Assembly: GCF_021991835.1 (NCBI RefSeq)
Contig: NZ_JAHDAU010000003.1
Span: 310,001 to 374,000, forward strand
Length of the DNA: 64,000 nucleotides
Reading direction: 5' to 3'
From: Polaribacter sargassicola
Lineage (GTDB): Bacteria > Bacteroidota > Bacteroidia > Flavobacteriales > Flavobacteriaceae
Made by a program: the position numbers and the translations under genes. Under the pieces are notes generated by a model. The model worked only from the letters and a program-made list of their open reading frames with translations, had not been told where the DNA came from and did no database searches. Of this stretch, positions 1 through 64,000 are shown one piece after another. Every line of letters starts with the position of its first letter. Position 1 is the first letter of the stretch.

Positions 1-1
1 T

Positions 2-685
2 AACAATCCAAATCAAGAAATTAATGTTGTAATTTTAAAAAACAATAATTGGAATGAAAAAATAACAAACATACAACCTACATTTTTTAAGCAAAACCAA
101 TTATTATATACTTATACAAACAAAACTAATTTTTGGGGAGGAAATGAGTACACTTTTTTTGACACAAAATTAATCAGCAATAAGAGTTTAAACATTGCAA
201 AAATCATCAAAAAAGATATTTATCATCATTATATATATCCTTTTACCTACAATCCTTTTAAAGGTTACGTTTACAACCCAGATATAAATGGTCAATTTGT
301 AATTAGAACCATAGAAGCAGACGACTCTGCAACTGAAGCAGATTACGCTTCTATGCATTTTTCATTAATTACAGAAACACCTTTTGCAAACAAAAAAGTA
401 TACATTTACGGGGCTTTTAACGATTTTAATCTTACTGATGAAAACGAAATGCAATACGATGAAAATACAAGAACTTACACCGGAAACTTACTACTTAAAC
501 AAGGTTTTTACAACTATACTTACGTTACACTTGATAGCAATAAGAAAATAGATGCTAACGAAATAAATGGATCTTTTTATCAAACAGAAAATGAATATAC
601 TGTTATTGTTTATTACAAGCCTTTTGGTAGTTTTTACGAACGTGTAGTTGGCATTGGCACTGGTTATTTTAATCAAAATAAATAA
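2..685 (+). CDS. Type IX secretion system plug protein, DUF5103 family (5' end missing)
   Basis: The reading frame is open from the window edge (position 2) to the TAA at 683-685, so about 227 C-terminal residues are present and the start lies outside the window. The stretch FWGGNEYTFFDTK, the later YNPDINGQFVIRT and the C-terminal YGAFNDFNLTDENEM / YYKPFGSFYERVVGIGTGYFN fit the DUF5103 family, whose members include the plug that closes the T9SS outer-membrane translocon (family knowledge). The ATG at 353 is internal and is not the real start. The next gene begins 9 bases downstream on the same strand, so the two may be co-transcribed. The family call is from recognised motifs only; the N-terminal domain cannot be seen. 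Confidence 0.8.
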   Translation, partial: NNPNQEINVVILKNNNWNEKITNIQPTFFKQNQLLYTYTNKTNFWGGNEYTFFDTKLISNKSLNIAKIIKKDIYHHYIYPFTYNPFKGYVYNPDINGQFVIRTIEADDSATEADYASMHFSLITETPFANKKVYIYGAFNDFNLTDENEMQYDENTRTYTGNLLLKQGFYNYTYVTLDSNKKIDANEINGSFYQTENEYTVIVYYKPFGSFYERVVGIGTGYFNQNK

Positions 686-694
686 TTGTAGTTT

Positions 695-3121
695 ATGCAA
701 TCACTAAAAAACAAATTTACTTTTAAGGTTTTAATAGGTTATATTATACTTGGTTTTTTAGCTACAATTTCTGGTTTTTTAGTGCTTTCTGAAATAAAAA
801 CATTTACTCAAACACAAAAACAAGATATTTCTGACAGAAATATTATTGTAAAAACAGGAACTTTAATTGCTAATATTTACAAAAATGAAAGTTTAGCTAG
901 AGCTGCTCTTCAATTTAATTCTGAACAAAAATTTAATGAATATTTAAATGAAAATAAAAAATTAGTAACAAAAATAGATTCATTAAAACTTATTATTGCT
1001 AACAATTCTCAAGAATTTATTTTAGATAGCATTAAGTTAATTATTGACAAAAAACTAAAGAATATTATAGATCTAAAAAACTTAGGCAAGAACAATAATT
1101 CTGATGAATCTATAAACAATGCCCTAAGTAAACTAAGCTCTATAGACTCTCTTTTGGTTAAAATAACTATTAATGATTTTGTAAGTAATCCTTTACTTTT
1201 TGACAATGAAACTCGTGCTAAATTAGAAGATTTTGCACTGCAACTAAACCAATATATACCAAAAGATTCTATTAATAATATAGAGCAAAAAAAAATAGAT
1301 TCTTTGGTTTCTGTTTCTAGAGACATGCTAAAAAAAGCACAAAGTAAAAATATAAAACAACGGCTGTCTTTACAAAGAAAACAAAATGAATTGATAGAAA
1401 ACGATTTAACTATTTCTAGAAAACTTCATGAACTTTTAGGTAATTTAGAAAATGACATTATTCTCTACACAAGTAGCATGAATAAACAGCGAGAAGAAAC
1501 TTTAAACCAGAGTAGAAAAATTATTTTACTTGCAGCAGGAATCAGTTTTATCATCATAATTATTTTTTCGATTATTATTTTAAGCGATTATTGGAAAACA
1601 CAGAAATATCGTAATCAATTAGAAAAAGCCAACAAAAAAACCACATCACTTTTAAAAAGTAGAGAGCAATTAATCTCTATGGTAAGTCACGATTTAAGAA
1701 CACCTTTAAACACCATTTCTGGCTTTAGTGAATTATTACAAAAAACAACAAAAAATACAAAAGACAAAAATTACATAGATCATATTAGACAATCGTCTAG
1801 TTATATGGAACAATTGGTTGATGATCTTTTAGAGTTTTCTAAACTAGAAAATGGTCATATAAACATAGAATCTATTCCGTTTAATTTAGAAAACTGTATT
1901 AATGAAATTGTTTTAAATGCAAAAAGCATCATAAAAAACAAACCCATTAATTTTATTATCAATCACGATAAAACAATCAAAAACCTTGTTATTGGAGATC
2001 CTTTTAGAACAAAGCAAATTTTATCTAATTTAATTATTAACGCTTGTAAATTTACAAACGAAGGCAGCATTACCGTAACTAGTTTTTTAAATAAAAATAC
2101 AGATAAAAATTCTTTAGAAATTTCTGTAAGCGATACTGGTATTGGTATTAGTAAAGAACAAAAAGCCAAAATATTTAAAGCTTTTAATCAGGCTGATAAT
2201 AGCAAAAGCAACAATATTAAAGGTTTTGGTTTAGGATTAACCATTTCTAAAAAATTAGCAGAATTACTAAATGGTACTCTAAGTTTAGAAAGCGAACTAA
2301 ATGTAGGAAGCACTTTTACATTAAAAACACCAATTATTTTATCTGAAAAACCGATTGTAAAAACAGAAGAAACTAAAAAAATTCTTCCTGTTTTTAACTT
2401 AACAGCGATTGTTATAGATGATGATGATGCTATTAGACAACTTCTAGAAGATTTTTTAAAACAATTTAAGATTAAAACTTTCACTTTTGAAAACGCACAA
2501 GAAGCTATTAAAGAAATTGATAAAATAGCCTATAATTTTGTTTTAACAGATATTCAACTACCAAAAATGAATGGTATCCATTTTATGGAAGTTTTAAAAA
2601 AGACAAAATCATACAATTTACAACCAATATTTGCCATGACCGGACGTGCAAATATTTCTAAAGAGGAGTTGATAAAAAGTGGTTTTTCTGAAGTTTTAAT
2701 AAAACCATTTGATTCTAATAAACTTCAAAATATTTTATCTCGTTTTTTTAATGCTGATTCAGCAGATTCTAAATCAATCATTATCAAAAACAAAAAAAAC
2801 ACAAAAGGTTTTAGCATTAAAACTTTAAATTCTTTTTTAAATAACGATGTTTCTGCAATAGAAAAAACATTGCAAATTTTCTTAAAAGACACACTTGACA
2901 ATTATGATTTATTAAAAAAAGCAGAACAAAATAACGATGTTGTTTTACTTAACAAAACAAGTCATAAAATGCTTAGCATGTTTAAGCAATTAGAAGTTAA
3001 AGCCATTATACCTCACTTAGAGCTATTTGAAACCACAAACACTTTTGATAATGATGTTTTTATTGATTTTGAACATCATTTAAACGAATTTATAAAATCT
3101 TTAAAAAATTATCTTAGTTAA
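695..3121 (+). CDS. Hybrid sensor histidine kinase with receiver and Hpt domains
   Basis: An 808-residue membrane kinase. TM1 (about residues 11-32) and TM2 (276-298) flank a roughly 240-residue Lys/Asn-rich extracytoplasmic sensor that I cannot assign to a family. A short coiled linker leads to HisKA with the phosphoacceptor H332 in SHDLRTP, then HATPase_c with NLIINACKFT, DTGIGI (D480) and GFGLGL. A receiver domain follows (DDDD at 575-578, phospho-Asp D619 in TDIQLP, T649, K670). A C-terminal Hpt domain carries H757 in TSHKMLSM. This is a complete His-Asp-His phosphorelay in one chain; the final Asp acceptor should be a separate response regulator. The natural candidate is the sigma-54 activator that converges on this gene and overlaps its 3' end by 8 bases. 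That pairing is inference from position. Confidence 0.93.
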   Translation: MQSLKNKFTFKVLIGYIILGFLATISGFLVLSEIKTFTQTQKQDISDRNIIVKTGTLIANIYKNESLARAALQFNSEQKFNEYLNENKKLVTKIDSLKLIIANNSQEFILDSIKLIIDKKLKNIIDLKNLGKNNNSDESINNALSKLSSIDSLLVKITINDFVSNPLLFDNETRAKLEDFALQLNQYIPKDSINNIEQKKIDSLVSVSRDMLKKAQSKNIKQRLSLQRKQNELIENDLTISRKLHELLGNLENDIILYTSSMNKQREETLNQSRKIILLAAGISFIIIIIFSIIILSDYWKTQKYRNQLEKANKKTTSLLKSREQLISMVSHDLRTPLNTISGFSELLQKTTKNTKDKNYIDHIRQSSSYMEQLVDDLLEFSKLENGHINIESIPFNLENCINEIVLNAKSIIKNKPINFIINHDKTIKNLVIGDPFRTKQILSNLIINACKFTNEGSITVTSFLNKNTDKNSLEISVSDTGIGISKEQKAKIFKAFNQADNSKSNNIKGFGLGLTISKKLAELLNGTLSLESELNVGSTFTLKTPIILSEKPIVKTEETKKILPVFNLTAIVIDDDDAIRQLLEDFLKQFKIKTFTFENAQEAIKEIDKIAYNFVLTDIQLPKMNGIHFMEVLKKTKSYNLQPIFAMTGRANISKEELIKSGFSEVLIKPFDSNKLQNILSRFFNADSADSKSIIIKNKKNTKGFSIKTLNSFLNNDVSAIEKTLQIFLKDTLDNYDLLKKAEQNNDVVLLNKTSHKMLSMFKQLEVKAIIPHLELFETTNTFDNDVFIDFEHHLNEFIKSLKNYLS

Positions 3122-4460
3122 GATTGTATTCTTTCATTTTATTATAAAGTGTTTTTCTGGTGATGTTTAATAATTTTGCTGCTTTAGTTTTATTATTATC
3201 AACTTCTTCTAAAGCATTTATAATAAGTACTTTTTCGTTTTCTTTTGTTGAAAACTTATTGGATAACGTAGCGCTATTTTCTTTTACAGCAATCAATTCG
3301 CTAGGTAAAACATTAACATCAATAATTTCTGATTTTGTTAATAAAGTTGCCCTTTTTATTACGTTAGACAACTCTCTTAAATTACCTGGCCATTGATAGT
3401 TTTGAAAAATAGTTAATACACTTTTAGAAAAACCAACAACCGATTTGTTTAACTGCTGGTTAGATTTATTTAAAAAGAAATCTGCATATAAAATTAAGTC
3501 ATCATTTCTATCTTTTAAATTAGGTACTTTTATAGAAAACTCATTTAACCGATGATACAAATCTTCTCTAAAATCTCCTTTTTCTACCGCTAAAAGTAAA
3601 TCTTCATTTGTTGCGGTAATCAAACGAATATCAACATTAATTTCTTTACTACTACCAATTGGTTTTATTTTTCTTTCTTGTAAAGCTCTTAGTAATTGTA
3701 TTTGGTTTTCGTAAGTTAAATTACCAACTTCATCTAAAAACAATGTTCCTCCATTAGCAGATTCAAAATGACCAATTTTATCATCATTTGCGCCTGTAAA
3801 AGAACCTTTTTTATGACCAAAAAATTCGCTAGACGCAATTTCTCTAGGAATTGCACCACAATCTACAGGTATAAAAGGCTTGTCTTTTCTAGAACTTTTT
3901 AAGTGAATTGTTTTGGCAACTACTTCTTTTCCGGTACCGCTTTCTCCGGTAATAAGCACAGACATATCTGTAGGCGCAACCAAATCTATATATTCATAAA
4001 GAACTTTTGATGAACTACTAATTCCTTTTATAAAATCTGTGGATGGCTTATTAATTGTTTTTTCTTCTTTCTTTTTAGAAACTGAAGTACTATTATCAGA
4101 TTTTTCTTCTAAAGCATTACTTATAACTTCTAAAACCTCATCAGGATTAAAAGGTTTAGAAATATAATCAAAAGCACCTTGTTTCATTGCTTGCACAGCA
4201 GTAGATACTTCTGCATAACTAGTCATTAAAACAACCGGCACAGGATCTTTGCTTTTTTTTATCTGTTTTAACAAAGTAATTCCATCTCCGTCTGGCAAAC
4301 GTAAATCTGTAAAAACCAAATCGTATTTTTGGTTTTTTAATTGCTGTAACGCATTTTTTATATTATAACTTACCTCAACAACATATTTGTGTCGTTTAAG
4401 AAATTGCTTTAACATTTCTGAGAAAGCTACATCATCTTCTACTAATAAAATCCCTTTCAT
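3114..4460 (-). CDS. Sigma-54-dependent response regulator, NtrC family
   Basis: A 448-residue activator with the standard three-domain order. The receiver carries D9/D10, phospho-Asp D52 in FTDLRLPDGDG, T80 and K102. The AAA+ sigma-54 interaction domain has Walker A GESGTGKE (172-179), the sigma-54 contact loop as GSFTGA (219-224, a common variant of GAFTGA), Walker B GGTLFLDE and the R-finger region RLNEFSIKVP. The C-terminal Fis-type HTH is NKTKAAKLLNITRKTLYNKMKEY. It should remodel RpoN-holoenzyme closed complexes when phosphorylated. It lies tail-to-tail with the hybrid kinase and downstream of three PepSY-like genes read in the same direction, with its own -7 element at 4480-4487. The sigma-54-like site at 5742-5757 is a plausible target. 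The partner and target assignments are inferred. Confidence 0.93.
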   Translation of the reverse strand: MKGILLVEDDVAFSEMLKQFLKRHKYVVEVSYNIKNALQQLKNQKYDLVFTDLRLPDGDGITLLKQIKKSKDPVPVVLMTSYAEVSTAVQAMKQGAFDYISKPFNPDEVLEVISNALEEKSDNSTSVSKKKEEKTINKPSTDFIKGISSSSKVLYEYIDLVAPTDMSVLITGESGTGKEVVAKTIHLKSSRKDKPFIPVDCGAIPREIASSEFFGHKKGSFTGANDDKIGHFESANGGTLFLDEVGNLTYENQIQLLRALQERKIKPIGSSKEINVDIRLITATNEDLLLAVEKGDFREDLYHRLNEFSIKVPNLKDRNDDLILYADFFLNKSNQQLNKSVVGFSKSVLTIFQNYQWPGNLRELSNVIKRATLLTKSEIIDVNVLPSELIAVKENSATLSNKFSTKENEKVLIINALEEVDNNKTKAAKLLNITRKTLYNKMKEYNLN

Positions 4461-4479
4461 AAAGCTTATACGTTTCTTA

Positions 4480-4487
4480 CAAAAATA
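4480..4487 (-). promoter_or_regulatory. Bacteroidetes -7 element of the response regulator gene
   Basis: On the minus strand this reads TATTTTTG, a perfect TAnnTTTG match, placed 20 bases upstream of the ATG at 4460. I see no good -33 TTG. It suggests the regulator has its own vegetative promoter rather than depending on read-through from the PepSY-like genes. Confidence 0.45.
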
Positions 4488-4510
4488 TTAAGATAACATT
4501 GATTGTAACA

Positions 4511-4544
4511 AAAAAAAAGACATTTTAATTAAAAAACATCTTTT
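4511..4544 (-). terminator. Terminator downstream of the PepSY-like gene cluster
   Basis: Read on the minus strand, AAAAGATGTTTT pairs with AAAATGTCTTTT across a short loop and is followed by a run of Ts. The two central positions pair only as G-U wobbles in the minus-strand RNA and would be C-A mismatches in the plus-strand RNA, so the hairpin is directional. It would end transcripts from the 4586-5693 cluster before the response regulator gene. Confidence 0.5.
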
Positions 4545-4585
4545 CTTCTTTTTTTGAAATTTTGAAAAACTGAAACGGAAGACTT

Positions 4586-4933
4586 TTAAATCTTTAATCT
4601 TTCTACTTTTTCTTCAATTACCTCTTCTTCTTTTAACCACTTACCTTCTTTATCTGCAAAAACAACTTTTTCTTTTTCATCAACAATCATTGATATTTTA
4701 TATTGTTCGCTTGTATTTACATACGCTTTTGTTACTGTACCAGCTGCAAAATCTTTTAAAATAGCATCTGTAACAGCTGCTGGCAATTCTTTTAAATTAA
4801 TCTCTTTAAAATCATCATCAACAGAAAGTGTTGTAATTTTATTGATATTATTAAGGCTATTATTTTCTATAGCATAAACTGAAACTCCACTTGTTAAAAT
4901 TGCTACCGTTGCTGTTAAAATTAATTTTCTCAT
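4586..4933 (-). CDS. Secreted PepSY-like protein, copy 3 of a tandem family
   Basis: A 115-residue exported protein. It has an N-terminal signal peptide (MRKLILTATVAILTSGVSVYA) followed by one small domain with KELPAAVTDAILKDFAAGTVTKAYV, EQYKISMIVDEKEKVVFADKEGKWL and a charged tail. The helix-then-two-strand pattern ending in a D..G.WL motif fits the PepSY-like/DUF2874 fold of Bacteroidetes periplasmic proteins. It is a clear paralogue of the two genes upstream on the same strand, separated from the nearest by 51 bases. The three probably form one transcript. No enzymatic residues are visible; a sensing, inhibitory or chaperone role in the envelope is possible but unproven. Confidence 0.8.
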   Translation of the reverse strand: MRKLILTATVAILTSGVSVYAIENNSLNNINKITTLSVDDDFKEINLKELPAAVTDAILKDFAAGTVTKAYVNTSEQYKISMIVDEKEKVVFADKEGKWLKEEEVIEEKVERLKI

Positions 4934-4984
4934 GATATTGTTTTTTTTAATTACTTTTTTAAAAATTGTGTTTAAAATCTTGTT

Positions 4985-5314
4985 TTAAAGATCTTTCACT
5001 TTTCTTTTATTTAACCAATTTCCTTTTTCATCAGCATAAACAAAACTTTTAGTTTCATCATCAATCATAAATTTAATTTTATATTGATGTTGATCATTTA
5101 CAAAAGCTTTGGTTACAATTGCTGCTGCAAAATCTTCTAAAATTGAATCTACAACTGCATCTGGTAATTCTTTTAAAGCAATTTCTTTAAACTCACTATT
5201 GGTAACTACAGCAACAACCTTATTAAAGTTTTTGCTATACTTATTTTCTAATGAAGTTGCCGAAACTCCACTTGTTAAAATTGCTACTGTTATTGTTAAG
5301 ATTAATTTTTTCAT
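4985..5314 (-). CDS. Secreted PepSY-like protein, copy 2 of a tandem family
   Basis: A 109-residue protein with the same plan as its neighbours: signal peptide MKKLILTITVAILTSGVSA, then KEIALKELPDAVVDSILEDFAAAIVTKAFV, HQYKIKFMIDDETKSFVYADEKGNWL. The signal peptides of copies 2 and 3 are nearly identical (KLILT.TVAILTSGVS), which suggests recent duplication, while the mature domains have diverged more. It lies 52 bases downstream of copy 1 and 51 bases upstream of copy 3. The short regular gaps contain no terminator hairpin that I can see, consistent with an operon. The function is not known from sequence. Confidence 0.8.
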   Translation of the reverse strand: MKKLILTITVAILTSGVSATSLENKYSKNFNKVVAVVTNSEFKEIALKELPDAVVDSILEDFAAAIVTKAFVNDQHQYKIKFMIDDETKSFVYADEKGNWLNKRKVKDL

Positions 5315-5366
5315 GATTTATTTTTTTTCTTGTTAAAAATGAATTTGAAGATCTTTTGTTTGATAA

Positions 5367-5693
5367 TTACTCTATTGTACTTGTAATTATATCTTCTTTC
5401 TTCAACCAATTACCTTCTTTATCTGCATAAAGAATCTTTTCTGTTTCTTCTACTGTAATAGCAATTTTATACTGCTCACTTTCGTTTACATATACTTTGG
5501 TTACAGCTCCTTTAGGAAAATCTTTTAAAATTGCATTAGCAACTGATTCTGGCATTTCTTTAATTGTAATTTCTTTAAATTCTTCTTTTACAATTACAGA
5601 AGCAATTTCTTTAGGATTATTGTTTGATTGAGCAAATACCGAAACGCTGCTTGTTAATAGAACTACAGCCACTGTTAAAACTAATTTTTTCAT
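5367..5693 (-). CDS. Secreted PepSY-like protein, copy 1 of a tandem family
   Basis: A 108-residue exported protein and the promoter-proximal member of the triplet. It has a signal peptide ending around VFAQS, then KEITIKEMPESVANAILKDFPKGAVTKVYV and EQYKIAITVEETEKILYADKEGNWL. It keeps the more typical DFP of PepSY-like domains where copies 2 and 3 have DFA. Upstream, at 5742-5757, lies a sigma-54-like promoter on the same strand. With an NtrC-type activator at the end of the cluster, this gene and its two paralogues may be that regulator's targets (inference). Confidence 0.82.
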   Translation of the reverse strand: MKKLVLTVAVVLLTSSVSVFAQSNNNPKEIASVIVKEEFKEITIKEMPESVANAILKDFPKGAVTKVYVNESEQYKIAITVEETEKILYADKEGNWLKKEDIITSTIE

Positions 5694-6030
5694 TTTTTTG
5701 GGTTTTTATAAGATTAATTATTATTCTACGGTTAAATACATAGAAATAAACATGCCATCAAATAAAACCGATTAAAACAAAACAATTAAATAACTAAAAA
5801 TCAGAAATTTAAATTCAATTAAAATCTTTTTTTCAGCATTAAAAATTTTGAGTAAAAAAATGAGTAACTACAAATAAACCGGGTAAACTTTACACAAAAG
5901 AGATTTTATAACTTTAAATTACCTTATTAAAAGCAACAAATTTTTAGTCTTTTTTTTGTGCTATTTAAATTATAATAAATAGAAAAAAATCATTTGTAGT
6001 TTTTAAACAAAAAAACTACTTTTACTCGTA
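5694..6030. other. 337-base intergenic region between the PepSY-like cluster and apaG
   Basis: Divergent promoter region with very AT-rich sequence. It contains the sigma-54-like element at 5742-5757 for the leftward genes. Near the apaG start there is a short inverted repeat at about 5997-6020, GTAGTTTTT pairing with AAAAACTAC. I found no open reading frame and no tRNA-like structure here. Confidence 0.6.
5742..5757 (-). promoter_or_regulatory. Candidate sigma-54 promoter of the PepSY-like cluster
   Basis: On the minus strand the sequence is TGGCATGTTTATTTCT. Against the -24/-12 consensus TGGCAYGNNNNTTGCW it differs at a single fixed base (TTTC instead of TTGC), with correct spacing. It ends 48 bases upstream of the first PepSY-like ATG. 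The lost G belongs to the important -12 GC pair, so activity is uncertain. The nearby sigma-54 activator makes it worth testing. Confidence 0.35.
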
Positions 6031-6417
6031 ATGGTTTCTAAAATAACGAAAGGGATAAAAATTTCTGTTAAAACAAATTATAATGGTACAAACTATAGAA
6101 ACAATAGATTGTACCACACATACACTTATGTAATAACCATAGAAAACAAATCTTCTTACACAGTAAAACTAACTGATAGGTTTTGGGAAATTTATGACTC
6201 TTTAAATAAAACAGAAACTGTAAGCGGAGAAGGTGTTATTGGACAAACACCTATTTTAAAACCAAACGACACCTATGTATATAGCTCTGGTTGTTTTTTA
6301 GAATCTAACATGGGAGCTATGAAAGGGTTTTATACTATGATAAACTTAGATACTTACGAGCAATTTAAAGTAATAATACCAACTTTTCAACTAACAACCC
6401 TACTGTTATTAAATTAA
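6031..6417 (+). CDS. apaG: ApaG family protein
   Basis: A 128-residue single-domain protein of standard ApaG length. Diagnostic segments are YTYVITIENKSSYTVKLTDRFWEIYDS, the glycine-rich GEGVIGQTPILKPNDTYVYSSGC and GAMKGFYTMINLDTYEQFKVIIPTFQL. ApaG is a fibronectin-III-like beta-sandwich linked in proteobacteria to Co/Mg homeostasis and ApaH; its biochemical role is still unclear (family knowledge). The C-terminus ends ...LLLLN at the TAA at 6415-6417, close to the ending I expect for flavobacterial ApaG, so the gene appears complete. The coding sequence of the DUF3667 protein follows almost at once in another frame, suggesting translational coupling. Confidence 0.9.
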   Translation: MVSKITKGIKISVKTNYNGTNYRNNRLYHTYTYVITIENKSSYTVKLTDRFWEIYDSLNKTETVSGEGVIGQTPILKPNDTYVYSSGCFLESNMGAMKGFYTMINLDTYEQFKVIIPTFQLTTLLLLN

Positions 6418-6443
6418 AAAAATCTCAAAATAAAGCTACAATT

Positions 6444-7535
6444 ATAAAAGATCCCGCATGTTTAAACTGTGGACATCCTTTTACAGGCCACGAAAAATTT
6501 TGCCCAGAGTGTGGACAAGAAAACAAAGGAAGTAGAATAACCTTTTATAATTTTATTCAAGAAATTTTTAGCGGTCTGTTTAATTTTGATGCTAAGTTTT
6601 GGAAAACCATTATACCTCTTTTAACAAAACCAGGCAAAGTTTCTAGAAATTATATTGATGGTAAAAGGCAACGCTATACAAACCCTTTTAGATTCTATTT
6701 AACAATTTCAATTATTTTCTTTTTAATTCTCGGTCTTAATAAAACCTTAGATAAATTTAATGAGTTTAAAAACGGAAACATCAAAACAAATTCTAAAAAC
6801 TTAATAACTTTTGATGATAATGAAAACGCAAAAGATATTGATATAGATTCTTTAAGAACCACAATAAATAACGAATTAAAAAACACTTGGATTCCTATAG
6901 ATTCAATTAAAAGAAAACAAATTGTAGACAAAGCTATAGAAGATGCAAAAGACAGCACCAAAACTGTTAGTAAAAACAAAATAAATTTTAGCAATTTACA
7001 AATAGACAATTATATTAGTTTTCAAAAAGAACACCCTAATTTAGAAACAGATATTGCTTTAGATAGTTTAAACTCAGAAAAAACATTTTTTAATAGATTC
7101 TTGTACAGCAGAGCAAAAGTTTTAAATACTTTTATGGACCAACAAGACAGCCAAGAACAATTTATAAATCAAATGCTTTCTTATGGTTCTATCGCGCTTT
7201 TTATATTTTTACCTTTCTTTACTTTATTTCTAAAGCTACTTTATATTAGAAAAAAATACACGTACGTAGATCATTTAATTTTTGTTTTCCACACTCAAAC
7301 CGTGTTTTTCATGTTAATTTCTATTTATTTCTTGTTAGAAATTTTTAGAATAAATCCAAAATTTTGGATTTTTACAATCTTGTTTTTAATTTATCTTTTT
7401 TTAGGAATGAAAAATTTTTACAAACAAGGATATCTTAAAACATTTGTTAAATTTTGTTTCTTAAACACTACTTACTTCTTCATTTCTTGTATAGGAATAA
7501 CCATTGTAGGATTACTTTCTTTTGCATTATTCTAA
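6444..7535 (+). CDS. DUF3667 zinc-ribbon membrane protein lacking a canonical start codon
   Basis: A continuous frame runs from about 6369 to the TAA at 7533-7535. The protein begins with a zinc ribbon (CLNCG...CPECG, C-x2-C-x10-C-x2-C), then RITFYNFIQEIFSGLFNFDAKFWKTI, KPGKVSRNYIDGKRQRY and NPFRFYL. A TM helix, an acidic hydrophilic stretch and about four C-terminal TM helices follow. This order is typical of DUF3667 proteins, whose function is unknown. No ATG, GTG, TTG or CTG occurs in frame between 6369 and the zinc ribbon. The reported start is the ATA at 6444, where an Ile-Lys-Asp-Pro-Ala-Cys beginning would be a plausible Met-Lys-Asp start changed by one G-to-A transition. A TTG at 7101 exists but would discard the ribbon and first TM. 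ATT at 6408 or 6441 are alternatives. Confidence 0.65.
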   Translation: MKDPACLNCGHPFTGHEKFCPECGQENKGSRITFYNFIQEIFSGLFNFDAKFWKTIIPLLTKPGKVSRNYIDGKRQRYTNPFRFYLTISIIFFLILGLNKTLDKFNEFKNGNIKTNSKNLITFDDNENAKDIDIDSLRTTINNELKNTWIPIDSIKRKQIVDKAIEDAKDSTKTVSKNKINFSNLQIDNYISFQKEHPNLETDIALDSLNSEKTFFNRFLYSRAKVLNTFMDQQDSQEQFINQMLSYGSIALFIFLPFFTLFLKLLYIRKKYTYVDHLIFVFHTQTVFFMLISIYFLLEIFRINPKFWIFTILFLIYLFLGMKNFYKQGYLKTFVKFCFLNTTYFFISCIGITIVGLLSFALF

Positions 7536-7606
7536 TTTTTAAACCTGTTTTTTACATATAAATTTAAAAAAAATACCCTTGATTATAATTAATCTAATCG
7601 TTATAT

Positions 7607-7631
7607 TTGGTCAACCAAATTGGTTAACCAA
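7607..7631. promoter_or_regulatory. Two abutting palindromic operators upstream of the alginate lyase
   Basis: Two perfect 12-base palindromes, TTGGTCAACCAA (7607-7618) and TTGGTTAACCAA (7620-7631), are separated by one base, with centres 13 bases apart. The TGGTNNACCA core is the site type bound by FadR-subfamily GntR regulators (family knowledge). They lie 40 bases upstream of the lyase ATG at 7671. No GntR gene is in the window, so the regulator would act in trans. Confidence 0.6.
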
Positions 7632-7670
7632 ATTATTTTTATTAATCATATCAAAAAATTAACTAATAAC

Positions 7671-10328
7671 ATGAAAAAAAAGTATTTTTTTGCCCTCACA
7701 TTATTGTTAGTAATTACCAAAATTTCCTTCTCTCAAAACATCACTTACAACATTGACGACCCAGAAGATTTAAGAAATGTAATTTACCAACCAGGAGATG
7801 TAATTATTTTAAAAAATGGTGTTTATGACACCGATGAAAGAATGCGGTTTTTAGGTTCTGGTACCGCAGAAAACCCTGTAACTTTTAGAGCAGAAACACC
7901 TGGTGGTGTTATTTTTACAGGAGGACCAAGACTAACGATAGGTGGTGACTCTGAAGATGGTGTAAAAACTGCAACTGGTGAATATTTAATTGTAGACGGA
8001 TTTCATTGGAAAGGTGGTTACGGAGCCAGTAATTTTATAGAATTTAGAAACGGTAATGATTACGCACATCACAGTACCATTCAAAATTGTGTAATTGATG
8101 GACTTGGCATAGAACCAGATGAACTAGCAGAAGATTTAGCAGATGAACAGATACCTAAACACAGATGGGTAGTATTATACGGTACTTACAATACAGTAAC
8201 TAACTGTTCTTTTATGAACAAAGTAAGTGCTGGTGCAATTGTTTTAGGAGAATATGCTTACAATGCTTTTCCTCCTGTAGAAGATGGTGAAGAAGAAATT
8301 AATACTAGCTGTTTAGAAGTAGGACATACAATTACCAACAACTACTTTTATAACTTCGAAAAAGTAAGTGAACTTTATGGTAAAAAAGCAAATGGAGATG
8401 ATTTATCTAATGCTGGCGATAGCGAAACTATTCGTATAGGTACAAGTTCTTATCAAATGGTAAACAGTAACGCTACAGTTAGCAATAACTATTTTGTTCA
8501 GGCTGATGGTGAAAACGAAATTATCACCAATAAAAGTAAAGGAAACACTTATACCAATAACACTTTTAGAAGATCTAGAGGCTCTTTAGTACTCCGTCAT
8601 GGATCTAATGCAACTGTTGATGGAAACTTTTTTTTAGGTGAAAACGTTGATGGTACTGGCGGTGTTAGAATTACTGATAGTGGCCATACAATAACCAACA
8701 ATTACATACAAGATTGTATTGCTGTAAATAGTAATGCAAAATGGAATAACGGAATAACATTTTTAGGAGGTAATGAAGATGCTGATATTGATTGTAGTTC
8801 TGATGATGTATCTAACGGATATCAACAAACATCAAACATTAACGTATCTAACAATTCTATTGTTAATACAAATGCACCTTTATTTTATAATGAAGACAAA
8901 GGTTCTACAGACCCAACGGGTACAGTTGCAAATAATTTAATTTATTTTCAAGCGGAAAACACCAATTTAACTGATGTAATTTCTGGTGATAGCGATACTG
9001 CATTTAATAACCTTGGTAAGGGATTAACTTACACAAACAACGTATTTACCGGCACTTCTTTAGGTGCTACAACTGATGGATTTACAGAAGAAACAGGCAT
9101 TACAGCAACTGCAAATGGAGAAATATTTACATTTACAGGAGCTGATGGAAAAGGTGCAAATACAACATCTAACACACCAATTTCTGATGATATGGTAGGT
9201 TATGGTATTGGTGCTTGTTTTACAGATTACACGGGTAATTCTATAACAGATGGTAATTGTACCATACAAGCTGTAGAAACTTTAAATATAAGTGGATTAT
9301 CTATTTTACCCGCAGAAACTGCTAGCTATGATGTTACAGTTACAGCTAATGTAAGCTGGACTGCAGCTTCTAATGACGATTGGATATCTATAGATATTAC
9401 ATCTGGTACAGGTAATGAAACTGTTTCTGTTACAGTTACTAAAAATACAGAACCTACAAACAGAACTGGTACTGTAACATTTACACAAGTAGAAGGTGGT
9501 GATGATTTAGAAAAAACCTTAACAGTGATACAGAAAGGAGCCGATTTAACCGATATTTATACCTTAATAAATACAGGAACAGGCCTAGAAACTGATAAAG
9601 TAACTGTACATTCTTTTTCTAAAGAAAACAGCTCTAAAGATGAAGTTGCTACTAATTCTTTAGATAAAGATTTAGATACAGAATGGACTGCAGACGATGG
9701 TTCTATTCTTTCTGGTGATTATAAAGGTGACGGAGAATATGTTATTTATGATTTAGGAAGTGAAGAACACCTTAATTTAATTCAATTTAATACTACCAAT
9801 AAAAGCGATGCTTTCGGAGTCCAAATATGGGTATCTACAACAGGTACAGAGTCTAGTGATTTTTCAATGATTTTACCAACTTCTGGAGATTTATTATTTA
9901 CAGCTACAAACACAACCGATTTTAATCAATACCAGGTAGATGTAGATGCTCGTTATGTTAAATTTATAGGTTTTGGGAGATTTAACAGTGCAGGAGACTC
10001 TAGAGAAAGTGCTTGGACAGCTGTTACCGAAATAGAATTTTACGGTCCTTCTTCTTTATCTACGGATGAATATACCAATGCAGATGAATTAGGAATTAAA
10101 TTTTATCCTAATCCTGTAACAGACAAAACCCTTTATATACAAAGAGATTCTAATGATTTTAATACAGTAAAAATATACTCTGTTATTGGCAAACAAGTTT
10201 TAAACACAAAATTAAATACCAATAATGCAGTAGAAGAAGTTGATTTGTCTTTACTTAATAGTGGCTTATATTTTGTAGAAATAAATAACGGCAAACAAAA
10301 AACCGTTAAGAAAATAATAATAAAATAA
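7671..10328 (+). CDS. Secreted PL6-family alginate lyase with BACON, F5/8C and T9SS sorting domains
   Basis: An 885-residue secreted polysaccharide lyase. I chose the ATG at 7671 because it opens a clean signal peptide (MKKKYFFALTLLLVITKISFSQ); the TTG at 7620 lies inside the operator palindromes. A PL6/chondroitinase-B parallel beta-helix spans about 22-515, with the catalytic pair visible as Lys288 in TNKSKGNTY and Arg309 in LVLRHG. A BACON domain (about 535-625, with VSWTAASNDDWISI) comes next, then an F5/8-type-C-like carbohydrate-binding domain (about 630-793, with LDKDLDTEWTAD and VIYDLG). A T9SS C-terminal sorting domain ends the chain (808-885, FYPNPVTDKTLYI, LNSGLYFVEI). PL6 enzymes cleave alginate by beta-elimination; the exact substrate preference cannot be read here. 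No other alginate genes flank it. Confidence 0.9.
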   Translation: MKKKYFFALTLLLVITKISFSQNITYNIDDPEDLRNVIYQPGDVIILKNGVYDTDERMRFLGSGTAENPVTFRAETPGGVIFTGGPRLTIGGDSEDGVKTATGEYLIVDGFHWKGGYGASNFIEFRNGNDYAHHSTIQNCVIDGLGIEPDELAEDLADEQIPKHRWVVLYGTYNTVTNCSFMNKVSAGAIVLGEYAYNAFPPVEDGEEEINTSCLEVGHTITNNYFYNFEKVSELYGKKANGDDLSNAGDSETIRIGTSSYQMVNSNATVSNNYFVQADGENEIITNKSKGNTYTNNTFRRSRGSLVLRHGSNATVDGNFFLGENVDGTGGVRITDSGHTITNNYIQDCIAVNSNAKWNNGITFLGGNEDADIDCSSDDVSNGYQQTSNINVSNNSIVNTNAPLFYNEDKGSTDPTGTVANNLIYFQAENTNLTDVISGDSDTAFNNLGKGLTYTNNVFTGTSLGATTDGFTEETGITATANGEIFTFTGADGKGANTTSNTPISDDMVGYGIGACFTDYTGNSITDGNCTIQAVETLNISGLSILPAETASYDVTVTANVSWTAASNDDWISIDITSGTGNETVSVTVTKNTEPTNRTGTVTFTQVEGGDDLEKTLTVIQKGADLTDIYTLINTGTGLETDKVTVHSFSKENSSKDEVATNSLDKDLDTEWTADDGSILSGDYKGDGEYVIYDLGSEEHLNLIQFNTTNKSDAFGVQIWVSTTGTESSDFSMILPTSGDLLFTATNTTDFNQYQVDVDARYVKFIGFGRFNSAGDSRESAWTAVTEIEFYGPSSLSTDEYTNADELGIKFYPNPVTDKTLYIQRDSNDFNTVKIYSVIGKQVLNTKLNTNNAVEEVDLSLLNSGLYFVEINNGKQKTVKKIIIK

Positions 10329-10341
10329 GCTTTTAAACAAG

Positions 10342-10375
10342 AGCAGCTATCTAAAACTAGATAGCTGCTTTTTTA
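10342..10375 (+). terminator. Rho-independent terminator of the alginate lyase gene
   Basis: A perfect 12-base-pair stem, AGCAGCTATCTA with TAGATAGCTGCT, carries an AAAC loop and is followed by TTTTTT. It starts 14 bases after the lyase stop codon. The facing NRDE gene ends just beyond it. Confidence 0.85.
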
Positions 10376-10394
10376 TTTAAATCAAAAATACTTA

Positions 10395-11099
10395 TTAAAA
10401 CAAAGTAACACTTTGTGTACTTTTTCTTAAATCTAAATATTTCATATCTATTTTTGATGTTCTTTTTTCTACCGATGTAACACTCACTGTTTCTACATTA
10501 TCCCTCTTCATTTTTGGTGAAACCTCAACATTCCCAAGTGTTTCATTTTGATGAAATTCTAAAATTTTCTCTTGCTTAAAAGTATCATTTTCTAACAACC
10601 AATTTGCAAACCAATCTTTTCTTAACTCTTTCATTTCTTCTGTATACAAAGTAGAAGAAGACCAAATTGCTGGTTTTTGCAATAATTTTCTAAAATGCTT
10701 TAATAAACCATCCCAAACTAATTCATACGTTTTTAATTCATTTTTCCATTCAACTAAAATTAAAGTAAAAGGCTCTACATCTGTAAAATCAAAATTATTA
10801 ATAAAAGCAACTCCATCATCAGAAGATAAAATCTTTTTTACAATAATTCCTCTACTCATTTTGTAAGAACTTTTTTTTATATGATTTCTAAACCCTCCGT
10901 TTAAAAGACAAACCATTCTATCTTTATCGCTTAATCCAATCCACGTTCCTCCAGCTAGCTCATCTTTTGGATACATTAATTTAACACCATCTTCAAAATA
11001 CTCTTTAGGAGAAATTGTATTTCTTAACGGAGTTTCATCTCTATTAGAGGTTAAAATAAAATTATTATTTCCTAAAGGAAGATAAGTAACGGTACACAT
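10395..11099 (-). CDS. NRDE (TANGO2-like) family protein
   Basis: About 234 residues if started at the ATG at 11099, giving MCTVTYLPLGNNNFILTSNRDE. That start puts Cys at position 2 and the family's NRDE signature at 18-21. A longer upstream start would bury the conserved Cys, so I prefer the short form. Other family features are GGTWIGLSDKDRMVCLLNGGF and the spacing of aromatic residues. NRDE/TANGO2 proteins have an Ntn-hydrolase-like fold, with a proposed link to haem or lipid handling; no bacterial reaction is established. It is transcribed divergently from pruA and converges on the alginate lyase terminator. Nothing ties it functionally to either neighbour. Confidence 0.82.
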   Translation of the reverse strand: MCTVTYLPLGNNNFILTSNRDETPLRNTISPKEYFEDGVKLMYPKDELAGGTWIGLSDKDRMVCLLNGGFRNHIKKSSYKMSRGIIVKKILSSDDGVAFINNFDFTDVEPFTLILVEWKNELKTYELVWDGLLKHFRKLLQKPAIWSSSTLYTEEMKELRKDWFANWLLENDTFKQEKILEFHQNETLGNVEVSPKMKRDNVETVSVTSVEKRTSKIDMKYLDLRKSTQSVTLF

Positions 11100-11185
11100 A
11101 TTTAGTATTATTATGATAAAATTTAAATTTAGAGACAATTTTTAAACTTCTTATAACAAAAGACTCCAAAAACTCACTAAATTTA

Positions 11186-11218
11186 TTGAAACAAAAATTG
11201 TAACTTTGAACTCCAAAA
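11186..11218 (+). promoter_or_regulatory. Vegetative promoter of pruA
   Basis: TTG at 11186-11188 and a perfect -7 element TAACTTTG at 11211-11218 are separated by 22 bases, close to the usual flavobacterial spacing. The pruA ATG lies 31 bases beyond the -7 element. Confidence 0.6.
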
Positions 11219-11248
11219 TTAGTCGATAAAATTTTAAAAACATACAAA

Positions 11249-12874
11249 ATGACAAGAGGATTTTTTAATGTTCCTAAAGCAGTAAATGAACCTGTTAAAG
11301 GATATGCTCCTGGCTCTCCGGAAAGAGAAGAATTATTAGCTACTTATAAACAAATGTTTAGTAGCAATGTAGATGTACCAATGTATATTAACGGAGAAAA
11401 AGTTAGAACAGGTAACACAAAAAACATTACACCTCCTCATGATCATCAACATATTGTTGGTCAATATCATACTGCAGATAAATCTCACGTAGATACAGCA
11501 ATTTCTACAGCTTTAGCTGCAAGACAAGCTTGGTCTTCTGTTTCTTGGATGGAAAGAGCTTCTATATTTTTAAAAGCGGCTGAGTTATTAGCTGGACCTT
11601 ATAGAGCTAAAATGAATGCAGCAACTATGATTGCTCAATCTAAAAATGTACATCAAGCAGAAATTGATGCTGCTTGTGAAATGATAGATTTCTTTAGATT
11701 TAATGTAGAGTATATGACTGATATTTTTAAAGATCAGCCTGCTTCTGCACCAGGAATTTGGAACAGAGTTGAGTATAGACCTTTAGAAGGATTTGTATAT
11801 GCAATTACACCTTTTAACTTTACATCAATCGCTGCAAATTTACCTGCGGCGGCTGCTTTAATGGGTAATGTAGTTGTTTGGAAACCATCTGATCACCAAG
11901 CATATTCTGCACAAGTAATTGTAGATTTATTTAAAGAAGCAGGTTTACCAGACGGAGTTATAAACGTAGTTTATGGAGACCCTGTAATGATTACAGATAC
12001 TGTTTTAGCATCACCAGATTTTTCTGGATTACACTTTACTGGCTCTACTTTTGTTTTTAAAGAATTATGGAAACAAATCGGTACAAATATTCATACATAT
12101 AAAACATACCCAAGAATTGTAGGAGAAACTGGTGGAAAAGATTTTATTTGGGCTCACAATTCTGCAAATCCTTTACAAGTTGCTACTGCAATAACAAGAG
12201 GTGCTTTTGAGTTTCAAGGTCAAAAATGTTCTGCAGCTTCTCGTGCTTACATTCCTTCTTCTATTTGGAATAAAGTTAAAGAACATTTAGTTGCACAAAC
12301 ATCAGAATTAAAAATGGGTTCTCCAGAAGATCCATCAAACTTTATAAACGCAGTTATTCACGAAGGTTCTTTTGACAAAATTGCAAAATATATAGATTTA
12401 GCAAAAGCTGATGAAAATGCAGAAGTAATTATTGGTGGTAATTATGATAAATCTGTTGGTTATTTTATTGAACCAACGGTTATTTTAGCAAAATCGCCAA
12501 CTTTTGAAACGATGACAACTGAGTTATTTGGACCAGTTATGACGGTTTATATTTATGAAGATGCAGAGTGGGAAGCTTCTTTAAAATTAGTTGATGAATC
12601 TACAGAGTACGCTTTAACAGGTGCTATTTTATCTACAGATAGATATATTATAGAAAAAGCATCTAAAGCATTAGAAAATGCAGCTGGTAATTTTTATATT
12701 AATGACAAGCCTACAGGTGCTGTAGTTGGTCAACAACCATTTGGAGGCGCAAGAGCTTCTGGTACAAATGATAAAGCTGGTTCTGCACAAAACTTATTAC
12801 GTTGGACATCTGTTCGTTTAATAAAAGAAACTTTTGTAACACCTACAGATTACAAATACCCTTTCTTAGGATAA
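11249..12874 (+). CDS. pruA: L-glutamate gamma-semialdehyde (1-pyrroline-5-carboxylate) dehydrogenase
   Basis: A 541-residue NAD-dependent aldehyde dehydrogenase of the P5CDH type, oxidising glutamate semialdehyde to glutamate in proline and arginine catabolism. Visible family features are the N-terminal PVKGYAPGSPEREEL, the cofactor-binding TPFNFTSIAANLPAAAALMGN and VVWKPSD, and HFTGST for the nucleotide-binding turn. VGETGGKDFIW contains the general-base Glu, and AFEFQGQKCSAASRAYIP the catalytic Cys. PFGGARASGTNDKAG lies near the C-terminus. The length matches monofunctional P5CDH, so the PutA proline dehydrogenase is not fused here. It is monocistronic, with a clear promoter and a strong terminator at 12902-12934. 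Confidence 0.95.
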   Translation: MTRGFFNVPKAVNEPVKGYAPGSPEREELLATYKQMFSSNVDVPMYINGEKVRTGNTKNITPPHDHQHIVGQYHTADKSHVDTAISTALAARQAWSSVSWMERASIFLKAAELLAGPYRAKMNAATMIAQSKNVHQAEIDAACEMIDFFRFNVEYMTDIFKDQPASAPGIWNRVEYRPLEGFVYAITPFNFTSIAANLPAAAALMGNVVVWKPSDHQAYSAQVIVDLFKEAGLPDGVINVVYGDPVMITDTVLASPDFSGLHFTGSTFVFKELWKQIGTNIHTYKTYPRIVGETGGKDFIWAHNSANPLQVATAITRGAFEFQGQKCSAASRAYIPSSIWNKVKEHLVAQTSELKMGSPEDPSNFINAVIHEGSFDKIAKYIDLAKADENAEVIIGGNYDKSVGYFIEPTVILAKSPTFETMTTELFGPVMTVYIYEDAEWEASLKLVDESTEYALTGAILSTDRYIIEKASKALENAAGNFYINDKPTGAVVGQQPFGGARASGTNDKAGSAQNLLRWTSVRLIKETFVTPTDYKYPFLG

Positions 12875-12901
12875 GAAATAAAACCTTCATTTAATTAATA
12901 T

Positions 12902-12934
12902 AAAAAAGGCAGTAACTTAGTTACTGCCTTTTTT
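12902..12934 (+). terminator. Rho-independent terminator of pruA
   Basis: A perfect 15-base-pair stem, AAAAAAGGCAGTAAC with GTTACTGCCTTTTTT, has a TTA loop. It begins 28 bases after the pruA stop. Confidence 0.9.
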
Positions 12935-13336
12935 GTTTCTCTTAAATTAAAAATTAAGCTGACTTATATATTTTTATAAAGAAGTAATAATAACACCCTG
13001 TAAACAACAATAGAAATATTATGTTATTGATACTATTATATTTAAAATAAACACTTTAAACTAAATTCACCTCTTTTCCACGCCTATAAATAGATTCATT
13101 TAGTAACATTTTTAAAGAAATTTTAATTAGAAAACAAATTTAACAAGATTACTTTTTCATTTAAATAAATACAACGTTTTAACAAAAACACTAAAAATAC
13201 CAATATCAATTTAACATTTTAAATCCTTAAAATTATTAAAATCACAATTTCAACAACCAATATTAAAAACTTTTAAATTCTTACCTAATTTAATGAAATT
13301 AAAAGTAAAAAAATTGTTAATTAAATAATAATTCAT
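12935..13336. other. Long AT-rich region upstream of the SusC gene
   Basis: About 400 bases between the pruA terminator and the SusC promoter candidate. I see no open reading frame of note, no TTGGTNNACCAA operator like that of the alginate lyase, and no hairpin beyond chance for this composition. It may hold regulator sites for the SusC/SusD pair, but none can be named. Confidence 0.4.
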
Positions 13337-13344
13337 GAATTTTG
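13314..13344 (+). promoter_or_regulatory. Candidate promoter of the SusC/SusD pair
   Basis: TTG at 13314-13316 lies 20 bases before GAATTTTG (13337-13344), which matches TAnnTTTG except at its first base. A start site a few bases later would give a leader of about 20 bases before the SusC ATG at 13373. Confidence 0.4.
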
Positions 13345-13372
13345 AGATAATCAAACCAAATATTTATCAAAA

Positions 13373-16318
13373 ATGAAAACAAAATCACATGGAATTCTAA
13401 CGCTATTTATGGCGTTTCTTCTGCAAATATCTTTTGCACAAGAAAAAACTATTTCAGGGACCATTAAAAGTGGCCCTGACCCTTTACCAGGAGTGAGTAT
13501 TACTATAAAAGGCACCTCTTCTGGTGTTGAAACCGATTTTAATGGAAAATACTCTATAAAAGCTAAAATAGGAGATGTTTTAGTTTTTAGATTTTTAGGG
13601 TATACCACTACTGAAAGAAAAGTAGGTAAATCAAACGTAATTAACTTATCACTTACTGAGGACGCAAATGTTTTAGAAGAAGTTGTAGTTGTTGGTTATG
13701 GTTCTAAAAAAAGAGTTAGTTCTATAGTTGGTTCAGCTGCAGCTGTTACAACCGAGACTATAGTAAACAGACCTACAGCAAATGTTATGGATGCCCTACA
13801 AGGGCAAGTTGCAGGTTTTCAAGTATATACTTCTTCTGGAGAACCATCAGCTACACCTAGTTTTAGACTACATGGTAACGGTTCATTAGGAGCAGGATCA
13901 ACTCCTTTAATTATTATGGATGGTGTGCCAATTCGTTCTGGAACCCTAGTTTCTCTTAACCCTAGAGATTTTGAATCAGTTACCATATTAAAAGATGCAT
14001 CGGCTACTTCTATTTATGGTTCTAGAGCAGCAAATGGAGTGGTAGTAATCACAACAAAAAAAGGTTCTAAAAATGGAAATACAATAGATATTTCTACTCA
14101 ATATGGAGTATCTAATATAGCAAACACTGATTTTTACGAAAACTTTATGAACTCTAAAGAACTAACTGACTTCTGGTTAGCCACAGGTTATCGTTCTCAA
14201 GAACAAGTTGATGCATTATTAGCTGATGGGCACGATACAGAATGGTATAAGTATTATTATAAAGAAAACGCTCCAACCATACAGGCTGATCTTGCATTTT
14301 CAGGAGGTAGTGAAAAATCTACTTATTATGTATCGTTAGGTTTATTTAATCAAGAAGGTTTAGCTTATAGATCTGATTATGACAAGTATACTTTTAGAGC
14401 TAATATTGATTCTAAAATCAATGATTGGTCTAGATTTGGAACAAACCTTTCTTTCAGTTATGACGAAACTCAAACAAATAATTACGGGAGCAATAGCACA
14501 AATAGAGGTTTAGCTTTACTGGCACAACCTTTCTATTCTCCGTATGATGAAAATGGTGATAATATAGAAGGCGTTATTCCTGGATGGGGTAGATATAACC
14601 CTAGATATTTGGCTGACAACTTTCCTAGTGTTACTAATAAAGTTCAAGTTAACCCTACAGCATTTATAGAAGTTGAACCTATAGAAAATTTAATTCTAAA
14701 AACTCAAGCTGGTATAGAGTTTTACGACTCAAGAAACTCTTCAAAAAGACTACCTTCTTATATTGGTTCTTTGGCCAATGGTTATTCTTCTGAAAATTTT
14801 TCAAGAATAATTAACACCACCGTTACCAATACATTACAGTACTCTTATTCTTTAAAAGATATACATAATTTCAGTTTAATCGCTGGTCAAGAAACTATAA
14901 AAAATGATTATGAATATTTTTACGCATATTCTGCAGGACAAAATGACGACAGACTAACTCTCTTATCATCAGGACCTAACAACAGAAACGTTAATCACAG
15001 CGAATCTCAATATATCTTTAGTTCTTATTTTACTAATTTAGAATATAATTATGATAAAAAATACTATGGAGATATATCTTTTAGACGAGATGGTTCTTCT
15101 AGATTTGGTAAAGATAATAAATATGCTAACTTTTGGGCTGCTGGTGTAATGTGGGACATAAAAAAAGAGGATTTTATGCAAGACATTACATGGCTTAATG
15201 AATTAAAATTTAGAACAAGCTACGGAACAAGTGGAAATTCTAATATTGGAAATTACGAAAGTTTAGCTAGCGTTGGTACAGGTGTATATGAAGGAAATAC
15301 AGGTTGGTTTCTTACAACACCTGGAAACTCTGGACTAACATGGGAAGAGCAAAAAAAATTAACTTCAGGTTTAACTTTTGGATTATTCGAAAAAGCAACT
15401 TTAAGTGTTGAATATTATAACAGAAGAACTACTAGCATGTTAATTGATGTCCCTCAACCTTACACAACTGGTTGGAGCAGCATAACATCTAATGTTGGTG
15501 AATTAGAAAATGCAGGAGTAGATATAACTCTAAATTTTGATATAATTAAAAACTCAGATTTACATATTTCTCCTTATGTAACTTTCAACTATAACAAAGA
15601 AAAAATCATAGAGTTATTCCAAGATAGAGATTATTGGATAATTCCTAATACAGGGGTTTCTTGGATAAAAGGACAACCTAGAACATTTTTCCGCGCTATA
15701 TTTGCTGGTATAAACTCAGAAACAGGTGCACCAGAATGGTATGTCCCTGGAGACGATATTACAAAAACAACTAAAGACCCTAACAACGTAACTAGCGTAT
15801 TTAACGCTGCCGATTTACAACAAAGCACAGGTCAAAGCAGATACGCTCCTGTAAATGGTGGTTTTGGATTAAATGCAGGATATAAAGGGTTTAACTTACA
15901 AGTTGACTTTTCTTTTTCTAGTGGTAAATACCTTTTTAACAACGATGCTTATTTCTTTGAAAACCCTACCGTTTTTGGAGGTTTTAACCAATCTAAAGAT
16001 GTTCTTGATTATTGGCAACAACCAGGCGATGTAACAACCTACCCTTCTACAGATTATCAATTTACACAATTTGATTCAAGATTAATTGAAAATGCATCTT
16101 TTTTAAGAATGAAGAATATTTCATTTGGATACCAAGTACCTACTGATTTTTTACCAAAAAATGGATTTCTTAAATCTTTAAATCTATATATAACTGGTCG
16201 TAATTTATTAACCTTTACCAAATATACAGGACCTGATCCTGAGGTAGATTCTAACATATCGTTAGGTGCTAATCCAAACACAAAACAAATTACATTTGGT
16301 GTAGATATTAAACTATAA
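13373..16318 (+). CDS. SusC/RagA-type TonB-linked outer-membrane transporter
   Basis: A 981-residue outer-membrane protein with signal peptide (cleavage near FAQ at 23). A carboxypeptidase-regulatory-like domain (about 26-95, KTISGTIKSGPDPLPGVSITIKGTSSGVETDFNGKYSI) comes first, then the TonB-box-like EEVVVVGYGSKKR (102-113). The plug domain carries TANVMDALQGQVAGFQV, IIMDGVPIRS, VTILKDASATSIYGSRAANGVVVITTKKG. A long beta-barrel ends in ITFGVDIKL. The SusC family imports oligosaccharides or peptides with a SusD lid lipoprotein, and the SusD gene follows after 11 bases. The substrate cannot be read from sequence. No glycoside hydrolase, lyase or anti-sigma gene adjoins the pair; the PL6 lyase lies upstream but is separated by two unrelated genes. 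Confidence 0.95.
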   Translation: MKTKSHGILTLFMAFLLQISFAQEKTISGTIKSGPDPLPGVSITIKGTSSGVETDFNGKYSIKAKIGDVLVFRFLGYTTTERKVGKSNVINLSLTEDANVLEEVVVVGYGSKKRVSSIVGSAAAVTTETIVNRPTANVMDALQGQVAGFQVYTSSGEPSATPSFRLHGNGSLGAGSTPLIIMDGVPIRSGTLVSLNPRDFESVTILKDASATSIYGSRAANGVVVITTKKGSKNGNTIDISTQYGVSNIANTDFYENFMNSKELTDFWLATGYRSQEQVDALLADGHDTEWYKYYYKENAPTIQADLAFSGGSEKSTYYVSLGLFNQEGLAYRSDYDKYTFRANIDSKINDWSRFGTNLSFSYDETQTNNYGSNSTNRGLALLAQPFYSPYDENGDNIEGVIPGWGRYNPRYLADNFPSVTNKVQVNPTAFIEVEPIENLILKTQAGIEFYDSRNSSKRLPSYIGSLANGYSSENFSRIINTTVTNTLQYSYSLKDIHNFSLIAGQETIKNDYEYFYAYSAGQNDDRLTLLSSGPNNRNVNHSESQYIFSSYFTNLEYNYDKKYYGDISFRRDGSSRFGKDNKYANFWAAGVMWDIKKEDFMQDITWLNELKFRTSYGTSGNSNIGNYESLASVGTGVYEGNTGWFLTTPGNSGLTWEEQKKLTSGLTFGLFEKATLSVEYYNRRTTSMLIDVPQPYTTGWSSITSNVGELENAGVDITLNFDIIKNSDLHISPYVTFNYNKEKIIELFQDRDYWIIPNTGVSWIKGQPRTFFRAIFAGINSETGAPEWYVPGDDITKTTKDPNNVTSVFNAADLQQSTGQSRYAPVNGGFGLNAGYKGFNLQVDFSFSSGKYLFNNDAYFFENPTVFGGFNQSKDVLDYWQQPGDVTTYPSTDYQFTQFDSRLIENASFLRMKNISFGYQVPTDFLPKNGFLKSLNLYITGRNLLTFTKYTGPDPEVDSNISLGANPNTKQITFGVDIKL

Positions 16319-16329
16319 AATAAAACGTA

Positions 16330-17826
16330 ATGAAAAAATTAAATATAAAAAATATTATTTTATTATCATTCTTACTGATAACTACAATATCTTGTGACGA
16401 TAATTTAGACAGATTTCCTTCAAATAGTATTGAGCAAACACAATCATTTAAAACAATAGCAGATGCCGAAAACTGGGATAATGGATTATTTTCTACATTT
16501 AGAGCTCGAGTTTACGGCGTAAACACTTATGTAACTGACGTACAAGCAGATCAATTAAATGCCACTTTAGATTATGGTAATAGAAATGGCTTCCCTCATA
16601 GATGGGAAGGTTTTTTATCTACCGACCAAACAATCGCTTCAGTTTGGCAAGGTTATTATTCTTCATTAAGAAATGTTAACGTAGCTTTAGAAGGATACCC
16701 TACTATAGAGACTACCAGCCCTGAAGAAGAAACTTATCTTAATCAAATGATTGGAAAAGCTTATTTATTAAGAGCTTTTTATTACCACAGGTTAGTTTTA
16801 CGTTTTGCAAAAGCATACAACCCTTCAACAGCTAGCTCTGACCTAGGTGTGCCTTTAGTCTTGAATTACGATGTAAATTACAGACCATCTAGAAGTACAA
16901 TTGAAGAAGTATATAATCAAATATTAAGTGATATAAATGAAGCTAAATCTAGATTAAGCTCGGTAAGTGGTGAAGCTGGAGCTACAAAATTCACTTCAGA
17001 CGCTGTTTTAGCTTTAGAAGCTAGAGTAAAACTTTATATGCAAGATTGGTCTGGCGCTAAAACTGCTGCAGACTTATTAATTAACTCAGGAAACTACCCG
17101 CTATTAACAAGTCAATCAGAATTAGATGATATGTGGGTTAATGATTACTCTCAAGAAATTATAATGCAATCTTTTGTAAGCGCTCCTAATGAACTTCCAG
17201 GCACTAACAGTATTTACCTTGGTTTCAGTGCTGGTACAGGCATGTTTACTCCAGATTTTGTTCCTTCTCAATGGGTGTTGGACAAATTTGATGATGCAGA
17301 TTTTAGAAAAAATACTTTTTTTGACAGTAAAGAAATACTTATTCAAGGAAGTACATATTCTGACATAATGCTAGTTAATAAATACCCTGGAAACCCTACT
17401 TTATTTACTGGAGCAACAACTAACTACGCACACGCTCCTAAAGTATTTAGAATTGCAGAAATGTATTTAATTTCAGCAGAAGCAGCCGCTATGTCTTCTG
17501 GAGATGCTTTAACTCCATTAAATACACTAAGAGTAGCAAGAAACCTTCCTCCGTTAACAGGAATAACAGGTACAACTTTATTAAATGAAATAAAAGATGA
17601 GAGATTTAGAGAGCTAGCTTTTGAAGGGTTCCGATTAGACGACTTAAAACGCTGGGATGAAGGATTTACAAGAACTGATCCTCAAAGCTTAGATTTCATT
17701 AATATTGGTCCTAATTACAATACATTATCTAAAGATGCTGGGGATTATCAATTTGTATGGGGAATTCCTTCTAACGACATCATTAGTAATGAGAACTTAG
17801 CTTCTCAACAAAATCCAGGTTGGTAA
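16330..17826 (+). CDS. SusD/RagB-family surface lipoprotein
   Basis: A 498-residue lipoprotein with a lipobox-like signal (LLITTISCDDNLDRFP, acylated Cys at 22). SusD hallmarks are visible: FKTIADAENWDNGLFSTFRARV, the TPR-like segment IGKAYLLRAFYYHRLVLRFAKAY with DLGVPLVL, YNQILSDINEAKSRL and LALEARVKLYMQDWSGAKTAADLLINSGNY. The C-terminus has FRIAEMYLISAEAAA, LNTLRVARNLPPL and DERFRELAFEGFRLDDLKRW. It forms the surface lid that hands substrate to the SusC channel upstream. The pair ends in a strong terminator at 17841-17870, so no further gene belongs to this operon. This SusC/SusD pair stands alone, without degradative enzymes. Confidence 0.95.
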   Translation: MKKLNIKNIILLSFLLITTISCDDNLDRFPSNSIEQTQSFKTIADAENWDNGLFSTFRARVYGVNTYVTDVQADQLNATLDYGNRNGFPHRWEGFLSTDQTIASVWQGYYSSLRNVNVALEGYPTIETTSPEEETYLNQMIGKAYLLRAFYYHRLVLRFAKAYNPSTASSDLGVPLVLNYDVNYRPSRSTIEEVYNQILSDINEAKSRLSSVSGEAGATKFTSDAVLALEARVKLYMQDWSGAKTAADLLINSGNYPLLTSQSELDDMWVNDYSQEIIMQSFVSAPNELPGTNSIYLGFSAGTGMFTPDFVPSQWVLDKFDDADFRKNTFFDSKEILIQGSTYSDIMLVNKYPGNPTLFTGATTNYAHAPKVFRIAEMYLISAEAAAMSSGDALTPLNTLRVARNLPPLTGITGTTLLNEIKDERFRELAFEGFRLDDLKRWDEGFTRTDPQSLDFINIGPNYNTLSKDAGDYQFVWGIPSNDIISNENLASQQNPGW

Positions 17827-17840
17827 TATTATATTTGCTA

Positions 17841-17870
17841 AAAAAACCGCCCTATATAGGGTGGTTTTTT
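17841..17870 (+). terminator. Rho-independent terminator of the SusC/SusD operon
   Basis: AAAAAACCGCCCTA pairs with TAGGGTGGTTTTTT around a short centre, with one G-T wobble in the stem. It starts 14 bases after the SusD stop codon. Confidence 0.85.
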
Positions 17871-18035
17871 TATAGTAATATTTCCAACTAAATCTAATTG
17901 AATAAAATTTTTAAATTACTACAATAATACCACAATAAGTAAATCTATAACTTTGTCTTTAGCTTTAAAAGAAAGAGCTAATATGTTTTACTACATTGAA
18001 ATTTAATACTTTTATCTCCGATAATTTACTGAAAT

Positions 18036-18069
18036 AAAAAAGCCAAATCATTGTTGATTTGGCTTTTTT
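18036..18069 (-). terminator. Rho-independent terminator of the secreted metalloprotease gene
   Basis: A perfect 15-base-pair stem, AAAAAAGCCAAATCA with TGATTTGGCTTTTTT, has a TTGT loop. It lies just past the stop of the minus-strand protease gene. A and T runs on both sides could let it work in both directions. Confidence 0.85.
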
Positions 18070-18092
18070 ATTTTATCTGTAAGTTTCTTAAG

Positions 18093-21000
18093 CTATCTTA
18101 TAATTAATTTTTTAACAACTTGTTTCTCTCCATTTATCACTTTTAACATATACAAACCTGCAGATGCTTTATTAAAAGAAATTCTTTCAGAAAAATCTGT
18201 TAGTGTATTATAATAATTTTTCTCATCTATCAACCTACCATTAACATCAAATAATTGTACAGAAACCTCATCTGCATTTACAGCTTTTAAACTTAAAGTA
18301 AATTCTCCTTCTGTTGGGTTTGGATATAAATTGAATCCATCAAAACCATAATCATCAACAGAAGCGGTATTATCTATAACAATAGTATAATCTTCTGTTT
18401 CACCCCATTCCGAAACATGGTCTACATCGCAAGCACCTCCACCAGGTACATAACTATTATCGTAATATTCTATAAATACTCTCATTCTAGTTTCTCCAAA
18501 TCTTGCATCTTCTGGTATTGCAATATCTAATGTTGCTGTTGCAATATCTGTATCAAATTCACCTAAATCATACATTTCTGTATCATTATCAAAAACATAA
18601 TCCTGATTCCAGTCTATAAACACAAAACATTGATCTCTATAACCCCCTGTATCAAAAGTTACACTAATTTGATGTATATCTCCTCTTTTTACATTTGTAC
18701 TAATTGATGTAAAATCTTCATAACCATTAATGGTATTATTTCCTGAATCATTATTTATATCATTAAAAGTTACGTTTGTTATATGCTCGGTTCCTCCTAA
18801 CTCGTCTGTAAAAGTTGACAAACAATAAGAAGGTGTTAATGTGCTAAAATTATAAACCTCAGAAAAGCTACCTTCTCCACAATCATTTTTTGGTTTTACT
18901 CTCCAATAATAAACAGTATCACCCAATAAGCTGGTTAAAGAATAACTATTAGTTGTTACATTTCCGCTAGAAATTATAGAAGAAAAATTACTATCTGTAG
19001 CAACCTGAACATCATAACTTAAAACATTAGAATCTTCTAACCAGTTTAATTCTGTATTAATATCTACTTCTATTGAATTATTTTCTGGTGATGATAAACT
19101 TACTGTATTAAAGTTAGATGTTGTTACATTTAACTCTACATCTATATTCTGATTTAAACTACTAGAACTACCCAATACATTAATAGTGTAAATTTGAGGT
19201 GTTACTGCATTTAAACCAGAAATTTGCATTGTTACATTACCATCTGAATTTATTGTTGACGGACTAAATGTAACATCTGCTCCTGCAGGTTGACCTGTTG
19301 CTGATAAAACTACATTTTCTGTAAAACCATTTATAAAATCAAAATTTAAATTATAACTTAAAGTTTCATTTTCCGTATTACAAGTAATTTGAGAACCTGT
19401 TGTATTTTCCATTATAAAAGTTGGCTCTGTAGAGTTAATTGTAAAATTTGTGCTACTTACATTATAAAAAATATTGTCCGCAGCCTCTATCATTATTCTT
19501 GCAGAAGATGTTGCATTATTAGGTATTACAATTTCTTCTGTACCATCGTTTGGTGTATTAGACTTAATTGTAATAGGAAACGTTAAACCTCCGTCTATTG
19601 ATAATTTAATATTTACTGTAGCACAATTAATAGGAGCAATATCTGTAGACCCCTTAACCCAGTTTATTGTTTGTACAGAACCTACATCCCAAGTAACTGC
19701 AGAACTCGGAGTTGAAACAGTAAAAGGAATAGCATCTGTTACAGAAACAATCATATCATCTCTTGCTGTACTTCCTCCTCCAGCATTATTATCTCTCACT
19801 AAAAAAGAAAAACTTAAATCTCTCTCTACAGAAGGTAAAACCTCCCAAGTAGAAGATATATTACCTGCGATAACAGTTGCTAAATCTGGCATATATCGTT
19901 CTGGTGATGTTTTTGATGGCAAAGATCTAAACATAGGACCTACCGAATTTGTACTTTCTGGAGGCATTGCTCCAACTTCGTTATCTAATTGCTCCCAATT
20001 ATAAGTTAAACTAGATAACCCGTCTACATCTGTTGCTATACCTGATAACTTAAATGGTGTAGACTTAGGTATAATATAATCAGAACCCGCATTAGCAACC
20101 GGAGCTGTATTATTTGTATCTGTTAAAACAGCACAGCTACCAGAAGACTCAATAACACTCCAAATTTGAGCAATACTTACTGCGTGAAAATAATCATCGC
20201 TATTTCCATCTAAATTTCCTTCTTCAACATTTGGAGAACAAATACCTGCATATCCCATAATGGTAGATCCACTACCTGGCTCTACAGCCGTAGAACTTGT
20301 TCTGTTACAATCATTATTTTGGGTATGTGTTGCACCAAATTGATGCCCTAATTCATGCGCTACTAAATCTATATCATAAGGATCTCCGACAGGAGAACCC
20401 AAACCGGTTACCCCTCTTGCTTTTTGGCCAGTAACACAAACAACACCTAAACCTGCTAAACCAGATAACTGACCACCAGAAGTACTAAATACATGGCCAA
20501 CATCATAATTTGCATCTCCTATCTGAGCATCGCAAATTGTTTGAACCTGATTTATTAAAGTATTTGGGTCTGCATCAGACATTCCATCTAAATCTGCATC
20601 TAAAAAAATAATTTTATCATTATCATCTACAATAACCAATTTTATAGCTAAATCTTTTTCAAAAACACCATTAATTCTTGTAATAGATGTATTCATTGCA
20701 GATAAAATAGCTTCTTTTTTTACAGAATCAGAAGCATCATCATCTATATTTTGTTGTTCTTCACCTAAATGAAAATCTGCATATTCTCCTGTACAAGCTA
20801 ATGCCAATCTGTATGTTCTTAACTTTCCATCATCTGCGTTATTTGTAAAATCAGAAATAGTAACCTCTTTTTCTACTGAAGATTCTATCTCACATTTAAA
20901 ATCATCATCAACCTTACTTAAACTGCTTTTTTGATAAACTATCAAGTCTTGATTATCCTTAGAATAAGGGTCCATATATAATGTTCCTTTATTACCTGAA

Positions 21001-21410
21001 AAAACAACCGCATGAAAACCATCTGTACCTATACTAATTTTAGCTATTGCCGTTGGATCATCTATTCCTTGGGCAGAATACGATTTAATATTAGGAAATT
21101 TAGCCTGCAAACCTTCTTCAAAATTAGAGGTTTCTTTTACATTAAATTTAGATAAAGTTCCGTCTGCATTTGGTAATTCTATTATTTGATTCTGACTTTT
21201 AGATTGTTGTTTTAAATTCTTTGAAAATGAATTTACATCTAAAGACAAAATTTGATAATCTGATGGAAAATGCTTTTTTTGATAAATATCTTTCTTTTGA
21301 AAATGATAATTTGCTTTATCAACTTTATTCCATATTTGTTGAGACATAAGACTATTAACACTAAAAAAAAGAGTAATTATTAATAGAAAAAAGGGTGATT
21401 TATTTCTCAT
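18093..21410 (-). CDS. Secreted reprolysin-like zinc metalloprotease with GEVED and T9SS sorting domains
   Basis: A 1105-residue exported protein. Signal peptide (1-24) and a propeptide-like region (25-190) precede an M12B-type catalytic domain (about 195-430). The zinc site is HELGHQFGATH (H352, H356, H362; catalytic E353), with a Met-turn STIMGYAG (M385). Ig-like or PKD-like segments follow (NTAPVANAGSDYIIPKSTP), then a fibronectin-III-like stretch with VYYWRVKPKNDCGEGSFSEV. A GEVED domain ends in GETEDYTIVI. A T9SS sorting domain closes the chain (FNLYPNPTEGEFTLSL, ASAGLYMLKVINGEKQVVKKLI). It should be exported through the outer membrane by T9SS to digest external protein. It is monocistronic, with a candidate promoter at 21443-21450 and a strong terminator. 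Confidence 0.93.
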   Translation of the reverse strand: MRNKSPFFLLIITLFFSVNSLMSQQIWNKVDKANYHFQKKDIYQKKHFPSDYQILSLDVNSFSKNLKQQSKSQNQIIELPNADGTLSKFNVKETSNFEEGLQAKFPNIKSYSAQGIDDPTAIAKISIGTDGFHAVVFSGNKGTLYMDPYSKDNQDLIVYQKSSLSKVDDDFKCEIESSVEKEVTISDFTNNADDGKLRTYRLALACTGEYADFHLGEEQQNIDDDASDSVKKEAILSAMNTSITRINGVFEKDLAIKLVIVDDNDKIIFLDADLDGMSDADPNTLINQVQTICDAQIGDANYDVGHVFSTSGGQLSGLAGLGVVCVTGQKARGVTGLGSPVGDPYDIDLVAHELGHQFGATHTQNNDCNRTSSTAVEPGSGSTIMGYAGICSPNVEEGNLDGNSDDYFHAVSIAQIWSVIESSGSCAVLTDTNNTAPVANAGSDYIIPKSTPFKLSGIATDVDGLSSLTYNWEQLDNEVGAMPPESTNSVGPMFRSLPSKTSPERYMPDLATVIAGNISSTWEVLPSVERDLSFSFLVRDNNAGGGSTARDDMIVSVTDAIPFTVSTPSSAVTWDVGSVQTINWVKGSTDIAPINCATVNIKLSIDGGLTFPITIKSNTPNDGTEEIVIPNNATSSARIMIEAADNIFYNVSSTNFTINSTEPTFIMENTTGSQITCNTENETLSYNLNFDFINGFTENVVLSATGQPAGADVTFSPSTINSDGNVTMQISGLNAVTPQIYTINVLGSSSSLNQNIDVELNVTTSNFNTVSLSSPENNSIEVDINTELNWLEDSNVLSYDVQVATDSNFSSIISSGNVTTNSYSLTSLLGDTVYYWRVKPKNDCGEGSFSEVYNFSTLTPSYCLSTFTDELGGTEHITNVTFNDINNDSGNNTINGYEDFTSISTNVKRGDIHQISVTFDTGGYRDQCFVFIDWNQDYVFDNDTEMYDLGEFDTDIATATLDIAIPEDARFGETRMRVFIEYYDNSYVPGGGACDVDHVSEWGETEDYTIVIDNTASVDDYGFDGFNLYPNPTEGEFTLSLKAVNADEVSVQLFDVNGRLIDEKNYYNTLTDFSERISFNKASAGLYMLKVINGEKQVVKKLIIR

Positions 21411-21442
21411 AAAATGATATTAAAAATATAAATATGTGGTCT

Positions 21443-21450
21443 CAAATATA
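21443..21450 (-). promoter_or_regulatory. -7 element of the metalloprotease gene
   Basis: On the minus strand it reads TATATTTG, a perfect TAnnTTTG, 33 bases upstream of the ATG at 21410. It lies back-to-back with the lipB -7 element, only 10 bases away. Confidence 0.45.
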
Positions 21451-21460
21451 ACGATTTATT

Positions 21461-21468
21461 TACCTTTG
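21461..21468 (+). promoter_or_regulatory. -7 element of lipB
   Basis: TACCTTTG is a perfect TAnnTTTG, 12 bases before the lipB ATG at 21480. The transcript would have an extremely short leader or be almost leaderless. Confidence 0.5.
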
Positions 21469-21479
21469 CAATTGATATT

Positions 21480-22187
21480 ATGAACAGAAAAATACTACTT
21501 TCAGATTTAGGAAATAAAGACTACAAAGAAACTTGGGATTTTCAGTCTGATTTACTGCAAAAAATTGTTGATGTAAAAATTAACAATAGAAGAAATAATT
21601 TACAACAACCTACTAACAATCATTTTTTATTTGTAGAGCATCCTCATGTGTATACTTTAGGAAAAAGTGGAGATTTAAACAACTTATTACTAAACGAAAA
21701 ACAGCTTGCAGAAAAAGGGGCTACTTTTTATAAAATAAATCGTGGTGGAGATATTACATACCACGGACCGGGACAAATTGTAGGTTATCCTATTTTGGAT
21801 TTAGAGAATTTTTTTACTGATATTCATAAATATCTACGTTTCTTAGAAGAAGCTATTATTTTAACTATTGCAGAATATGGTATAAAAGGTACAAGAAGCG
21901 AAGGCGAAACTGGTGTTTGGTTAGATATTGGCACTCCGTTTGCTCGTAAAATTTGCGCTATGGGAATCCGATCTTCTCGCTGGGTAACAATGCATGGTTT
22001 TGCTTTAAACGCAAATGCTAATTTGGGTTATTTTGATAATATTATTCCGTGTGGAATTAAAGGAAAAGCTGTTACTTCTATGGAAGCAGAATTGAACAAA
22101 AAAGTTGATTTAGAAGAGGTAAAACAAAAAATTTTGAAGCATTTTAAAACGCTGTTTGAAGTTGAAGAATTTATTGTGTCACTATAA
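21480..22187 (+). CDS. lipB: Octanoyl-[acyl carrier protein]:protein N-octanoyltransferase
   Basis: A 235-residue LipB enzyme that moves octanoyl groups from ACP to lipoyl domains, the first step of endogenous protein lipoylation in the cytoplasm. The family signatures are all present: FVEHPHVYTLGKSGDLNNLL, the RGGDITYHGPGQIVGYPILDL box, GVWLDIGTPFARKICAMGIRSSRWVTMHGFALN, and NIIPCGIKGKAVTSM. The last holds the catalytic Cys and Lys of the thioester intermediate. The length is normal. lipB is monocistronic and shares a compact divergent promoter with the secreted metalloprotease, which is probably unrelated in function. A shared terminator separates it from the nucleoid-associated protein gene. 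Confidence 0.96.
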   Translation: MNRKILLSDLGNKDYKETWDFQSDLLQKIVDVKINNRRNNLQQPTNNHFLFVEHPHVYTLGKSGDLNNLLLNEKQLAEKGATFYKINRGGDITYHGPGQIVGYPILDLENFFTDIHKYLRFLEEAIILTIAEYGIKGTRSEGETGVWLDIGTPFARKICAMGIRSSRWVTMHGFALNANANLGYFDNIIPCGIKGKAVTSMEAELNKKVDLEEVKQKILKHFKTLFEVEEFIVSL

Positions 22188-22217
22188 AAAAAATCCTGCT
22201 TTTGCAGGATTTTTTTT
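22186..22217. terminator. Bidirectional terminator between lipB and the nucleoid protein gene
   Basis: AAAAAAAATCCTGC pairs with GCAGGATTTTTTTT around a TTTT loop. A and T tracts on both sides allow use by both converging genes. Confidence 0.85.
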
Positions 22218-22226
22218 ATCTAAAAT

Positions 22227-23282
22227 TTATTTTTCTTCGTTAAAATATACTTTGTAATATTTCATTTTCTTTTCTTCATCATAACCTCTTTCTAAATATT
22301 CTGATGCTGCTTCTGGTGCATCTACATCTAATTTTATATTGATGTTGGTATCTAACTTAATTTCTGTTTTTAATTTGTTTTTTTCTTTCTTTAAAACAAC
22401 ACCAGAAACATCAAAATTATTTCTAACCAAAACATCGTTTAAATTTTCAAAATGTTTTTTGTATTCGTCAAATTGTTCTTTATGCTTATCATCTTCAAAA
22501 ACCTCATCTTTAAACGTAGCATAATCTACAGATTCGTTTTCCTTAAAATAATCTACGGTATTTGCTAAAAAATTACCTTGCTCATGCATACCTAATTCTG
22601 GCTTTATTACTTCTTCAGAAAACTCTTTACACATCTCTAAATAATTTTGTGTATGAGAGTTATAATCATCTGCTAGCTTAACAGATAAAAAGTTTTTACT
22701 CCAATATTGTGCATCGTAATTATTATTATCTACAGAAAAAACAACGGTTCCTTCTTCATCAGAAGTGTTTAAAATTAAGCAACCTTTATCTAATCTTTTT
22801 GTTGAAATTCCTTTTTGAACTACAACATCAAAACTCTCATTGTCATCTAAATAAGTTTGAAAAAAGTCTACTTTATTTTCAATTTTAAAAATACCTACGG
22901 CTTCTGTTAATACATCTTTATATTCTATACCTTCTATAAAAACAACTAGCACATCGCCAGTTTTTATTTGTGCAGAATTAGATTGTTCAAACAAATGGTT
23001 TACAATGCTTTTAGAATATTCTACAAAACTTTCTTCTTCTTTAAAAATTTCTGATGTAAACTTATTTAATTCGTTTAAACGAATATCTTCATGATTTGTA
23101 AAACGGTAACTTTGTGTTAAAGAACCAAAAGGTTTTAATAAAAACCCTTTCATTAAATCGTAACTTTCTTGATCAAAACGAATTAAATCTTCAGAAAAAA
23201 CATTTTGCCCGCTGTTAAATTTATTGGCTACTTTATGTAAAATACATTTGGTTATTTCTGCTCTAGTTTTTTTAATCATCAT
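22227..23282 (-). CDS. 37-kDa nucleoid-associated protein (NdpA/YejK family)
   Basis: A 351-residue cytoplasmic protein with the NA37 pattern: an N-terminal CILHKVANKFNSGQNVFSEDLIRF, and VNHLFEQSNSAQIKTGDVLVVFIEGIEYKD in the first half. GISTKRLDKGCLILNTSDEEGTVV, AQYWSKNFLSVKLADDYNSHTQNYLEMCKEF and a C-terminal NINIKLDVDAPEAASEYLERGYDEEKKMKYYKVYF segment follow. The E. coli member associates with the nucleoid; the precise function in Bacteroidetes is unknown. Met1 and Met2 are both usable starts. It is monocistronic. The region upstream (23353-23440) carries a structured repeat rather than an obvious promoter. Confidence 0.85.
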   Translation of the reverse strand: MMIKKTRAEITKCILHKVANKFNSGQNVFSEDLIRFDQESYDLMKGFLLKPFGSLTQSYRFTNHEDIRLNELNKFTSEIFKEEESFVEYSKSIVNHLFEQSNSAQIKTGDVLVVFIEGIEYKDVLTEAVGIFKIENKVDFFQTYLDDNESFDVVVQKGISTKRLDKGCLILNTSDEEGTVVFSVDNNNYDAQYWSKNFLSVKLADDYNSHTQNYLEMCKEFSEEVIKPELGMHEQGNFLANTVDYFKENESVDYATFKDEVFEDDKHKEQFDEYKKHFENLNDVLVRNNFDVSGVVLKKEKNKLKTEIKLDTNINIKLDVDAPEAASEYLERGYDEEKKMKYYKVYFNEEK

Positions 23283-23352
23283 TTTAAATTTTGGAGCGTA
23301 AAAATAGTTGAACTTTTTAAATAATTAGAAATTAATCTGTAAAGTTTATAAA

Positions 23353-23440
23353 CAAGCCTAGCCCTGATTGAACGGTTTGTTTGAGCTCTTTTTTGGCTTT
23401 TTAGACAAAAAAAGCGAGTAGTGAAAGCAGGAAATAGCTT
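23353..23440. repeat. REP-like intergenic repeat, copy 1
   Basis: An 88-base element between two minus-strand genes. It shares with 37503-37600 a nearly identical core, GGTTTGTTTGAGCTCTTTTT, then AAAAAAGCGAGTA followed by GAAAGC. The outer parts (TAGCCCTG and GCAGGAAATAGC) and the T- and A-runs can pair, giving a long imperfect hairpin. It has no coding potential. The type resembles the dispersed intergenic repeats I recall in flavobacterial genomes. Confidence 0.7.
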
Positions 23441-23449
23441 CTAAAAAAA

Positions 23450-24049
23450 TTACAAATCTAATTTTATTTGTTCTGGTAATAGTTTAAATGTTTTTCTGTG
23501 ATAATCTGTTGCACCAAATTCTCTAATAGCATTTCTGTGCTCTTTGGTTGGATAACCTTTATTTTTTTGCCAATTATACATAGGAAATTCTTGATGAATT
23601 TTTGCCATATATTCATCTCTATATGTTTTTGCCAATACAGAAGCTGCGGCAATACTTAGGTATTTTGCATCGCCTTTTACAATGGTTTTGTGCGGAATTT
23701 CTTTATAATTTTTAAATTTATTTCCGTCTACAATAATAAATTCTGGCTCTAATTTTAGCATTTCTATAGATCTGTGCATACCTGTTATAGATGCTTGCAA
23801 AACATTAATTTTATCTATTTCTTCTTGCCAAACAAACGAAACTCCAAAAGCAAGAGCATTTTGCTCTATAAAAGGGCGCAATAAATCTCTTTTTTTTTCT
23901 GATAATTGTTTAGAATCGTTTAAAAACGGATGGGTAAAATCTTTGGGTAAAATTACTGCCGCAGCTACTACCGGACCAGATAAACAGCCTCTGCCCGCTT
24001 CATCTGTACCTGCCTCTAAAGTAAAACCACTAAAATTGGATGCTAACAT
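23450..24049 (-). CDS. rnhB: Ribonuclease HII
   Basis: A 199-residue enzyme removing RNA from RNA-DNA hybrids and single ribonucleotides from DNA. The defining [21 protein letters not shown] lies at 14-34, with catalytic D16 and E17; further acidic residues are in IIVDGNKF and in [36 protein letters not shown] near the C-terminus is the family's substrate-contact region. The length is standard. It is divergent from the porin gene, with 104 bases between. The first Met gives a natural start, and no better upstream codon fits the family N-terminus. Confidence 0.95.
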
Positions 24050-24130
24050 ATTGCAAAGAAATGAAATCTTTTTAATTTTAATTAACAGATATCCTCATAA
24101 TTATTCACAACAATTTCCGTTTAATTATTT

Positions 24131-24138
24131 TACATTTG
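24131..24138 (+). promoter_or_regulatory. -7 element of the porin gene
   Basis: TACATTTG is a perfect TAnnTTTG, 15 bases before the ATG at 24154. No convincing -33 TTG is visible. Confidence 0.45.
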
Positions 24139-24153
24139 CGATTGTTATAGTTT

Positions 24154-26109
24154 ATGATGAATACATTAAAATTTTTTCTTTTTTTATCTCTTATATTAAG
24201 TTTTAATACTGCTTTTTCTCAAAGAGAACTTAACAGTGGGATAATGAATGTAAATGCTACTGCTAACGACTCTATTAATTCTGGAGAAAAAAAGATTATT
24301 TTATCTGGGAAAACAAAATATACAGATTACAAAATTTTTTCTCACCAAGGAGACACCACTTATATTGATACTACTTTATCTATAAAAAAAGATTATAAGT
24401 TTAATTATTTAAGAACTGATAATTTTGAACTTTTAGATTTTCATAACCAAGGACAAACCTTTACTAATTTAGGGTATGATTTTAGCAATGTAAAACTTTT
24501 TCCGGATATTGGTTTTACAGCAAAACAATTTAGTTATTTAGATATTGATGAAATAAAATATTACGAAGTACCAACACCTACTACAGAAATAACTTACAGA
24601 ACAGGTTTACAACAAGGGCAAGTTGTTGATGCAATTTTTACCGTAAATTTTTCTAAAAGATTAAACGTAGCAATGTCTTACAAAGGTTTACGTTCTTTAG
24701 GTGCTTACAGAAGATCTTTATCTAGTAATGGTAATTTTAGAAGTAGTTTCCATTATATAACCAAAGAAGGACAATATCAAATTCGAGGACATTTTACTTC
24801 TCAAGACTTTTTTAATCAAGAAAGCGGTGGTTTACCTGATACAGAAATAGAAAAGTTTGAAAGTAATGACCCTGATTACACAACAAGATCTTATTTAGAT
24901 GTTAATTTAGATGATGCAGAAAATCAATTTGATTCTGGTAGAATGTACATAGAACATAGTTACAAACTAGTTGCTAGTAAAGATACTATTAACAAAAAAG
25001 ATTTTAGTAATTTAAAAATCGGGCATGTTTTAACGAATGAATCTAAGACTTATGAGTTTATACAAACAACAGAAACAACCGATATTTTTGGAGAAATAAA
25101 TGATGCTGATGCAAATGACAAAAAAGCAAAAAGCACTATTTTTAATAACGAATTTAATTTAGAATTTAACTCTAAATATGTTCTTGGTAAATTTAAAGCA
25201 AAAACAAATCTTACCAAATACACTTACGGCTACGATACTATTTTAAACAGTAACAGTACTATTGATAAAATTAAATTAAAAGGAGGTGCAATTTCTTTTG
25301 GTGCAGATTGGAATGCCAAAATTAAAAACTTTAAATTAAATGCAGATGTATCTATAACACCTGGTAATAGTAGATTATCTGGTAACTTTTTAAAAGGCGA
25401 AGCTGTATATGAAAAAGACAGTGTTTTAAGTGTTAAAGCCAGCTTATTACTAAGTTCTAAATCTCCTAATTTTAACACCTTATTACACCAAAGTGAATAT
25501 GATGATTACAATTGGCAAAACAACTTTAGTAATATAAATACTAGAGATTTAGGTTTTGTACTTTCTTCTAATTGGATAAATGCAACACTAAATTTTACCA
25601 ATATAGATAATTACACTTATTTTAGTGAAAACAACAAACCTCTTCAGTTTGATGGCCAAATTGTCTATTTAAAATTAAAAGCTAATAAAGAATTTAAATA
25701 TAAAAAGTTTGCTTTAGATAATACAGTAATGTATCAAAATGTAAGTAGCGGTAGTTCTGTTTTTAGAGTACCAGAAATCGTTTCAAGAAATACTTTCTAT
25801 TATCAAGACTATTGGTTTAAAGGAAAACCTATGTTAGTAAATATTGGTGCTACATTAAAATATTTTACAAAGTATAAAATGAATGCTTACAATCCTTTAT
25901 TAGCAGAATTTACTTTACAAAACACACAAGAAATTGGTTTTCCTTCTTTAGATGTTTTCTTTAATGCACAAGTAAGAAGAACGCGTTTATTTTTTAAGAT
26001 TGATAATGTAACTTCTAGCATTACTCCTAAAAATTATTATTCGGCACCAAATTATCCATATAGAGACTTTACGATTCGTTTTGGTTTAGTTTGGAACTGG
26101 TTTATATAG
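24154..26109 (+). CDS. Putative outer-membrane porin (Porin_10 family)
   Basis: A 651-residue exported protein with a signal peptide ending in NTAFSQ (about 23). The body is rich in alternating aromatic and polar beta-strands typical of an outer-membrane barrel. Family-like segments are FHNQGQTFTNLGYDFSNVKLFPDIGF, YYEVPTPTTEITYRTGLQQGQ, FTVNFSKRLNVAMSYKGLRSLGAYRRSLSS, and a final strand RDFTIRFGLVWNWFI ending in an aromatic residue. Porin_10 proteins are widespread in Bacteroidetes, usually single-copy, with unproven substrate. A second Met directly after the first (24157) could also start it. The small membrane protein gene begins 11 bases after the stop, suggesting co-transcription. Confidence 0.85.
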   Translation: MMNTLKFFLFLSLILSFNTAFSQRELNSGIMNVNATANDSINSGEKKIILSGKTKYTDYKIFSHQGDTTYIDTTLSIKKDYKFNYLRTDNFELLDFHNQGQTFTNLGYDFSNVKLFPDIGFTAKQFSYLDIDEIKYYEVPTPTTEITYRTGLQQGQVVDAIFTVNFSKRLNVAMSYKGLRSLGAYRRSLSSNGNFRSSFHYITKEGQYQIRGHFTSQDFFNQESGGLPDTEIEKFESNDPDYTTRSYLDVNLDDAENQFDSGRMYIEHSYKLVASKDTINKKDFSNLKIGHVLTNESKTYEFIQTTETTDIFGEINDADANDKKAKSTIFNNEFNLEFNSKYVLGKFKAKTNLTKYTYGYDTILNSNSTIDKIKLKGGAISFGADWNAKIKNFKLNADVSITPGNSRLSGNFLKGEAVYEKDSVLSVKASLLLSSKSPNFNTLLHQSEYDDYNWQNNFSNINTRDLGFVLSSNWINATLNFTNIDNYTYFSENNKPLQFDGQIVYLKLKANKEFKYKKFALDNTVMYQNVSSGSSVFRVPEIVSRNTFYYQDYWFKGKPMLVNIGATLKYFTKYKMNAYNPLLAEFTLQNTQEIGFPSLDVFFNAQVRRTRLFFKIDNVTSSITPKNYYSAPNYPYRDFTIRFGLVWNWFI

Positions 26110-26120
26110 ATAATCTAAAC

Positions 26121-26375
26121 ATGATAAACCTACTTAAAAAGAATTGGAAAATTTTCTTATTTGCTAGTTTAACTTTAGGATTAGCACCTTTTAATCCGCC
26201 ACATATTGTTGGTAAAATTAACTGGATTTTAGGTGGAAATGCTTTTTCTGCAGAAAACGGAATGAAAACTGATGATTGGTTTGATGTTTTTGTACACGGA
26301 AGTCCGTGGTTACTTTTATTAATTTCTATTGTTTTAAATCTTTTTGCATTAAAGACAAAAAACGGTCCAAAATAG
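26121..26375 (+). CDS. Small conserved membrane protein, two predicted TM helices
   Basis: 84 residues from the ATG at 26121. The TTG at 26091 overlaps the porin gene and gives no extra conserved sequence. Helices lie at about 8-24 (WKIFLFASLTLGLAPF) and 60-77 (WLLLLISIVLNLFAL). They flank PPHIVGKINWILGGNAF and the motif DDWFDVFVHGSPW, which I recognise from small flavobacterial proteins often labelled RND transporter, although 84 residues are far too few for an RND pump. The function is unknown. Its last 50 bases overlap the 3' end of the acetyltransferase gene on the other strand. Confidence 0.7.
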   Translation: MINLLKKNWKIFLFASLTLGLAPFNPPHIVGKINWILGGNAFSAENGMKTDDWFDVFVHGSPWLLLLISIVLNLFALKTKNGPK

Positions 26376-26778
26376 CACTACCAACTTTGCTTTTTTCTAG
26401 AAAACCTTGAGATTTATAAAAAGGAATTGCATTTGGGTCTGCAATTAATTCTATTGTTTTTACTTTAGTTTCTATTGCTTTTTCTACTGCGTGCGTTAAT
26501 AACTTTTTCCCTTTTCCTTTACCTATAAAAAGAGGCAAAACAAACAACATTTCTAATTTAATTAAATCATCTTTAGGGTTATTTAACACATAAAAACCAA
26601 CAGCCATTTTATCTGCCAAGATTTTGTATACGTTGCATGTTTGTATGGTTTTAGGTGTAACTGTTAAGTCTGATCGCCAACCTTCTATTAACTCACTAGA
26701 ATAACCCCAATAAGCTTTGCTTTTTAAAGCAATATCTGTAAGGTTTTCAGCATCAGAAATAACTGCTTTAACAATCAC
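26326..26778 (-). CDS. GNAT-family N-acetyltransferase
   Basis: A 150-residue acetyl-CoA-dependent acetyltransferase. The acetyl-CoA loop is visible as LFVLPLFIGKGKGKKLLTHAVEKA (the R/Q-x-x-G-x-G/A pattern as GKGKGK), followed by KTIELIADPNAIPFYKSQGFLEKSK, the usual motif B with N and Y. The acceptor cannot be deduced. The stop is 4 bases downstream of the nhaC reading direction's end, so the two minus-strand genes abut (nhaC stop at 26783, this start at 26778) and may be one transcript. The 3' end overlaps the small membrane protein gene by 50 bases tail-to-tail. Confidence 0.88.
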   Translation of the reverse strand: MIVKAVISDAENLTDIALKSKAYWGYSSELIEGWRSDLTVTPKTIQTCNVYKILADKMAVGFYVLNNPKDDLIKLEMLFVLPLFIGKGKGKKLLTHAVEKAIETKVKTIELIADPNAIPFYKSQGFLEKSKVGSAILDRFLSLMQKDLKQ

Positions 26779-26782
26779 TTTT

Positions 26783-28267
26783 TTATTTTTTTACTAATTG
26801 CTTAATTTTAATATTAAAAGCAGCAAATATTAAAGTCATAAACGGACTTAACCAGTTAAAAATAGCATAGAAAAAGTATTCTGAAACAGAGACTCCTAAT
26901 ACTCCAGATTGATAAGCTCCACAAGTATTCCAAGGGATTAAAACAGAAGTTACAGTACCAGAATCTTCTAAAGTTCTACTTAAATTTTCTGGCGCTAAGC
27001 CTTTATCTTCATAAGCTTTTTTAAACATTTTACCAGGCACTACAATTGCTAAATACTGGTCTGAAGCTGTTATATTTAAAGCTAAACAACTTGCTACTGT
27101 ACTTGCAAATAAGCCAAAAATAGAAGATGCTAAACTTAACAAAGCTTTACTAATTCTTGCCAAAGCACCAATTGCATCCATAATTCCACCAAATACCATT
27201 GCACAAATTATCAACCAAATTGTACCTAACATTCCGCTCATTCCTCCTGCAGAAAACAGGTCATTTAATTCTTCGCTAGTAGTTGTTACTGCAGAGTCTA
27301 CCGTAATTGCATTCATAACCCCTTTATAAGCAGATTTTATAGTTATTGTATCTGCACCAGCAACATTCATTACTATTTCTGGTTGGGCAATTATAGCTAC
27401 TATACCAGCAAATAAAGTACCTACTAACAAAGCTACCAAAGGTTCTGTCTTTTTTATAATTAGAAAAATTACTGTTACAGGAACAATAAATAACCAAGGC
27501 GAAATATTAAAAGCGGCATCTATTGCAGCTAATTTATCTGACACGTCTGGCGTACCTGTTGTTTCTATAGAAAAGCCAATAATTACAAAAATCAATAATG
27601 TAACTACAATTGTTGGTATGGTAGTTAATGACATATATTTAATATGCGTAAACAAATCTCCTCCAGCCATTGTAGGCGCAAGATTTGTTGTATCGGACAA
27701 TGGAGACATTTTATCACCAAAATAAGCCCCAGACAACACGGCTCCTGCTGTCATACCAGCAGAAATACCTAATGTATTACCAATACCAACTAAAGCAATA
27801 CCAACTGTTGCAGAGGTTGTCCAAGAACTTCCGGTTGCTATAGATATAATTGCACAAATAATTACAGAAGCTGCTAGAAATATAGTTGGATTCAAAATTT
27901 GTAACCCATAATAAATCATAGAAGGAATAATACCACTTATTAACCAAGTTCCTGCTAGAGCACCAACCATTAATAATATTAAAATAGCTCCAGAAGTAGA
28001 TTTTATATTTTCAGAAACCTCTTCCATCATTTGTTTATAAGAAACCTTATTCTTAAAACCAACAATTGCAGCTACTGCTGCACCCATTAATAAGATAAAT
28101 TGATTACTACCACTTAAAGCATCATCTCCATAAATAAAAAAAACATTATAGAATAACATTGCAATTAATGCAAAAACAGGTATTAGAGCTTCCCAAATAT
28201 TAAGTTCTTTATTTTCTATAATATTTTCGTCTTGCGGTTTTGTTGGTGTAATATTTTTACTCTCCAT
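26783..28267 (-). CDS. nhaC: Na+/H+ antiporter, NhaC family
   Basis: A 494-residue inner-membrane carrier with about eleven hydrophobic helices. Family segments include GSNQFILLMGAAVAAIVGFKN, SGAILILLMVGALAGTWLISGIIPSMIYYGL, ATGSSWTTSATVGIALVGIG, and GAYFGDKMSPLSDTTNLAPTMAG, a strongly conserved ion-path motif. LEDSGTVTSVLIPWNTCGAYQSGVLGV lies near the C-terminus. It exports Na+ in exchange for protons, suiting a marine habitat. The hydrophilic start MESKNITPTKPQDENIIENKEL is plausible as a cytoplasmic N-terminus. It lies directly upstream of the acetyltransferase gene with a 4-base gap. Confidence 0.93.
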   Translation of the reverse strand: MESKNITPTKPQDENIIENKELNIWEALIPVFALIAMLFYNVFFIYGDDALSGSNQFILLMGAAVAAIVGFKNKVSYKQMMEEVSENIKSTSGAILILLMVGALAGTWLISGIIPSMIYYGLQILNPTIFLAASVIICAIISIATGSSWTTSATVGIALVGIGNTLGISAGMTAGAVLSGAYFGDKMSPLSDTTNLAPTMAGGDLFTHIKYMSLTTIPTIVVTLLIFVIIGFSIETTGTPDVSDKLAAIDAAFNISPWLFIVPVTVIFLIIKKTEPLVALLVGTLFAGIVAIIAQPEIVMNVAGADTITIKSAYKGVMNAITVDSAVTTTSEELNDLFSAGGMSGMLGTIWLIICAMVFGGIMDAIGALARISKALLSLASSIFGLFASTVASCLALNITASDQYLAIVVPGKMFKKAYEDKGLAPENLSRTLEDSGTVTSVLIPWNTCGAYQSGVLGVSVSEYFFYAIFNWLSPFMTLIFAAFNIKIKQLVKK

Positions 28268-28484
28268 ATAATTAAATTTTCATTCTGTAATGTTACGATA
28301 TTACTAAGTTTTATACAAAATTGATTTAAGTAATTTATACTACATACTTTGTTTTTGTAACAATTTATTATTTTTATGTTCTCTTTTCTAAAAAATATTC
28401 TTTTCTTTCTAAAAGAAAAATCAACCTAAAGAAATAAAAAACATATTTTACTTGTGTTTTTATTCTAAATTAAGCAACCATCAA

Positions 28485-29111
28485 ATGCAAAATATTCGTT
28501 ACAAATATGTAGAACTAATAGTACTCTTTATTTTAATTCCTGTTAGTTTTATTTTTAACTATTCTTCTATACTAAAACTTATTATTGGAGGTTTAGGTTT
28601 TGTATACACTTTATATATTCTATTAAAAACAGAAAACAATATTTTTAAAATAAGAAAAAACATTAACTGGAAATCTTTTTGGACAACAACCTTGGTTAAG
28701 TTTCTTTTAATTGTAATAACAACCATCTTTTTTGTTTGGTATACAGACGCAAATAATCTTTTTTACGTAGTATTAAACAAACCTAAACTATGGATACTTA
28801 TTTTACTTTTCTATTCTATTTTTTCTGTTTATCCACAAGAATTAATTTATAGAACTTTCTTCTTTAAACGATATAAAATGCTATTTAGCAATGAAAAAAT
28901 GTTGATTTTAATGAATGCTATTCTATTTTCTATGGCACATTTATTATTTAAAAAGGCTTTAGTTTTACTACTTACTTTTATTGGTGGAATTCTTTTTACT
29001 TTTACTTATAAGAAAACAAATTCTACTTTACTTGTATCTATAGAACATAGTATTTATGGTTGCTGGCTTTTTACAGTTGGTATGGGAAACATGTTAGGCT
29101 TCCCATCTTAA
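28485..29111 (+). CDS. CPBP-family intramembrane glutamic endopeptidase-like protein
   Basis: 208 residues from the ATG at 28485; the TTG at 28452 is less likely. About six TM helices are present. The CPBP motif 1, normally EExxxR, reads QELIYRTFFFKRY, so the first Glu is Gln while the second Glu and the Arg are kept. Motif 2 is FSMAHLLF and motif 3 is SIEHSIYGCW, both with the expected His. The catalytic Glu that remains may suffice, or the protein may be inactive. CPBP proteins process prenylated or bacteriocin-related substrates in some bacteria; the substrate here is unknown. It converges on the 29117 gene with only 5 bases between the stops. Confidence 0.78.
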   Translation: MQNIRYKYVELIVLFILIPVSFIFNYSSILKLIIGGLGFVYTLYILLKTENNIFKIRKNINWKSFWTTTLVKFLLIVITTIFFVWYTDANNLFYVVLNKPKLWILILLFYSIFSVYPQELIYRTFFFKRYKMLFSNEKMLILMNAILFSMAHLLFKKALVLLLTFIGGILFTFTYKKTNSTLLVSIEHSIYGCWLFTVGMGNMLGFPS

Positions 29112-29116
29112 AAAGT

Positions 29117-31075
29117 TTATATTTTAGAAAAAATAATTTTTTCTGATTGTTTAGCTACCATTTTACCATAAAACTCTTTTAGAGCTCCGTAATACTGAGG
29201 TATTATAACTGCTTTATTAATTTGTAAAGTTGAAATCACCTGAATTACAGATCCTTTTTGAGTGATTTCATATTTAAAAACAGCCAGATTATCTGGTAAA
29301 CCTATTGCTATTGTTTCTGGTAGTTTTTCTACCTTATATCCTGCTGGTATAGTTATAGATACATTGTTTTTATTTTTCCATGGAGTAGCAAAATCTACAG
29401 GAAATTTTCTATCTTCTAACTTAAAAGGATTTGTATGAGATGTTAAAAATAACAAAGGTTCTATATATAGTTTACCATTTATTTCTTCTACTAAATCTTC
29501 GCTACTTAATTGTAAAATTCTTAAAATAGGCTTAGAGATATCTAAACTATTATTAACTCTAAAACCATCTATTTCTATATTATAATTTTCTTCTAATTGG
29601 GTAATTACACTTTCTTCTTTAAGGTGATTATAATCTTTTCTATAACTTAAAGCACTATAATCTTTAAACTTAGACCTCATTATACCTTCAGCAATTAAGT
29701 CTTCAGAAATTTTTACCGATAAGTTATTATCTTCTTCTGCGTATATAGATGTATTAAGACTTACCCAAGAAGAATTACCTTCTTTAGTAACTTTTCTTCC
29801 ATTCCAATTTAAGGTTCTTTCTGGTAATGTATTTGGCAAACTAAAAGGTTCTGTTGCATCTAATAACACATAACTTCCATTATTAAACTCTACCATAGAA
29901 ATTACATAATTAAACCCATCTAAAGTAGGAAAAACCGGCACTCCATTTGCTCTAGTACTTACAAGAACAGGATTGGCTTCTAAACCTGCAAAACGCAACA
30001 TAGATGTTAACATTAAATTTATTTCTGCAACATTACCAACTCTATCTTTAAATGCTTTTCTAACACCTACATCTGTATATTTACTATTGTAACCATTCCA
30101 TTTTACTTTACCTTTAACAAAATTTAAAATAGCTATAATTTTTTGTGAGTCTGAACTAACTGTTGCCAATATTTCTTCTAACTCATCTTTATAATAACCT
30201 GTTTTATTTAATTCTGCACCAAAACTAGATGTCTTAAAAATTTTCTTACTAACATCTTCCCATGAATTAGAGTATGTTGTAACATCTCCACCTATTCTTA
30301 AAAAATCTTCTTGAGTTAGCTCAAATTTCATGCTACCTCTATAATTATCTATATTACTTACATATGGTTCATTATCTTTTAATGCAGGTATATTATCTCC
30401 ATTAAAAGTAAAAACATCTACCCTAAAATCTGTATCACCAACTTTTCCGGTTTTAGATTCTTGCTGCATTGGTATTGTGTAATACCCTTTACTTCTTTTA
30501 TTAAAAATATAAAATTCTGGAATTTCTACTCGGTAATCTAAACTTTTAACCGGTATACCAAACTGAAATTGCAAATCGTTTATAGAACTAGTATAAGGAG
30601 AAGTTAAAGTATATTTTAATTCTATTACGCAGCCTTCTGTTATATTGGGCATTGTAATTTTTTTTATACTATAATACTTATTTTTATTTTCTTCGAAAAT
30701 ACTTTTTTTAGTAAGTTTTTCTTTCTCTACTTTATTATCAACTAAAAAATAAGTGTAACCTTTTATAGAATTTACAGTTTGTGGTTCTCCATTTTCTGGG
30801 TCATAATAAGCAACAGATTTTGTTGCCTGATTAAAACCTTCTTTTGTATAAATTTTAATTCTTTCGTGAATTTCTGTTGTTAACTGGAAGCCCCTATTAG
30901 ATATATACATATAATAAGTTCTTCTTTTTCTAAATAAATAAGCAGCATCGGCCGTAGAATCTAAAGGATAAAATTTTTCTTCTATTTCCTCTTTAGAGAC
31001 CTTACCGAATTTATGATCTTGTGCTAAAATTGATAATTGACTTAATAATAATAGTAATAGTGTAATTTTTTTCAT
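29117..31075 (-). CDS. DUF3857 / transglutaminase-like exported protein, catalytic Cys absent
   Basis: A 652-residue protein with signal peptide ending near SILAQ. The N-terminal half is DUF3857-like (FQLTTEIHERIKIYTKEGFNQATKSVAYYD, ITEGCVIELKYTLTSPYTSSINDLQFQFGIPV). The transglutaminase-like core around 320-410 reads FKDRVGNVAEINLMLTSMLRFAGLEANPVLVSTR, GFNYVISMVEF and YVLLDATEPF. In active members the first segment carries a Cys (G-D/N-C) and the second an N-H-V; here both positions are substituted and only the Asp-containing segment remains. The domain is therefore probably non-enzymatic. It follows the partner gene by 2 bases and they surely share a transcript. Confidence 0.85.
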   Translation of the reverse strand: MKKITLLLLLLSQLSILAQDHKFGKVSKEEIEEKFYPLDSTADAAYLFRKRRTYYMYISNRGFQLTTEIHERIKIYTKEGFNQATKSVAYYDPENGEPQTVNSIKGYTYFLVDNKVEKEKLTKKSIFEENKNKYYSIKKITMPNITEGCVIELKYTLTSPYTSSINDLQFQFGIPVKSLDYRVEIPEFYIFNKRSKGYYTIPMQQESKTGKVGDTDFRVDVFTFNGDNIPALKDNEPYVSNIDNYRGSMKFELTQEDFLRIGGDVTTYSNSWEDVSKKIFKTSSFGAELNKTGYYKDELEEILATVSSDSQKIIAILNFVKGKVKWNGYNSKYTDVGVRKAFKDRVGNVAEINLMLTSMLRFAGLEANPVLVSTRANGVPVFPTLDGFNYVISMVEFNNGSYVLLDATEPFSLPNTLPERTLNWNGRKVTKEGNSSWVSLNTSIYAEEDNNLSVKISEDLIAEGIMRSKFKDYSALSYRKDYNHLKEESVITQLEENYNIEIDGFRVNNSLDISKPILRILQLSSEDLVEEINGKLYIEPLLFLTSHTNPFKLEDRKFPVDFATPWKNKNNVSITIPAGYKVEKLPETIAIGLPDNLAVFKYEITQKGSVIQVISTLQINKAVIIPQYYGALKEFYGKMVAKQSEKIIFSKI

Positions 31076-31077
31076 GC

Positions 31078-32991
31078 TTATTTATTTTTTACGACTGCAA
31101 TTCTTAAATTTTCTGATTTAGAAATACTTCTTCTAAAATTTCTGTATAGTTTATAATCTTCTTTTGAATAAACCCCTGCTTTTATTAGCATTATTTTTTT
31201 ATACTTAAACGTAGTATCATTTACTTTAGTAAAAGTTACTTTATAACTACCAAATTTTGTGTTAAGTATTTTTTCTGAAGGCAAAACAGTTAATGAATAG
31301 TCTTTAGGTATTATAATTTCATATTCATCTACATCTTTATAACCTCTAGAAATTTTTAGAGGTAATTTTCTAGTTCTGTATCTTTTAGGCACAAAACTAT
31401 TTTTATTAAAAACATTTACCCTAAATAAATATTCTTGTTCATTAACAGAAGCATAATTTTTAATTGAGGCTTGTACGTCTTCTGTAAAAGAAACTTTGTC
31501 TTTATCATTTAATAAATTAACAGATTCTATTTCTAAATTATTATTGTAGCTCCAAACGTTAGATTTATAATTTTTTATTAAATCTTCTTCATTAAAAGTG
31601 TCGTAATAAGAAACCGCATCGTATTGAAGGCCTTTAGAAACCATTTTTAAACTAGCCTTTAAGCTTCCGTCTGCTTCTAATTGTATTACAGCTTTAGATT
31701 CTTTTAAATTTGTATCATCTTTATATGCTGGTGTTCTTTTAACAATACCTCCTTCAGGTGTAATAACCAATACATTTCTATCGTCTGTAAAATCACCTAA
31801 AAAACCAAAAGGTATTGTTTGGCTTGTACATTCTAACCAAATATCATTTCCTTTATTAGGTATATTTAAAATTACATGATTTCCTTGCATACCAAAAAAA
31901 TCTTTCTCTATATTTCTTTGATCCTCTCCTGCCCAAATAACCGAATAATGAGATTCTACACCAACAGCATCTAATAACGCTTTTGTGTAATTTGTTAAAC
32001 CTTTACAGTCTCCGTAACCTACCTTATCTACTTCTGTAGCAGGTATTGGCATCCAACCACCTATACCTTCTTGTACACTTATATATCTTGTTTTATTTTG
32101 CATGTACTTGTACACAATTTTTGCTTTTTCAACAGGGTCTGTAACACCTTTAACAAGACTTATTACGTGTTGTTTAACCTCATCGGGTAAATTATCATTA
32201 CCATTTTTTAAATAATCATAACGCCATTTACCAAACTCACTCCAATCATTTGCTTTTCCTTTTATTTTCTTTAAAGTAAACTCATTTACACCAACTAATA
32301 ACCAAGGCATAATATCAGAAAATAAAGGTGCATTACTCTCATACTCCACCACTTTTTGATTATTCATTGTATAATTTATCTCAAATTCTGTTGAAGTATT
32401 TTCTACAGAATATGAATTAAAATTATTCTCTTTTTTTCTGATTTTAAAATGGTTAGGATTGTATACTTTGTAGTTACTTTTTTCTACTGATAAAAAATAT
32501 CCATTAATTGGATACCAACTAGGTATAAAACCTGTTGATGTTGTTTTGTATTCTGATTCGAAAACAACTGTATAAGGATATGATATGGGCGTAAAATCTA
32601 TATATTTTACTCTAGAATCTGAATACAGAGTACCGCCATCTACAGCACTAACATCTAAAAAGTCGTTTCTAGAATATTTATTTATTTTAGTACCAAAAGC
32701 ATCATAAATTACTGCAGATAGTTTTGTTATTTTGGTATCATCATCATAACTTTCTTGCATAGAAGCATAGCTATTACCTAACTTATTTAAAACGGTAACA
32801 ACTTTTCTTCTTGCCACAACCATTTCATCTACATCTGCAATCGTAATTTCTGTAGAATTATCTCTAATTACTGCATTTGCATTTTCTTTTAATGATGGTG
32901 GTATTAGTAAAGCTGAAAGGTTTATCTCTTGTGAAATACTTAAAAAAGGTAGAAATAAAAAAAATAGTTTGGGGGTAAGATTTTTGATCAT
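31078..32991 (-). CDS. DUF3857 / transglutaminase-like exported protein with Cys-His pair
   Basis: About 637 residues from the ATG at 32991 (MIKNLTPKLFFLFLPFLSISQ signal peptide). The longer ATG at 33033 lies inside a terminator hairpin and adds no recognisable sequence. The N-terminal DUF3857 region holds ADVDEMVVARRKVVTVLNKLGNSYA, YDAFGTKINKYSRNDFLD and PYTVVFESEYKT. The transglutaminase core has RYISVQEGIGGWMPIPATEVDKVGYGDCKGLTNYTKALLDAVG with nucleophile Cys, and GNHVILNIP with His. WLECTSQ has Glu where Asp is usual. No natural substrate is known for these Bacteroidetes proteins. It is paired with the next gene, whose Cys and His are lost. Confidence 0.87.
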   Translation of the reverse strand: MIKNLTPKLFFLFLPFLSISQEINLSALLIPPSLKENANAVIRDNSTEITIADVDEMVVARRKVVTVLNKLGNSYASMQESYDDDTKITKLSAVIYDAFGTKINKYSRNDFLDVSAVDGGTLYSDSRVKYIDFTPISYPYTVVFESEYKTTSTGFIPSWYPINGYFLSVEKSNYKVYNPNHFKIRKKENNFNSYSVENTSTEFEINYTMNNQKVVEYESNAPLFSDIMPWLLVGVNEFTLKKIKGKANDWSEFGKWRYDYLKNGNDNLPDEVKQHVISLVKGVTDPVEKAKIVYKYMQNKTRYISVQEGIGGWMPIPATEVDKVGYGDCKGLTNYTKALLDAVGVESHYSVIWAGEDQRNIEKDFFGMQGNHVILNIPNKGNDIWLECTSQTIPFGFLGDFTDDRNVLVITPEGGIVKRTPAYKDDTNLKESKAVIQLEADGSLKASLKMVSKGLQYDAVSYYDTFNEEDLIKNYKSNVWSYNNNLEIESVNLLNDKDKVSFTEDVQASIKNYASVNEQEYLFRVNVFNKNSFVPKRYRTRKLPLKISRGYKDVDEYEIIIPKDYSLTVLPSEKILNTKFGSYKVTFTKVNDTTFKYKKIMLIKAGVYSKEDYKLYRNFRRSISKSENLRIAVVKNK

Positions 32992-33020
32992 GTTAATTAT
33001 TAAAAGTCCCCACAATATAA

Positions 33021-33059
33021 AAAAGAAACCCAAAACATTAAATGTTTTGGGTTTCTTTT
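33021..33059 (-). terminator. Terminator of yceI, upstream of the DUF3857 pair
   Basis: GAAACCCAAAACAT pairs perfectly with ATGTTTTGGGTTTC around TAA, flanked by A and T runs. It sits 28 bases past the yceI stop on the minus strand and separates yceI from the DUF3857 genes. It also rules against the upstream ATG at 33033 for the latter. Confidence 0.85.
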
Positions 33060-33086
33060 TATTTAAAATTTATTAAACTAAATAAT

Positions 33087-33728
33087 TTATGCTTTTGTTT
33101 TTACAACAAAAGAAAATTCTATAATATCATCTATAAATTTATCTTTTAAATTTTCGAAGAAAGATTTAGAACCATATTTTACGTTAAAATCTGCTCTGTT
33201 AACATTAAATGTTTCACTTGCAAAAGTAGTTACACCATTTTCTGTAGTAACAGTTGCTGGTATAGTTATGCTTTTAGTTACATCTTTAATTGTTAAATTA
33301 CCTGTAACAGCCAATTTACCTTCTGTTTCTTCTACAGAAGTAATTACAAATTTAGACGTTGGATAAACTTCTACATCAAAAAAATCTGCATTAGTTAAAT
33401 GTCCTACTAATTTACCATTTCCACCATTATCTGCAGGAATATCTAAAACTTTAATAGACTTCATATCTACAACAAACTGACCGCTAACTAATTTACCTTC
33501 TTCAACTAAAATAGTTCCACTTTCTAAAGCTACAGTTCCGTTATGTGCGCCACCAGGTTTTGAACCTTTCCAGTTTAAAACAGAAATAGATGTATCTACA
33601 TTATTTAAATCTACTTTTTTATCTTCTACTTTTACAGCTTCTTTAACTGCTACTTCTTCTTTTTTTTCACTTTTACATGCAGTTAAAACTGATGCTACTA
33701 ATACTAATGATAAAACTATTTTTTTCAT
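33087..33728 (-). CDS. YceI-family lipoprotein
   Basis: A 213-residue lipoprotein with lipobox LVASVLTACKSEKKEE (Cys18). The YceI lipocalin-like domain runs from about 50 to the end: SVLNWKGSKPGGAHNGTVALESGTILVEEGKLVSGQFVVDMKSI, NGKLVGHLTNADFFDVEVYPTSKFVITSV, LTIKDVTKSITIPATV and FNVNRADFNVKYGSKSFF. YceI proteins bind isoprenoid or amphiphilic ligands in the periplasm; this ligand is unknown. It is monocistronic, with a perfect -7 element at 33772-33779 and its own terminator. Confidence 0.93.
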   Translation of the reverse strand: MKKIVLSLVLVASVLTACKSEKKEEVAVKEAVKVEDKKVDLNNVDTSISVLNWKGSKPGGAHNGTVALESGTILVEEGKLVSGQFVVDMKSIKVLDIPADNGGNGKLVGHLTNADFFDVEVYPTSKFVITSVEETEGKLAVTGNLTIKDVTKSITIPATVTTENGVTTFASETFNVNRADFNVKYGSKSFFENLKDKFIDDIIEFSFVVKTKA

Positions 33729-33771
33729 TTTTATTGGATTTAGTTATTTTTCGATTTTTTATATTACAGGT

Positions 33772-33779
33772 CAAATATA
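33772..33779 (-). promoter_or_regulatory. -7 element of yceI
   Basis: On the minus strand it reads TATATTTG, a perfect TAnnTTTG, 43 bases upstream of the yceI ATG at 33728. The tcdA operon ends at 33806, immediately upstream. Confidence 0.45.
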
Positions 33780-33805
33780 TACAAAATTATTTTCCTTGGA
33801 AACTA

Positions 33806-34522
33806 TTATTTACTTTTTAAAATAAAATTAACAACATGTGCTGCTGCTTGCAAGCCAAAAGCTGCTGGCATGTAACTAATAGTACCATAATAAGATTTTT
33901 TAAAATTGGTACCATCTGTAATTTTAACACTTGCTGGTATTTGTACTTCATCAGAAAAAACAGCTTTTACACCTTTATCTACTTTGCGCTCTTTTAATCT
34001 TTTACGTAAAACCCTCGCCATTGTACAATTTTTTGTTTTGGCAATATCTCTTACTTTTATTTTTGTTGCATCTAATTTACCACCTGCACCCATAGAAGAA
34101 ATTATTTTTACCTTTTTTCTTCTTGCTGCCACTATTAAATTTACTTTTGGTGTAATACTGTCTATGCAATCTAGTACATAATCAAACTCTTTAGAAACAA
34201 TTTCATAAGCTCTTTCTGGCGATAAAAATTCTTGTAAAACTGTTAATTCTATTTCTGGATTAATGTCTTTTAATCGATCTTTTAAAACAGCTACTTTTGC
34301 TTTTCCTATGGTAGAATTTAATGCTGGTAATTGTCTGTTTTTATTAGTTTCATCAAAAACATCACCATCTACAATAGTCATTTTATTTACACCTGCTCTT
34401 GCTATAAATTCTGCAGCATAAGAGCCAACACCACCTAAACCAACTACTAAAATATTGGCATTTTGTAATTTTTTTAATCCTTCTTCTTGGACTAATAACT
34501 GGGTACGTTCTAACCAACTCAT
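33806..34522 (-). CDS. tcdA: tRNA threonylcarbamoyladenosine dehydratase (ThiF/MoeB-like, TcdA/YgdL)
   Basis: A 238-residue E1-like ATP-dependent enzyme. The nucleotide-binding Rossmann motif is VVGLGGVGSYAAEFIARAGV (about 26-45). The adenylation-site residues are in DGDVFDETNKNRQLPA, followed by VLDCIDSITPKVNLIVAARRKKVKIISSMGAGGKLD and GTISYMPAAFGLQAAAHVV, all typical of the TcdA branch rather than MoeB. TcdA converts t6A37 in tRNA to its cyclic form. Its start codon overlaps the stop of tatD by one base, and dtd and rsgA lie just upstream. The operon therefore groups tRNA quality and ribosome assembly functions. Confidence 0.92.
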   Translation of the reverse strand: MSWLERTQLLVQEEGLKKLQNANILVVGLGGVGSYAAEFIARAGVNKMTIVDGDVFDETNKNRQLPALNSTIGKAKVAVLKDRLKDINPEIELTVLQEFLSPERAYEIVSKEFDYVLDCIDSITPKVNLIVAARRKKVKIISSMGAGGKLDATKIKVRDIAKTKNCTMARVLRKRLKERKVDKGVKAVFSDEVQIPASVKITDGTNFKKSYYGTISYMPAAFGLQAAAHVVNFILKSK

Positions 34523-35163
34523 TATATAAAAATAGTATTAAAATTTTGCTTTATTTCTTGTTGAAGTTCATCAATATTTATTTTTCTTATTGATGCTGCT
34601 TTTTTATAAACTTCTTCAATTGCAACTTCATTATCATCGGTTTCTAATAAAATAGATGCTAAAGGTAATTCTAAAAAAGTTTCTTGTAATTTTTTATTGG
34701 CAATAATAGCTGCTCCAAATGAAAGTAATATTCCGTTTTTTACACAACTTTCTGCCAATTGAATACTCTTATTAAATCCGTGTAAAATCCAAACTTGTTT
34801 GGGTTTCATTTCTTTTTTAAGTGCTATAATTTCTTGATGTGCTTTTACGCAATGTATAATTAATGGCTTTTGATACTTTTCTGAAAGTTGAATTTGTTTG
34901 ATAAGCACTTCTTTTTGCAACTCAAAATTAACATCAGTTAATTTATCTAATCCGCATTCTCCTAAAGCAAAACAATTTTTAGACTGTAGTTTATCTTCTA
35001 AAATAGACAATTGATTACCTAATTGTTCTTTTTTGATAAACCAAGGATGTATGCCTATTGAAAATGGTTTAGAAAAATCTTTAGAGTCTGGATAAGTATT
35101 TACGATTGAAAATACTTTTTTTCTTTCAGAAAAAGCATGTGTATGAACATCAATAAAAACCAT
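34522..35163 (-). CDS. TatD-family metal-dependent hydrolase
   Basis: A 213-residue TIM-barrel hydrolase, shorter than typical TatD (about 255-265). Metal ligands are visible in FIDVHTHAF (HxH at 6-8), FALGECGLDKL (Glu), PLIIHCVKAHQEI (His), WILHGFN (His) and LLETDDNEVAIEEVYKKAA (Asp). The missing length falls mainly at the C-terminus and in loops. TatD enzymes are Mg-dependent DNases/3'-5' exonucleases, but short Bacteroidetes members have no proven substrate. It is embedded in the dtd-tatD-tcdA operon, with 6 bases to dtd and a one-base overlap with tcdA. Confidence 0.86.
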   Translation of the reverse strand: MVFIDVHTHAFSERKKVFSIVNTYPDSKDFSKPFSIGIHPWFIKKEQLGNQLSILEDKLQSKNCFALGECGLDKLTDVNFELQKEVLIKQIQLSEKYQKPLIIHCVKAHQEIIALKKEMKPKQVWILHGFNKSIQLAESCVKNGILLSFGAAIIANKKLQETFLELPLASILLETDDNEVAIEEVYKKAASIRKINIDELQQEIKQNFNTIFI

Positions 35164-35169
35164 TAAAAA

Positions 35170-35622
35170 TTACTCTTTATTCTTAGAATCTATAATAATT
35201 GTAACAGGTCCGTCATTTAGCAATTCTACTTTCATATCTGCACCAAACTGACCTGTTTGTACTGTTTTGCCTAATTGATTTTCTAATGTTTTTACAAACT
35301 TTTCGTATAAAGGAATAGCCACATCTGGCTTTGCGGCTTTAATATAACTTGGTCTGTTTCCTTTTTTTGTTGATGCTTGTAATGTAAACTGACTTACCAC
35401 AATTACTTCTCCATTAATTTCTAAAAGAGAATTATTCATTACTCCTTTATCATCATTAAAAATACGAAGGTTTAAGATTTTACGAACCAACCAATCTATA
35501 TCTTCTTGTGTATCTTCATTTACAATACCTAATAAAACTAAAAGCCCAGATTTAATACCTGCAACTTTTTTTTGATTGATGGTAACACTTGCTTTAGAAA
35601 CTCTCTGTATAACAATTTTCAT
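35170..35622 (-). CDS. dtd: D-aminoacyl-tRNA deacylase
   Basis: A 150-residue DTD enzyme that removes D-amino acids and misloaded glycine from tRNA. It carries MKIVIQRVSKASVTI at the N-terminus, LVLLGIVNEDTQEDIDWLVRKILNLRIFNDD, VVSQFTLQASTKKGNRPSYIKAA with the active-site SQFTL, and FGADMKVELLNDGPVTIIID with the second signature GPVT. The length and both motifs are canonical. It lies 2 bases downstream of rsgA and 6 bases upstream of tatD, so translation is probably coupled. Confidence 0.96.
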   Translation of the reverse strand: MKIVIQRVSKASVTINQKKVAGIKSGLLVLLGIVNEDTQEDIDWLVRKILNLRIFNDDKGVMNNSLLEINGEVIVVSQFTLQASTKKGNRPSYIKAAKPDVAIPLYEKFVKTLENQLGKTVQTGQFGADMKVELLNDGPVTIIIDSKNKE

Positions 35623-35624
35623 AA

Positions 35625-36590
35625 TTATTCATTATCTTCTTCGTTCCAAATATCTGTTCTATAATGTTCTGTTTCGTCTTCTCCTTCTATAATTTGCAAG
35701 TAACTTTTATAACGAGACCAAGAAATTTCTTCGGTTTCTAAGGCTTCTTTAACCGCACATTGTGGTTCTTTTAAATGCAAACAATTGTTAAATTTACAAT
35801 GCTGTTTCATTTCAAAAAACTCAGGAAAATAATCGCCCAGCTCATATTTATCAATATCTACAATTCCAAAACCTTTAATACCTGGTGTATCTATAATTCT
35901 GGCATCAAAACTTAAATCGAACATTTCTGCAAAGGTTGTTGTATGTTGTCCTTGTTTGTGTTGATCAGAAATTTCTTTCGTTTTTAAATCTAAAGTAGGT
36001 TCTACTGCATTTACTAAAGTAGATTTACCAACGCCAGAATGCCCAACAAACATAGATGTTTTGCCTAGCATCATTTCTTTTATTTTATCTACGTTTTTAT
36101 TTTCTGTTGCAGAAACCTCTACACACCTATAACCAATGGCTTCGTATATATCTTTTAGGTATAAAATTTCTGCTCTTTGCTCAATTTCATAAGCATCAAT
36201 TTTATTAAAAACCAACACAGTATCTATTCTGTAAGCTCTTGTGGTTACTAAAAAACGATCTATAAAAGTGGTAAATGTTGGTGGATTATCTATGGTAATT
36301 AATAAGAAAACCAAGTCTAAATTGGCTGCTATAATATGTGTTTGTTTAGATAGGTTTACAGATTTACGAACAATATGGTTTTCTCTATCTAAAATTTTTT
36401 TGATAACACCAGTTTCTTCATCTCCCTTTTTTTCGATATCAAAAATCACTTTATCACCAACAGCAATAGGGTTGGTACTTTTTATACCTTTTATTCTGAA
36501 TTTTCCTTTTATTCTACATTGATAAAAAACACCTTCTTCAGATTTTACTTGATACCAACTTCCGGTAGATTTGTATACGATTCCTGTCAT
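35625..36590 (-). CDS. rsgA: Ribosome small subunit-dependent GTPase A
   Basis: A 321-residue circularly permuted GTPase for late 30S maturation. An OB-fold comes first (TGIVYKSTGSWYQVKSEEGVFYQCRIKGKFRIKG), then G-motifs in permuted order: VFNKIDAYE (G4), VSATENK (G5), GHSGVGKSTLVNAV (G1/P-loop), QHTTTFAEM (G2) and DTPGIKGFG (G3). The C-terminal zinc knuckle CKFNNCLHLKEPQCAV follows. It is the first gene of the rsgA-dtd-tatD-tcdA operon. A terminator at 36669-36702 insulates it from the gene upstream. Confidence 0.96.
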   Translation of the reverse strand: MTGIVYKSTGSWYQVKSEEGVFYQCRIKGKFRIKGIKSTNPIAVGDKVIFDIEKKGDEETGVIKKILDRENHIVRKSVNLSKQTHIIAANLDLVFLLITIDNPPTFTTFIDRFLVTTRAYRIDTVLVFNKIDAYEIEQRAEILYLKDIYEAIGYRCVEVSATENKNVDKIKEMMLGKTSMFVGHSGVGKSTLVNAVEPTLDLKTKEISDQHKQGQHTTTFAEMFDLSFDARIIDTPGIKGFGIVDIDKYELGDYFPEFFEMKQHCKFNNCLHLKEPQCAVKEALETEEISWSRYKSYLQIIEGEDETEHYRTDIWNEEDNE

Positions 36591-36668
36591 TAATACAAAG
36601 ATGCAGAATTAATTCTAAAAAGAGATACTCTGTAAACCTATTTTACTCCAATTATTATAGTCTACAAA

Positions 36669-36702
36669 AAAATCTCACATGTTTTTTAAGCATGTGAGAT
36701 TT
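36669..36702 (-). terminator. Terminator of the hypothetical outer-membrane protein gene
   Basis: AAATCTCACATG pairs with CATGTGAGATTT around a 9-base loop, followed on the minus strand by a T run. It lies 26 bases past the stop at 36728. Confidence 0.8.
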
Positions 36703-36727
36703 AAATAAATTTAAAATCTAATTATAC

Positions 36728-37276
36728 TTAAAGATTTAAACCAATACGCATATGAAGTTCAAAATGTAATCCTTCATCAAAACTAGAAACGTTATTTCTA
36801 GTTTGTAAAAACTCAAAATAACCTAGACCTACACCTAGTTCATAATTAAATTTTGAACCTAAATTTCTTCTAATTCCCCATTTAGGTATAATTGCATAAC
36901 TAACATCTGCTGTTTTACTTCTAAAATTAGATACTTCAAATAAATTAGACCTATAATTAAGTTTTATAGTAAAAAAATTAGCAGCATTATTATTTATATC
37001 ACGTTTATTTTTAGCTCTTTTTTCTATATTGTAGTAAAAACGAGGTTCTAAAGATATTTCTGGAGCAATATAATAACCAACCTCTTGAAAAATTTCTGAG
37101 AATAAACCTATTTCAGTTCTTAATGCTAACGCTTTATCTATTTTAGTTTCATTATTAACCCAGAGTCCTACGGTACCTATCTGAACGGTATTGACTGATT
37201 TTTTTAAGTAACTTGTCTCTTGACAAAAACATTTAAGAGAAACAAATACTAATATTACGATAATTGTTTTTTTCAT
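36728..37276 (-). CDS. Hypothetical exported beta-barrel-like protein
   Basis: 182 residues with a signal peptide (MKKTIIVILVFVSLKCFCQ). The mature part shows amphipathic strands with alternating aromatics: VNTVQIGTVGLWVNNE, ALALRTEIGLFSEIF, YYIAPEISLEPRFYYNI, FFTIKLNYRSNLFEV, FNYELGVGLGYFEFL and a C-terminal LHFELHMRIGLNL. This is consistent with a small 8-stranded outer-membrane barrel. I do not recognise a named family. It is monocistronic with its own terminator. Confidence 0.65.
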   Translation of the reverse strand: MKKTIIVILVFVSLKCFCQETSYLKKSVNTVQIGTVGLWVNNETKIDKALALRTEIGLFSEIFQEVGYYIAPEISLEPRFYYNIEKRAKNKRDINNNAANFFTIKLNYRSNLFEVSNFRSKTADVSYAIIPKWGIRRNLGSKFNYELGVGLGYFEFLQTRNNVSSFDEGLHFELHMRIGLNL

Positions 37277-37446
37277 AGTATAAGCATTAATTATCTAAAA
37301 TCACTTAATACTTATTTCCTTTATAAAACTATTGAAGAAATCTGTAAATTATATTTTTTCAACTCAATTAACTAAATAGAGTTTATAAATACATTAGTAT
37401 TTTGACTTTAATACAAAGATAAGAATATATTACGAATTTAAATTAA

Positions 37447-37478
37447 AAATCCTTCAAGTATTAAAACTTGAAGGATTT
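37447..37478 (-). terminator. Terminator downstream of the aromatic amino acid operon
   Basis: AAATCCTTCAAGT pairs perfectly with ACTTGAAGGATTT around ATTAAA. On the minus strand it is followed by TTTTTAATTT. It lies 130 bases past the operon's last stop codon, beyond the repeat element, so the repeat would be part of the operon's 3' untranslated region. Confidence 0.75.
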
Positions 37479-37502
37479 GTATTTTAATGAACTTACTTTT
37501 GA

Positions 37503-37600
37503 GGTTAGCTCTACGCGTTAAGGATTGAGTGGTTTGTTTGAGCTCTTTTTGTTTTTTTACAAAAAAGCGAGTAACGAAAGCCTGACCCTTGTGGTAACGC
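37503..37600. repeat. REP-like intergenic repeat, copy 2
   Basis: It shares with 23353-23440 the cores GGTTTGTTTGAGCTCTTTTT and AAAAAAGCGAGTA followed by GAAAGC. Outer arms GCGTTA (37515-37520) and TAACGC (37595-37600) can close the structure. It starts 8 bases after the last gene of the aromatic amino acid operon (stop at 37608). Confidence 0.7.
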
Positions 37601-37607
37601 CCAAAAA

Positions 37608-38690
37608 TTATGCGTTGATAATTTTTTCTTGATGATTGATAGATTCTTGGTGAATTGCTTTAAACATTTTTAAAACAAACTCTTCACTTAAACCTCTATT
37701 ACTACCTTCTAAAACCATGTTTCCTAAAATCTCGTTCCAACGGCGTGATTGTAAAACAGCAACATTTTGATCTTTTTTTAATTGACCAATTTGGTCTGCT
37801 ACTTTCATACGTTTTCCTAACAAATCTATTAATTGATCATCTACAACGTTAATTTGAGCTCTTAAACTTTCTAAAGGTTCTCTGTAACTTACTGCTGTTT
37901 CTGTTTCTTTTTTAATTTTTAAATCTTCCATAATCTGCTTTAAAGTAGTTGGTGTTACTTGTTGTGCAGCATCTGACCAAGCGTTTTCTGGATCAAAATG
38001 AGTTTCAATCATTAATCCATCAAAATTTAAATCTAAAGCAGTTTGAGAAACTTCTTGAATCATTTCTCTATTACCTGTAATATGAGAAGGATCGCAAATT
38101 AATGGTAAATCTGGAAATTTATTTTGAAACTCAATAGCTAATTGCCATTCTGGAATGTTTCTATATTTAGATTTTTCGTATGTTGAAAACCCTCTATGTA
38201 TTGCTCCTAAGTTTTTGATTCCTGCAGTATATAATCTTTCTATACCTCCTAACCATAAAGCTAAATCTGGATTTACTGGGTTTTTAACCAATACAATTTT
38301 ATCTGTACCTTGCAAAGCATCTGCAATTTCTTGCATAATAAATGGTGATACTGTAGAACGTGCACCAATCCACAATAAATCTACATCGTACTCTAAAGCT
38401 AATTTTACGTGAGCTGCATTAGCAACTTCTGTACAGGTTTTCATGCCTGTTTCTTCTTTTACTTTTTGTAACCATTTTAAACCTAAAGCTCCTACTCCTT
38501 CAAAATTACCTGGTCTTGTTCTTGGTTTCCAGATACCTGCTCTAAAATAATTTACATCAGAATCTTTTAATTCGTGTGCAATTTTTAAAACCTGCTCTTC
38601 GGTTTCTGCACTACAAGGCCCTGCTATTACTAGTGGATGTGGCAAATTCATATCATCCAACCATGTTCTTAATTCTTTTGTATTCTTCAT
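37608..38690 (-). CDS. Bifunctional DAHP synthase / chorismate mutase (type II CM domain)
   Basis: A 360-residue fusion. The N-terminal DAHP synthase (about 1-265) carries PLVIAGPCSAETEEQ, YFRAGIWKPRTRPGNFEGVG, GARSTVSPFIMQEIADAL, VLVKNPVNPDLALWLGGIERL, ICDPSHITGNREMI and LMIETHFDPENAWSDAAQQVTP. The C-terminal AroQ-type chorismate mutase (about 268-350) carries LESLRAQINVVDDQLIDLLGKRMKVADQIGQLKKDQNVAVLQSRRW. It supplies both the first shikimate-pathway step and the chorismate-to-prephenate step. It is the last gene of the pheA-aminotransferase-tyrA operon. Fusion to the mutase lets prephenate or its products feed back on the synthase (known for the family). Confidence 0.95.
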   Translation of the reverse strand: MKNTKELRTWLDDMNLPHPLVIAGPCSAETEEQVLKIAHELKDSDVNYFRAGIWKPRTRPGNFEGVGALGLKWLQKVKEETGMKTCTEVANAAHVKLALEYDVDLLWIGARSTVSPFIMQEIADALQGTDKIVLVKNPVNPDLALWLGGIERLYTAGIKNLGAIHRGFSTYEKSKYRNIPEWQLAIEFQNKFPDLPLICDPSHITGNREMIQEVSQTALDLNFDGLMIETHFDPENAWSDAAQQVTPTTLKQIMEDLKIKKETETAVSYREPLESLRAQINVVDDQLIDLLGKRMKVADQIGQLKKDQNVAVLQSRRWNEILGNMVLEGSNRGLSEEFVLKMFKAIHQESINHQEKIINA

Positions 38691-38711
38691 TTTTCTACTT
38701 ATTGTGGCTTT

Positions 38712-39563
38712 TTATTTTATGCCGTTTAAAATTTTCTTTATATAATTTGTATTCTCCATTTCGTTAAAAATATCAGAGAAATCATCTTTTTGCATCAACT
38801 CTTTAAAATGTTGTAAATTGTTAATGTATTCTTCTAAAGATTCTATTACGTTTTCTTTATTTTGTTTAAAAATTGGTGTCCACATTGCTGGCGAACTTTT
38901 TGCCAAACGCACTGTAGATGCAAAACCAGAACCTGCCATATCAAAAATATCGCGTTCATTTTTTTCTTTATCTATTACTGTTTTACCCAACATAAATGAA
39001 CTTATGTGAGATAAGTGCGAAACATACGCAATATGCTTGTCATGCGAAACCGGATCCATATAACGAATACGCATTCCAATAGCTCTAAAAAGGTCTAAAG
39101 CTTTCTCTTGAAGCTTAAAAGTTGTTTTTTCTACTTCGCAAATAATATTCGTTTTTCCAACGTATAAGCCGGATATTGCTGCTTTGGGTCCAGAATTTTC
39201 TGTACCTGCTATTGGATGAGCTGCTAAAAAGTTTCGTCTATTTTTATGATGTTCAACTGCTTTACAAATTGCACTTTTTGTAGAACCAGTGTCAACTACA
39301 AGTGTATTTTCAGAAATTTTATCTAACACAGTAGGTAGTAATTTTTCTGTAGCATCAACAGGTATAGATATAACAACCATGTCTGCATTTTGCACATCAT
39401 CTAAAACAGCCTTTTCTTCAATTACTCCTAATTTTAACGCTTCGTCTAAATTAGTTTCGTTAGCATCAATTCCGTGAATTATAACCTCTGGATATTTATT
39501 TTTTATATCTATAGCAAAACTACCGCCTATTAAACCAACACCAATAAAAAATATATTTTTCAT
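38712..39563 (-). CDS. tyrA: Prephenate dehydrogenase
   Basis: A 283-residue NAD(P)-dependent dehydrogenase making 4-hydroxyphenylpyruvate. The Rossmann motif is FIGVGLIGGSFAIDI (5-19), followed by ADMVVISIPVDAT and VVDTGSTKSAICKAV. The family's catalytic region is FLAAHPIAGTENSGPKAA, DPVSHDKHIAYVSHLSHISSFML and FDMAGSGFASTVRLAKSSPAMWTPIF. No ACT or mutase domain is fused. It lies 3 bases downstream of the aminotransferase gene and 21 bases upstream of the DAHP synthase/mutase gene, in one operon under the Phe/Tyr attenuator. Confidence 0.94.
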   Translation of the reverse strand: MKNIFFIGVGLIGGSFAIDIKNKYPEVIIHGIDANETNLDEALKLGVIEEKAVLDDVQNADMVVISIPVDATEKLLPTVLDKISENTLVVDTGSTKSAICKAVEHHKNRRNFLAAHPIAGTENSGPKAAISGLYVGKTNIICEVEKTTFKLQEKALDLFRAIGMRIRYMDPVSHDKHIAYVSHLSHISSFMLGKTVIDKEKNERDIFDMAGSGFASTVRLAKSSPAMWTPIFKQNKENVIESLEEYINNLQHFKELMQKDDFSDIFNEMENTNYIKKILNGIK

Positions 39564-39566
39564 AAT

Positions 39567-40709
39567 TTATAGTCTTGATATTGCTTCTTTAATTACATCT
39601 GTTGTTACACATAATGAAAACCTGATGTAGCCTTCTCCTTGAGAACCAAAAATTGTACCTGGTGTTATAAAAATATCGTTATCATACAATACAGCATCTG
39701 TAACTTCTTCAGATTTTTTTCCTGCTGGTATTTTGGCCCAAACAAATAATCCTGTGGCATTTTTACTATAAGTTGCATTTAACTTATCTGCTAATTGCCA
39801 GATTAATTTTCTACGTTCTTCGTAAATTTTATTTTGATCAGAAAACCAATCATCAGATAATTGTAATGCTTCTATAGCTCCTTTTTGAATTCCGTAAAAC
39901 ATACCAGAATCCATATTAGATTTTACTTTTAAAACTTCGTTTATATAAGTTGCATTACCTAACAGCATACCAACTCGCCAACCTGCCATATTAAAAGTTT
40001 TACTCAAAGAGTTTAACTCTAAAGCAATGTCTTTTGCGCCTTCTACTTGTAAAATACTTATAGGATTGTCATTTAAAATAAAACTATAAGGATTATCATT
40101 TATAATTAAAATATTGTGCTTTTTTCCAAATTCTACCAACTTTTTAAAAGTTGCTAAAGTTGCATCTGTACCTGTTGGCATGTGCGGATAATTAATCCAC
40201 ATAATTTTTACATTAGATAAATCTTGATTTTCTAATTCTGTAAAATTTGGTTGCCAATTTGTTGCGTCGCTTAAATTATAAAATAACGGTTCTGCACCCA
40301 CTAATTTTGTAACTGATGTATAAGTTGGATAACCTGGATTTGGAATTAAAACTTTATCGCCTTCGTTTAAAAAAGCCATAGAAATATGCATAATTCCTTC
40401 TTTACTTCCCATTAAAGGTAAAATTTCATTTTCTGGATTTGATACAACAGAAAATTTGCTCTTATAAAAAGTAGAAATTGCATTTCTTAATTCTGGTAAC
40501 CCTTGATATGATTGATATTTATGTGCACTTGCATCTCCCAAACTATTTTGGATTGCTTTTAAAACTTCTGTTGGTGGTTGCAAATCTGGAGAGCCAATTC
40601 CCATATTAATAATTGGTTTTCCTGCAGCCGCTAAACCTCTAACTTCTCTTAACTTTTTAGAGAAGTAGTATTCTTGCACTGTGTCTAATCTTTTGGCTGG
40701 TTGTATCAT
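39567..40709 (-). CDS. Class I/II PLP-dependent aminotransferase of aromatic amino acid synthesis
   Basis: A 380-residue fold-type I aminotransferase. It shows INMGIGSPDLQPPTEVLKAIQ, HKYQSYQGLPELRNAI, IPNPGYPTYTS, IMWINYPHMPTGTDA and ILIINDNPYSFI. LNSLSKTFNMAGWRVGMLLGN has the PLP-binding Lys, and GEGYIRFSLCV the carboxylate-binding Arg. Its place between pheA and tyrA suggests it transaminates phenylpyruvate, 4-hydroxyphenylpyruvate or prephenate. The sequence alone does not separate these from aspartate aminotransferase activity. It lies 3 bases from tyrA and 44 bases from pheA. Confidence 0.92.
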   Translation of the reverse strand: MIQPAKRLDTVQEYYFSKKLREVRGLAAAGKPIINMGIGSPDLQPPTEVLKAIQNSLGDASAHKYQSYQGLPELRNAISTFYKSKFSVVSNPENEILPLMGSKEGIMHISMAFLNEGDKVLIPNPGYPTYTSVTKLVGAEPLFYNLSDATNWQPNFTELENQDLSNVKIMWINYPHMPTGTDATLATFKKLVEFGKKHNILIINDNPYSFILNDNPISILQVEGAKDIALELNSLSKTFNMAGWRVGMLLGNATYINEVLKVKSNMDSGMFYGIQKGAIEALQLSDDWFSDQNKIYEERRKLIWQLADKLNATYSKNATGLFVWAKIPAGKKSEEVTDAVLYDNDIFITPGTIFGSQGEGYIRFSLCVTTDVIKEAISRL

Positions 40710-40753
40710 ATCTTTGTTTAATAAATTCCTAAAATACCTTTAGGATAACTGTT

Positions 40754-41578
40754 TTATTTTCTACCGTTTTTATAAGTTCCTAAAATTTTAAATTCTTCCG
40801 CCATTATTTCCATAATTGCTTTTACTTTCTCATAATCTTTATAAGCCTCAAAAGTAACATCAACAAAAAATGAATATTTCCATGGAGTTTCTATTACTGG
40901 TAACGATTGTATTTTGGTTAAATTCATTTTACAATCACTTAATACATTTAAAATAGCAGCTAAACTTCCTCTTTTATGATCTAACTGAAATTTTAAAGAA
41001 GCTTTATTTACTTCTTCGTTAATTTTAGGTTTTTCTGTTTGTATAATTACAAATCTGGTAGCATTATCTTTTATGGTTTGCAGCTCATCTTCAATAACTT
41101 CTAAATCAAAAATTTCTGCGGCTATTTTTGGTGCAATTGCTGCAATACCTTGTAAATTTTCTTTTGATATTCTTTTAGCTACTTCTGCAGTATCTACATC
41201 TTCTACTAATTTAATATGCGGATGTTTTTTAAAAAACTCTTTACATTGTAGCAGTGCCATAGGGTGAGACCAAACTTCTTTTATATCTTCTATTGCTTGC
41301 CCTTTTAAAGCCATTAAATGATGATGAATATTTAAATACTCTTCATCTGTAATATGCAAATTATACTTATCAATCAACGCATAATTAGGTATTATAGAAC
41401 CTGCAATTGTATTCTCTAAAGCCATTACACCTAAATTTGCAGATTTATTTAATAGGCTATCTACTAGCTCATCAAAAGACATGCATTCTTTTAATTGAAT
41501 TGAGTTTCCATAAAAATTGCGTGCAACTTTATGATGATTTGAGCCTTCTGCTCCTTGTATGGCTATAATTTTTTTCAT
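40754..41578 (-). CDS. pheA: Prephenate dehydratase with ACT domain
   Basis: A 274-residue enzyme making phenylpyruvate. The catalytic part (about 1-180) includes AIQGAEGSNHHKVARNFYG, LGVMALENTIAGSIIPNYALI, LMALKGQAIEDIKEVWSHPMALLQC, and DNATRFVIIQTE with the T-R-F active-site signature. The ACT domain (about 195-270), KASLKFQLDHKRGSLAAILNVLSDCKMNLTKIQSLPV, should give Phe feedback. It is the first structural gene of the operon and sits 9 bases after the T tract of an attenuator, behind a Phe/Tyr-rich leader peptide. Expression should therefore fall when Phe-tRNA and Tyr-tRNA are fully charged (inference). Confidence 0.95.
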   Translation of the reverse strand: MKKIIAIQGAEGSNHHKVARNFYGNSIQLKECMSFDELVDSLLNKSANLGVMALENTIAGSIIPNYALIDKYNLHITDEEYLNIHHHLMALKGQAIEDIKEVWSHPMALLQCKEFFKKHPHIKLVEDVDTAEVAKRISKENLQGIAAIAPKIAAEIFDLEVIEDELQTIKDNATRFVIIQTEKPKINEEVNKASLKFQLDHKRGSLAAILNVLSDCKMNLTKIQSLPVIETPWKYSFFVDVTFEAYKDYEKVKAIMEIMAEEFKILGTYKNGRK

Positions 41579-41586
41579 TTTATATC

Positions 41587-41616
41587 AAAAAAAAAGCCTC
41601 GAAAAAAATTCGAGAC
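41587..41616 (-). terminator. Attenuator terminator of the Phe/Tyr operon
   Basis: On the minus strand GTCTCGAA pairs with TTCGAGGC around five Ts (one G-U wobble), followed directly by nine Ts, ending 8 bases before the pheA ATG. The 5' arm can instead pair, as AAAGTCTC (41612-41619), with the perfectly complementary GAGACTTT at 41653-41660 inside the leader peptide gene. That alternative is an antiterminator. Confidence 0.88.
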
Positions 41617-41637
41617 TTTATATTTTAGAAATGTTTA

Positions 41638-41718
41638 TTAACAACATGATACAAAGTCTCTCCTCTTACTAAAAAAGTAAAAGTAAAAATAGAAACGAGT
41701 AAAATTGTTATTTAACAT
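41638..41718 (-). CDS. Phe/Tyr-rich leader peptide of the aromatic amino acid operon
   Basis: A 26-codon reading frame, too short for ordinary gene calling. It runs from an ATG at 41718 to TAA at 41638-41640. Codons 9-16 encode FYFYFYFF, eight aromatic residues in a row, and codons 6 and 22 are also Phe. The frame begins 24 bases after a perfect -7 element. Codons 20-22 contain the strand GAGACTTT that pairs with the 5' arm of the terminator at 41587-41616. A ribosome stalled on the aromatic codons would leave this strand free. One that finishes at the stop codon would cover part of it. This is the layout of classical ribosome-mediated attenuation as in E. coli pheL and trpL. Expression has not been shown. 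Confidence 0.88.
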   Translation of the reverse strand: MLNNNFTRFYFYFYFFSKRRDFVSCC

Positions 41719-41741
41719 CTTAATTCTCTTTGTTTGAGTGA

Positions 41742-41749
41742 CAAATCTA
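41742..41749 (-). promoter_or_regulatory. -7 element of the Phe/Tyr operon
   Basis: On the minus strand it reads TAGATTTG, a perfect TAnnTTTG. A start site near 41736 would put the leader peptide ATG about 18 bases into the transcript. No clear -33 TTG is visible in the T-rich stretch upstream. The next 130 bases up to the class V aminotransferase gene show nothing else. Confidence 0.6.
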
Positions 41750-41880
41750 AAAATTAAATTAGTATAAAAAAATTATATCTGTTTTTTTCTAAAAAAATTG
41801 ACAGATTATTAAAAAAATTACAATTTAATCAACCTGAGTTATGAATTCTTCTCACTAAATATAAGATTCAGTATAAAATT

Positions 41881-43377
41881 CTAAATTTTAAACCACTCTT
41901 TAACCAATTCTTTTTCAATTGGATCTACTGTTTTGTGTGTATAATCATTTTTAATTGCCTCATATTTATAATCTTTAGACCATTCTTCTATATTTAAAGA
42001 AAGTTCTTTTAAAGAATTACAAATAAAATTCAACTCTTCTGTTGTTACAGTTGGATGTACAGACAATCGTACCCAACCTGGTTTTTGAGTATTACAACCA
42101 TGTAAAATTTCGTCTTTAATTTTATTTGATGTTTCTTGATCTACATTTAATAAAAAATGCCCGTAAGTTCCGGCACAAGAACAACCTCCTCTTGTTTGTA
42201 TCCCAAATCTATCATTTAGTAGTTTTACTACTAAATTAAAGTGGTATTTTTCAAAATAGAAAGAAAAAATGCTTAGTCTTTCTTTATGGTTTGGCGCTAA
42301 AATTTTTACATCTTGTAATCCTTCTAGAGTTTCAAAAAGCACTTTGTTTATTTCTTCTTCTCTTTCTTTAATATTTTCTGTACTCATTTGCTCTTTCAAT
42401 TGTATTGAAAGTGCAATTTTAATTGTTTGTAAGAAACCTGGCGTTCCGCCATCTTCTCTTGTTTCTACATCATCAAAATAATCATGTTGTCCCCAAGGAT
42501 TTGTGTAACTTACAGTTCCTCCTCCTGGATTATCTGGAATAGTATTTTTGTATAATTTTTTATTAAAAATTAAAACTCCAGATGTACCTGGACCTCCTAA
42601 AAATTTATGAGGAGAAAAGAAAATTGCATCTAAATATTCTTCTTCAATTTCTGGATGCATATTTATATCTATGTAAGGCGCACTGCAGGCAAAATCTACA
42701 AAACACAAGCCATTATAACTATGTATTAATTTTGCAACTTCGTGATAAGGAGTTTTAATACCTGTTACATTAGAGCATGATGTTATAGAAGCTATTTTAA
42801 TTTTTCTATCTTGATGTTTTTGAATACTTTTTTCGAATTCTTTTAAACATAACAATCCTTCATCATCACAAGGTACAACCTCTACATCTGCAATAGTTTC
42901 TAACCAAGAAGTTTGGTTAGAATGATGCTCCATATGTGTTACAAAAACAATTGGTTTTAATTCTTCTGGAACTGTTGTATGGTTTTTTAAATTTTCGGAA
43001 ATCTTTAAACCTAAAATTCTTTGAAACTTATTTACAGCTCCTGTCATACCAGTACCTGCAGTTATTAATACATCATTATCATTTGCATTAACATGCTTTT
43101 TTATAATTTTTCTAGCTTCATGATACGCCAATGTCATTGCTGCACCAGAAGTAGATGTTTCTGTATGTGTATTTGCTACAAAAGGCCCGAACTGATTTAA
43201 TATCTTATTTTCTATTGGAGCGTATAATCTTCCGCTTGCGGTCCAATCTGTATAGATTAATTTTTGTTCTCCGTAAGGAGATTGAAATGATTGATCTATA
43301 CCTATAATATTTTCTCTAAATTGATTAAAATATTTTTCTAAATCTGACTTTACTGTACTTTCTTTTAATGAATTCAT
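41881..43377 (-). CDS. Class V aminotransferase-fold PLP enzyme (cysteine desulfurase/selenocysteine lyase-like)
   Basis: A 498-residue fold-type I enzyme. It has YTDWTASGRLYAPIENKIL, VANTHTETSTSGAAMTLAYHEAR, DVLITAGTGMTGAVNKF, FVTHMEHHSNQTSWLETIADVEVVP and FVDFACSAPYIDINMHP. FFSPHKFLGGPGTSGVLIF holds the PLP Lys. A Cys-containing loop GGCSCAGTYGHFLL is found near the C-terminus. Compared with SufS or IscS (about 400 residues) it is about 90 longer and lacks the usual RSGHHCAQP loop, so it is a distinct subfamily without a proven substrate. It is separated from dsbD by 22 bases on the same strand and may follow it in one transcript. Confidence 0.85.
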   Translation of the reverse strand: MNSLKESTVKSDLEKYFNQFRENIIGIDQSFQSPYGEQKLIYTDWTASGRLYAPIENKILNQFGPFVANTHTETSTSGAAMTLAYHEARKIIKKHVNANDNDVLITAGTGMTGAVNKFQRILGLKISENLKNHTTVPEELKPIVFVTHMEHHSNQTSWLETIADVEVVPCDDEGLLCLKEFEKSIQKHQDRKIKIASITSCSNVTGIKTPYHEVAKLIHSYNGLCFVDFACSAPYIDINMHPEIEEEYLDAIFFSPHKFLGGPGTSGVLIFNKKLYKNTIPDNPGGGTVSYTNPWGQHDYFDDVETREDGGTPGFLQTIKIALSIQLKEQMSTENIKEREEEINKVLFETLEGLQDVKILAPNHKERLSIFSFYFEKYHFNLVVKLLNDRFGIQTRGGCSCAGTYGHFLLNVDQETSNKIKDEILHGCNTQKPGWVRLSVHPTVTTEELNFICNSLKELSLNIEEWSKDYKYEAIKNDYTHKTVDPIEKELVKEWFKI

Positions 43378-43399
43378 ACCTTTTTAAAGTTTCAAAAAT

Positions 43400-45838
43400 T
43401 TACTTTTTATTCTCTTTCTTAAAAACTTCTAAACCACATTCTAAAAAATTGGCATATTCGTTTACATCAGGCGTGTAACCAACTGCTTGGTTTAAAACTT
43501 TTGTTGCGTCTGAGTTTAACAACACATAATAGGGTTGCGAGTTTGTTTTAAAAAACTGTGTTTGATAATTTGCCCATTTATGTCCGTAATTCTTCAATTT
43601 TCTAGTTCCTCCGTTAATACGATTTACTAAAATCTGCTCTTCTTCTGGCAATGCTTTTTTATCATCTACATAAAGAGATATTAAAACATAATCGTTTCTT
43701 AAATAATTATCTATCTTCGGATTTGGCCAAACATGTTCTTCCATTTTTCTACAATTTACACAAGCATAACCTGTAAAATCTAGAATGATTGGTTTGTTAA
43801 CTTTTTTGGCATATTCTATACCCGATTTTAAATCTTTAAAGCAATCTAAATTATTAGGACAATCGTTTGGATATATAAAACTGTAACCAACTGGTGGCGC
43901 TAAACCGCTAAGGATAGTTAATGGTGTAAATGTTTTTGTTTCTTTATTTACCATAAAACCAGACGCTAAATAAATAACAAAAGAAATGACTAAAATACCT
44001 CCTGCAATTCTTGCAAATGATAATTTTTTTATTGGTGAATCATGCGGGAATTTAATTTTACCTAATAAATACAACGCTAAACCTGCAAAAATTAAAATCC
44101 ATAATGATAAGAAAGGTTCTATTTTTAAGATATTCCAATGTGCTACTAAATCTGCATTTGATAAAAACTTAAAAGCCAAAGCTAATTCTAAAAAACCTAA
44201 AATTACTTTTGTTGTATTTAACCAACCACCAGATTTTGGCAGAGCATTCATCATATTAGGAAACATTGCAAATAATGCAAAAGGTAATCCTAAAGAAACA
44301 CCAAAACCTGCCATACCTGCTGTTAATTGCCAAGCACCGCCATCTGCTGTTAATGATCCTGCTAAAAGAGAACCTAAAATTGGTCCGGTACAAGAAAAAG
44401 ATACAATTGCCAAGGTTAATGCCATAAAAAAGATACCTACAAAACCACCAGAAGTTTCCCCTTGTGTTGTTTTGTTTGTCCAACTAGCCGGTAGCGTTAA
44501 TTCATAATATCCGAAGAAAGAAAAAGCAAAAAATACAAATACAATAAAAAAGATAATATTTAACCAAATATTGGTTGATATCTCATTTAAAATATCTGGA
44601 TTTACAGAATCTAATAAGTGAAATGGAAGACTTAAAATAATATAAACAGCAAAAATAAAGAACCCATATAGTAAAGCTTTAGACACTCCTTCACCTTTAT
44701 TTTGCCCATTTTTTTTGGTAAAAAAACTAACTGTTAAAGGTATCATTGGAAAAACACATGGAGTTAATAGCGCCAATAATCCTCCTAAAAAACCTAATCC
44801 AAAAATACTCCATAAAGATTTTTGGCCGTCTTGTATATCGGCTGCGTTACTTACAACTTCATTTTCGCATTTTATATCAGAAAAAGTTAAAGCATCTGTA
44901 TCCATACCATAAAGAAGGTTATTAACAGACGAATTATCTACACTAGAATTTACTGGTAAATTATTTGTTTGAGCACCTTTATCTACTATAAAAGTAAAAG
45001 TTTCATCAATTTGAATACATGCCTCTTTACAAACTTGGCCTGTTAAATTTAAAGTTATTGCTGATAATTTATCAGATAATATTACCTTTTGTTTTAACCT
45101 TGCTTTTTTCTCAAAAAAGGTTTCCTCTACATCAAAAATATCACTAAATTTTTTAACTGTGTTACTTTCTTCTGCCTTACCTTCTAGTTGATAATTATCG
45201 TTCTCATTAGCTTTTTTAATAACAATTGGTAACGATCCTCCTTCTGCTGTATATTGAGAATATAAATGCCAATCTTGTTCTAATTCTGCATCTATTATTA
45301 AATAATATTCGTTATCAGAGATTTTTTCTACCGATGTACTCCAAGTAACAGGACTCAACATCTCATTCTGATTCTTAAAAACAGCATTTGCTTTTTTAGG
45401 AAGATTAAAAACTAGATCTATTTCTGTTGGTGGTAAACATTTAGAATCATCACAAACCATAAACTCTACAACACCATTAATAGTATTAACATTTGTAGTT
45501 GTTGTAATTTTTTGTTTAAAAATTGCTGAATCTTCAAAAAACTTAATTTCCATCCCAAAAACAGGATCATCTACAGTATGACCTTTTTCTTCTAACGTTT
45601 TATCTACTAACGAAAAGTTATTAGAATCATCATAAGTAAAAGTTGTTGGTATCGGCCCATCTTCTGGAACATTTTGAGAATATAAATGCCAACCTCTTTC
45701 TATAGTTGCTTTAGAAACTAATAAATATTCTGTTTCAGAAATTTTTTCTACGGATGTAGACCATTCAACCGGGTCTTCAATTTGAGAATAAAATGAGATT
45801 GTAAATACTAAAAAAAATAAACAAAAAAAGTGTTTCAT
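43400..45838 (-). CDS. dsbD: DsbD-like thiol:disulfide interchange protein with two N-terminal domains
   Basis: An 812-residue inner-membrane protein passing electrons from cytoplasmic thioredoxin to the periplasm. After the signal peptide there are two copies of the DsbD N-terminal (nDsbD) domain. Each begins WSTSVEKIS..EY.L and contains WHLYSQ (26-55 and 166-195), and each ends with its own Cys pair (C129/C134 and C270/C274). Eight or so TM helices follow, with the conserved C361 (LLTPCVFPMIPL) and C483 (SFSCTGPILGS). The C-terminal thioredoxin domain has C693-VN-C696. Ordinary DsbD has only one N-terminal domain, so an internal duplication has occurred. All redox Cys pairs are intact. Confidence 0.93.
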   Translation of the reverse strand: MKHFFCLFFLVFTISFYSQIEDPVEWSTSVEKISETEYLLVSKATIERGWHLYSQNVPEDGPIPTTFTYDDSNNFSLVDKTLEEKGHTVDDPVFGMEIKFFEDSAIFKQKITTTTNVNTINGVVEFMVCDDSKCLPPTEIDLVFNLPKKANAVFKNQNEMLSPVTWSTSVEKISDNEYYLIIDAELEQDWHLYSQYTAEGGSLPIVIKKANENDNYQLEGKAEESNTVKKFSDIFDVEETFFEKKARLKQKVILSDKLSAITLNLTGQVCKEACIQIDETFTFIVDKGAQTNNLPVNSSVDNSSVNNLLYGMDTDALTFSDIKCENEVVSNAADIQDGQKSLWSIFGLGFLGGLLALLTPCVFPMIPLTVSFFTKKNGQNKGEGVSKALLYGFFIFAVYIILSLPFHLLDSVNPDILNEISTNIWLNIIFFIVFVFFAFSFFGYYELTLPASWTNKTTQGETSGGFVGIFFMALTLAIVSFSCTGPILGSLLAGSLTADGGAWQLTAGMAGFGVSLGLPFALFAMFPNMMNALPKSGGWLNTTKVILGFLELALAFKFLSNADLVAHWNILKIEPFLSLWILIFAGLALYLLGKIKFPHDSPIKKLSFARIAGGILVISFVIYLASGFMVNKETKTFTPLTILSGLAPPVGYSFIYPNDCPNNLDCFKDLKSGIEYAKKVNKPIILDFTGYACVNCRKMEEHVWPNPKIDNYLRNDYVLISLYVDDKKALPEEEQILVNRINGGTRKLKNYGHKWANYQTQFFKTNSQPYYVLLNSDATKVLNQAVGYTPDVNEYANFLECGLEVFKKENKK

Positions 45839-46032
45839 CTTAAAAACTTTGAATAATGAGGGGTAGAAATTAGTATCCTTATGACACGTTACGAAAATAT
45901 TAATTTAAAGTGATTTTAAAGCTTATTTTTTTCATAAATAACAACAAATAGTTTATTTATTAACAAAAAACACATTTTTGTTATAAAAAACGTATTTTTC
46001 GTCAAAGCTTTTTTAATATAAAATCTAATTTC

Positions 46033-47034
46033 TTATTTCTTTAAAAATTTAATCAACGGATTTATAAATGCATTAAATTTTTCTATATGTGGTAAATGGC
46101 CAACATTTTCTATTTCTACCAATTCTGCATTAGGTATTTTCTTTTGAGTTTCTTTACCTAATTTACCATACAATCCCATTGTTTTTCTAACTTCATCTGA
46201 CACTAATGGTTTACCAAGTGCTGTTCTGTCTCTTGTACCAATAATTAATAATGTTGGGGCAGTTATATTTTTAAACTCATATACAACAGGTTGTGTAAAA
46301 ATCATATCGTAAGTTAAAGCTGCATTCCATGCTATTTTTTTGTAATCAGAATTTAATGTCCAACCTGCTAATAAATTTACCCATTGGTCGTACTCTGGTT
46401 TCCATTTATTATCATAATAACTTACTAATTGGTATTTTTTAATACCGTCGTAACTCTTTTTTAGTTCGTTTTTATACCACCAATCTACAGATTGATATGG
46501 TACTTTTAATTTCCAATCTTCTAAACCTATCGGATTTTCTAAAATTAATTTTTTAGTCATTTCAGGGTACATTAGTGCAAAACGGGTAGCAATCATACCT
46601 CCCATTGAGTGTCCTAAAACAGCTGTTTCTGAAATTTCTAATTTGTCTAAAATTAGTTTTGTGTTTTTTGCTAATTGTTGAAAAGTATAATGAAAGTAAT
46701 CTGGTTTTGTAGATTTACCAAAACCAATTTGATCTGGCACAATTACCCTAAAACCTTCTTTTGTTAAAGCATCTATTGTTGTTTTCCAGTAAGCACCATT
46801 AAAGTTTTTACCATGAATTAAAACAATATTTTCTCCATTATAATTAGCAGGCTTAATATCCATATAAGCCATTTTTAAATCTTGATTTTGTACTTTAAGA
46901 TCTAGAACATGAACCGGAAATGGATATTGATAATTAGACAAATTAATATCTAACCATTGTAATTGATCATTTTGAGCATTGTTATACTGAAAAGCAAATA
47001 TTGTTAAAAGCAGTATAATTATATTTTTTTTCAT
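46033..47034 (-). CDS. Exported alpha/beta-fold hydrolase
   Basis: A 333-residue protein with signal peptide (MKKNIIILLLTIFAFQYNNAQ). Alpha/beta hydrolase motifs are an oxyanion-hole HGKNFNGAYW, VIVPDQIGFGKSTKP, and the nucleophile elbow LGHSMGGMIATRFAL with Ser. APTLLIIGTRDRTALGKP carries the Asp, and VEIENVGHLPHIEK the His. A cap region lies between about 165 and 245. Bacterial neighbours of this type are often called haloalkane dehalogenase-like or acyl esterases; the substrate here is unknown. It is monocistronic and periplasmic by its signal. Confidence 0.88.
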   Translation of the reverse strand: MKKNIIILLLTIFAFQYNNAQNDQLQWLDINLSNYQYPFPVHVLDLKVQNQDLKMAYMDIKPANYNGENIVLIHGKNFNGAYWKTTIDALTKEGFRVIVPDQIGFGKSTKPDYFHYTFQQLAKNTKLILDKLEISETAVLGHSMGGMIATRFALMYPEMTKKLILENPIGLEDWKLKVPYQSVDWWYKNELKKSYDGIKKYQLVSYYDNKWKPEYDQWVNLLAGWTLNSDYKKIAWNAALTYDMIFTQPVVYEFKNITAPTLLIIGTRDRTALGKPLVSDEVRKTMGLYGKLGKETQKKIPNAELVEIENVGHLPHIEKFNAFINPLIKFLKK

Positions 47035-47138
47035 CTTTTATTTTGTTATCAAATTTCTAAAGCATAAAGGTAAGTTTTATATTTTTTTATCACTTTAATT
47101 TAAACGGTTTTAATATTCTTTTAACTCATTTTTTGCAA

Positions 47139-48059
47139 TTAAAAGAGAATATAGATTAAAGAAAATACAGATATAAAAACCCATAAGCTTATTGCCAACA
47201 ATATTGGTTTTATTCCTGTTGATTTTAAATCTTTTAATGAGATTGTAGCACCTACAAGAAATAAAGTTACCACTAATATTTTTTTAGCATAGTGTACAAT
47301 TTCTAATGTTATTTCTGCTGCAATTATATGACAACTGTTTACTACTACTGCCAATATAAAAAGTAAAATAAAATATGGAACTTTAATTTTTTCTCCTTTT
47401 GTCTTAAAAATAAACATAGAAAAAAGAGACAAAGGAATTATCCAAAGTGTTCTAGACAGCTTTACAGTTGTTGCTATTTTTAAAGCTTCATCTCCATAAG
47501 TTAAGGCTGCACCAACCACAGAACTTGTATCGTGTATTGCAATTGCACACCACAACCCAAATTGGTTTTGAGACAAGTTTAATAAATGCCCTATTGAAGG
47601 AAAAACAAACAAAGCAATTGAGTTTAAAAGAAAAACTATACCTAAAGCAACACTTATCGGTTTTGTTTTTGCTTTTATAACCGGAGAAATTGCTGCAATA
47701 GCACTTCCGCCACAAATAGAGGTTCCGGATGTTATTAAATGTCCTAATTTTTTATCAACCTTAAATAATTTAGTTAATAAAAATCCCAAACTAATGGTTA
47801 AAAAAATAGAGAAAAAAGTAATACTAAAAGCATTCTTACTAGTTGTTAAGGTTTCTTTTAATTGCATACCAAAACCCAAACCTATTACAGCTATTTTTAA
47901 AAAATGATGTATGGCTTTATAACTGTAATTTTTATATGGATTTTTAAAAATTAAAGCAAATATAAAACCAAGAACTAAAGCTACAGAACTACTTACATAA
48001 CCAAATAAAATAATGATTATAACTGAAAAAAAAGTAATTTTTGCGACTGCATTTTTCAT
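47139..48059 (-). CDS. YeiH-family putative sulfate/sulfonate exporter
   Basis: A 306-residue inner-membrane protein with about nine helices. Family features are VLGFIFALIFKNPYK, FLKIAVIGLGFGMQLKETL, KLGHLITSGTSICGGSAIAAISPVIKAKTKPISVALGIVFLLN, FGLWCAIAIHDTSSVVGAALTYGDEALKIATTVKLSRTLWIIPLSL and a terminal VTLFLVGATISLKDLKSTG. The family (Cons_hypoth698) is labelled a putative sulfate exporter and often adjoins a LysR regulator like E. coli YeiE. Exactly that regulator lies upstream on the same strand. A 21-base palindrome sits against its start codon at 48059-48079. Confidence 0.88.
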   Translation of the reverse strand: MKNAVAKITFFSVIIIILFGYVSSSVALVLGFIFALIFKNPYKNYSYKAIHHFLKIAVIGLGFGMQLKETLTTSKNAFSITFFSIFLTISLGFLLTKLFKVDKKLGHLITSGTSICGGSAIAAISPVIKAKTKPISVALGIVFLLNSIALFVFPSIGHLLNLSQNQFGLWCAIAIHDTSSVVGAALTYGDEALKIATTVKLSRTLWIIPLSLFSMFIFKTKGEKIKVPYFILLFILAVVVNSCHIIAAEITLEIVHYAKKILVVTLFLVGATISLKDLKSTGIKPILLAISLWVFISVFSLIYILF

Positions 48060-48079
48060 ATCGTTATTATTTAACGATA
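48059..48079. promoter_or_regulatory. 21-base palindrome at the yeiH-like start codon
   Basis: TATCGTTA and TAACGATA form a perfect 8-base inverted repeat with a 5-base centre, overlapping the last base of the start codon. It could be a binding site of the adjacent LysR regulator or an RNA hairpin at the 5' end of the message. Confidence 0.4.
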
Positions 48080-48097
48080 CAAAACTAATTAGATAAA

Positions 48098-48145
48098 ATA
48101 ACTTTTAAGCAAACTAATAAATTGTTTGATATAACTAAAAGTTAT
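48098..48145. other. Nested inverted repeat at the 3' end of the LysR gene
   Basis: ATAACTTTT (48098-48106) pairs with AAAAGTTAT (48137-48145), and inside it CAAAC (48110-48114) pairs with GTTTG (48124-48128). It overlaps the LysR stop codon and precedes yeiH. It may be a weak terminator or a regulator site; there is no strong T run. Confidence 0.35.
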
Positions 48146-49019
48146 AATTATTTAAAGTATATTTTTCAAAAAAACGCATTAAGTTAGATTGATATCCTGT
48201 TCTAGATACAAAATAAAACCATCTTTCTATAACTAAATCTTTAACATCTATTATTTTAAGCTTGTTGTTAATTAAATCTTCTGATATAGCATTTATAGAG
48301 ATAAAAGCATAATTATCAGAATTTAAAAGATAATTCTTAATAGCTTCTGTACTATTTAAAGTTACAACCGTATTTAGTTTATAAATATTTTTATCTTTTA
48401 AATGTTGTAAAACAATTTCTTTAGTACCAGAACCAATTTCCCTCATAATTAAAGGTATTTCTTGTAAGATATCTAAAGTTATTAGTCCGTTTTTAAAACT
48501 GCTGTTTTTAGCATTTGTTACTAAAACAATTTCATCTTTAATAAACTTACTAAATTGCAATTTTCGGTTGGTGTTTTTACCTTCTATAATTCCGAAATTT
48601 AATTTCTGATTTAAAATAAGCTCCTCTATATCATCAGAATTACCTGCTATTATCTCAAACTTTGTTTTAGGAAATTGCATTCTAAATTTTGCAATAATTT
48701 TTGGCATTATATAGTTTGCCAAAGTTGTACTAACTCCAAAATTTATTATCTCTGGAAAAGTTTCTTTTTTATGCAAAAATTGATTTTCCATTTCTTGATA
48801 AATTTCTAAAATTTTATCAACATAAATCAAAAATGCTTTTCCCTCGCTTGTTAATTCTATCGAATTTCTTTTTCTTAAAAAAAATGTGGTTTTATATTTT
48901 TCTTCTAAATTTCTTATTGTTTTAGATATTGCTGGTTGCGAGACAAACAATTGTTCTGCTGCTTTTGTAAAACTTAGGTAGTTGGCAACTGTTTTAAATA
49001 TAAGTAGCTTTGTATTCAT
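48135..49019 (-). CDS. LysR-family transcriptional regulator
   Basis: A 294-residue regulator. The N-terminal winged HTH is LLIFKTVANYLSFTKAAEQLFVSQPAISKTIRNLEEKYKTTFFLRKRN (about 4-52), followed by a linker helix and a periplasmic-binding-like effector domain beginning EIINFGVSTTLANYIMPKIIAKF. IMREIGSGTKEIVLQHL is a ligand-pocket region typical of the CysB/YeiE branch. It is separated from the yeiH-like gene by 75 bases on the same strand and probably controls it, by analogy with YeiE/YeiH. Read-through from LysR into the transporter gene is possible. Confidence 0.93.
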   Translation of the reverse strand: MNTKLLIFKTVANYLSFTKAAEQLFVSQPAISKTIRNLEEKYKTTFFLRKRNSIELTSEGKAFLIYVDKILEIYQEMENQFLHKKETFPEIINFGVSTTLANYIMPKIIAKFRMQFPKTKFEIIAGNSDDIEELILNQKLNFGIIEGKNTNRKLQFSKFIKDEIVLVTNAKNSSFKNGLITLDILQEIPLIMREIGSGTKEIVLQHLKDKNIYKLNTVVTLNSTEAIKNYLLNSDNYAFISINAISEDLINNKLKIIDVKDLVIERWFYFVSRTGYQSNLMRFFEKYTLNNYNF

Positions 49020-49070
49020 CTGTTTATCTTTTTATAGCTAAATCAATCTAAAATTATTAATCCATAAAAA

Positions 49071-49103
49071 AATAAGATTGATTATTATCTAATCAATCTT
49101 ATT
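49071..49103 (-). terminator. Terminator of the MscS-type channel gene
   Basis: AATAAGATTGATT pairs perfectly with AATCAATCTTATT around a 7-base loop, with a T run after it on the minus strand. It lies 14 bases past the channel gene stop. Confidence 0.85.
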
Positions 49104-49116
49104 TTAAACTTAAATG

Positions 49117-50754
49117 TTATTCTGATTTACTATTATCTACATCATTATTAAAATCGGAAACTACTTTTGTAATTACAGCATCAATTCTTTCTTGCTCTGT
49201 ATTATACTTTGGCTCTAACCCTGTCTTTTCTGGAAATTGCTCTATAGTAACCGTTGTAGATGGAAATGCGAAATCTACACCTAATTCTTTTGCTAATTTT
49301 ACAATTGCTATATGTAATCTATGTTTAGAAGATTGCTCTACACCCCAAGCTAAACTTTTAAAATAAACGTTAACCATTATTAAAAGTGCAGAATCACCAA
49401 AACCTGTAAACTCTACATTATAAGAATCTGATCTGGTTTCTGGATGCGCAATAATAATTTCTCTAACTCCTTTTACAAAAGCTTCTATTAACTCTGGCGG
49501 AGTATCGTAACGCAATCCTAAGTTGGTATTATAACGTCTAAATAAACGTAAACCTTTGTTATTTATAACCAACTCAGATAATCTACTATTTGGTATTTGA
49601 TAAACAGAAGTATCTGCTGCTCTAACTTGTGTAGATCTAAATCCTACTTTTTCTACTGTACCAACAACTTCTCCTGCTTCAATCCAATCTTCTATATGAA
49701 AAGGTTTATCAAGAAAAATCATAATGGTACCAATCAAGTTTTTAACCGTGTCTTGAGATGCTAATGCAAAAGCCAAACCACCAATAGTTGCACCCGCAAG
49801 CATAGTTGTTGTATCTACACCAAAAAGCACCAATAATCTAAAAAAACCAACAATTAGTACTAAACCTGTAAAAAAACTATTTAAAATAGGTACTAATTGG
49901 TCATCTAATCTACCATGCGTTTTTTCTGTAAACTCAGCATAAATATGCATTATAACTTTTATGAATTTTAAAAAGACGTAAATCCAAAAAATTGTTTCTG
50001 CAATATTTAAAGCTAAAAATACCCACGTATTAATTTCTAAACCAAAATGTAAAGACGGAAATATTTTATCTACAAAAGATACTGCCACCAATAAACTGAT
50101 TGGATGCGCTAATTTTTTTAAAACTGTATTAACTGCTAAATTGGTGTTTTTTGTAATTTGCTGTTGTATTTTACGTAAAAAATAAAAGGCAATTCTTTTA
50201 ATTATTAAGAAAATAATATAAGCTAAAATTAGTATTATTAATAACCCAACAAATTGCCATAATTGCACACCTAAAACCTCTTTATGACCATACTGAGGAA
50301 TAAATTTTTGTATTTTTTGAACATACCAAGGAAAAACCTCTTTATACAAATCGTCTATTTTAGCAACTGTTTCTGCAGAATAATACCAGTTATTACCTAC
50401 CTTTTCTACATAAATTTGTGGCATTCTTTGCGGAAATAGCACATATTTATAAAAGCTAGAATAACCTATAGAATCTTTATAAGAAGGGTTTGTAGGTATT
50501 TTATTAACATCTACATACAAGCCTTTACCATCTAATACTTGTTTTATTTTAATTGCTTTATCTATTGCTTTATTTTCTGATAAACCTAAAATTGTTTTTG
50601 CTGCTTTTTTAGCATCATAAGAATCTGATTGTAAAAAATATAAATGAGTATATATTGTTCCATGCGGATTACTTAAATCTACTTTAACACTATCTATCTC
50701 TTGTGCTACAGCAAAAAATTGAACAAAAAATAATAACCATATAATTTTTTTCAT
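49117..50754 (-). CDS. MscS-type mechanosensitive ion channel
   Basis: A 545-residue inner-membrane protein. It has a signal peptide and a periplasmic region of about 130 residues, then TM helices beginning near LWQFVGLLIILILAYIIFLIIKRIAFYF. The pore helix TM3 and beta domain are recognisable in TTTMLAGATIGGLAFALASQDTVKNLIGTIMIFLDKPFHIEDWIEAGEVVGTVEKVGFRSTQVRAADTSVYQIPNS. The C-terminal alpha/beta vestibule has VNVYFKSLAWGVEQSSKHRLHIAIVKLAKELGVDFAFPSTTVTI. It releases solutes under osmotic downshock, as MscS homologues do. It is monocistronic with a clear terminator. Neighbouring genes are unrelated. Confidence 0.93.
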   Translation of the reverse strand: MKKIIWLLFFVQFFAVAQEIDSVKVDLSNPHGTIYTHLYFLQSDSYDAKKAAKTILGLSENKAIDKAIKIKQVLDGKGLYVDVNKIPTNPSYKDSIGYSSFYKYVLFPQRMPQIYVEKVGNNWYYSAETVAKIDDLYKEVFPWYVQKIQKFIPQYGHKEVLGVQLWQFVGLLIILILAYIIFLIIKRIAFYFLRKIQQQITKNTNLAVNTVLKKLAHPISLLVAVSFVDKIFPSLHFGLEINTWVFLALNIAETIFWIYVFLKFIKVIMHIYAEFTEKTHGRLDDQLVPILNSFFTGLVLIVGFFRLLVLFGVDTTTMLAGATIGGLAFALASQDTVKNLIGTIMIFLDKPFHIEDWIEAGEVVGTVEKVGFRSTQVRAADTSVYQIPNSRLSELVINNKGLRLFRRYNTNLGLRYDTPPELIEAFVKGVREIIIAHPETRSDSYNVEFTGFGDSALLIMVNVYFKSLAWGVEQSSKHRLHIAIVKLAKELGVDFAFPSTTVTIEQFPEKTGLEPKYNTEQERIDAVITKVVSDFNNDVDNSKSE

Positions 50755-50838
50755 TTCTAATAATTTAAAAATTCATGTACAAATTTAAACCTTTTAAAAA
50801 CTTTAATGTCTTAGTACAGTAATTAAATAATTTTAAAA

Positions 50839-51249
50839 ATGAAGAAAACAATATCAATTTTAGTTTTAGTATTTGCTTTTACTTTAACTACTCAGGCTCA
50901 AAAAAGAGAAGGAAAGAGAGATGGTGATAACATTGAGAACATGTTAAAAAAATGGACAAAAGATTTAAGCTTAACAGAAGAACAACAAAATAAAATTAAG
51001 CCTCTTTTAGTAGAACAAATTGAAGAAAGAAAAAACATGCAGAATCTTAGAAAAGAACAACAAGATTCTGGTGAAAGACCTACTAGAGAAGATCGCGAAA
51101 AAATGAGAGCAGATAGAGAAGCTAAAGCAGCTGCTTTTACAGATAAATTAGCAGAATTTTTAGATAAAGAGCAATTAGAAAAGTATACAGAAATTGCAGA
51201 AAAACAAAAAAACAACCAAAGAGGTGGCAGACAAAGAAGAGATAATTAA
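50839..51249 (+). CDS. Secreted Spy/CpxP-like basic helical protein, copy 1
   Basis: 136 residues with a signal peptide (MKKTISILVLVFAFTLTTQAQ). The mature part is almost wholly helical and charged: KKWTKDLSLTEEQQNKIKPLLVEQIEERKNMQNLRKEQQ, then a Lys/Arg/Glu-rich helix and AAFTDKLAEFLDKEQLEKYTEIAEKQ. The L-T-E-E-Q-Q motif and the second helix pair resemble the LTxxQ motif of Spy and CpxP periplasmic chaperones. It is paralogous to the next gene downstream, which has the same signal, motif and tail. Each has its own terminator with the same loop. Confidence 0.78.
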   Translation: MKKTISILVLVFAFTLTTQAQKREGKRDGDNIENMLKKWTKDLSLTEEQQNKIKPLLVEQIEERKNMQNLRKEQQDSGERPTREDREKMRADREAKAAAFTDKLAEFLDKEQLEKYTEIAEKQKNNQRGGRQRRDN

Positions 51250-51268
51250 TCTTAATTATTAATTTTTT

Positions 51269-51304
51269 AAAAAGCTTAATTTCTTAATTGAAATTAAGCT
51301 TTTT
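51269..51304 (+). terminator. Terminator of Spy-like gene, copy 1
   Basis: AAAAAGCTTAATTTC pairs perfectly with GAAATTAAGCTTTTT around TTAATT. The inner part ATTTC-TTAATT-GAAAT is identical to that of the copy 2 terminator. Confidence 0.85.
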
Positions 51305-51410
51305 TTAATTACATCTATTGTTAAATGCCTGTTAAACAAAAAAAACAGATTAAACCTTTTTAAATTATAATTGTCAAAGTAGTATAAACAATAACATAAA
51401 AATATAAAAC

Positions 51411-51875
51411 ATGAAAAAAATAGTAAGCATTTTAGTTTTAGTAATGGCAGTTACTTTTACTACACAAGCACAGAGAAAAGGAGGACAAAAAGGTCCTAAA
51501 TTTACACCTGAACAACAAGCTACATTAGCGGTTAAAAAAATGGCTTTAGCTTTAGATTTAACAGATAAACAGCAAAACCAAATTAAGCCTATTTTAACGG
51601 CTCAAATAGAGGAAAGAAAAGCTGAAATGGAAAAAAGAAAGGCTAATAAAGATGAGCCTAGACAAAAACCAACAGCAGATGAGTTGTTTGCAATGCAAAA
51701 CAAAAGATTAGACAATCAAATTATGATGAAAAACAAGATGAAAAACATCTTAAATGAAGAGCAATTTGAAAAGTTTGAAAAAATGCAAAAGGGAAGAAAG
51801 ATGATGGCGATGAAAGGTAAAAAAGGCGATAAAGATAACTTTAGAAGAGGTAATAGAACACAAAGAGGCAAATAA
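51411..51875 (+). CDS. Secreted Spy/CpxP-like basic helical protein, copy 2
   Basis: 154 residues, signal peptide MKKIVSILVLVMAVTFTTQAQ nearly identical to that of copy 1. The core reads VKKMALALDLTDKQQNQIKPILTAQIEERKAEMEKRKANK, with a second helical part MKNKMKNILNEEQFEKFEKMQKGRKM and a very basic tail ending GNRTQRGK. The L-T-D-K-Q-Q motif aligns with LTEEQQ of copy 1. The high Lys/Arg content of the tail suggests binding to an acidic partner or membrane surface, but this is speculation. The upstream region resembles that of copy 1 (TTAAACCTTTTTAAA-like), so promoter, gene and terminator were probably duplicated together. Confidence 0.78.
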   Translation: MKKIVSILVLVMAVTFTTQAQRKGGQKGPKFTPEQQATLAVKKMALALDLTDKQQNQIKPILTAQIEERKAEMEKRKANKDEPRQKPTADELFAMQNKRLDNQIMMKNKMKNILNEEQFEKFEKMQKGRKMMAMKGKKGDKDNFRRGNRTQRGK

Positions 51876-51902
51876 TTAGTTTTGGTTGATTAATTAATTT
51901 GA

Positions 51903-51934
51903 AAAACCCAATTTCTTAATTGAAATTGGGTTTT
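51903..51934 (+). terminator. Terminator of Spy-like gene, copy 2
   Basis: AAAACCCAATTTC pairs with GAAATTGGGTTTT around TTAATT, 27 bases after the stop codon. The inner stem and loop match the terminator of copy 1. Confidence 0.8.
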
Positions 51935-51991
51935 AACTTTTTAAATAAAAAGGAATATTTAAGAATAGTTGTCTCTTAAAATTACACTCTT

Positions 51992-52474
51992 TTAGTTTTT
52001 TACAAAAATTAAAGCAGTTTCATAATCTGCTTTATCACCACTAGAAAACACCATTCTATCTTCTGTTAGCTCTATTAATTTTAATGAAAAAGATGTACTA
52101 CTAACAATATCATCTGATATTTCTCCTCGTATCATGGTCAACCAAATTGTACCTTCTTCTTCATAAAAAGTATATTTTGCTTCAGCAATTTCAGAATCTC
52201 CATAATAACAATTTACACCTCCACTAATTACCTCTACTTCATTATCAATTTTAAAAATATAACTGTCATCAACTAAACAATCATTTTGTTCACTAATCCA
52301 ATTATCATAATTTACATAGTATCCTTCTAATTGCCATTCTTTAAAGCTACCGTTGTGTAATAAACTTAAATCATCAACAGAATATATTTCGCTTAAATCA
52401 TCATCATCACTACTACATCCTGTAAAAACTAATAGTAGAAAAATAAGCGCTAAGGGTAATTTTAATTTATTCAT
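51992..52474 (-). CDS. Hypothetical lipoprotein, lipocalin-like
   Basis: 160 residues with a lipobox LLLVFTGCSSDDDDLSE (acylated Cys20); the Asp run after Cys resembles the surface-export signal of Bacteroidetes lipoproteins. The mature part has LLHNGSFKEWQLEGYYVNYDNWIS, CLVDDSYIFKIDNEVEVISGGVNCYYGDSEI, AKYTFYEEEGTIWLTMI and SFSLKLIELTEDRMVFSSG. This strand pattern and the W-K.L-type opening fit small lipocalin-like lipoproteins, but I do not recognise a specific family. It is monocistronic and converges on the Spy-like copy 2 gene. Confidence 0.72.
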   Translation of the reverse strand: MNKLKLPLALIFLLLVFTGCSSDDDDLSEIYSVDDLSLLHNGSFKEWQLEGYYVNYDNWISEQNDCLVDDSYIFKIDNEVEVISGGVNCYYGDSEIAEAKYTFYEEEGTIWLTMIRGEISDDIVSSTSFSLKLIELTEDRMVFSSGDKADYETALIFVKN

Positions 52475-52541
52475 AAAATTTTTTTTTGATTTTACTTTCT
52501 AAATCAATTACAATGCCAACTTTCTAGGTTTTAAACAATTA

Positions 52542-53060
52542 TTATTCTTCTGTATACCAGCTAGAATATTTTACGTAGTTATTAGCTATTCTATCTATTT
52601 CTCCAGAAATTAATTCTGCTGAAACATCTTTAACTTTTTTAGCAGGAACTCCTGCATAAATACTTCCGCTTTTAACATGCGTGTTTTTAGTTACAACAGC
52701 ACCTGCAGCAATAATTGAATTAGATTCTATAATACAATCATCCATAATAATACTTCCCATACCAACCAAAACATTATCATGAATTGTACAACCATGCACC
52801 AATGCATTATGACCAATAGAAACATTATTACCAATATTTGTTGGCGATTTTTGATACGTAGCATGTATTACTGCTCCGTCTTGTATATTTACTTTATTAC
52901 CTATTTTTATATAATGTACATCACCACGTATTACAGCATTAAACCAAATACTACATTCTTTACCTAAAGAAACGTCACCAATAACAGTTGCATTTTCTGC
53001 CATATAACAATCTTCTGGTATTTGTGGATGTTTCCCTTTTATCGATTTAATTATTTTCAT
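52542..53060 (-). CDS. Gamma-class carbonic anhydrase-like hexapeptide-repeat protein
   Basis: 172 residues forming a left-handed beta-helix of hexapeptide repeats (MAENATVIGDVSLGKECSIWFNAVIRGDV, IKIGNKVNIQDGAVIHATYQKSPTNIGNNVSIGHNALVHGCTIHDNVLVGMGSIIMDDCIIESNSIIAAGAVV). Metal-binding His residues are visible in AVIHAT, SIGHN and LVHG, the usual three-His arrangement at trimer interfaces. Homologues are called YrdA or PaaY; many have weak or no carbonic anhydrase activity. It is followed on the minus strand by nothing close; its start abuts the glucosaminidase gene stop (53062) with 1 base between, so it ends a three-gene operon. Confidence 0.92.
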   Translation of the reverse strand: MKIIKSIKGKHPQIPEDCYMAENATVIGDVSLGKECSIWFNAVIRGDVHYIKIGNKVNIQDGAVIHATYQKSPTNIGNNVSIGHNALVHGCTIHDNVLVGMGSIIMDDCIIESNSIIAAGAVVTKNTHVKSGSIYAGVPAKKVKDVSAELISGEIDRIANNYVKYSSWYTEE

Positions 53061-53061
53061 A

Positions 53062-53868
53062 TTATTTTATTATTAAACGCTGATTGATAGAAATTGTATT
53101 GTTAGTTAATTGGTTTACTTCTTTAATTCTTTTTACAGTAGTCTCTAACTTTTTTGCTATAGAATACAAAGTATCTCCTTTTTTAACTATGTAATAATTA
53201 TTGGTGTATGTTGGTTCTTTATCTTTATTTTTTTTAGAAGTTGGTTTATCAAACTCATAAAGTTTGTACATTTCTATAATTCTAATTAATTTATTAGGGT
53301 ATTGTTTATCTGTAGCATAACCAGCTTTTTTTAAACCTTTTGCCCATCTTTTATAATCTTGTGTACTATAATTAAACAAGAAAGCATATCTTTTTCTTTT
53401 TGATAAAAATTCTGAATGATCTTTGTAAGAAGTAGCTACATATTGATACTTTCTAAAACATTCTCCTTTTTCATCATCATCATGATAAACACGTTCTCCT
53501 AACCAACCTGTATGGCATTTAATACCAAAATGATTATTAGATTTAGATGCCAACTCTCCCATACCATTACCAGATTCTAAAATACCTTGTGCTAAAGTTA
53601 TACTTGCTGGTATTTTATAATCATACATTTCTTTTACTGCTATAGGAGCATATTTTTTAATATAAGCAATTGTTTTACTATTTAAATTAGGATTACTTTT
53701 TGTTAAATCTCTTGTAATTTCATTTTCATTTACAGAAGGTAAATTTGTTGGTTTTGGTTCATTTAAAACAACACCAGAACTTCTTTTTTTAGAAGATACT
53801 TTTTTTCTAGATCCGCAACTTGCTAAAAACAACAAACAAACACAATACAATACAACTCTTAACTTCAT
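53062..53868 (-). CDS. Lipoprotein glucosaminidase with C-terminal LysM domain
   Basis: A 268-residue lipoprotein (LLFLASCGSRKK, Cys18). After a linker comes a glucosaminidase domain (about 65-205): IPASITLAQGILESGNGMGELASKSNNHFGIKC with the catalytic Glu, then GECFRKYQYVATSYKDHSEFL and KRWAKGLKKAGYATDKQYPNKLIRIIEMYKLYEFD. A LysM peptidoglycan-binding domain ends it (about 226-268): YIVKKGDTLYSIAKKLETTVKRIKEVNQL. It should cut peptidoglycan glycans while anchored in a membrane. It overlaps the upstream PLP enzyme gene by 4 bases, an ATGA-type coupling. The lipid anchor keeps its activity local. Confidence 0.93.
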   Translation of the reverse strand: MKLRVVLYCVCLLFLASCGSRKKVSSKKRSSGVVLNEPKPTNLPSVNENEITRDLTKSNPNLNSKTIAYIKKYAPIAVKEMYDYKIPASITLAQGILESGNGMGELASKSNNHFGIKCHTGWLGERVYHDDDEKGECFRKYQYVATSYKDHSEFLSKRKRYAFLFNYSTQDYKRWAKGLKKAGYATDKQYPNKLIRIIEMYKLYEFDKPTSKKNKDKEPTYTNNYYIVKKGDTLYSIAKKLETTVKRIKEVNQLTNNTISINQRLIIK

Positions 53869-54806
53869 AAACCTTTAATAATTTGTTGATTTTTCTTTTT
53901 CAATTTTTGATTAAAACCTGTTATTCCTTGAATACCGCCTGTGTGTATTGCTACAATTTTAGCTCCTTTTTTAAAAGTATTTTTTTTGATTAAATCTAAG
54001 ATACCAAATACCATTTTACCAGTGTAAATAGGAGCTAATAAAACACCTGTATCTTCTTTAAAGTTATTTATAAAACCAATTAAATCTTCATTATATTTTG
54101 CGTAACCACCAAAATGATAATTAGTTTCTAAACACCAATTTTTATTTTTTTTTACAAATTGTTTAATTTCTTTTTGTAAAAAATCTCCTTTTAAAGCAGG
54201 AAAACCAATTACTTTTTGATTTTCTTTTGATGCATTTATCAAACCAGAAATTGTTCCTCCAGTTCCAACAGCACAACAAATATAATCGAAATTAAAATCT
54301 TCTTCATTTAAAATTTCTTCACAGCCTTTTACTGCAAAATCATTAGTTCCTCCTTCTGGCACTAAATAAAAATCATCAAACTTTTCTTTAAGTTGATTGA
54401 TAAATATTTCTGATGTTTTATTTCTATATGTTTCTCTAGAAACAAACTCGAAAATCATTCCGTTTTTTTGTGCTTCTCTTAAAGTGGCATTATTTGCTAA
54501 AGTTTTACTTAAATCTACACCTAATTCATCGCCTCTAATAACACCTACAGATTTAAAACCATTTAAATTTGCTGCGACAGCAGTAGCTACAATATGATTA
54601 GAAAAAGCACCGCCAAAAGTTAGCAGTGTTTTTTTATGTTGCTTTTTAGCTTCTGTGATGTTGTACTTAAGTTTTCTAAACTTATTACCAGAAACAAAAG
54701 GATGAATTAAATCTTCTCTTTTTATATACAACTCAACTTCTTTTTCTTTAAGTATAGGAAGATGAATTTGTTGATTTTTTGATATGATTTTAGTACTAAA
54801 ATCCAT
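53865..54806 (-). CDS. ACC deaminase / D-cysteine desulfhydrase family PLP enzyme
   Basis: A 313-residue fold-type II PLP enzyme. The N-terminal PLP-Lys region is LYIKREDLIHPFVSGNKFRKLKYNI, followed by TLLTFGGAFSNHIVATAVAANLNGFKSVGVIRG. The phosphate-binding loop is CCAVGTGGTISGLI, and the C-terminal region holds GVLLAPIYTGKMVFGILDLI and IVAIHTGGIQGITGFN. This set is shared by 1-aminocyclopropane-1-carboxylate deaminases and D-cysteine desulfhydrases. Two residues near the substrate that separate these activities cannot be judged safely here. D-cysteine desulfhydrase is the commoner role in Bacteroidetes. It is first in a compact operon with the glucosaminidase and gamma-carbonic anhydrase-like genes. 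Confidence 0.88.
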   Translation of the reverse strand: MDFSTKIISKNQQIHLPILKEKEVELYIKREDLIHPFVSGNKFRKLKYNITEAKKQHKKTLLTFGGAFSNHIVATAVAANLNGFKSVGVIRGDELGVDLSKTLANNATLREAQKNGMIFEFVSRETYRNKTSEIFINQLKEKFDDFYLVPEGGTNDFAVKGCEEILNEEDFNFDYICCAVGTGGTISGLINASKENQKVIGFPALKGDFLQKEIKQFVKKNKNWCLETNYHFGGYAKYNEDLIGFINNFKEDTGVLLAPIYTGKMVFGILDLIKKNTFKKGAKIVAIHTGGIQGITGFNQKLKKKNQQIIKGL

Positions 54807-55003
54807 TCTTTTTTTAAGTTTAAAAACTTTTTTAATTAAAAAATAAGATTACAAATTTAACACTAGTTTATCTATCAATAAAAATTTATATGCACTTATA
54901 AAATAATAAAACTAACAATTAATTTTACTTCTATTTAATTTATTAAATTAAACTTTTACCTTAGCTAAACACAACTTTAATAATCTAACAGACAAATTAT
55001 ATA

Positions 55004-56746
55004 ATGAAAAAATTCTTTTTATTATCCTTTACGCTTTTAATCTTTTCATCCTCAATTTTTGCTCAAACTTATATTAAAAATGTAACTATTGTAGATGTAG
55101 AAAAGCAAAAACTAGTTAAAAATCAAACTATAGAAATTACAGGTAATTTAATTTCTAACATCAAAAAAAACAGTAAAATTTCAATTAAAGAAAACTCAAC
55201 TATTATTGATGGAACTGATAAATTTATTGCGCCTGGTTTGGTAGATGCACATATTCATTTTTTTCAAAATGGAGGATTGTACACAAGACCCGATGCTATA
55301 GATTTAAGAAAATATGTTAGCTACCAAGGAGAAATTGCTTTGGCAAAAGCTGATATGGAAAACAAATTAAAAAGGTATTTAAAAAACGGAATAACAACTT
55401 TAATTGATGTTGGTGCAACTTATAATTTTCTTGAGCAACGCAACACTTTTACTGATAAAGATTTTGCTCCAGAAATTTTTATTACAGGTCCGCTTTTAAC
55501 AACTTACGAACCTGAAGTTTATAAAAACTTAAAAGATGATGAACCTTTTATTTTAACTGAAAATATTAATGATGGTATTAATGGAGTAAAAGAACAATTA
55601 AAATACAAACCAGACTTTATTAAAATTTGGTATATAGCTGGTAGAGATGGTTTAAGTATTGAAGAAAGTGCTCGTAAAAATTTACCTATTGTAAAAGCTG
55701 TTATAAATGAAGCTCATAAAAACAATTTAAAAGTTGCAGTACATGCTACACAAGAAATTACTGCAAAATTAGCTGTACAAAATGGTGCTGATTTTTTAGT
55801 ACACAGTGTAAAGGATAAAATTTTATCGAAAGAATTTATACAATTATTAAAGAAAAACAACACCGTTCTTTCTCCTACTTTACAAGTAAGCGGAGGTTAT
55901 GGCAAAACATTTGGACAAAGATTGCAATTTAGTAACCAAGAGTTATTAACAGCAGATCCTTATCAACTAGGTTCTTTATTAGATTTAAAACACATTTCTG
56001 ATACTTTGTTGGTTAACTCTTACAAAACACGTTTAAACAAACCTAATAGAATTGCCAACTTAAAAAAAGCAGATTCTATTTGTATGGTAAATCTTAAAAC
56101 ACTTTCTAATGCAGGTGTATTAATTGCAACAGGTACAGATGCTGGTAATATTGGTACTTTACATGTTTCTTCTTACATAAAAGAATTAGAGTTAATGCAA
56201 AAAAGCGGTATGAGTAATTGGCAAATTATAGAAGCTTCTACTATAAACGGTGCTAAAATTTTTGATAAAGAAAAAGAGTTGGGAAGTGTTGCTATTGGTA
56301 AAAAAGCAAACCTAATTCTTTTAAATAAAAATCCTATAGAAAATATAAACAACCTAACAGATATACATACTGTTATTAATAAAGGTATTGCTTTTAACCC
56401 TAATGATATATTAAAAGATACACCCAGAGATTTAGCTCAGCGTCAATTAAACGCTTATAATCTTAGAAATATAGAAGCTTTTTTAGAACCTTATGCAGAT
56501 GATGTAGAAGTTTATACTTTTCCGAATACTTTAAATTACAAAGGAAAAGAAAAAATGAGAAAAATATATGGAAACATGTTTAAAAACATAACCAACCTAC
56601 ATTGCGAATTGAAAAATAGAATTGTACACGGAAATATTGTTATAGACAAAGAACGTGTTCAATTTAAAAATGTAATTAGAGAAGCTACAGCAATTTACCA
56701 TATTGAAAACAATAAAATTCAAAAAGTTTACTTTGTAAGAAATTAA
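55004..56746 (+). CDS. Exported amidohydrolase fused to a C-terminal SnoaL-like domain
   Basis: A 580-residue exported protein (signal peptide to about residue 20). The amidohydrolase domain (about 22-470) shows a complete metal centre: H83 and H85 in LVDAHIHF, a likely carboxylated Lys207 in DFIKIWY, H247 in KVAVHATQ, H267 in FLVHSVK, and D379 in IATGTDAGNIG. The typical GSVAIGKKANLILLNKNP closes it. The last 105 residues are a second domain, DLAQRQLNAYNLRNIEAFLEPYADDVEVYTF, YKGKEKMRKIYGNMF, ATAIYHIENNKIQKVYFV. This is a SnoaL/NTF2-like cone. The substrate is unknown; imidazolonepropionase- or prolidase-like activity is typical of exported relatives. It is monocistronic. Confidence 0.88.
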   Translation: MKKFFLLSFTLLIFSSSIFAQTYIKNVTIVDVEKQKLVKNQTIEITGNLISNIKKNSKISIKENSTIIDGTDKFIAPGLVDAHIHFFQNGGLYTRPDAIDLRKYVSYQGEIALAKADMENKLKRYLKNGITTLIDVGATYNFLEQRNTFTDKDFAPEIFITGPLLTTYEPEVYKNLKDDEPFILTENINDGINGVKEQLKYKPDFIKIWYIAGRDGLSIEESARKNLPIVKAVINEAHKNNLKVAVHATQEITAKLAVQNGADFLVHSVKDKILSKEFIQLLKKNNTVLSPTLQVSGGYGKTFGQRLQFSNQELLTADPYQLGSLLDLKHISDTLLVNSYKTRLNKPNRIANLKKADSICMVNLKTLSNAGVLIATGTDAGNIGTLHVSSYIKELELMQKSGMSNWQIIEASTINGAKIFDKEKELGSVAIGKKANLILLNKNPIENINNLTDIHTVINKGIAFNPNDILKDTPRDLAQRQLNAYNLRNIEAFLEPYADDVEVYTFPNTLNYKGKEKMRKIYGNMFKNITNLHCELKNRIVHGNIVIDKERVQFKNVIREATAIYHIENNKIQKVYFVRN

Positions 56747-56756
56747 TTCTATCAAT

Positions 56757-56800
56757 AAAAAAAGCTCCTTTATATTATAAATAATAAAGGAGTTTTTTTT
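56757..56800. terminator. Bidirectional terminator between the amidohydrolase and ABC-F genes
   Basis: CTCCTTTAT (56765-56773) pairs with ATAAAGGAG (56784-56792); the loop can extend the pairing. An A run before and a T run after suit both converging genes. Confidence 0.85.
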
Positions 56801-56816
56801 TATTGTGATTTTAAAA

Positions 56817-58736
56817 TTATGAAAAATTAGAAACCTCTGCTTCTACTTTTTCCCAATCTTCCATTAAAGTATCTAATTTTGCTTTTTTAGCTTTATATTT
56901 TTCAAAAAAGTTAGGTCTTGCAGAAACTTCATCATAATTTTCTGCCAATTCTAAATCACTTTTTTCAATTTCAGATTCTAATTTTGAAATTTCTGTTTCT
57001 ATATTAGACAACTTATTTTTTAGCTTTTTTAATTGTTTTTCTTGCTCTTTAGATAATTGATAAGCTTCTTTTTTATCTGATGTTTTTTCTTCTTTTACAA
57101 CCGTTCTTTTTTCTGCATCACGCAAACTCTCCATTTTATGTTGTTCTAAGAAATAATCAATATCACCTAAATATTCTTTTATTTCTTTGTCTTTAAAACC
57201 ATAAACAGTTGTTGTTAACCCTTGTAAAAAATCTCTATCGTGAGAAACCACAATCAACGTTCCGTTAAAATTATTTAATGCTTCTTTTAAAACAGTTTTA
57301 GAAGCAATATCTAAGTGATTGGTTGGCTCATCCATTATTAAAACATTAAATGGTTGTAATAATAATTTACAAAGTGCTAACCTATTTCTTTCTCCTCCAG
57401 AAAGTACTTTTGCCTTTTTATCCACAGCATCGCCACCAAATAAGAAAGACCCCAACATATCTCTAACACGCATTCTGTTAGTGTCTGTTGCAGCATCTTC
57501 CATGATTTCTAAAACCGTTTTTTCTGGCGGTAATTCTTCTGATTGATTTTGTGCAAAATATCCTAGTTGTACATTATGGCCTAATTTTAAGCTTCCTTCA
57601 AACGGAATTTCACCAACCATCATTTTTGCCAACGTAGATTTTCCTTGTCCGTTTTGCCCAACAAAAGCAATTTTACTATTTCTTTCAATCAATAAATCTA
57701 TACCTTCTAAAACATGTTTATCACCATAGCTTTTGCACAAGTTTTCTGCTTCAACAATAATTTTACCTGGTTCTTTAGAAATAGCAAAACGCACATTCAT
57801 GGCAGCATTATCATCTTGATCTACTTCAATTCTTTCAACTTTATCTAGTTGTTTCATTAAAGATTGTGCCATAGATGCTTTACTAGCTTTAGCCTTAAAT
57901 TTATCTATTAATTGCTGTTTTTGTTTTATTTCTTTTTCTTGATTTTTCTGAGCCTGTAACTGTTTTTCTTTAATTTCTCCTCTTAAAAGTAAAAATTGAG
58001 AATATGGTTTTTTATAATCATAAATCTGACCTAAAGAAATTTCGATAGTTCTATTTGTTACATTATCTAAAAACATTTTATCATGCGATACCAATACAAT
58101 TGCACCTGCATAACCTTTTAAAAAGTTTTCTAACCAAATAATCGATTCTATATCTAAGTGGTTTGTTGGCTCATCTAATAAAAGAATATCATTATTTTGT
58201 AGTAATAATTTAGCCAACTCAATACGCATTCTCCATCCACCAGAAAAAGTATCTGTTAGTTTATCAAAATCTTCTCTTTGAAAACCTAAACCTTGTAATA
58301 TTTTTTCTGTATCACCTTGGTAATTATAACCTCCAAGAAGCTCGTAACGTTCTGTATTGTCTGTTAAATCATGAATTAATTGTGTGTATGCTTCACTTTC
58401 ATAATCTGTTCTTGTGGCAAGTTGCTCATTAATTTCATCGAGTTTTAATTCAATTTCTTTAATTTCTTCAAATGCTTGGTATGCTTCTTCTAAAATGGTT
58501 CTTCCTTCAACAAAATCTATATCTTGTCTTAAAAACCCCATTTTAACATCTTTATCAAAAGCCATTGTACCTCCACTACTTTCTATATCTTTAGAAAGCA
58601 CTTTTAAAAGTGTAGATTTTCCTGCTCCGTTTTTACCAATAAGACCAATTCTATCTCCTTTGTTTAATTTAAAAGTAATTCCTGAAAATAAATCAGTTCC
58701 CATAAAAGAAACTGTTAAGTTATGTACGTTTAACAT
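56817..58736 (-). CDS. ABC-F family ribosome-associated ATPase
   Basis: A 639-residue soluble protein with two ABC ATPase domains and no TM segments. Domain 1 has Walker A GLIGKNGAGKSTLL, signature FSGGWRMRIELAKLL and Walker B ILLLDEPTNHLDIESIIWLE. A charged linker (LLLRGEIKEKQLQAQKNQEKEIKQKQQLIDKF) is the P-site-tRNA interaction motif of ABC-F proteins. Domain 2 has AFVGQNGQGKSTLAKMM, LSGGERNRLALCKLL and VLIMDEPTNHLDIASK. The C-terminal coiled coil (about 560-639) is of Uup type. Members act on ribosomes during translation or resolve stalls. No resistance-type features are obvious. It diverges from the DUF983 gene. Confidence 0.94.
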   Translation of the reverse strand: MLNVHNLTVSFMGTDLFSGITFKLNKGDRIGLIGKNGAGKSTLLKVLSKDIESSGGTMAFDKDVKMGFLRQDIDFVEGRTILEEAYQAFEEIKEIELKLDEINEQLATRTDYESEAYTQLIHDLTDNTERYELLGGYNYQGDTEKILQGLGFQREDFDKLTDTFSGGWRMRIELAKLLLQNNDILLLDEPTNHLDIESIIWLENFLKGYAGAIVLVSHDKMFLDNVTNRTIEISLGQIYDYKKPYSQFLLLRGEIKEKQLQAQKNQEKEIKQKQQLIDKFKAKASKASMAQSLMKQLDKVERIEVDQDDNAAMNVRFAISKEPGKIIVEAENLCKSYGDKHVLEGIDLLIERNSKIAFVGQNGQGKSTLAKMMVGEIPFEGSLKLGHNVQLGYFAQNQSEELPPEKTVLEIMEDAATDTNRMRVRDMLGSFLFGGDAVDKKAKVLSGGERNRLALCKLLLQPFNVLIMDEPTNHLDIASKTVLKEALNNFNGTLIVVSHDRDFLQGLTTTVYGFKDKEIKEYLGDIDYFLEQHKMESLRDAEKRTVVKEEKTSDKKEAYQLSKEQEKQLKKLKNKLSNIETEISKLESEIEKSDLELAENYDEVSARPNFFEKYKAKKAKLDTLMEDWEKVEAEVSNFS

Positions 58737-58776
58737 GTAATGTAATAATTGTTACTTAAAAAAAAGTTTAAAACTC

Positions 58777-58784
58777 TATCTTTG
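58777..58784 (+). promoter_or_regulatory. -7 element of the DUF983 gene
   Basis: TATCTTTG is a perfect TAnnTTTG. A TTG at 58749-58751 lies 25 bases upstream, slightly longer spacing than usual. The DUF983 ATG is at 58812. Confidence 0.45.
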
Positions 58785-58811
58785 CAAAAGTATATAAATT
58801 TATAGGTTATT

Positions 58812-59201
58812 ATGTTTAAAAAAGGGACCAAGTTATATAGTATTTTTAACAATAAATGCCCAAAATGTCACGAAGGTGAATTCTTTGAGCATAAATTAAC
58901 CTACAACCCAGGTAAAGTTACCAAACTACACGAAAATTGCCCTAAGTGTAATTTAAAATACATGATGGAACCTTCTTTTTTCTATGGTGCTATGTATGTA
59001 AATTATGGTATTACTGTAGCCGTTTCTGTTGCTACTTTTGTAATTGCTGCTATATTTTTTAGCTTAACACTTTTACAGAGCTTTGCTGCAATTGTAATTG
59101 TATTACTTATTTTGGCACCAATTAATATGCGTTTAGCTAGAATTATTTGGATAAATATGTTTGTTTCTTATAAAACAGAAGTTACTAGTAACAAAAAATA
59201 A
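58812..59201 (+). CDS. DUF983 zinc-ribbon membrane protein
   Basis: A 129-residue protein. The N-terminal part holds two Cys pairs (CPKCHEGEFF and CPKCNLKY), likely binding zinc, then MMEPSFFYGAMYVNYGITVAVSVATFVIAAIFF and a second helix SFAAIVIVLLILAPINMRLARIIWINMF. This fits the DUF983 family, small zinc-ribbon proteins with two TM helices and no proven function; some alphaproteobacterial relatives have been linked to cytochrome oxidase assembly. The gene is monocistronic and divergent from the ABC-F gene, with its own -7 element. Confidence 0.88.
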   Translation: MFKKGTKLYSIFNNKCPKCHEGEFFEHKLTYNPGKVTKLHENCPKCNLKYMMEPSFFYGAMYVNYGITVAVSVATFVIAAIFFSLTLLQSFAAIVIVLLILAPINMRLARIIWINMFVSYKTEVTSNKK

Positions 59202-59251
59202 ACTTAACTAGAAAGAACATAGGTAAATAAATTTCAACAAACCTTTATTTA

Positions 59252-59295
59252 GGGTATTAACCCCCATTCTTTTAACGTTTTTTTTGCGATTTTTG
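59252..59295 (+). promoter_or_regulatory. Promoter of the TPR kinase operon with GGGTATT upstream motif
   Basis: GGGTATTAACCCCC at 59252-59265 is followed by CTTTT, and 44 bases from its first base the region ends in GATTTTTG (59288-59295), a one-mismatch -7 element. The ATG at 59317 is about 21 bases beyond. The same arrangement recurs at 61961-62005, so the upstream motif may be an activator site. Confidence 0.45.
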
Positions 59296-59316
59296 TGTTT
59301 AGTCAAAAATCCCTCT

Positions 59317-61326
59317 ATGAAACAAATAAAAAAATTTTTTTTATTATTTTTTTTATCCTCTTATATATTCTCTATTAACAAAAGTAACCTCATAATAGAA
59401 ACTAACTACACAAAAAACTCAGAAGAAACCAGAAAATTACAGCTTAAACAACTAGATAGTTTAATTAATAAAACAAAAGATATAGAATATTTTTCTAATC
59501 TTACAGAAAGATATTTAGCAATTGTTTTAGAATTAAAAAAATATAACACAGCTGCTTCTAAAGTGCTAACCTGGTGTTCTTTTATTGAAATAGAGTTTAA
59601 TGAGCCAGACCTGGCATTACTTTTATTAAATAAAATAGAAAAACATAAAAATAAGATTACAGAAGCTTATCTATTAGCTAATCTTTTTCAAAAAAAAGCA
59701 AGAGCATATTACAATAAAGACGATTATGTAAAAGCTTTAAAAAATTGTAATACTTCTATAAATACTTATAGTAACAAAAAAAAAGATTCACTTTTTAAAG
59801 CTGATGCAATATTTTTAAAAGGTCAAATTTTTGTTAAAACAAATAATTTTATAGAAGCTATTAAAAATTATGAATTAGCGGCTAGATTCTACGAAAAATT
59901 AAACGACATTGAATATACTTTTTTTATTAAAACAGCTATTATTTCTATCTATAGTAAAATTGGGCTAAATAGAATTGCAATTGATAAACTAATAAAAATT
60001 ATTAATGAAAAAGAATCTACTAATTACAATACAGGTTTAACCTCTAATTATTACAATTTAGCAATTAATTATAAAGAAGTAGGTAATATTAAAAAGTATA
60101 AATATTATTTATTTAAAGCTTTAAAAAATAAAAGAGAAAGTAAAGATAATGATGGTTTTATTCCTTATTATCAAACAGCAATTGCTAAATACTATATTGA
60201 AAACGAAACTTTAGACAAAGCAAAAAAATATCTAAACAAAGCTTCTTTTGAAATTAATAAGAAGAAAAATCATTTGAGTATAGATTTTTTTAACAAAATA
60301 AAAAGTTTTTTTCTGTTTAAAAACAATCAACATTCTGAAGCTCTTAGTCTAGCAAAAAAAACATTATTAGAGATTAAAAATCATGGAGATTTAGAATCAA
60401 AAAAGGAGTTAAATAAATTAATTTATAGCATATACATTAAAAATAATGATTTTAAAAATGCTTTACATTACTATCAATCATATTCTAAAATTAGAGACTC
60501 TATAACCAATTTAAATAAAATAAGTTTAATAAATTATTATCAAACTTTAGCAAAAAAAGAAAAAGAAGAACAACAAAAAAATGAAAGAATAAGGCTTTTA
60601 GAAAAAACAAATAAGTCAAAAAAACAGTTTATCATTTTTATTATTATTTTTTTTATCCTTTTATTTATCATCATATACCTGTATTGGAATCGACTTATTT
60701 TTATAAAAAAGAGAAAAATGCAAATTGATTTTTCTCAAAAATTATTACTTGCACAAGAAGAACAAAGAAAAAGAATATCAAAAGATTTACATGATGGTGT
60801 TGGCCATAGTCTATTATTAATAAAAAATAAAATTGCTCCTTTTAATGATGATTCTGCAGAAGAGTTAATTAATGATGCTTTAGAAGAAATGCGAAATATA
60901 GCAAGAGCATTATATCCTTTTCAATTAAAAGGTATTGGTATAACTAGTGCTTTAGAAAACCTTATGTGTAAACTTGATGCTAACAGTCAGATATTTATTT
61001 TTGGTAATTTAGATAATATAGACAATACTCTAAACATAGACCAAGAAGTAAATATTTTTAGAATTGTACAAGAATGCCTTTCTAATGTTATTAAACACTC
61101 TAAAGCAGATTCTGCAAAGGTAAGCTTACACATAATAAAAAAGAATATTAAAATTATCATCCAAGACAACGGAATTGGTTTTAATTATGTTGAAAAAAGC
61201 AATGATAAAAAAAGTCTTGGTTTAAAAACAATTATAGAACGTGTAAAATTTTTAAAAGGACAATTAAAAATAATCTCTGATAAAAATTCCGGAACAACAA
61301 TTAACATCTTATTTCCTATAAAATGA
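59317..61326 (+). CDS. TPR-containing sensor histidine kinase of the LytS/NarX type (HisKA_3)
   Basis: About 669 residues from the ATG at 59317; the TTG at 59284 lies inside the promoter. A signal peptide or first TM (about 5-20) is followed by a long periplasmic stretch of TPR-like helices (about 60-430, repeats such as AYYNKDDYVKALKNCNTSINTY and FIEAIKNYELAARFYEKL). A TM helix (about 438-457), coiled linker and HisKA_3 follow, with H492 in KRISKDLHDGVGHSL. HATPase_c has RIVQECLSNVIKHSKA, QDNGIGF and SLGLKTIIERVKFLKGQLKI. It phosphorylates the LuxR-type regulator whose start overlaps its stop by 4 bases (ATGA). The signal sensed is unknown. Confidence 0.92.
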   Translation: MKQIKKFFLLFFLSSYIFSINKSNLIIETNYTKNSEETRKLQLKQLDSLINKTKDIEYFSNLTERYLAIVLELKKYNTAASKVLTWCSFIEIEFNEPDLALLLLNKIEKHKNKITEAYLLANLFQKKARAYYNKDDYVKALKNCNTSINTYSNKKKDSLFKADAIFLKGQIFVKTNNFIEAIKNYELAARFYEKLNDIEYTFFIKTAIISIYSKIGLNRIAIDKLIKIINEKESTNYNTGLTSNYYNLAINYKEVGNIKKYKYYLFKALKNKRESKDNDGFIPYYQTAIAKYYIENETLDKAKKYLNKASFEINKKKNHLSIDFFNKIKSFFLFKNNQHSEALSLAKKTLLEIKNHGDLESKKELNKLIYSIYIKNNDFKNALHYYQSYSKIRDSITNLNKISLINYYQTLAKKEKEEQQKNERIRLLEKTNKSKKQFIIFIIIFFILLFIIIYLYWNRLIFIKKRKMQIDFSQKLLLAQEEQRKRISKDLHDGVGHSLLLIKNKIAPFNDDSAEELINDALEEMRNIARALYPFQLKGIGITSALENLMCKLDANSQIFIFGNLDNIDNTLNIDQEVNIFRIVQECLSNVIKHSKADSAKVSLHIIKKNIKIIIQDNGIGFNYVEKSNDKKSLGLKTIIERVKFLKGQLKIISDKNSGTTINILFPIK

Positions 61327-61948
61327 CCCCCACAATATTTATAGCCGATGACCACCCTATTTTAATAAAAGGGTTAAAAGATATCTTAGTAGAAAAAAAA
61401 ATGAATGTAATTGGCACCGCAAATGATGGACAATCTGCATTAAATTTTATTATTAAAGAAAAACCTAATATAGCAATTTTAGACGTTGAAATGCCTAATT
61501 TAACAGGAATTGAAATTGCAGATGAATGCAAAAAAAATAATATTTCAACCAAAATCATTCTTATTACTCTTCATAAAGAAATAGATTTATATCTAAAATC
61601 TAAAAAATTAAATATTTATGGTTACCTTTTAAAAGAATTTGCCTTACAAGAAATTGAAATTTGTATAGACTCTGTAAAAAATGGATCTCCATACTTTAGC
61701 AAACAAGTAAAAAATCACATTGGTTTTACAGAAGAAAATGATAATATTTTAAAAGAGTTAACTTTAACAGAAAGACGCATACTTAAGCTCATAGCTAAGC
61801 ATAAAACAAAGAAATAGGTCATATACTATTTACTTCTCCTAGAACAATAGAAAAACACCGTAGTAGAGTTATTACTAAACTTAATTTAGATCAAAGAACA
61901 GGATCTTTAACTACTTGGGTACAAAAAAACAAACATCTTTTTTATTAA
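61323..61948 (+). pseudogene. LuxR/NarL-type response regulator with frameshift before the DNA-recognition helix
   Basis: The receiver is intact: FIADDHPILIKGLKDIL, phospho-Asp54 in AILDVEMPNLTGI, LITLHKEIDLYLKSKKLNIYGYLLKEFAL. The HTH begins LTLTERRILKLIAKHKT, but the frame ends at TAG 61815-61817 (164 residues). Shifting frame just before the stop continues as EIGHILFTSPRTIEKHRSRVITKLNLDQRTGSLTTWVQKN to TAA at 61946-61948, which is the missing LuxR HTH; the sum, about 207 residues, is normal for the family. The expected KTNKE-type codons suggest loss of four bases, for example one ACAA unit from ACAAACAA near 61806. This is either a real inactivating slip or an assembly error. The gene overlaps the kinase gene by 4 bases. 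Confidence 0.85.
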
Positions 61949-61960
61949 TTGTTTCTTTTT

Positions 61961-62005
61961 GGGTATTGATACCCAGTACTTTTTTAAATAAAAATTGTTT
62001 CTTTG
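61961..62005 (+). promoter_or_regulatory. Promoter-like region with GGGTATT motif upstream of a candidate small RNA
   Basis: GGGTATTGATACCC (61961-61974), then ACTTTTTT, and TTTCTTTG (61998-62005, one mismatch to TAnnTTTG). The span from GGG to the end of the -7 element is 45 bases, versus 44 at the kinase promoter. GGGTATTGATACCC is a near-perfect palindrome and could otherwise be read as the hairpin of a weak terminator for the regulator gene. Confidence 0.45.
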
Positions 62006-62008
62006 AAG

Positions 62009-62110
62009 TACTTAAAAAAGCAATATTTTAAGTAGACTCACTTATTAAAGTGACTTGCATTTCCCCCAAAAAAGCAGTCTTTTTCTTACGAAATCGACTG
62101 TTTTTTATTT
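62009..62110 (+). ncRNA. Candidate small RNA of about 100 bases
   Basis: There is no ATG-started frame. Three stem-loops occur in order. The first has a perfect 9-base-pair stem, TACTTAAAA with TTTTAAGTA (62009-62034). The second is TCACTT-ATTA-AAGTGA (62038-62053). A terminator follows, AAAAAA(G)CAGTC with GACTGTTTTTT plus an inner TTTC-TTAC-GAAA hairpin (62068-62106). A single-stranded UUGCAUUUCCCCC linker lies between the second and third. A -7-like element ends at 62005, so the start would be near 62010. The terminator overlaps the 3' end of the facing FAD oxidoreductase gene and may serve it too. Confidence 0.45.
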
Positions 62111-63147
62111 TTAAACCTATTTATATCTATTTCTCTATCTAAAGCCTCTTCTTTTTCTAAGTGATTAAAAAGGTTTTTAGCAACCGTTGGCCCAATCATA
62201 ACTCCTCTTGTACCTAAACCGTTTAAAACAACTAATTGAGTATTATTTGGATGCACACCTACTAAAGGTCTTCTATCTATAACAGTAGGTCTTATACCTG
62301 CCGTTTGATTTACAATTGTATAAGGAACATCAATAACTTTCTTTAATTTTTCTATCAATTCTTCTTTTCCTTCTTCAGAAGGATTTGGTGTTTTATCTTT
62401 CCAATTAAAGGTTGCACCAATTTTGTATAAATTATCACCTAAAGGAAGTATAAAAAGTGTTGATTTTAATAAAAAATCGATATTTAATTTAGGTGCATGA
62501 ATAGTAAGTAACTCTCCTTTTGCTTCGTTTAATGGTAGATAATTGAAATATGGATTTTGTTTGATTCCATAACCCTCACAAAAAACAATTTTAGAAGCTG
62601 TAATATCTTTATAGCTTACAGATTTTTCCTTTAAAACTATTTCTTTGTATTCAAATTTTTCAAAATGAATTAAATTTTCTGATTCTAAATATAATCTGTA
62701 TGCTTTTATTAATTTATTGGTGTTAATTCTACCAGTACCTTTTACGTTACCAAAATTAAAATCAGCTAAAACACCACTGTAAGAATTAGTATCTAATTTT
62801 TGATCTAAATAAGGCATCAACCTTGGTTTATCTAATGCTGCAAACCAATTATTTTGATCTTCTATAGATTTAAAAGCTTTTTTGATAACAAATTTTTCAT
62901 CTACAGTTATATTAAGTTTTTTTTCTATTTTTTCATAAAAAGGTAACGCAATTTCCAATTGTTTTTCAGCATTCCAAACAGGTGTAAATCTCTTTAATAT
63001 AACAGGATTATAAACTCCACCAGCCACTAAAGAAGACGTTTGAGAATCATCTTCAAAAACAATAAAAGTTTTATTTGCATTAAATAATTCTTCTGCAAAA
63101 GCCAAACCAGCTAAACCTAAACCTACTATAATATAATCTACATTCAC
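62086..63147 (-). CDS. FAD-dependent oxidoreductase, glycine/D-amino acid oxidase (DAO) type
   Basis: A 353-residue flavoprotein. The dinucleotide-binding motif is IIVGLGLAGLAFAEELFNANKTFIVFE (5-31), then SSLVAGGVYNPVILKRFTPVW, a DAO-family segment. The C-terminal flavin-contact region is TAGIRPTVIDRRPLVGVHPNNTQLVVLNGLGTRGVMIGPTVAKNL. Its middle region (KGELLTIHAPKLNIDFLLKSTLFILPLGDNLYKIGATFNW) is typical of the FAD-binding half of DadA- and MnmC-like proteins. A tRNA-modifying partner domain is absent, so its substrate is unknown. It lies 83 bases downstream of gldN, with a terminator between. Confidence 0.88.
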   Translation of the reverse strand: MNVDYIIVGLGLAGLAFAEELFNANKTFIVFEDDSQTSSLVAGGVYNPVILKRFTPVWNAEKQLEIALPFYEKIEKKLNITVDEKFVIKKAFKSIEDQNNWFAALDKPRLMPYLDQKLDTNSYSGVLADFNFGNVKGTGRINTNKLIKAYRLYLESENLIHFEKFEYKEIVLKEKSVSYKDITASKIVFCEGYGIKQNPYFNYLPLNEAKGELLTIHAPKLNIDFLLKSTLFILPLGDNLYKIGATFNWKDKTPNPSEEGKEELIEKLKKVIDVPYTIVNQTAGIRPTVIDRRPLVGVHPNNTQLVVLNGLGTRGVMIGPTVAKNLFNHLEKEEALDREIDINRFKNKKQSIS

Positions 63148-63174
63148 AAAGTAAAAATACGTATTAAAAAAGAA

Positions 63175-63201
63175 AAAGCGTTCTAAAATTTAGAACGCTT
63201 T
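63175..63201 (-). terminator. Terminator of gldN
   Basis: AAAGCGTTCTA pairs with TAGAACGCTTT, followed on the minus strand by TTTTTCTTTTTT. It lies 30 bases past the gldN stop codon. Confidence 0.85.
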
Positions 63202-63230
63202 ATAATAATATTTTATTAGAAAAGAATCAT

Positions 63231-64000
63231 CTAGTAATTCCACATATCAATTTCTCTATTTCTAATACCTTCTTTAATTTTATCTGCTTCTAATAATTGA
63301 AAAAGAGAATTACCTCTCACATAATCTGTAATAGCTCTATTACCATAAATATTTTCTTCTCTTACAATTGTACTGCTAAACCTTCTAGCATTTAACAAAT
63401 GATCAAAAGAAATTGGTTGAGATGCATTCTGTGGATTAAAAACTTTAGCATCGTGTAAAACGCCTCTTGCCTCTGGAAAGAAAATCCAAAATAATTCATA
63501 TAAATTATCATCTTCTATATCCTGTACACCAATAGTTTGCACATCTTTACCCATTGGCGCTAAAGCTAAAAGTCTATATTTTAATTCACCTTGTCGTTTA
63601 TCAAAATACCACATTCCTTTAATCATATAACCAGCAACATCTTGTGTTTGAAGTCTAATTGTATCTCTATATCCACCTTCTTCTCTAACACTTATTAACC
63701 TAGAGTCTATTTCATCTTTAGTTATTTTAGAAGTAAAATAAGAATCTGTATAAGCTTCTTTTATTTTTCCTTGTTTAATTCCTCTCATTAAAGTATCAAA
63801 CAATGATCTTCTATCAGAAGAAATATTTGTAGTATCTATAGGGAAATAATATGGTAAATTTATTTTTTGATTTAAATCTACAAATTCCCAAACTACTTTA
63901 GACCACAAAACATCTCTATCATCTACATAACCATAAGGGATAGGCCCTTCTTTATCTGCAGCTGCTTGTTCTTCATTTTTCATTCCTATTTCACTAACAC
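63231..64000 (-). CDS. gldN: Gliding motility / T9SS protein GldN (5' end outside the window)
   Basis: The frame stays open to the right edge, reading VSEIG before the internal Met at 63983, so the true start and signal peptide lie beyond the window. The visible part is GldN: PIPYGYVDDRDVLWSKVVWEFVDLNQKINLPYYFPIDT, DRRSLFDTLMRGIKQGKIKEAYTD, AGYMIKGMWYFDKRQGELKYRLLALAPMGKDVQ and LYELFWIFFPEARGVLHDAKVFNPQN. GldN (PorN) forms the periplasmic ring of the type IX secretion system with GldK and interacts with GldM. The gldKLM genes are expected immediately upstream, outside the window. It would export the T9SS-tagged lyase and protease of this window. Confidence 0.93.
   Translation of the reverse strand, partial: VSEIGMKNEEQAAADKEGPIPYGYVDDRDVLWSKVVWEFVDLNQKINLPYYFPIDTTNISSDRRSLFDTLMRGIKQGKIKEAYTDSYFTSKITKDEIDSRLISVREEGGYRDTIRLQTQDVAGYMIKGMWYFDKRQGELKYRLLALAPMGKDVQTIGVQDIEDDNLYELFWIFFPEARGVLHDAKVFNPQNASQPISFDHLLNARRFSSTIVREENIYGNRAITDYVRGNSLFQLLEADKIKEGIRNREIDMWNY

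Follow-up and report, generated by a model that had tools for sequence, protein, structure and literature searches.

In E. coli, pheA is preceded by the leader gene pheL, which encodes a leader peptide with codons for the product of the pathway, and the leader RNA is divided into strands 1–4, with a terminator before the prephenate dehydratase gene. The control codons of pheL are Phe codons, with no Tyr control codons known among them, and E. coli pheA encodes a fusion with chorismate mutase and forms a separate transcription unit. Attenuators that respond to several amino acids are found at ilvGMEDA (Leu/Val/Ile) and thrABC (Thr/Ile). Attenuation requires tight coupling between the ribosome and RNA polymerase. 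A comparative study of attenuators from 2004 reportedly may list some cases from Bacteroidetes/Chlorobi.

In Flavobacterium psychrophilum, 64 structured 5′ regions were described in 2021 (PMC9723704). The main text of that paper gives strong clues for leader-peptide attenuation before amino-acid biosynthesis operons. It also describes a structured 5′ element upstream of pheA, which is conserved in other genera of the Flavobacteriaceae and has no Rfam hits; the main-text section on this element gives no peptide, Phe/Tyr codons, alternative pairing or reach beyond the family. In Bacteroides thetaiotaomicron, the published text mentions sORFs reminiscent of leader peptides (PMC7366714). The Bacteroid-trp motif (RF01692), which by its name belongs to a trp context, was presented as a candidate cis-regulatory RNA in Bacteroidetes (Weinberg 2010, PMC2864571), as is the leader described here. 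Among the open PMC papers listed in literature searches, no other description of this Phe/Tyr leader or of a class-wide reach was found.

We analyzed a pheA leader in a stretch of 64,000 nucleotides, referred to as the window. Like E. coli pheL-pheA (Phe_leader, RF01859), it has a leader peptide with product codons, strands 1–4 and an intrinsic terminator before prephenate dehydratase. Unlike pheL, it mixes Phe and Tyr codons. As at ilvGMEDA and thrABC, one leader would read several amino acids linked to the operon, although the pathway and the phylum differ. Judged from its sequence and that of its relatives, this leader is very probably a ribosome-mediated transcription attenuator. The mechanism is that of classical attenuation, and both leader-peptide attenuation in general and the pheA 5′ element have already been reported in the main text on F. 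psychrophilum. What is new here, as far as sequences can tell, is the joint sensing of Phe and Tyr (a presumed response), the covariation of three strands and the spread through the class. The features of the locus are as follows.

41742..41749, minus strand: -7-like promoter element TAGATTTG of the TAnnTTTG type, from sequence
41638..41718, minus strand: leader ORF of 26 sense codons (start ATG at 41718, last base of the TAA at 41638), product MLNNNFTRFYFYFYFFSKRRDFVSCC, from sequence
41671..41694, minus strand: control codons 9–16, FYFYFYFF, part of strand 1, from sequence and aromatic enrichment in relatives
41676..41683, minus strand: 5′ arm of the local hairpin, CTTTTACT, candidate pause hairpin, from covariation in the genus alignment
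41663..41670, minus strand: 3′ arm of the local hairpin, AGTAAGAG, from covariation in the genus alignment
41653..41660, minus strand: strand 2, GAGACTTT, 5′ strand of the antiterminator in codons 20–22, pairing extendable to 41649
41609..41619, minus strand: strand 3, AAAGTCTCGAA, serving as 5′ terminator arm and also, starting at 41612 (up to 41623), as the antiterminator's 3′ strand
41593..41603, minus strand: strand 4, TTCGAGGCTTT, 3′ arm of the terminator, from family-wide covariation
41587..41595, minus strand: run of nine Ts of the intrinsic terminator, from sequence
40754..41578, minus strand: pheA, prephenate dehydratase (PDT), PF00800 at 184.4 bits
39567..40709, minus strand: class I/II aminotransferase, PF00155 at 207.9 bits
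38712..39563, minus strand: tyrA, prephenate dehydrogenase, PF02153 at 118.1 bits and PF20463 at 87.6 bits
37608..38690, minus strand: DAHP synthase / chorismate mutase fusion, PF00793 at 131 bits and PF01817 at 80.4 bits

A preliminary description of this DNA had claimed a 26-codon leader with the run FYFYFYFF, a -7 element before it, two complementary octamers, and a hairpin with nine Ts 8 bases before pheA. All of these were found when the minus strand was read directly. The ORF is rich in codons for the putative products, with eight successive Phe/Tyr codons among 26, and the aromatic enrichment is kept in relatives. The element at 41742–41749 is of the TAnnTTTG type. TAnnTTTG is the flavobacterial -7 motif; translation start signals in this bacterial class are not known to follow the Shine-Dalgarno rule. 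Strand 2 (41653–41660) is perfectly complementary to AAAGTCTC (41612–41619), and the antiterminator can be extended to 12 bp (GAGACTTTGTAT with ATATAAAGTCTC). An intrinsic terminator lies between the leader and the first gene (41587–41619). Its hairpin is AAAGTCTCGAA / TTTTT / TTCGAGGCTTT at 41593–41619, followed by the nine Ts at 41587–41595, and the ATG of pheA (41578) is 8 bases past this run. Directly 5′ of strand 2, an 8-bp hairpin (41663–41670 with 41676–41683) covers the last aromatic codons and the next three. The 163-nt leader has a folding z of -4.2, and 0 of 200 shuffles were equally stable.

The order of the operon (pheA, aminotransferase, tyrA, DAHP synthase/mutase) had been read from translations, and Pfam matches to all four genes back it. 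The ACT match of pheA is below threshold (PF01842, 21.4 bits; cut-off 27). From this gene set (PDT, aminotransferase, prephenate dehydrogenase and DAHP synthase/chorismate mutase), the operon should make both Phe and Tyr. Upstream of the leader, positions 41881–43377 of the minus strand encode a class-V aminotransferase-like protein (PF00266, 165.9 bits).

The promoter activity, ribosome stalling, kinetic order of folding and starvation response that we infer would combine as follows. With a ribosome delayed at the Phe or Tyr codons, strand 2 (GAGACTTT) would stay exposed. It would then pair with strand 3 (AAAGTCTC), and the terminator formed by strands 3 and 4 would be blocked before pheA. 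With ample charged tRNA-Phe and tRNA-Tyr, translation would proceed to the stop codon, where the ribosome would mask strand 2; the terminator would now form from strands 3 and 4, keeping expression of the operon low. In an untranslated leader, the prediction is that strand 2 pairs with the codon strand and that the terminator forms as well. Since codons for both Phe and Tyr are present in the leader, attenuation should be relieved whenever one or the other product of the operon is scarce.

If this reading is correct, the aromatic codons should recur in relatives, as the preliminary description had pointed out, and they do. A leader was scored as an ATG ORF of 12–45 aa that lies no more than 420 nt from PDT and has at least 7 F/Y/W in 10 codons. 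Of 58 genomes of the genus, the genome of the window among them, 54 have PheA, as do 45 of 45 near-complete ones. Fifty-two of these 54 loci passed the test, compared with 0/54 on the opposite strand and 6/1080 shuffles. In the two exceptions, the leader is degenerate (L050) or displaced from pheA (L053). In L053 and in L054, of the same genus, leader and terminator are kept and the distance from the leader stop to the PDT match is ~400 and ~175 bases, respectively. A CTCG...CGAG hairpin followed by at least 7 Ts is present at 54/54 loci. A -7-like element lies upstream of the ATG in 48 of 52 scorable leaders of the genus, a frequency that carries no chance control; within 60 nt of the ATG its form is TAN2TTTG in 40/52 and TAN3TTTG, with one extra base, in 8/52.

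We take the family to be the Flavobacteriaceae and the class to be the Bacteroidia, from named records and the preliminary description. A covariance model of the genus leader scored 119.9 bits at the window locus and 36.8 bits at the next best site in the same genome. It matched 217 of 299 family genomes at E ≤ 0.001, a figure that may include false matches because those near E = 1e-3 can arise by chance. Matches near this value were rejected as family evidence, since several of them were overlapping plus/minus pairs or had chance-like scores. PDT was present at all 90 inspected match loci (30 given as loci and 60 picked by hand, mostly one per genus). After two repeats of genus-set genomes were dropped, 88 family loci were left, one of which (L057) is also from the same genus. 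The leader test was passed at 86 of these 88, compared with 11/1760 shuffles and 1/88 on the opposite strand. In L064 and L224, leaders recognised by eye lie farther from PDT than the test limit.

Family loci were also selected by PDT score alone (29 of 36 other PDT-bearing genomes), and 28/29 have the leader, with 0/29 on the opposite strand. Among family genomes negative for the model (20 of 82 sampled), 12 have PDT, and of these 10 have a leader by eye and 9 by the test.

In other families of the same order, 29 of 39 PDT-bearing genomes were sampled, with families f2 and f14 left out. The leader is present in f3 (1/1) and f8 (2/2), and the test failed in f4 (0/14), f15 (0/11; genomes near 0.6 Mb) and f11 (0/1). 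This suggests leader loss or a different control of the PDT genes in f4 and f15. The loci without a leader at the threshold of 7 are L300–L309, L315, L317, L321 and L326 in f4, and L310, L311, L313, L316, L318–L320, L322, L323, L327 and L328 in f15. One f15 ORF, in L323, reaches 6 aromatic codons compared with the threshold of 7.

In other orders of the class (20 of 23 listed loci), 12/20 loci have the leader, with 0/20 on the opposite strand and 0/400 in shuffles. The other 8/20 are below threshold, and L340 and L349 among them are leader-like by eye. Outside the class, the leader was found in 0/27 PDT loci (27 of 53 sampled). A search of many genomes for DNA encoding FYFYFYF gave at least 117 stretches among the matches listed; 4 have PDT nearby, each with a leader, and no PDT match falls within the remaining 113. 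Named records with the same layout, among the matches listed, are Niastella caeni, one Paludibacteraceae genome and two Bacteroidales genomes.

These counts bear on the idea that the leader is an accident of composition, in which an AT-rich genome produces TTT/TAT codons and T runs by chance. Such ORFs do arise by chance, as the 6 genus shuffles, 11 family shuffles and single family opposite strand above indicate. The strong enrichment on one strand, the persistence in other families and orders, and the covariation described below all speak against it, and we regard an accident as barely conceivable.

To see what the leader may read, we compared the codons of 170 leaders. This set includes one probable chance leader (L323, f15), which was left out of the analyses of stall position and aromatic clusters (169 leaders). 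Phe and Tyr codons are both present in 170/170, in agreement with the proposal that the peptide would read the supply of both amino acids and match the gene set. A Trp codon is present in 112/170 leaders (e.g. L070 and L225; MTKQYFWNGFYFYFFF...), and 79 of 114 Trp codons lie 9–10 codons before the last aromatic codon. When the ribosome is held at the Trp position, pairing of strands 2 and 3 (2:3) is predicted at 0.98, a result that does not set this stall apart from any other upstream one. Trp shortage might therefore also be read, and on this model all three aromatic amino acids may be sensed. If so, Trp sensing would suit the DAHP synthase of the operon. A search of the genome of the window for a his leader by runs of histidine codons was abandoned: it gave 58 matches compared with 20 for the reversed pattern, and the three in the window had no leader.

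The composition of the run also bears on a second explanation, arrest of the ribosome by a specific nascent chain. TnaC stalls its own ribosome in response to tryptophan. By analogy, the aromatic peptide could stall its ribosome in response to a ligand rather than for want of charged tRNA, and stalling by either route would lead to the same RNA switch. The order FYFYFYFF is common, ending the cluster in 30 of 169 leaders, and is well kept within the genus. However, there are 67 distinct aromatic clusters among the 169; composition and position are conserved rather than an exact motif, which argues against a sequence-specific arrest peptide. Control-codon logic also fits the operon's own products. 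An arrest peptide is very improbable, and stalling for want of charged tRNA is the preferred reading.

The alternative pairing had also been expected to be conserved and to covary in relatives. It does so between groups, where strands 2, 3 and 4 change together, with no covariation within the genus. Strand 3, the 5′ arm of the terminator, varies by group (GTCTCG, GTCCCG, GTCCTG, GCCTCG and others), and strands 2 and 4 follow. We located strand 2 by a motif independent of arm 3, with 37/170 leaders set aside (25 with other arm types and 12 without the motif). A C in arm 3 goes with G in strand 2 in 45/45 leaders. A T goes with A in 85/88, 53 of the 85 being from one genus, and with G in 3/88. 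The antiterminator is mutually exclusive with the terminator, and its 5′ strand comes after the control codons.

When arms were swapped between leaders, the own arm 3 complemented strand 2 better, and 0 of 5000 permutations reached the observed mean. This was the case in each set (109 distinct arms overall, 76 in the family and 19 outside it). The own arm was the single best fit in just 10/109, 10/76 and 5/19, respectively, because many arms share a core. The strand-3 letter needs about 7 parsimony changes on the PheA tree, compared with 42 for shuffled labels, so the number of independent events is modest.

When the window was aligned with 95 family loci (96 sequences in all), the terminator had 54 double-change cells compared with 16.5 after shuffling, and 96.0% of its helix cells are paired. 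In the same plain alignment, 68.9% of 2:3 cells pair, compared with 66.3% after shuffling. We rejected this alignment as a measure of 2:3 pairing, since strand 2 is one base out of register in about half of the sequences. The GTCTC and GTCCC groups are offset from each other by one base in strand 2, which makes column counts too low for the pairing; arm swapping and the arm-3-independent motif search were used in its place. Within the genus, covariation of 2:3 is 0.060, compared with 0.060 after shuffling. In columns 47–55 of the family alignment, where this shift occurs, the groups also have different residues behind the aromatic run (KRNETLYV versus KRGTGLL).

The short hairpin upstream of strand 2 was aligned in 43 of 54 genus sequences, and 98.2% of its cells are paired. 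At one pair, 18 of the 43 sequences have C-G and 19 have U-A. The covariation score and the 20 double-change cells were reached by 0/500 shuffles, and the number of pairs with a double change (2) was matched by 52/500. At the codon level, the Tyr codon TAC occurs with a following AGT in 26/54 leaders and TAT with AAT in 18/54; the remaining ten are shorter, irregular or cut out of register. Synonymous codon choice favours local folding, with a mean z of -0.91 and 86% of 167 leaders below zero. This hairpin is a candidate polymerase-pause hairpin. A longer 1:2 helix, taken from the minimum free energy fold, was rejected as the conserved pairing of strand 1: 90.1% of its cells are paired and its covariation is not above shuffles.

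The distance between the codons and strand 2 is also fixed. Measured from where the last aromatic codon begins, the median distance to the start of strand 2 is 13 nt (5–95%: 11–15), compared with 4–46 in shuffled regions, and the distance falls within 9–15 nt in 94.6% of 166 leaders compared with 18% in shuffled regions. The footprint assumed here places the leading edge of a ribosome 12 nt downstream of where the A-site codon begins. Strand 2 would start at about this edge when the last aromatic codon is in the A site. On this footprint, strand 2 is predicted to be free at the control codons and covered at the stop codon.

We then folded the leaders with the ribosome at successive positions, skipping those without a usable strand 2 (L245, L341 and L101). 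Before arm 4 is present, predicted 2:3 pairing is 0.96 when the last aromatic codon occupies the A site, and 0.73, 0.17 and 0.02 at one, two and three codons further (n = 166). The aromatic run thus appears to end at the last stall position that leaves strand 2 free. Without arm 4, a ribosome anywhere ahead of the last aromatic codon is predicted to allow 2:3 pairing, and folding alone therefore does not single out the aromatic codons. With arm 4 present at equilibrium, the stalled leader retains 2:3 in just 43/167. Antitermination would therefore need co-transcriptional capture of strand 3 before strand 4 emerges. The terminator is predicted in 165/167 leaders when the ribosome has reached the stop codon, and in 163/167 without translation. 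At that codon, the ribosome would hide 40% or more of strand 2 in 158/167 (7/12 in the class sample). The hairpin found in 170/170 leaders is no evidence in itself because the terminator finder always returns the best hairpin.

This geometry weighs on a third explanation, in which the terminator is constitutive and partial, and the leader ORF merely boosts translation of the next gene as an antenna or by reinitiation, with no amino-acid sensing. The published text of PMC4833913 proposes that leader genes raise translation of the next gene by reinitiation, and the distances it gives for Bacteroidetes peak at 11–14 bp; the leader stop here is 59 nt from pheA. Such a boost has no role for a covarying strand 2 or for its fixed distance from the aromatic codons. 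We consider it very improbable.

A terminator and an alternative pairing alone would fit any attenuator, including one in which the ORF plays no part and the terminator is under the control of a riboswitch, a T-box or an RNA-binding protein. An Rfam scan of the window found no family at the gathering score, Bacteroid-trp (RF01692) included. A permissive scan of 41560–41800 gave sub-threshold matches only, among them Phe_leader (RF01859) with 20.5 bits against a cut-off of 55; Bacteroid-trp had no match at E up to 10. Moreover, the conserved part is the aromatic-codon ORF itself, which would leave little space for an aptamer. Control of this type is highly improbable. The aromatic-codon conservation, the covariation of 2:3 pairing and the ribosome geometry all argue for ribosome-mediated attenuation, as the preliminary description had read the locus from its letters.

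The locus would be a well-defined case of ribosome-mediated attenuation beyond the proteobacteria and actinobacteria, in which a single leader senses two end products together, perhaps three. The leader alignments and the covariance model could serve as the seed of a new Rfam family. Should the switch behave as proposed, it would offer a system for probing transcription-translation coupling in flavobacteria. The chances seem to us about even that a single ancestral attenuator, which reads Phe and Tyr, and often Trp, jointly, has governed the synthesis of aromatic amino acids since the ancestor of the class and was later lost in some families. If this is true, tight coupling between the ribosome and RNA polymerase would be ancestral in the class and still in use.
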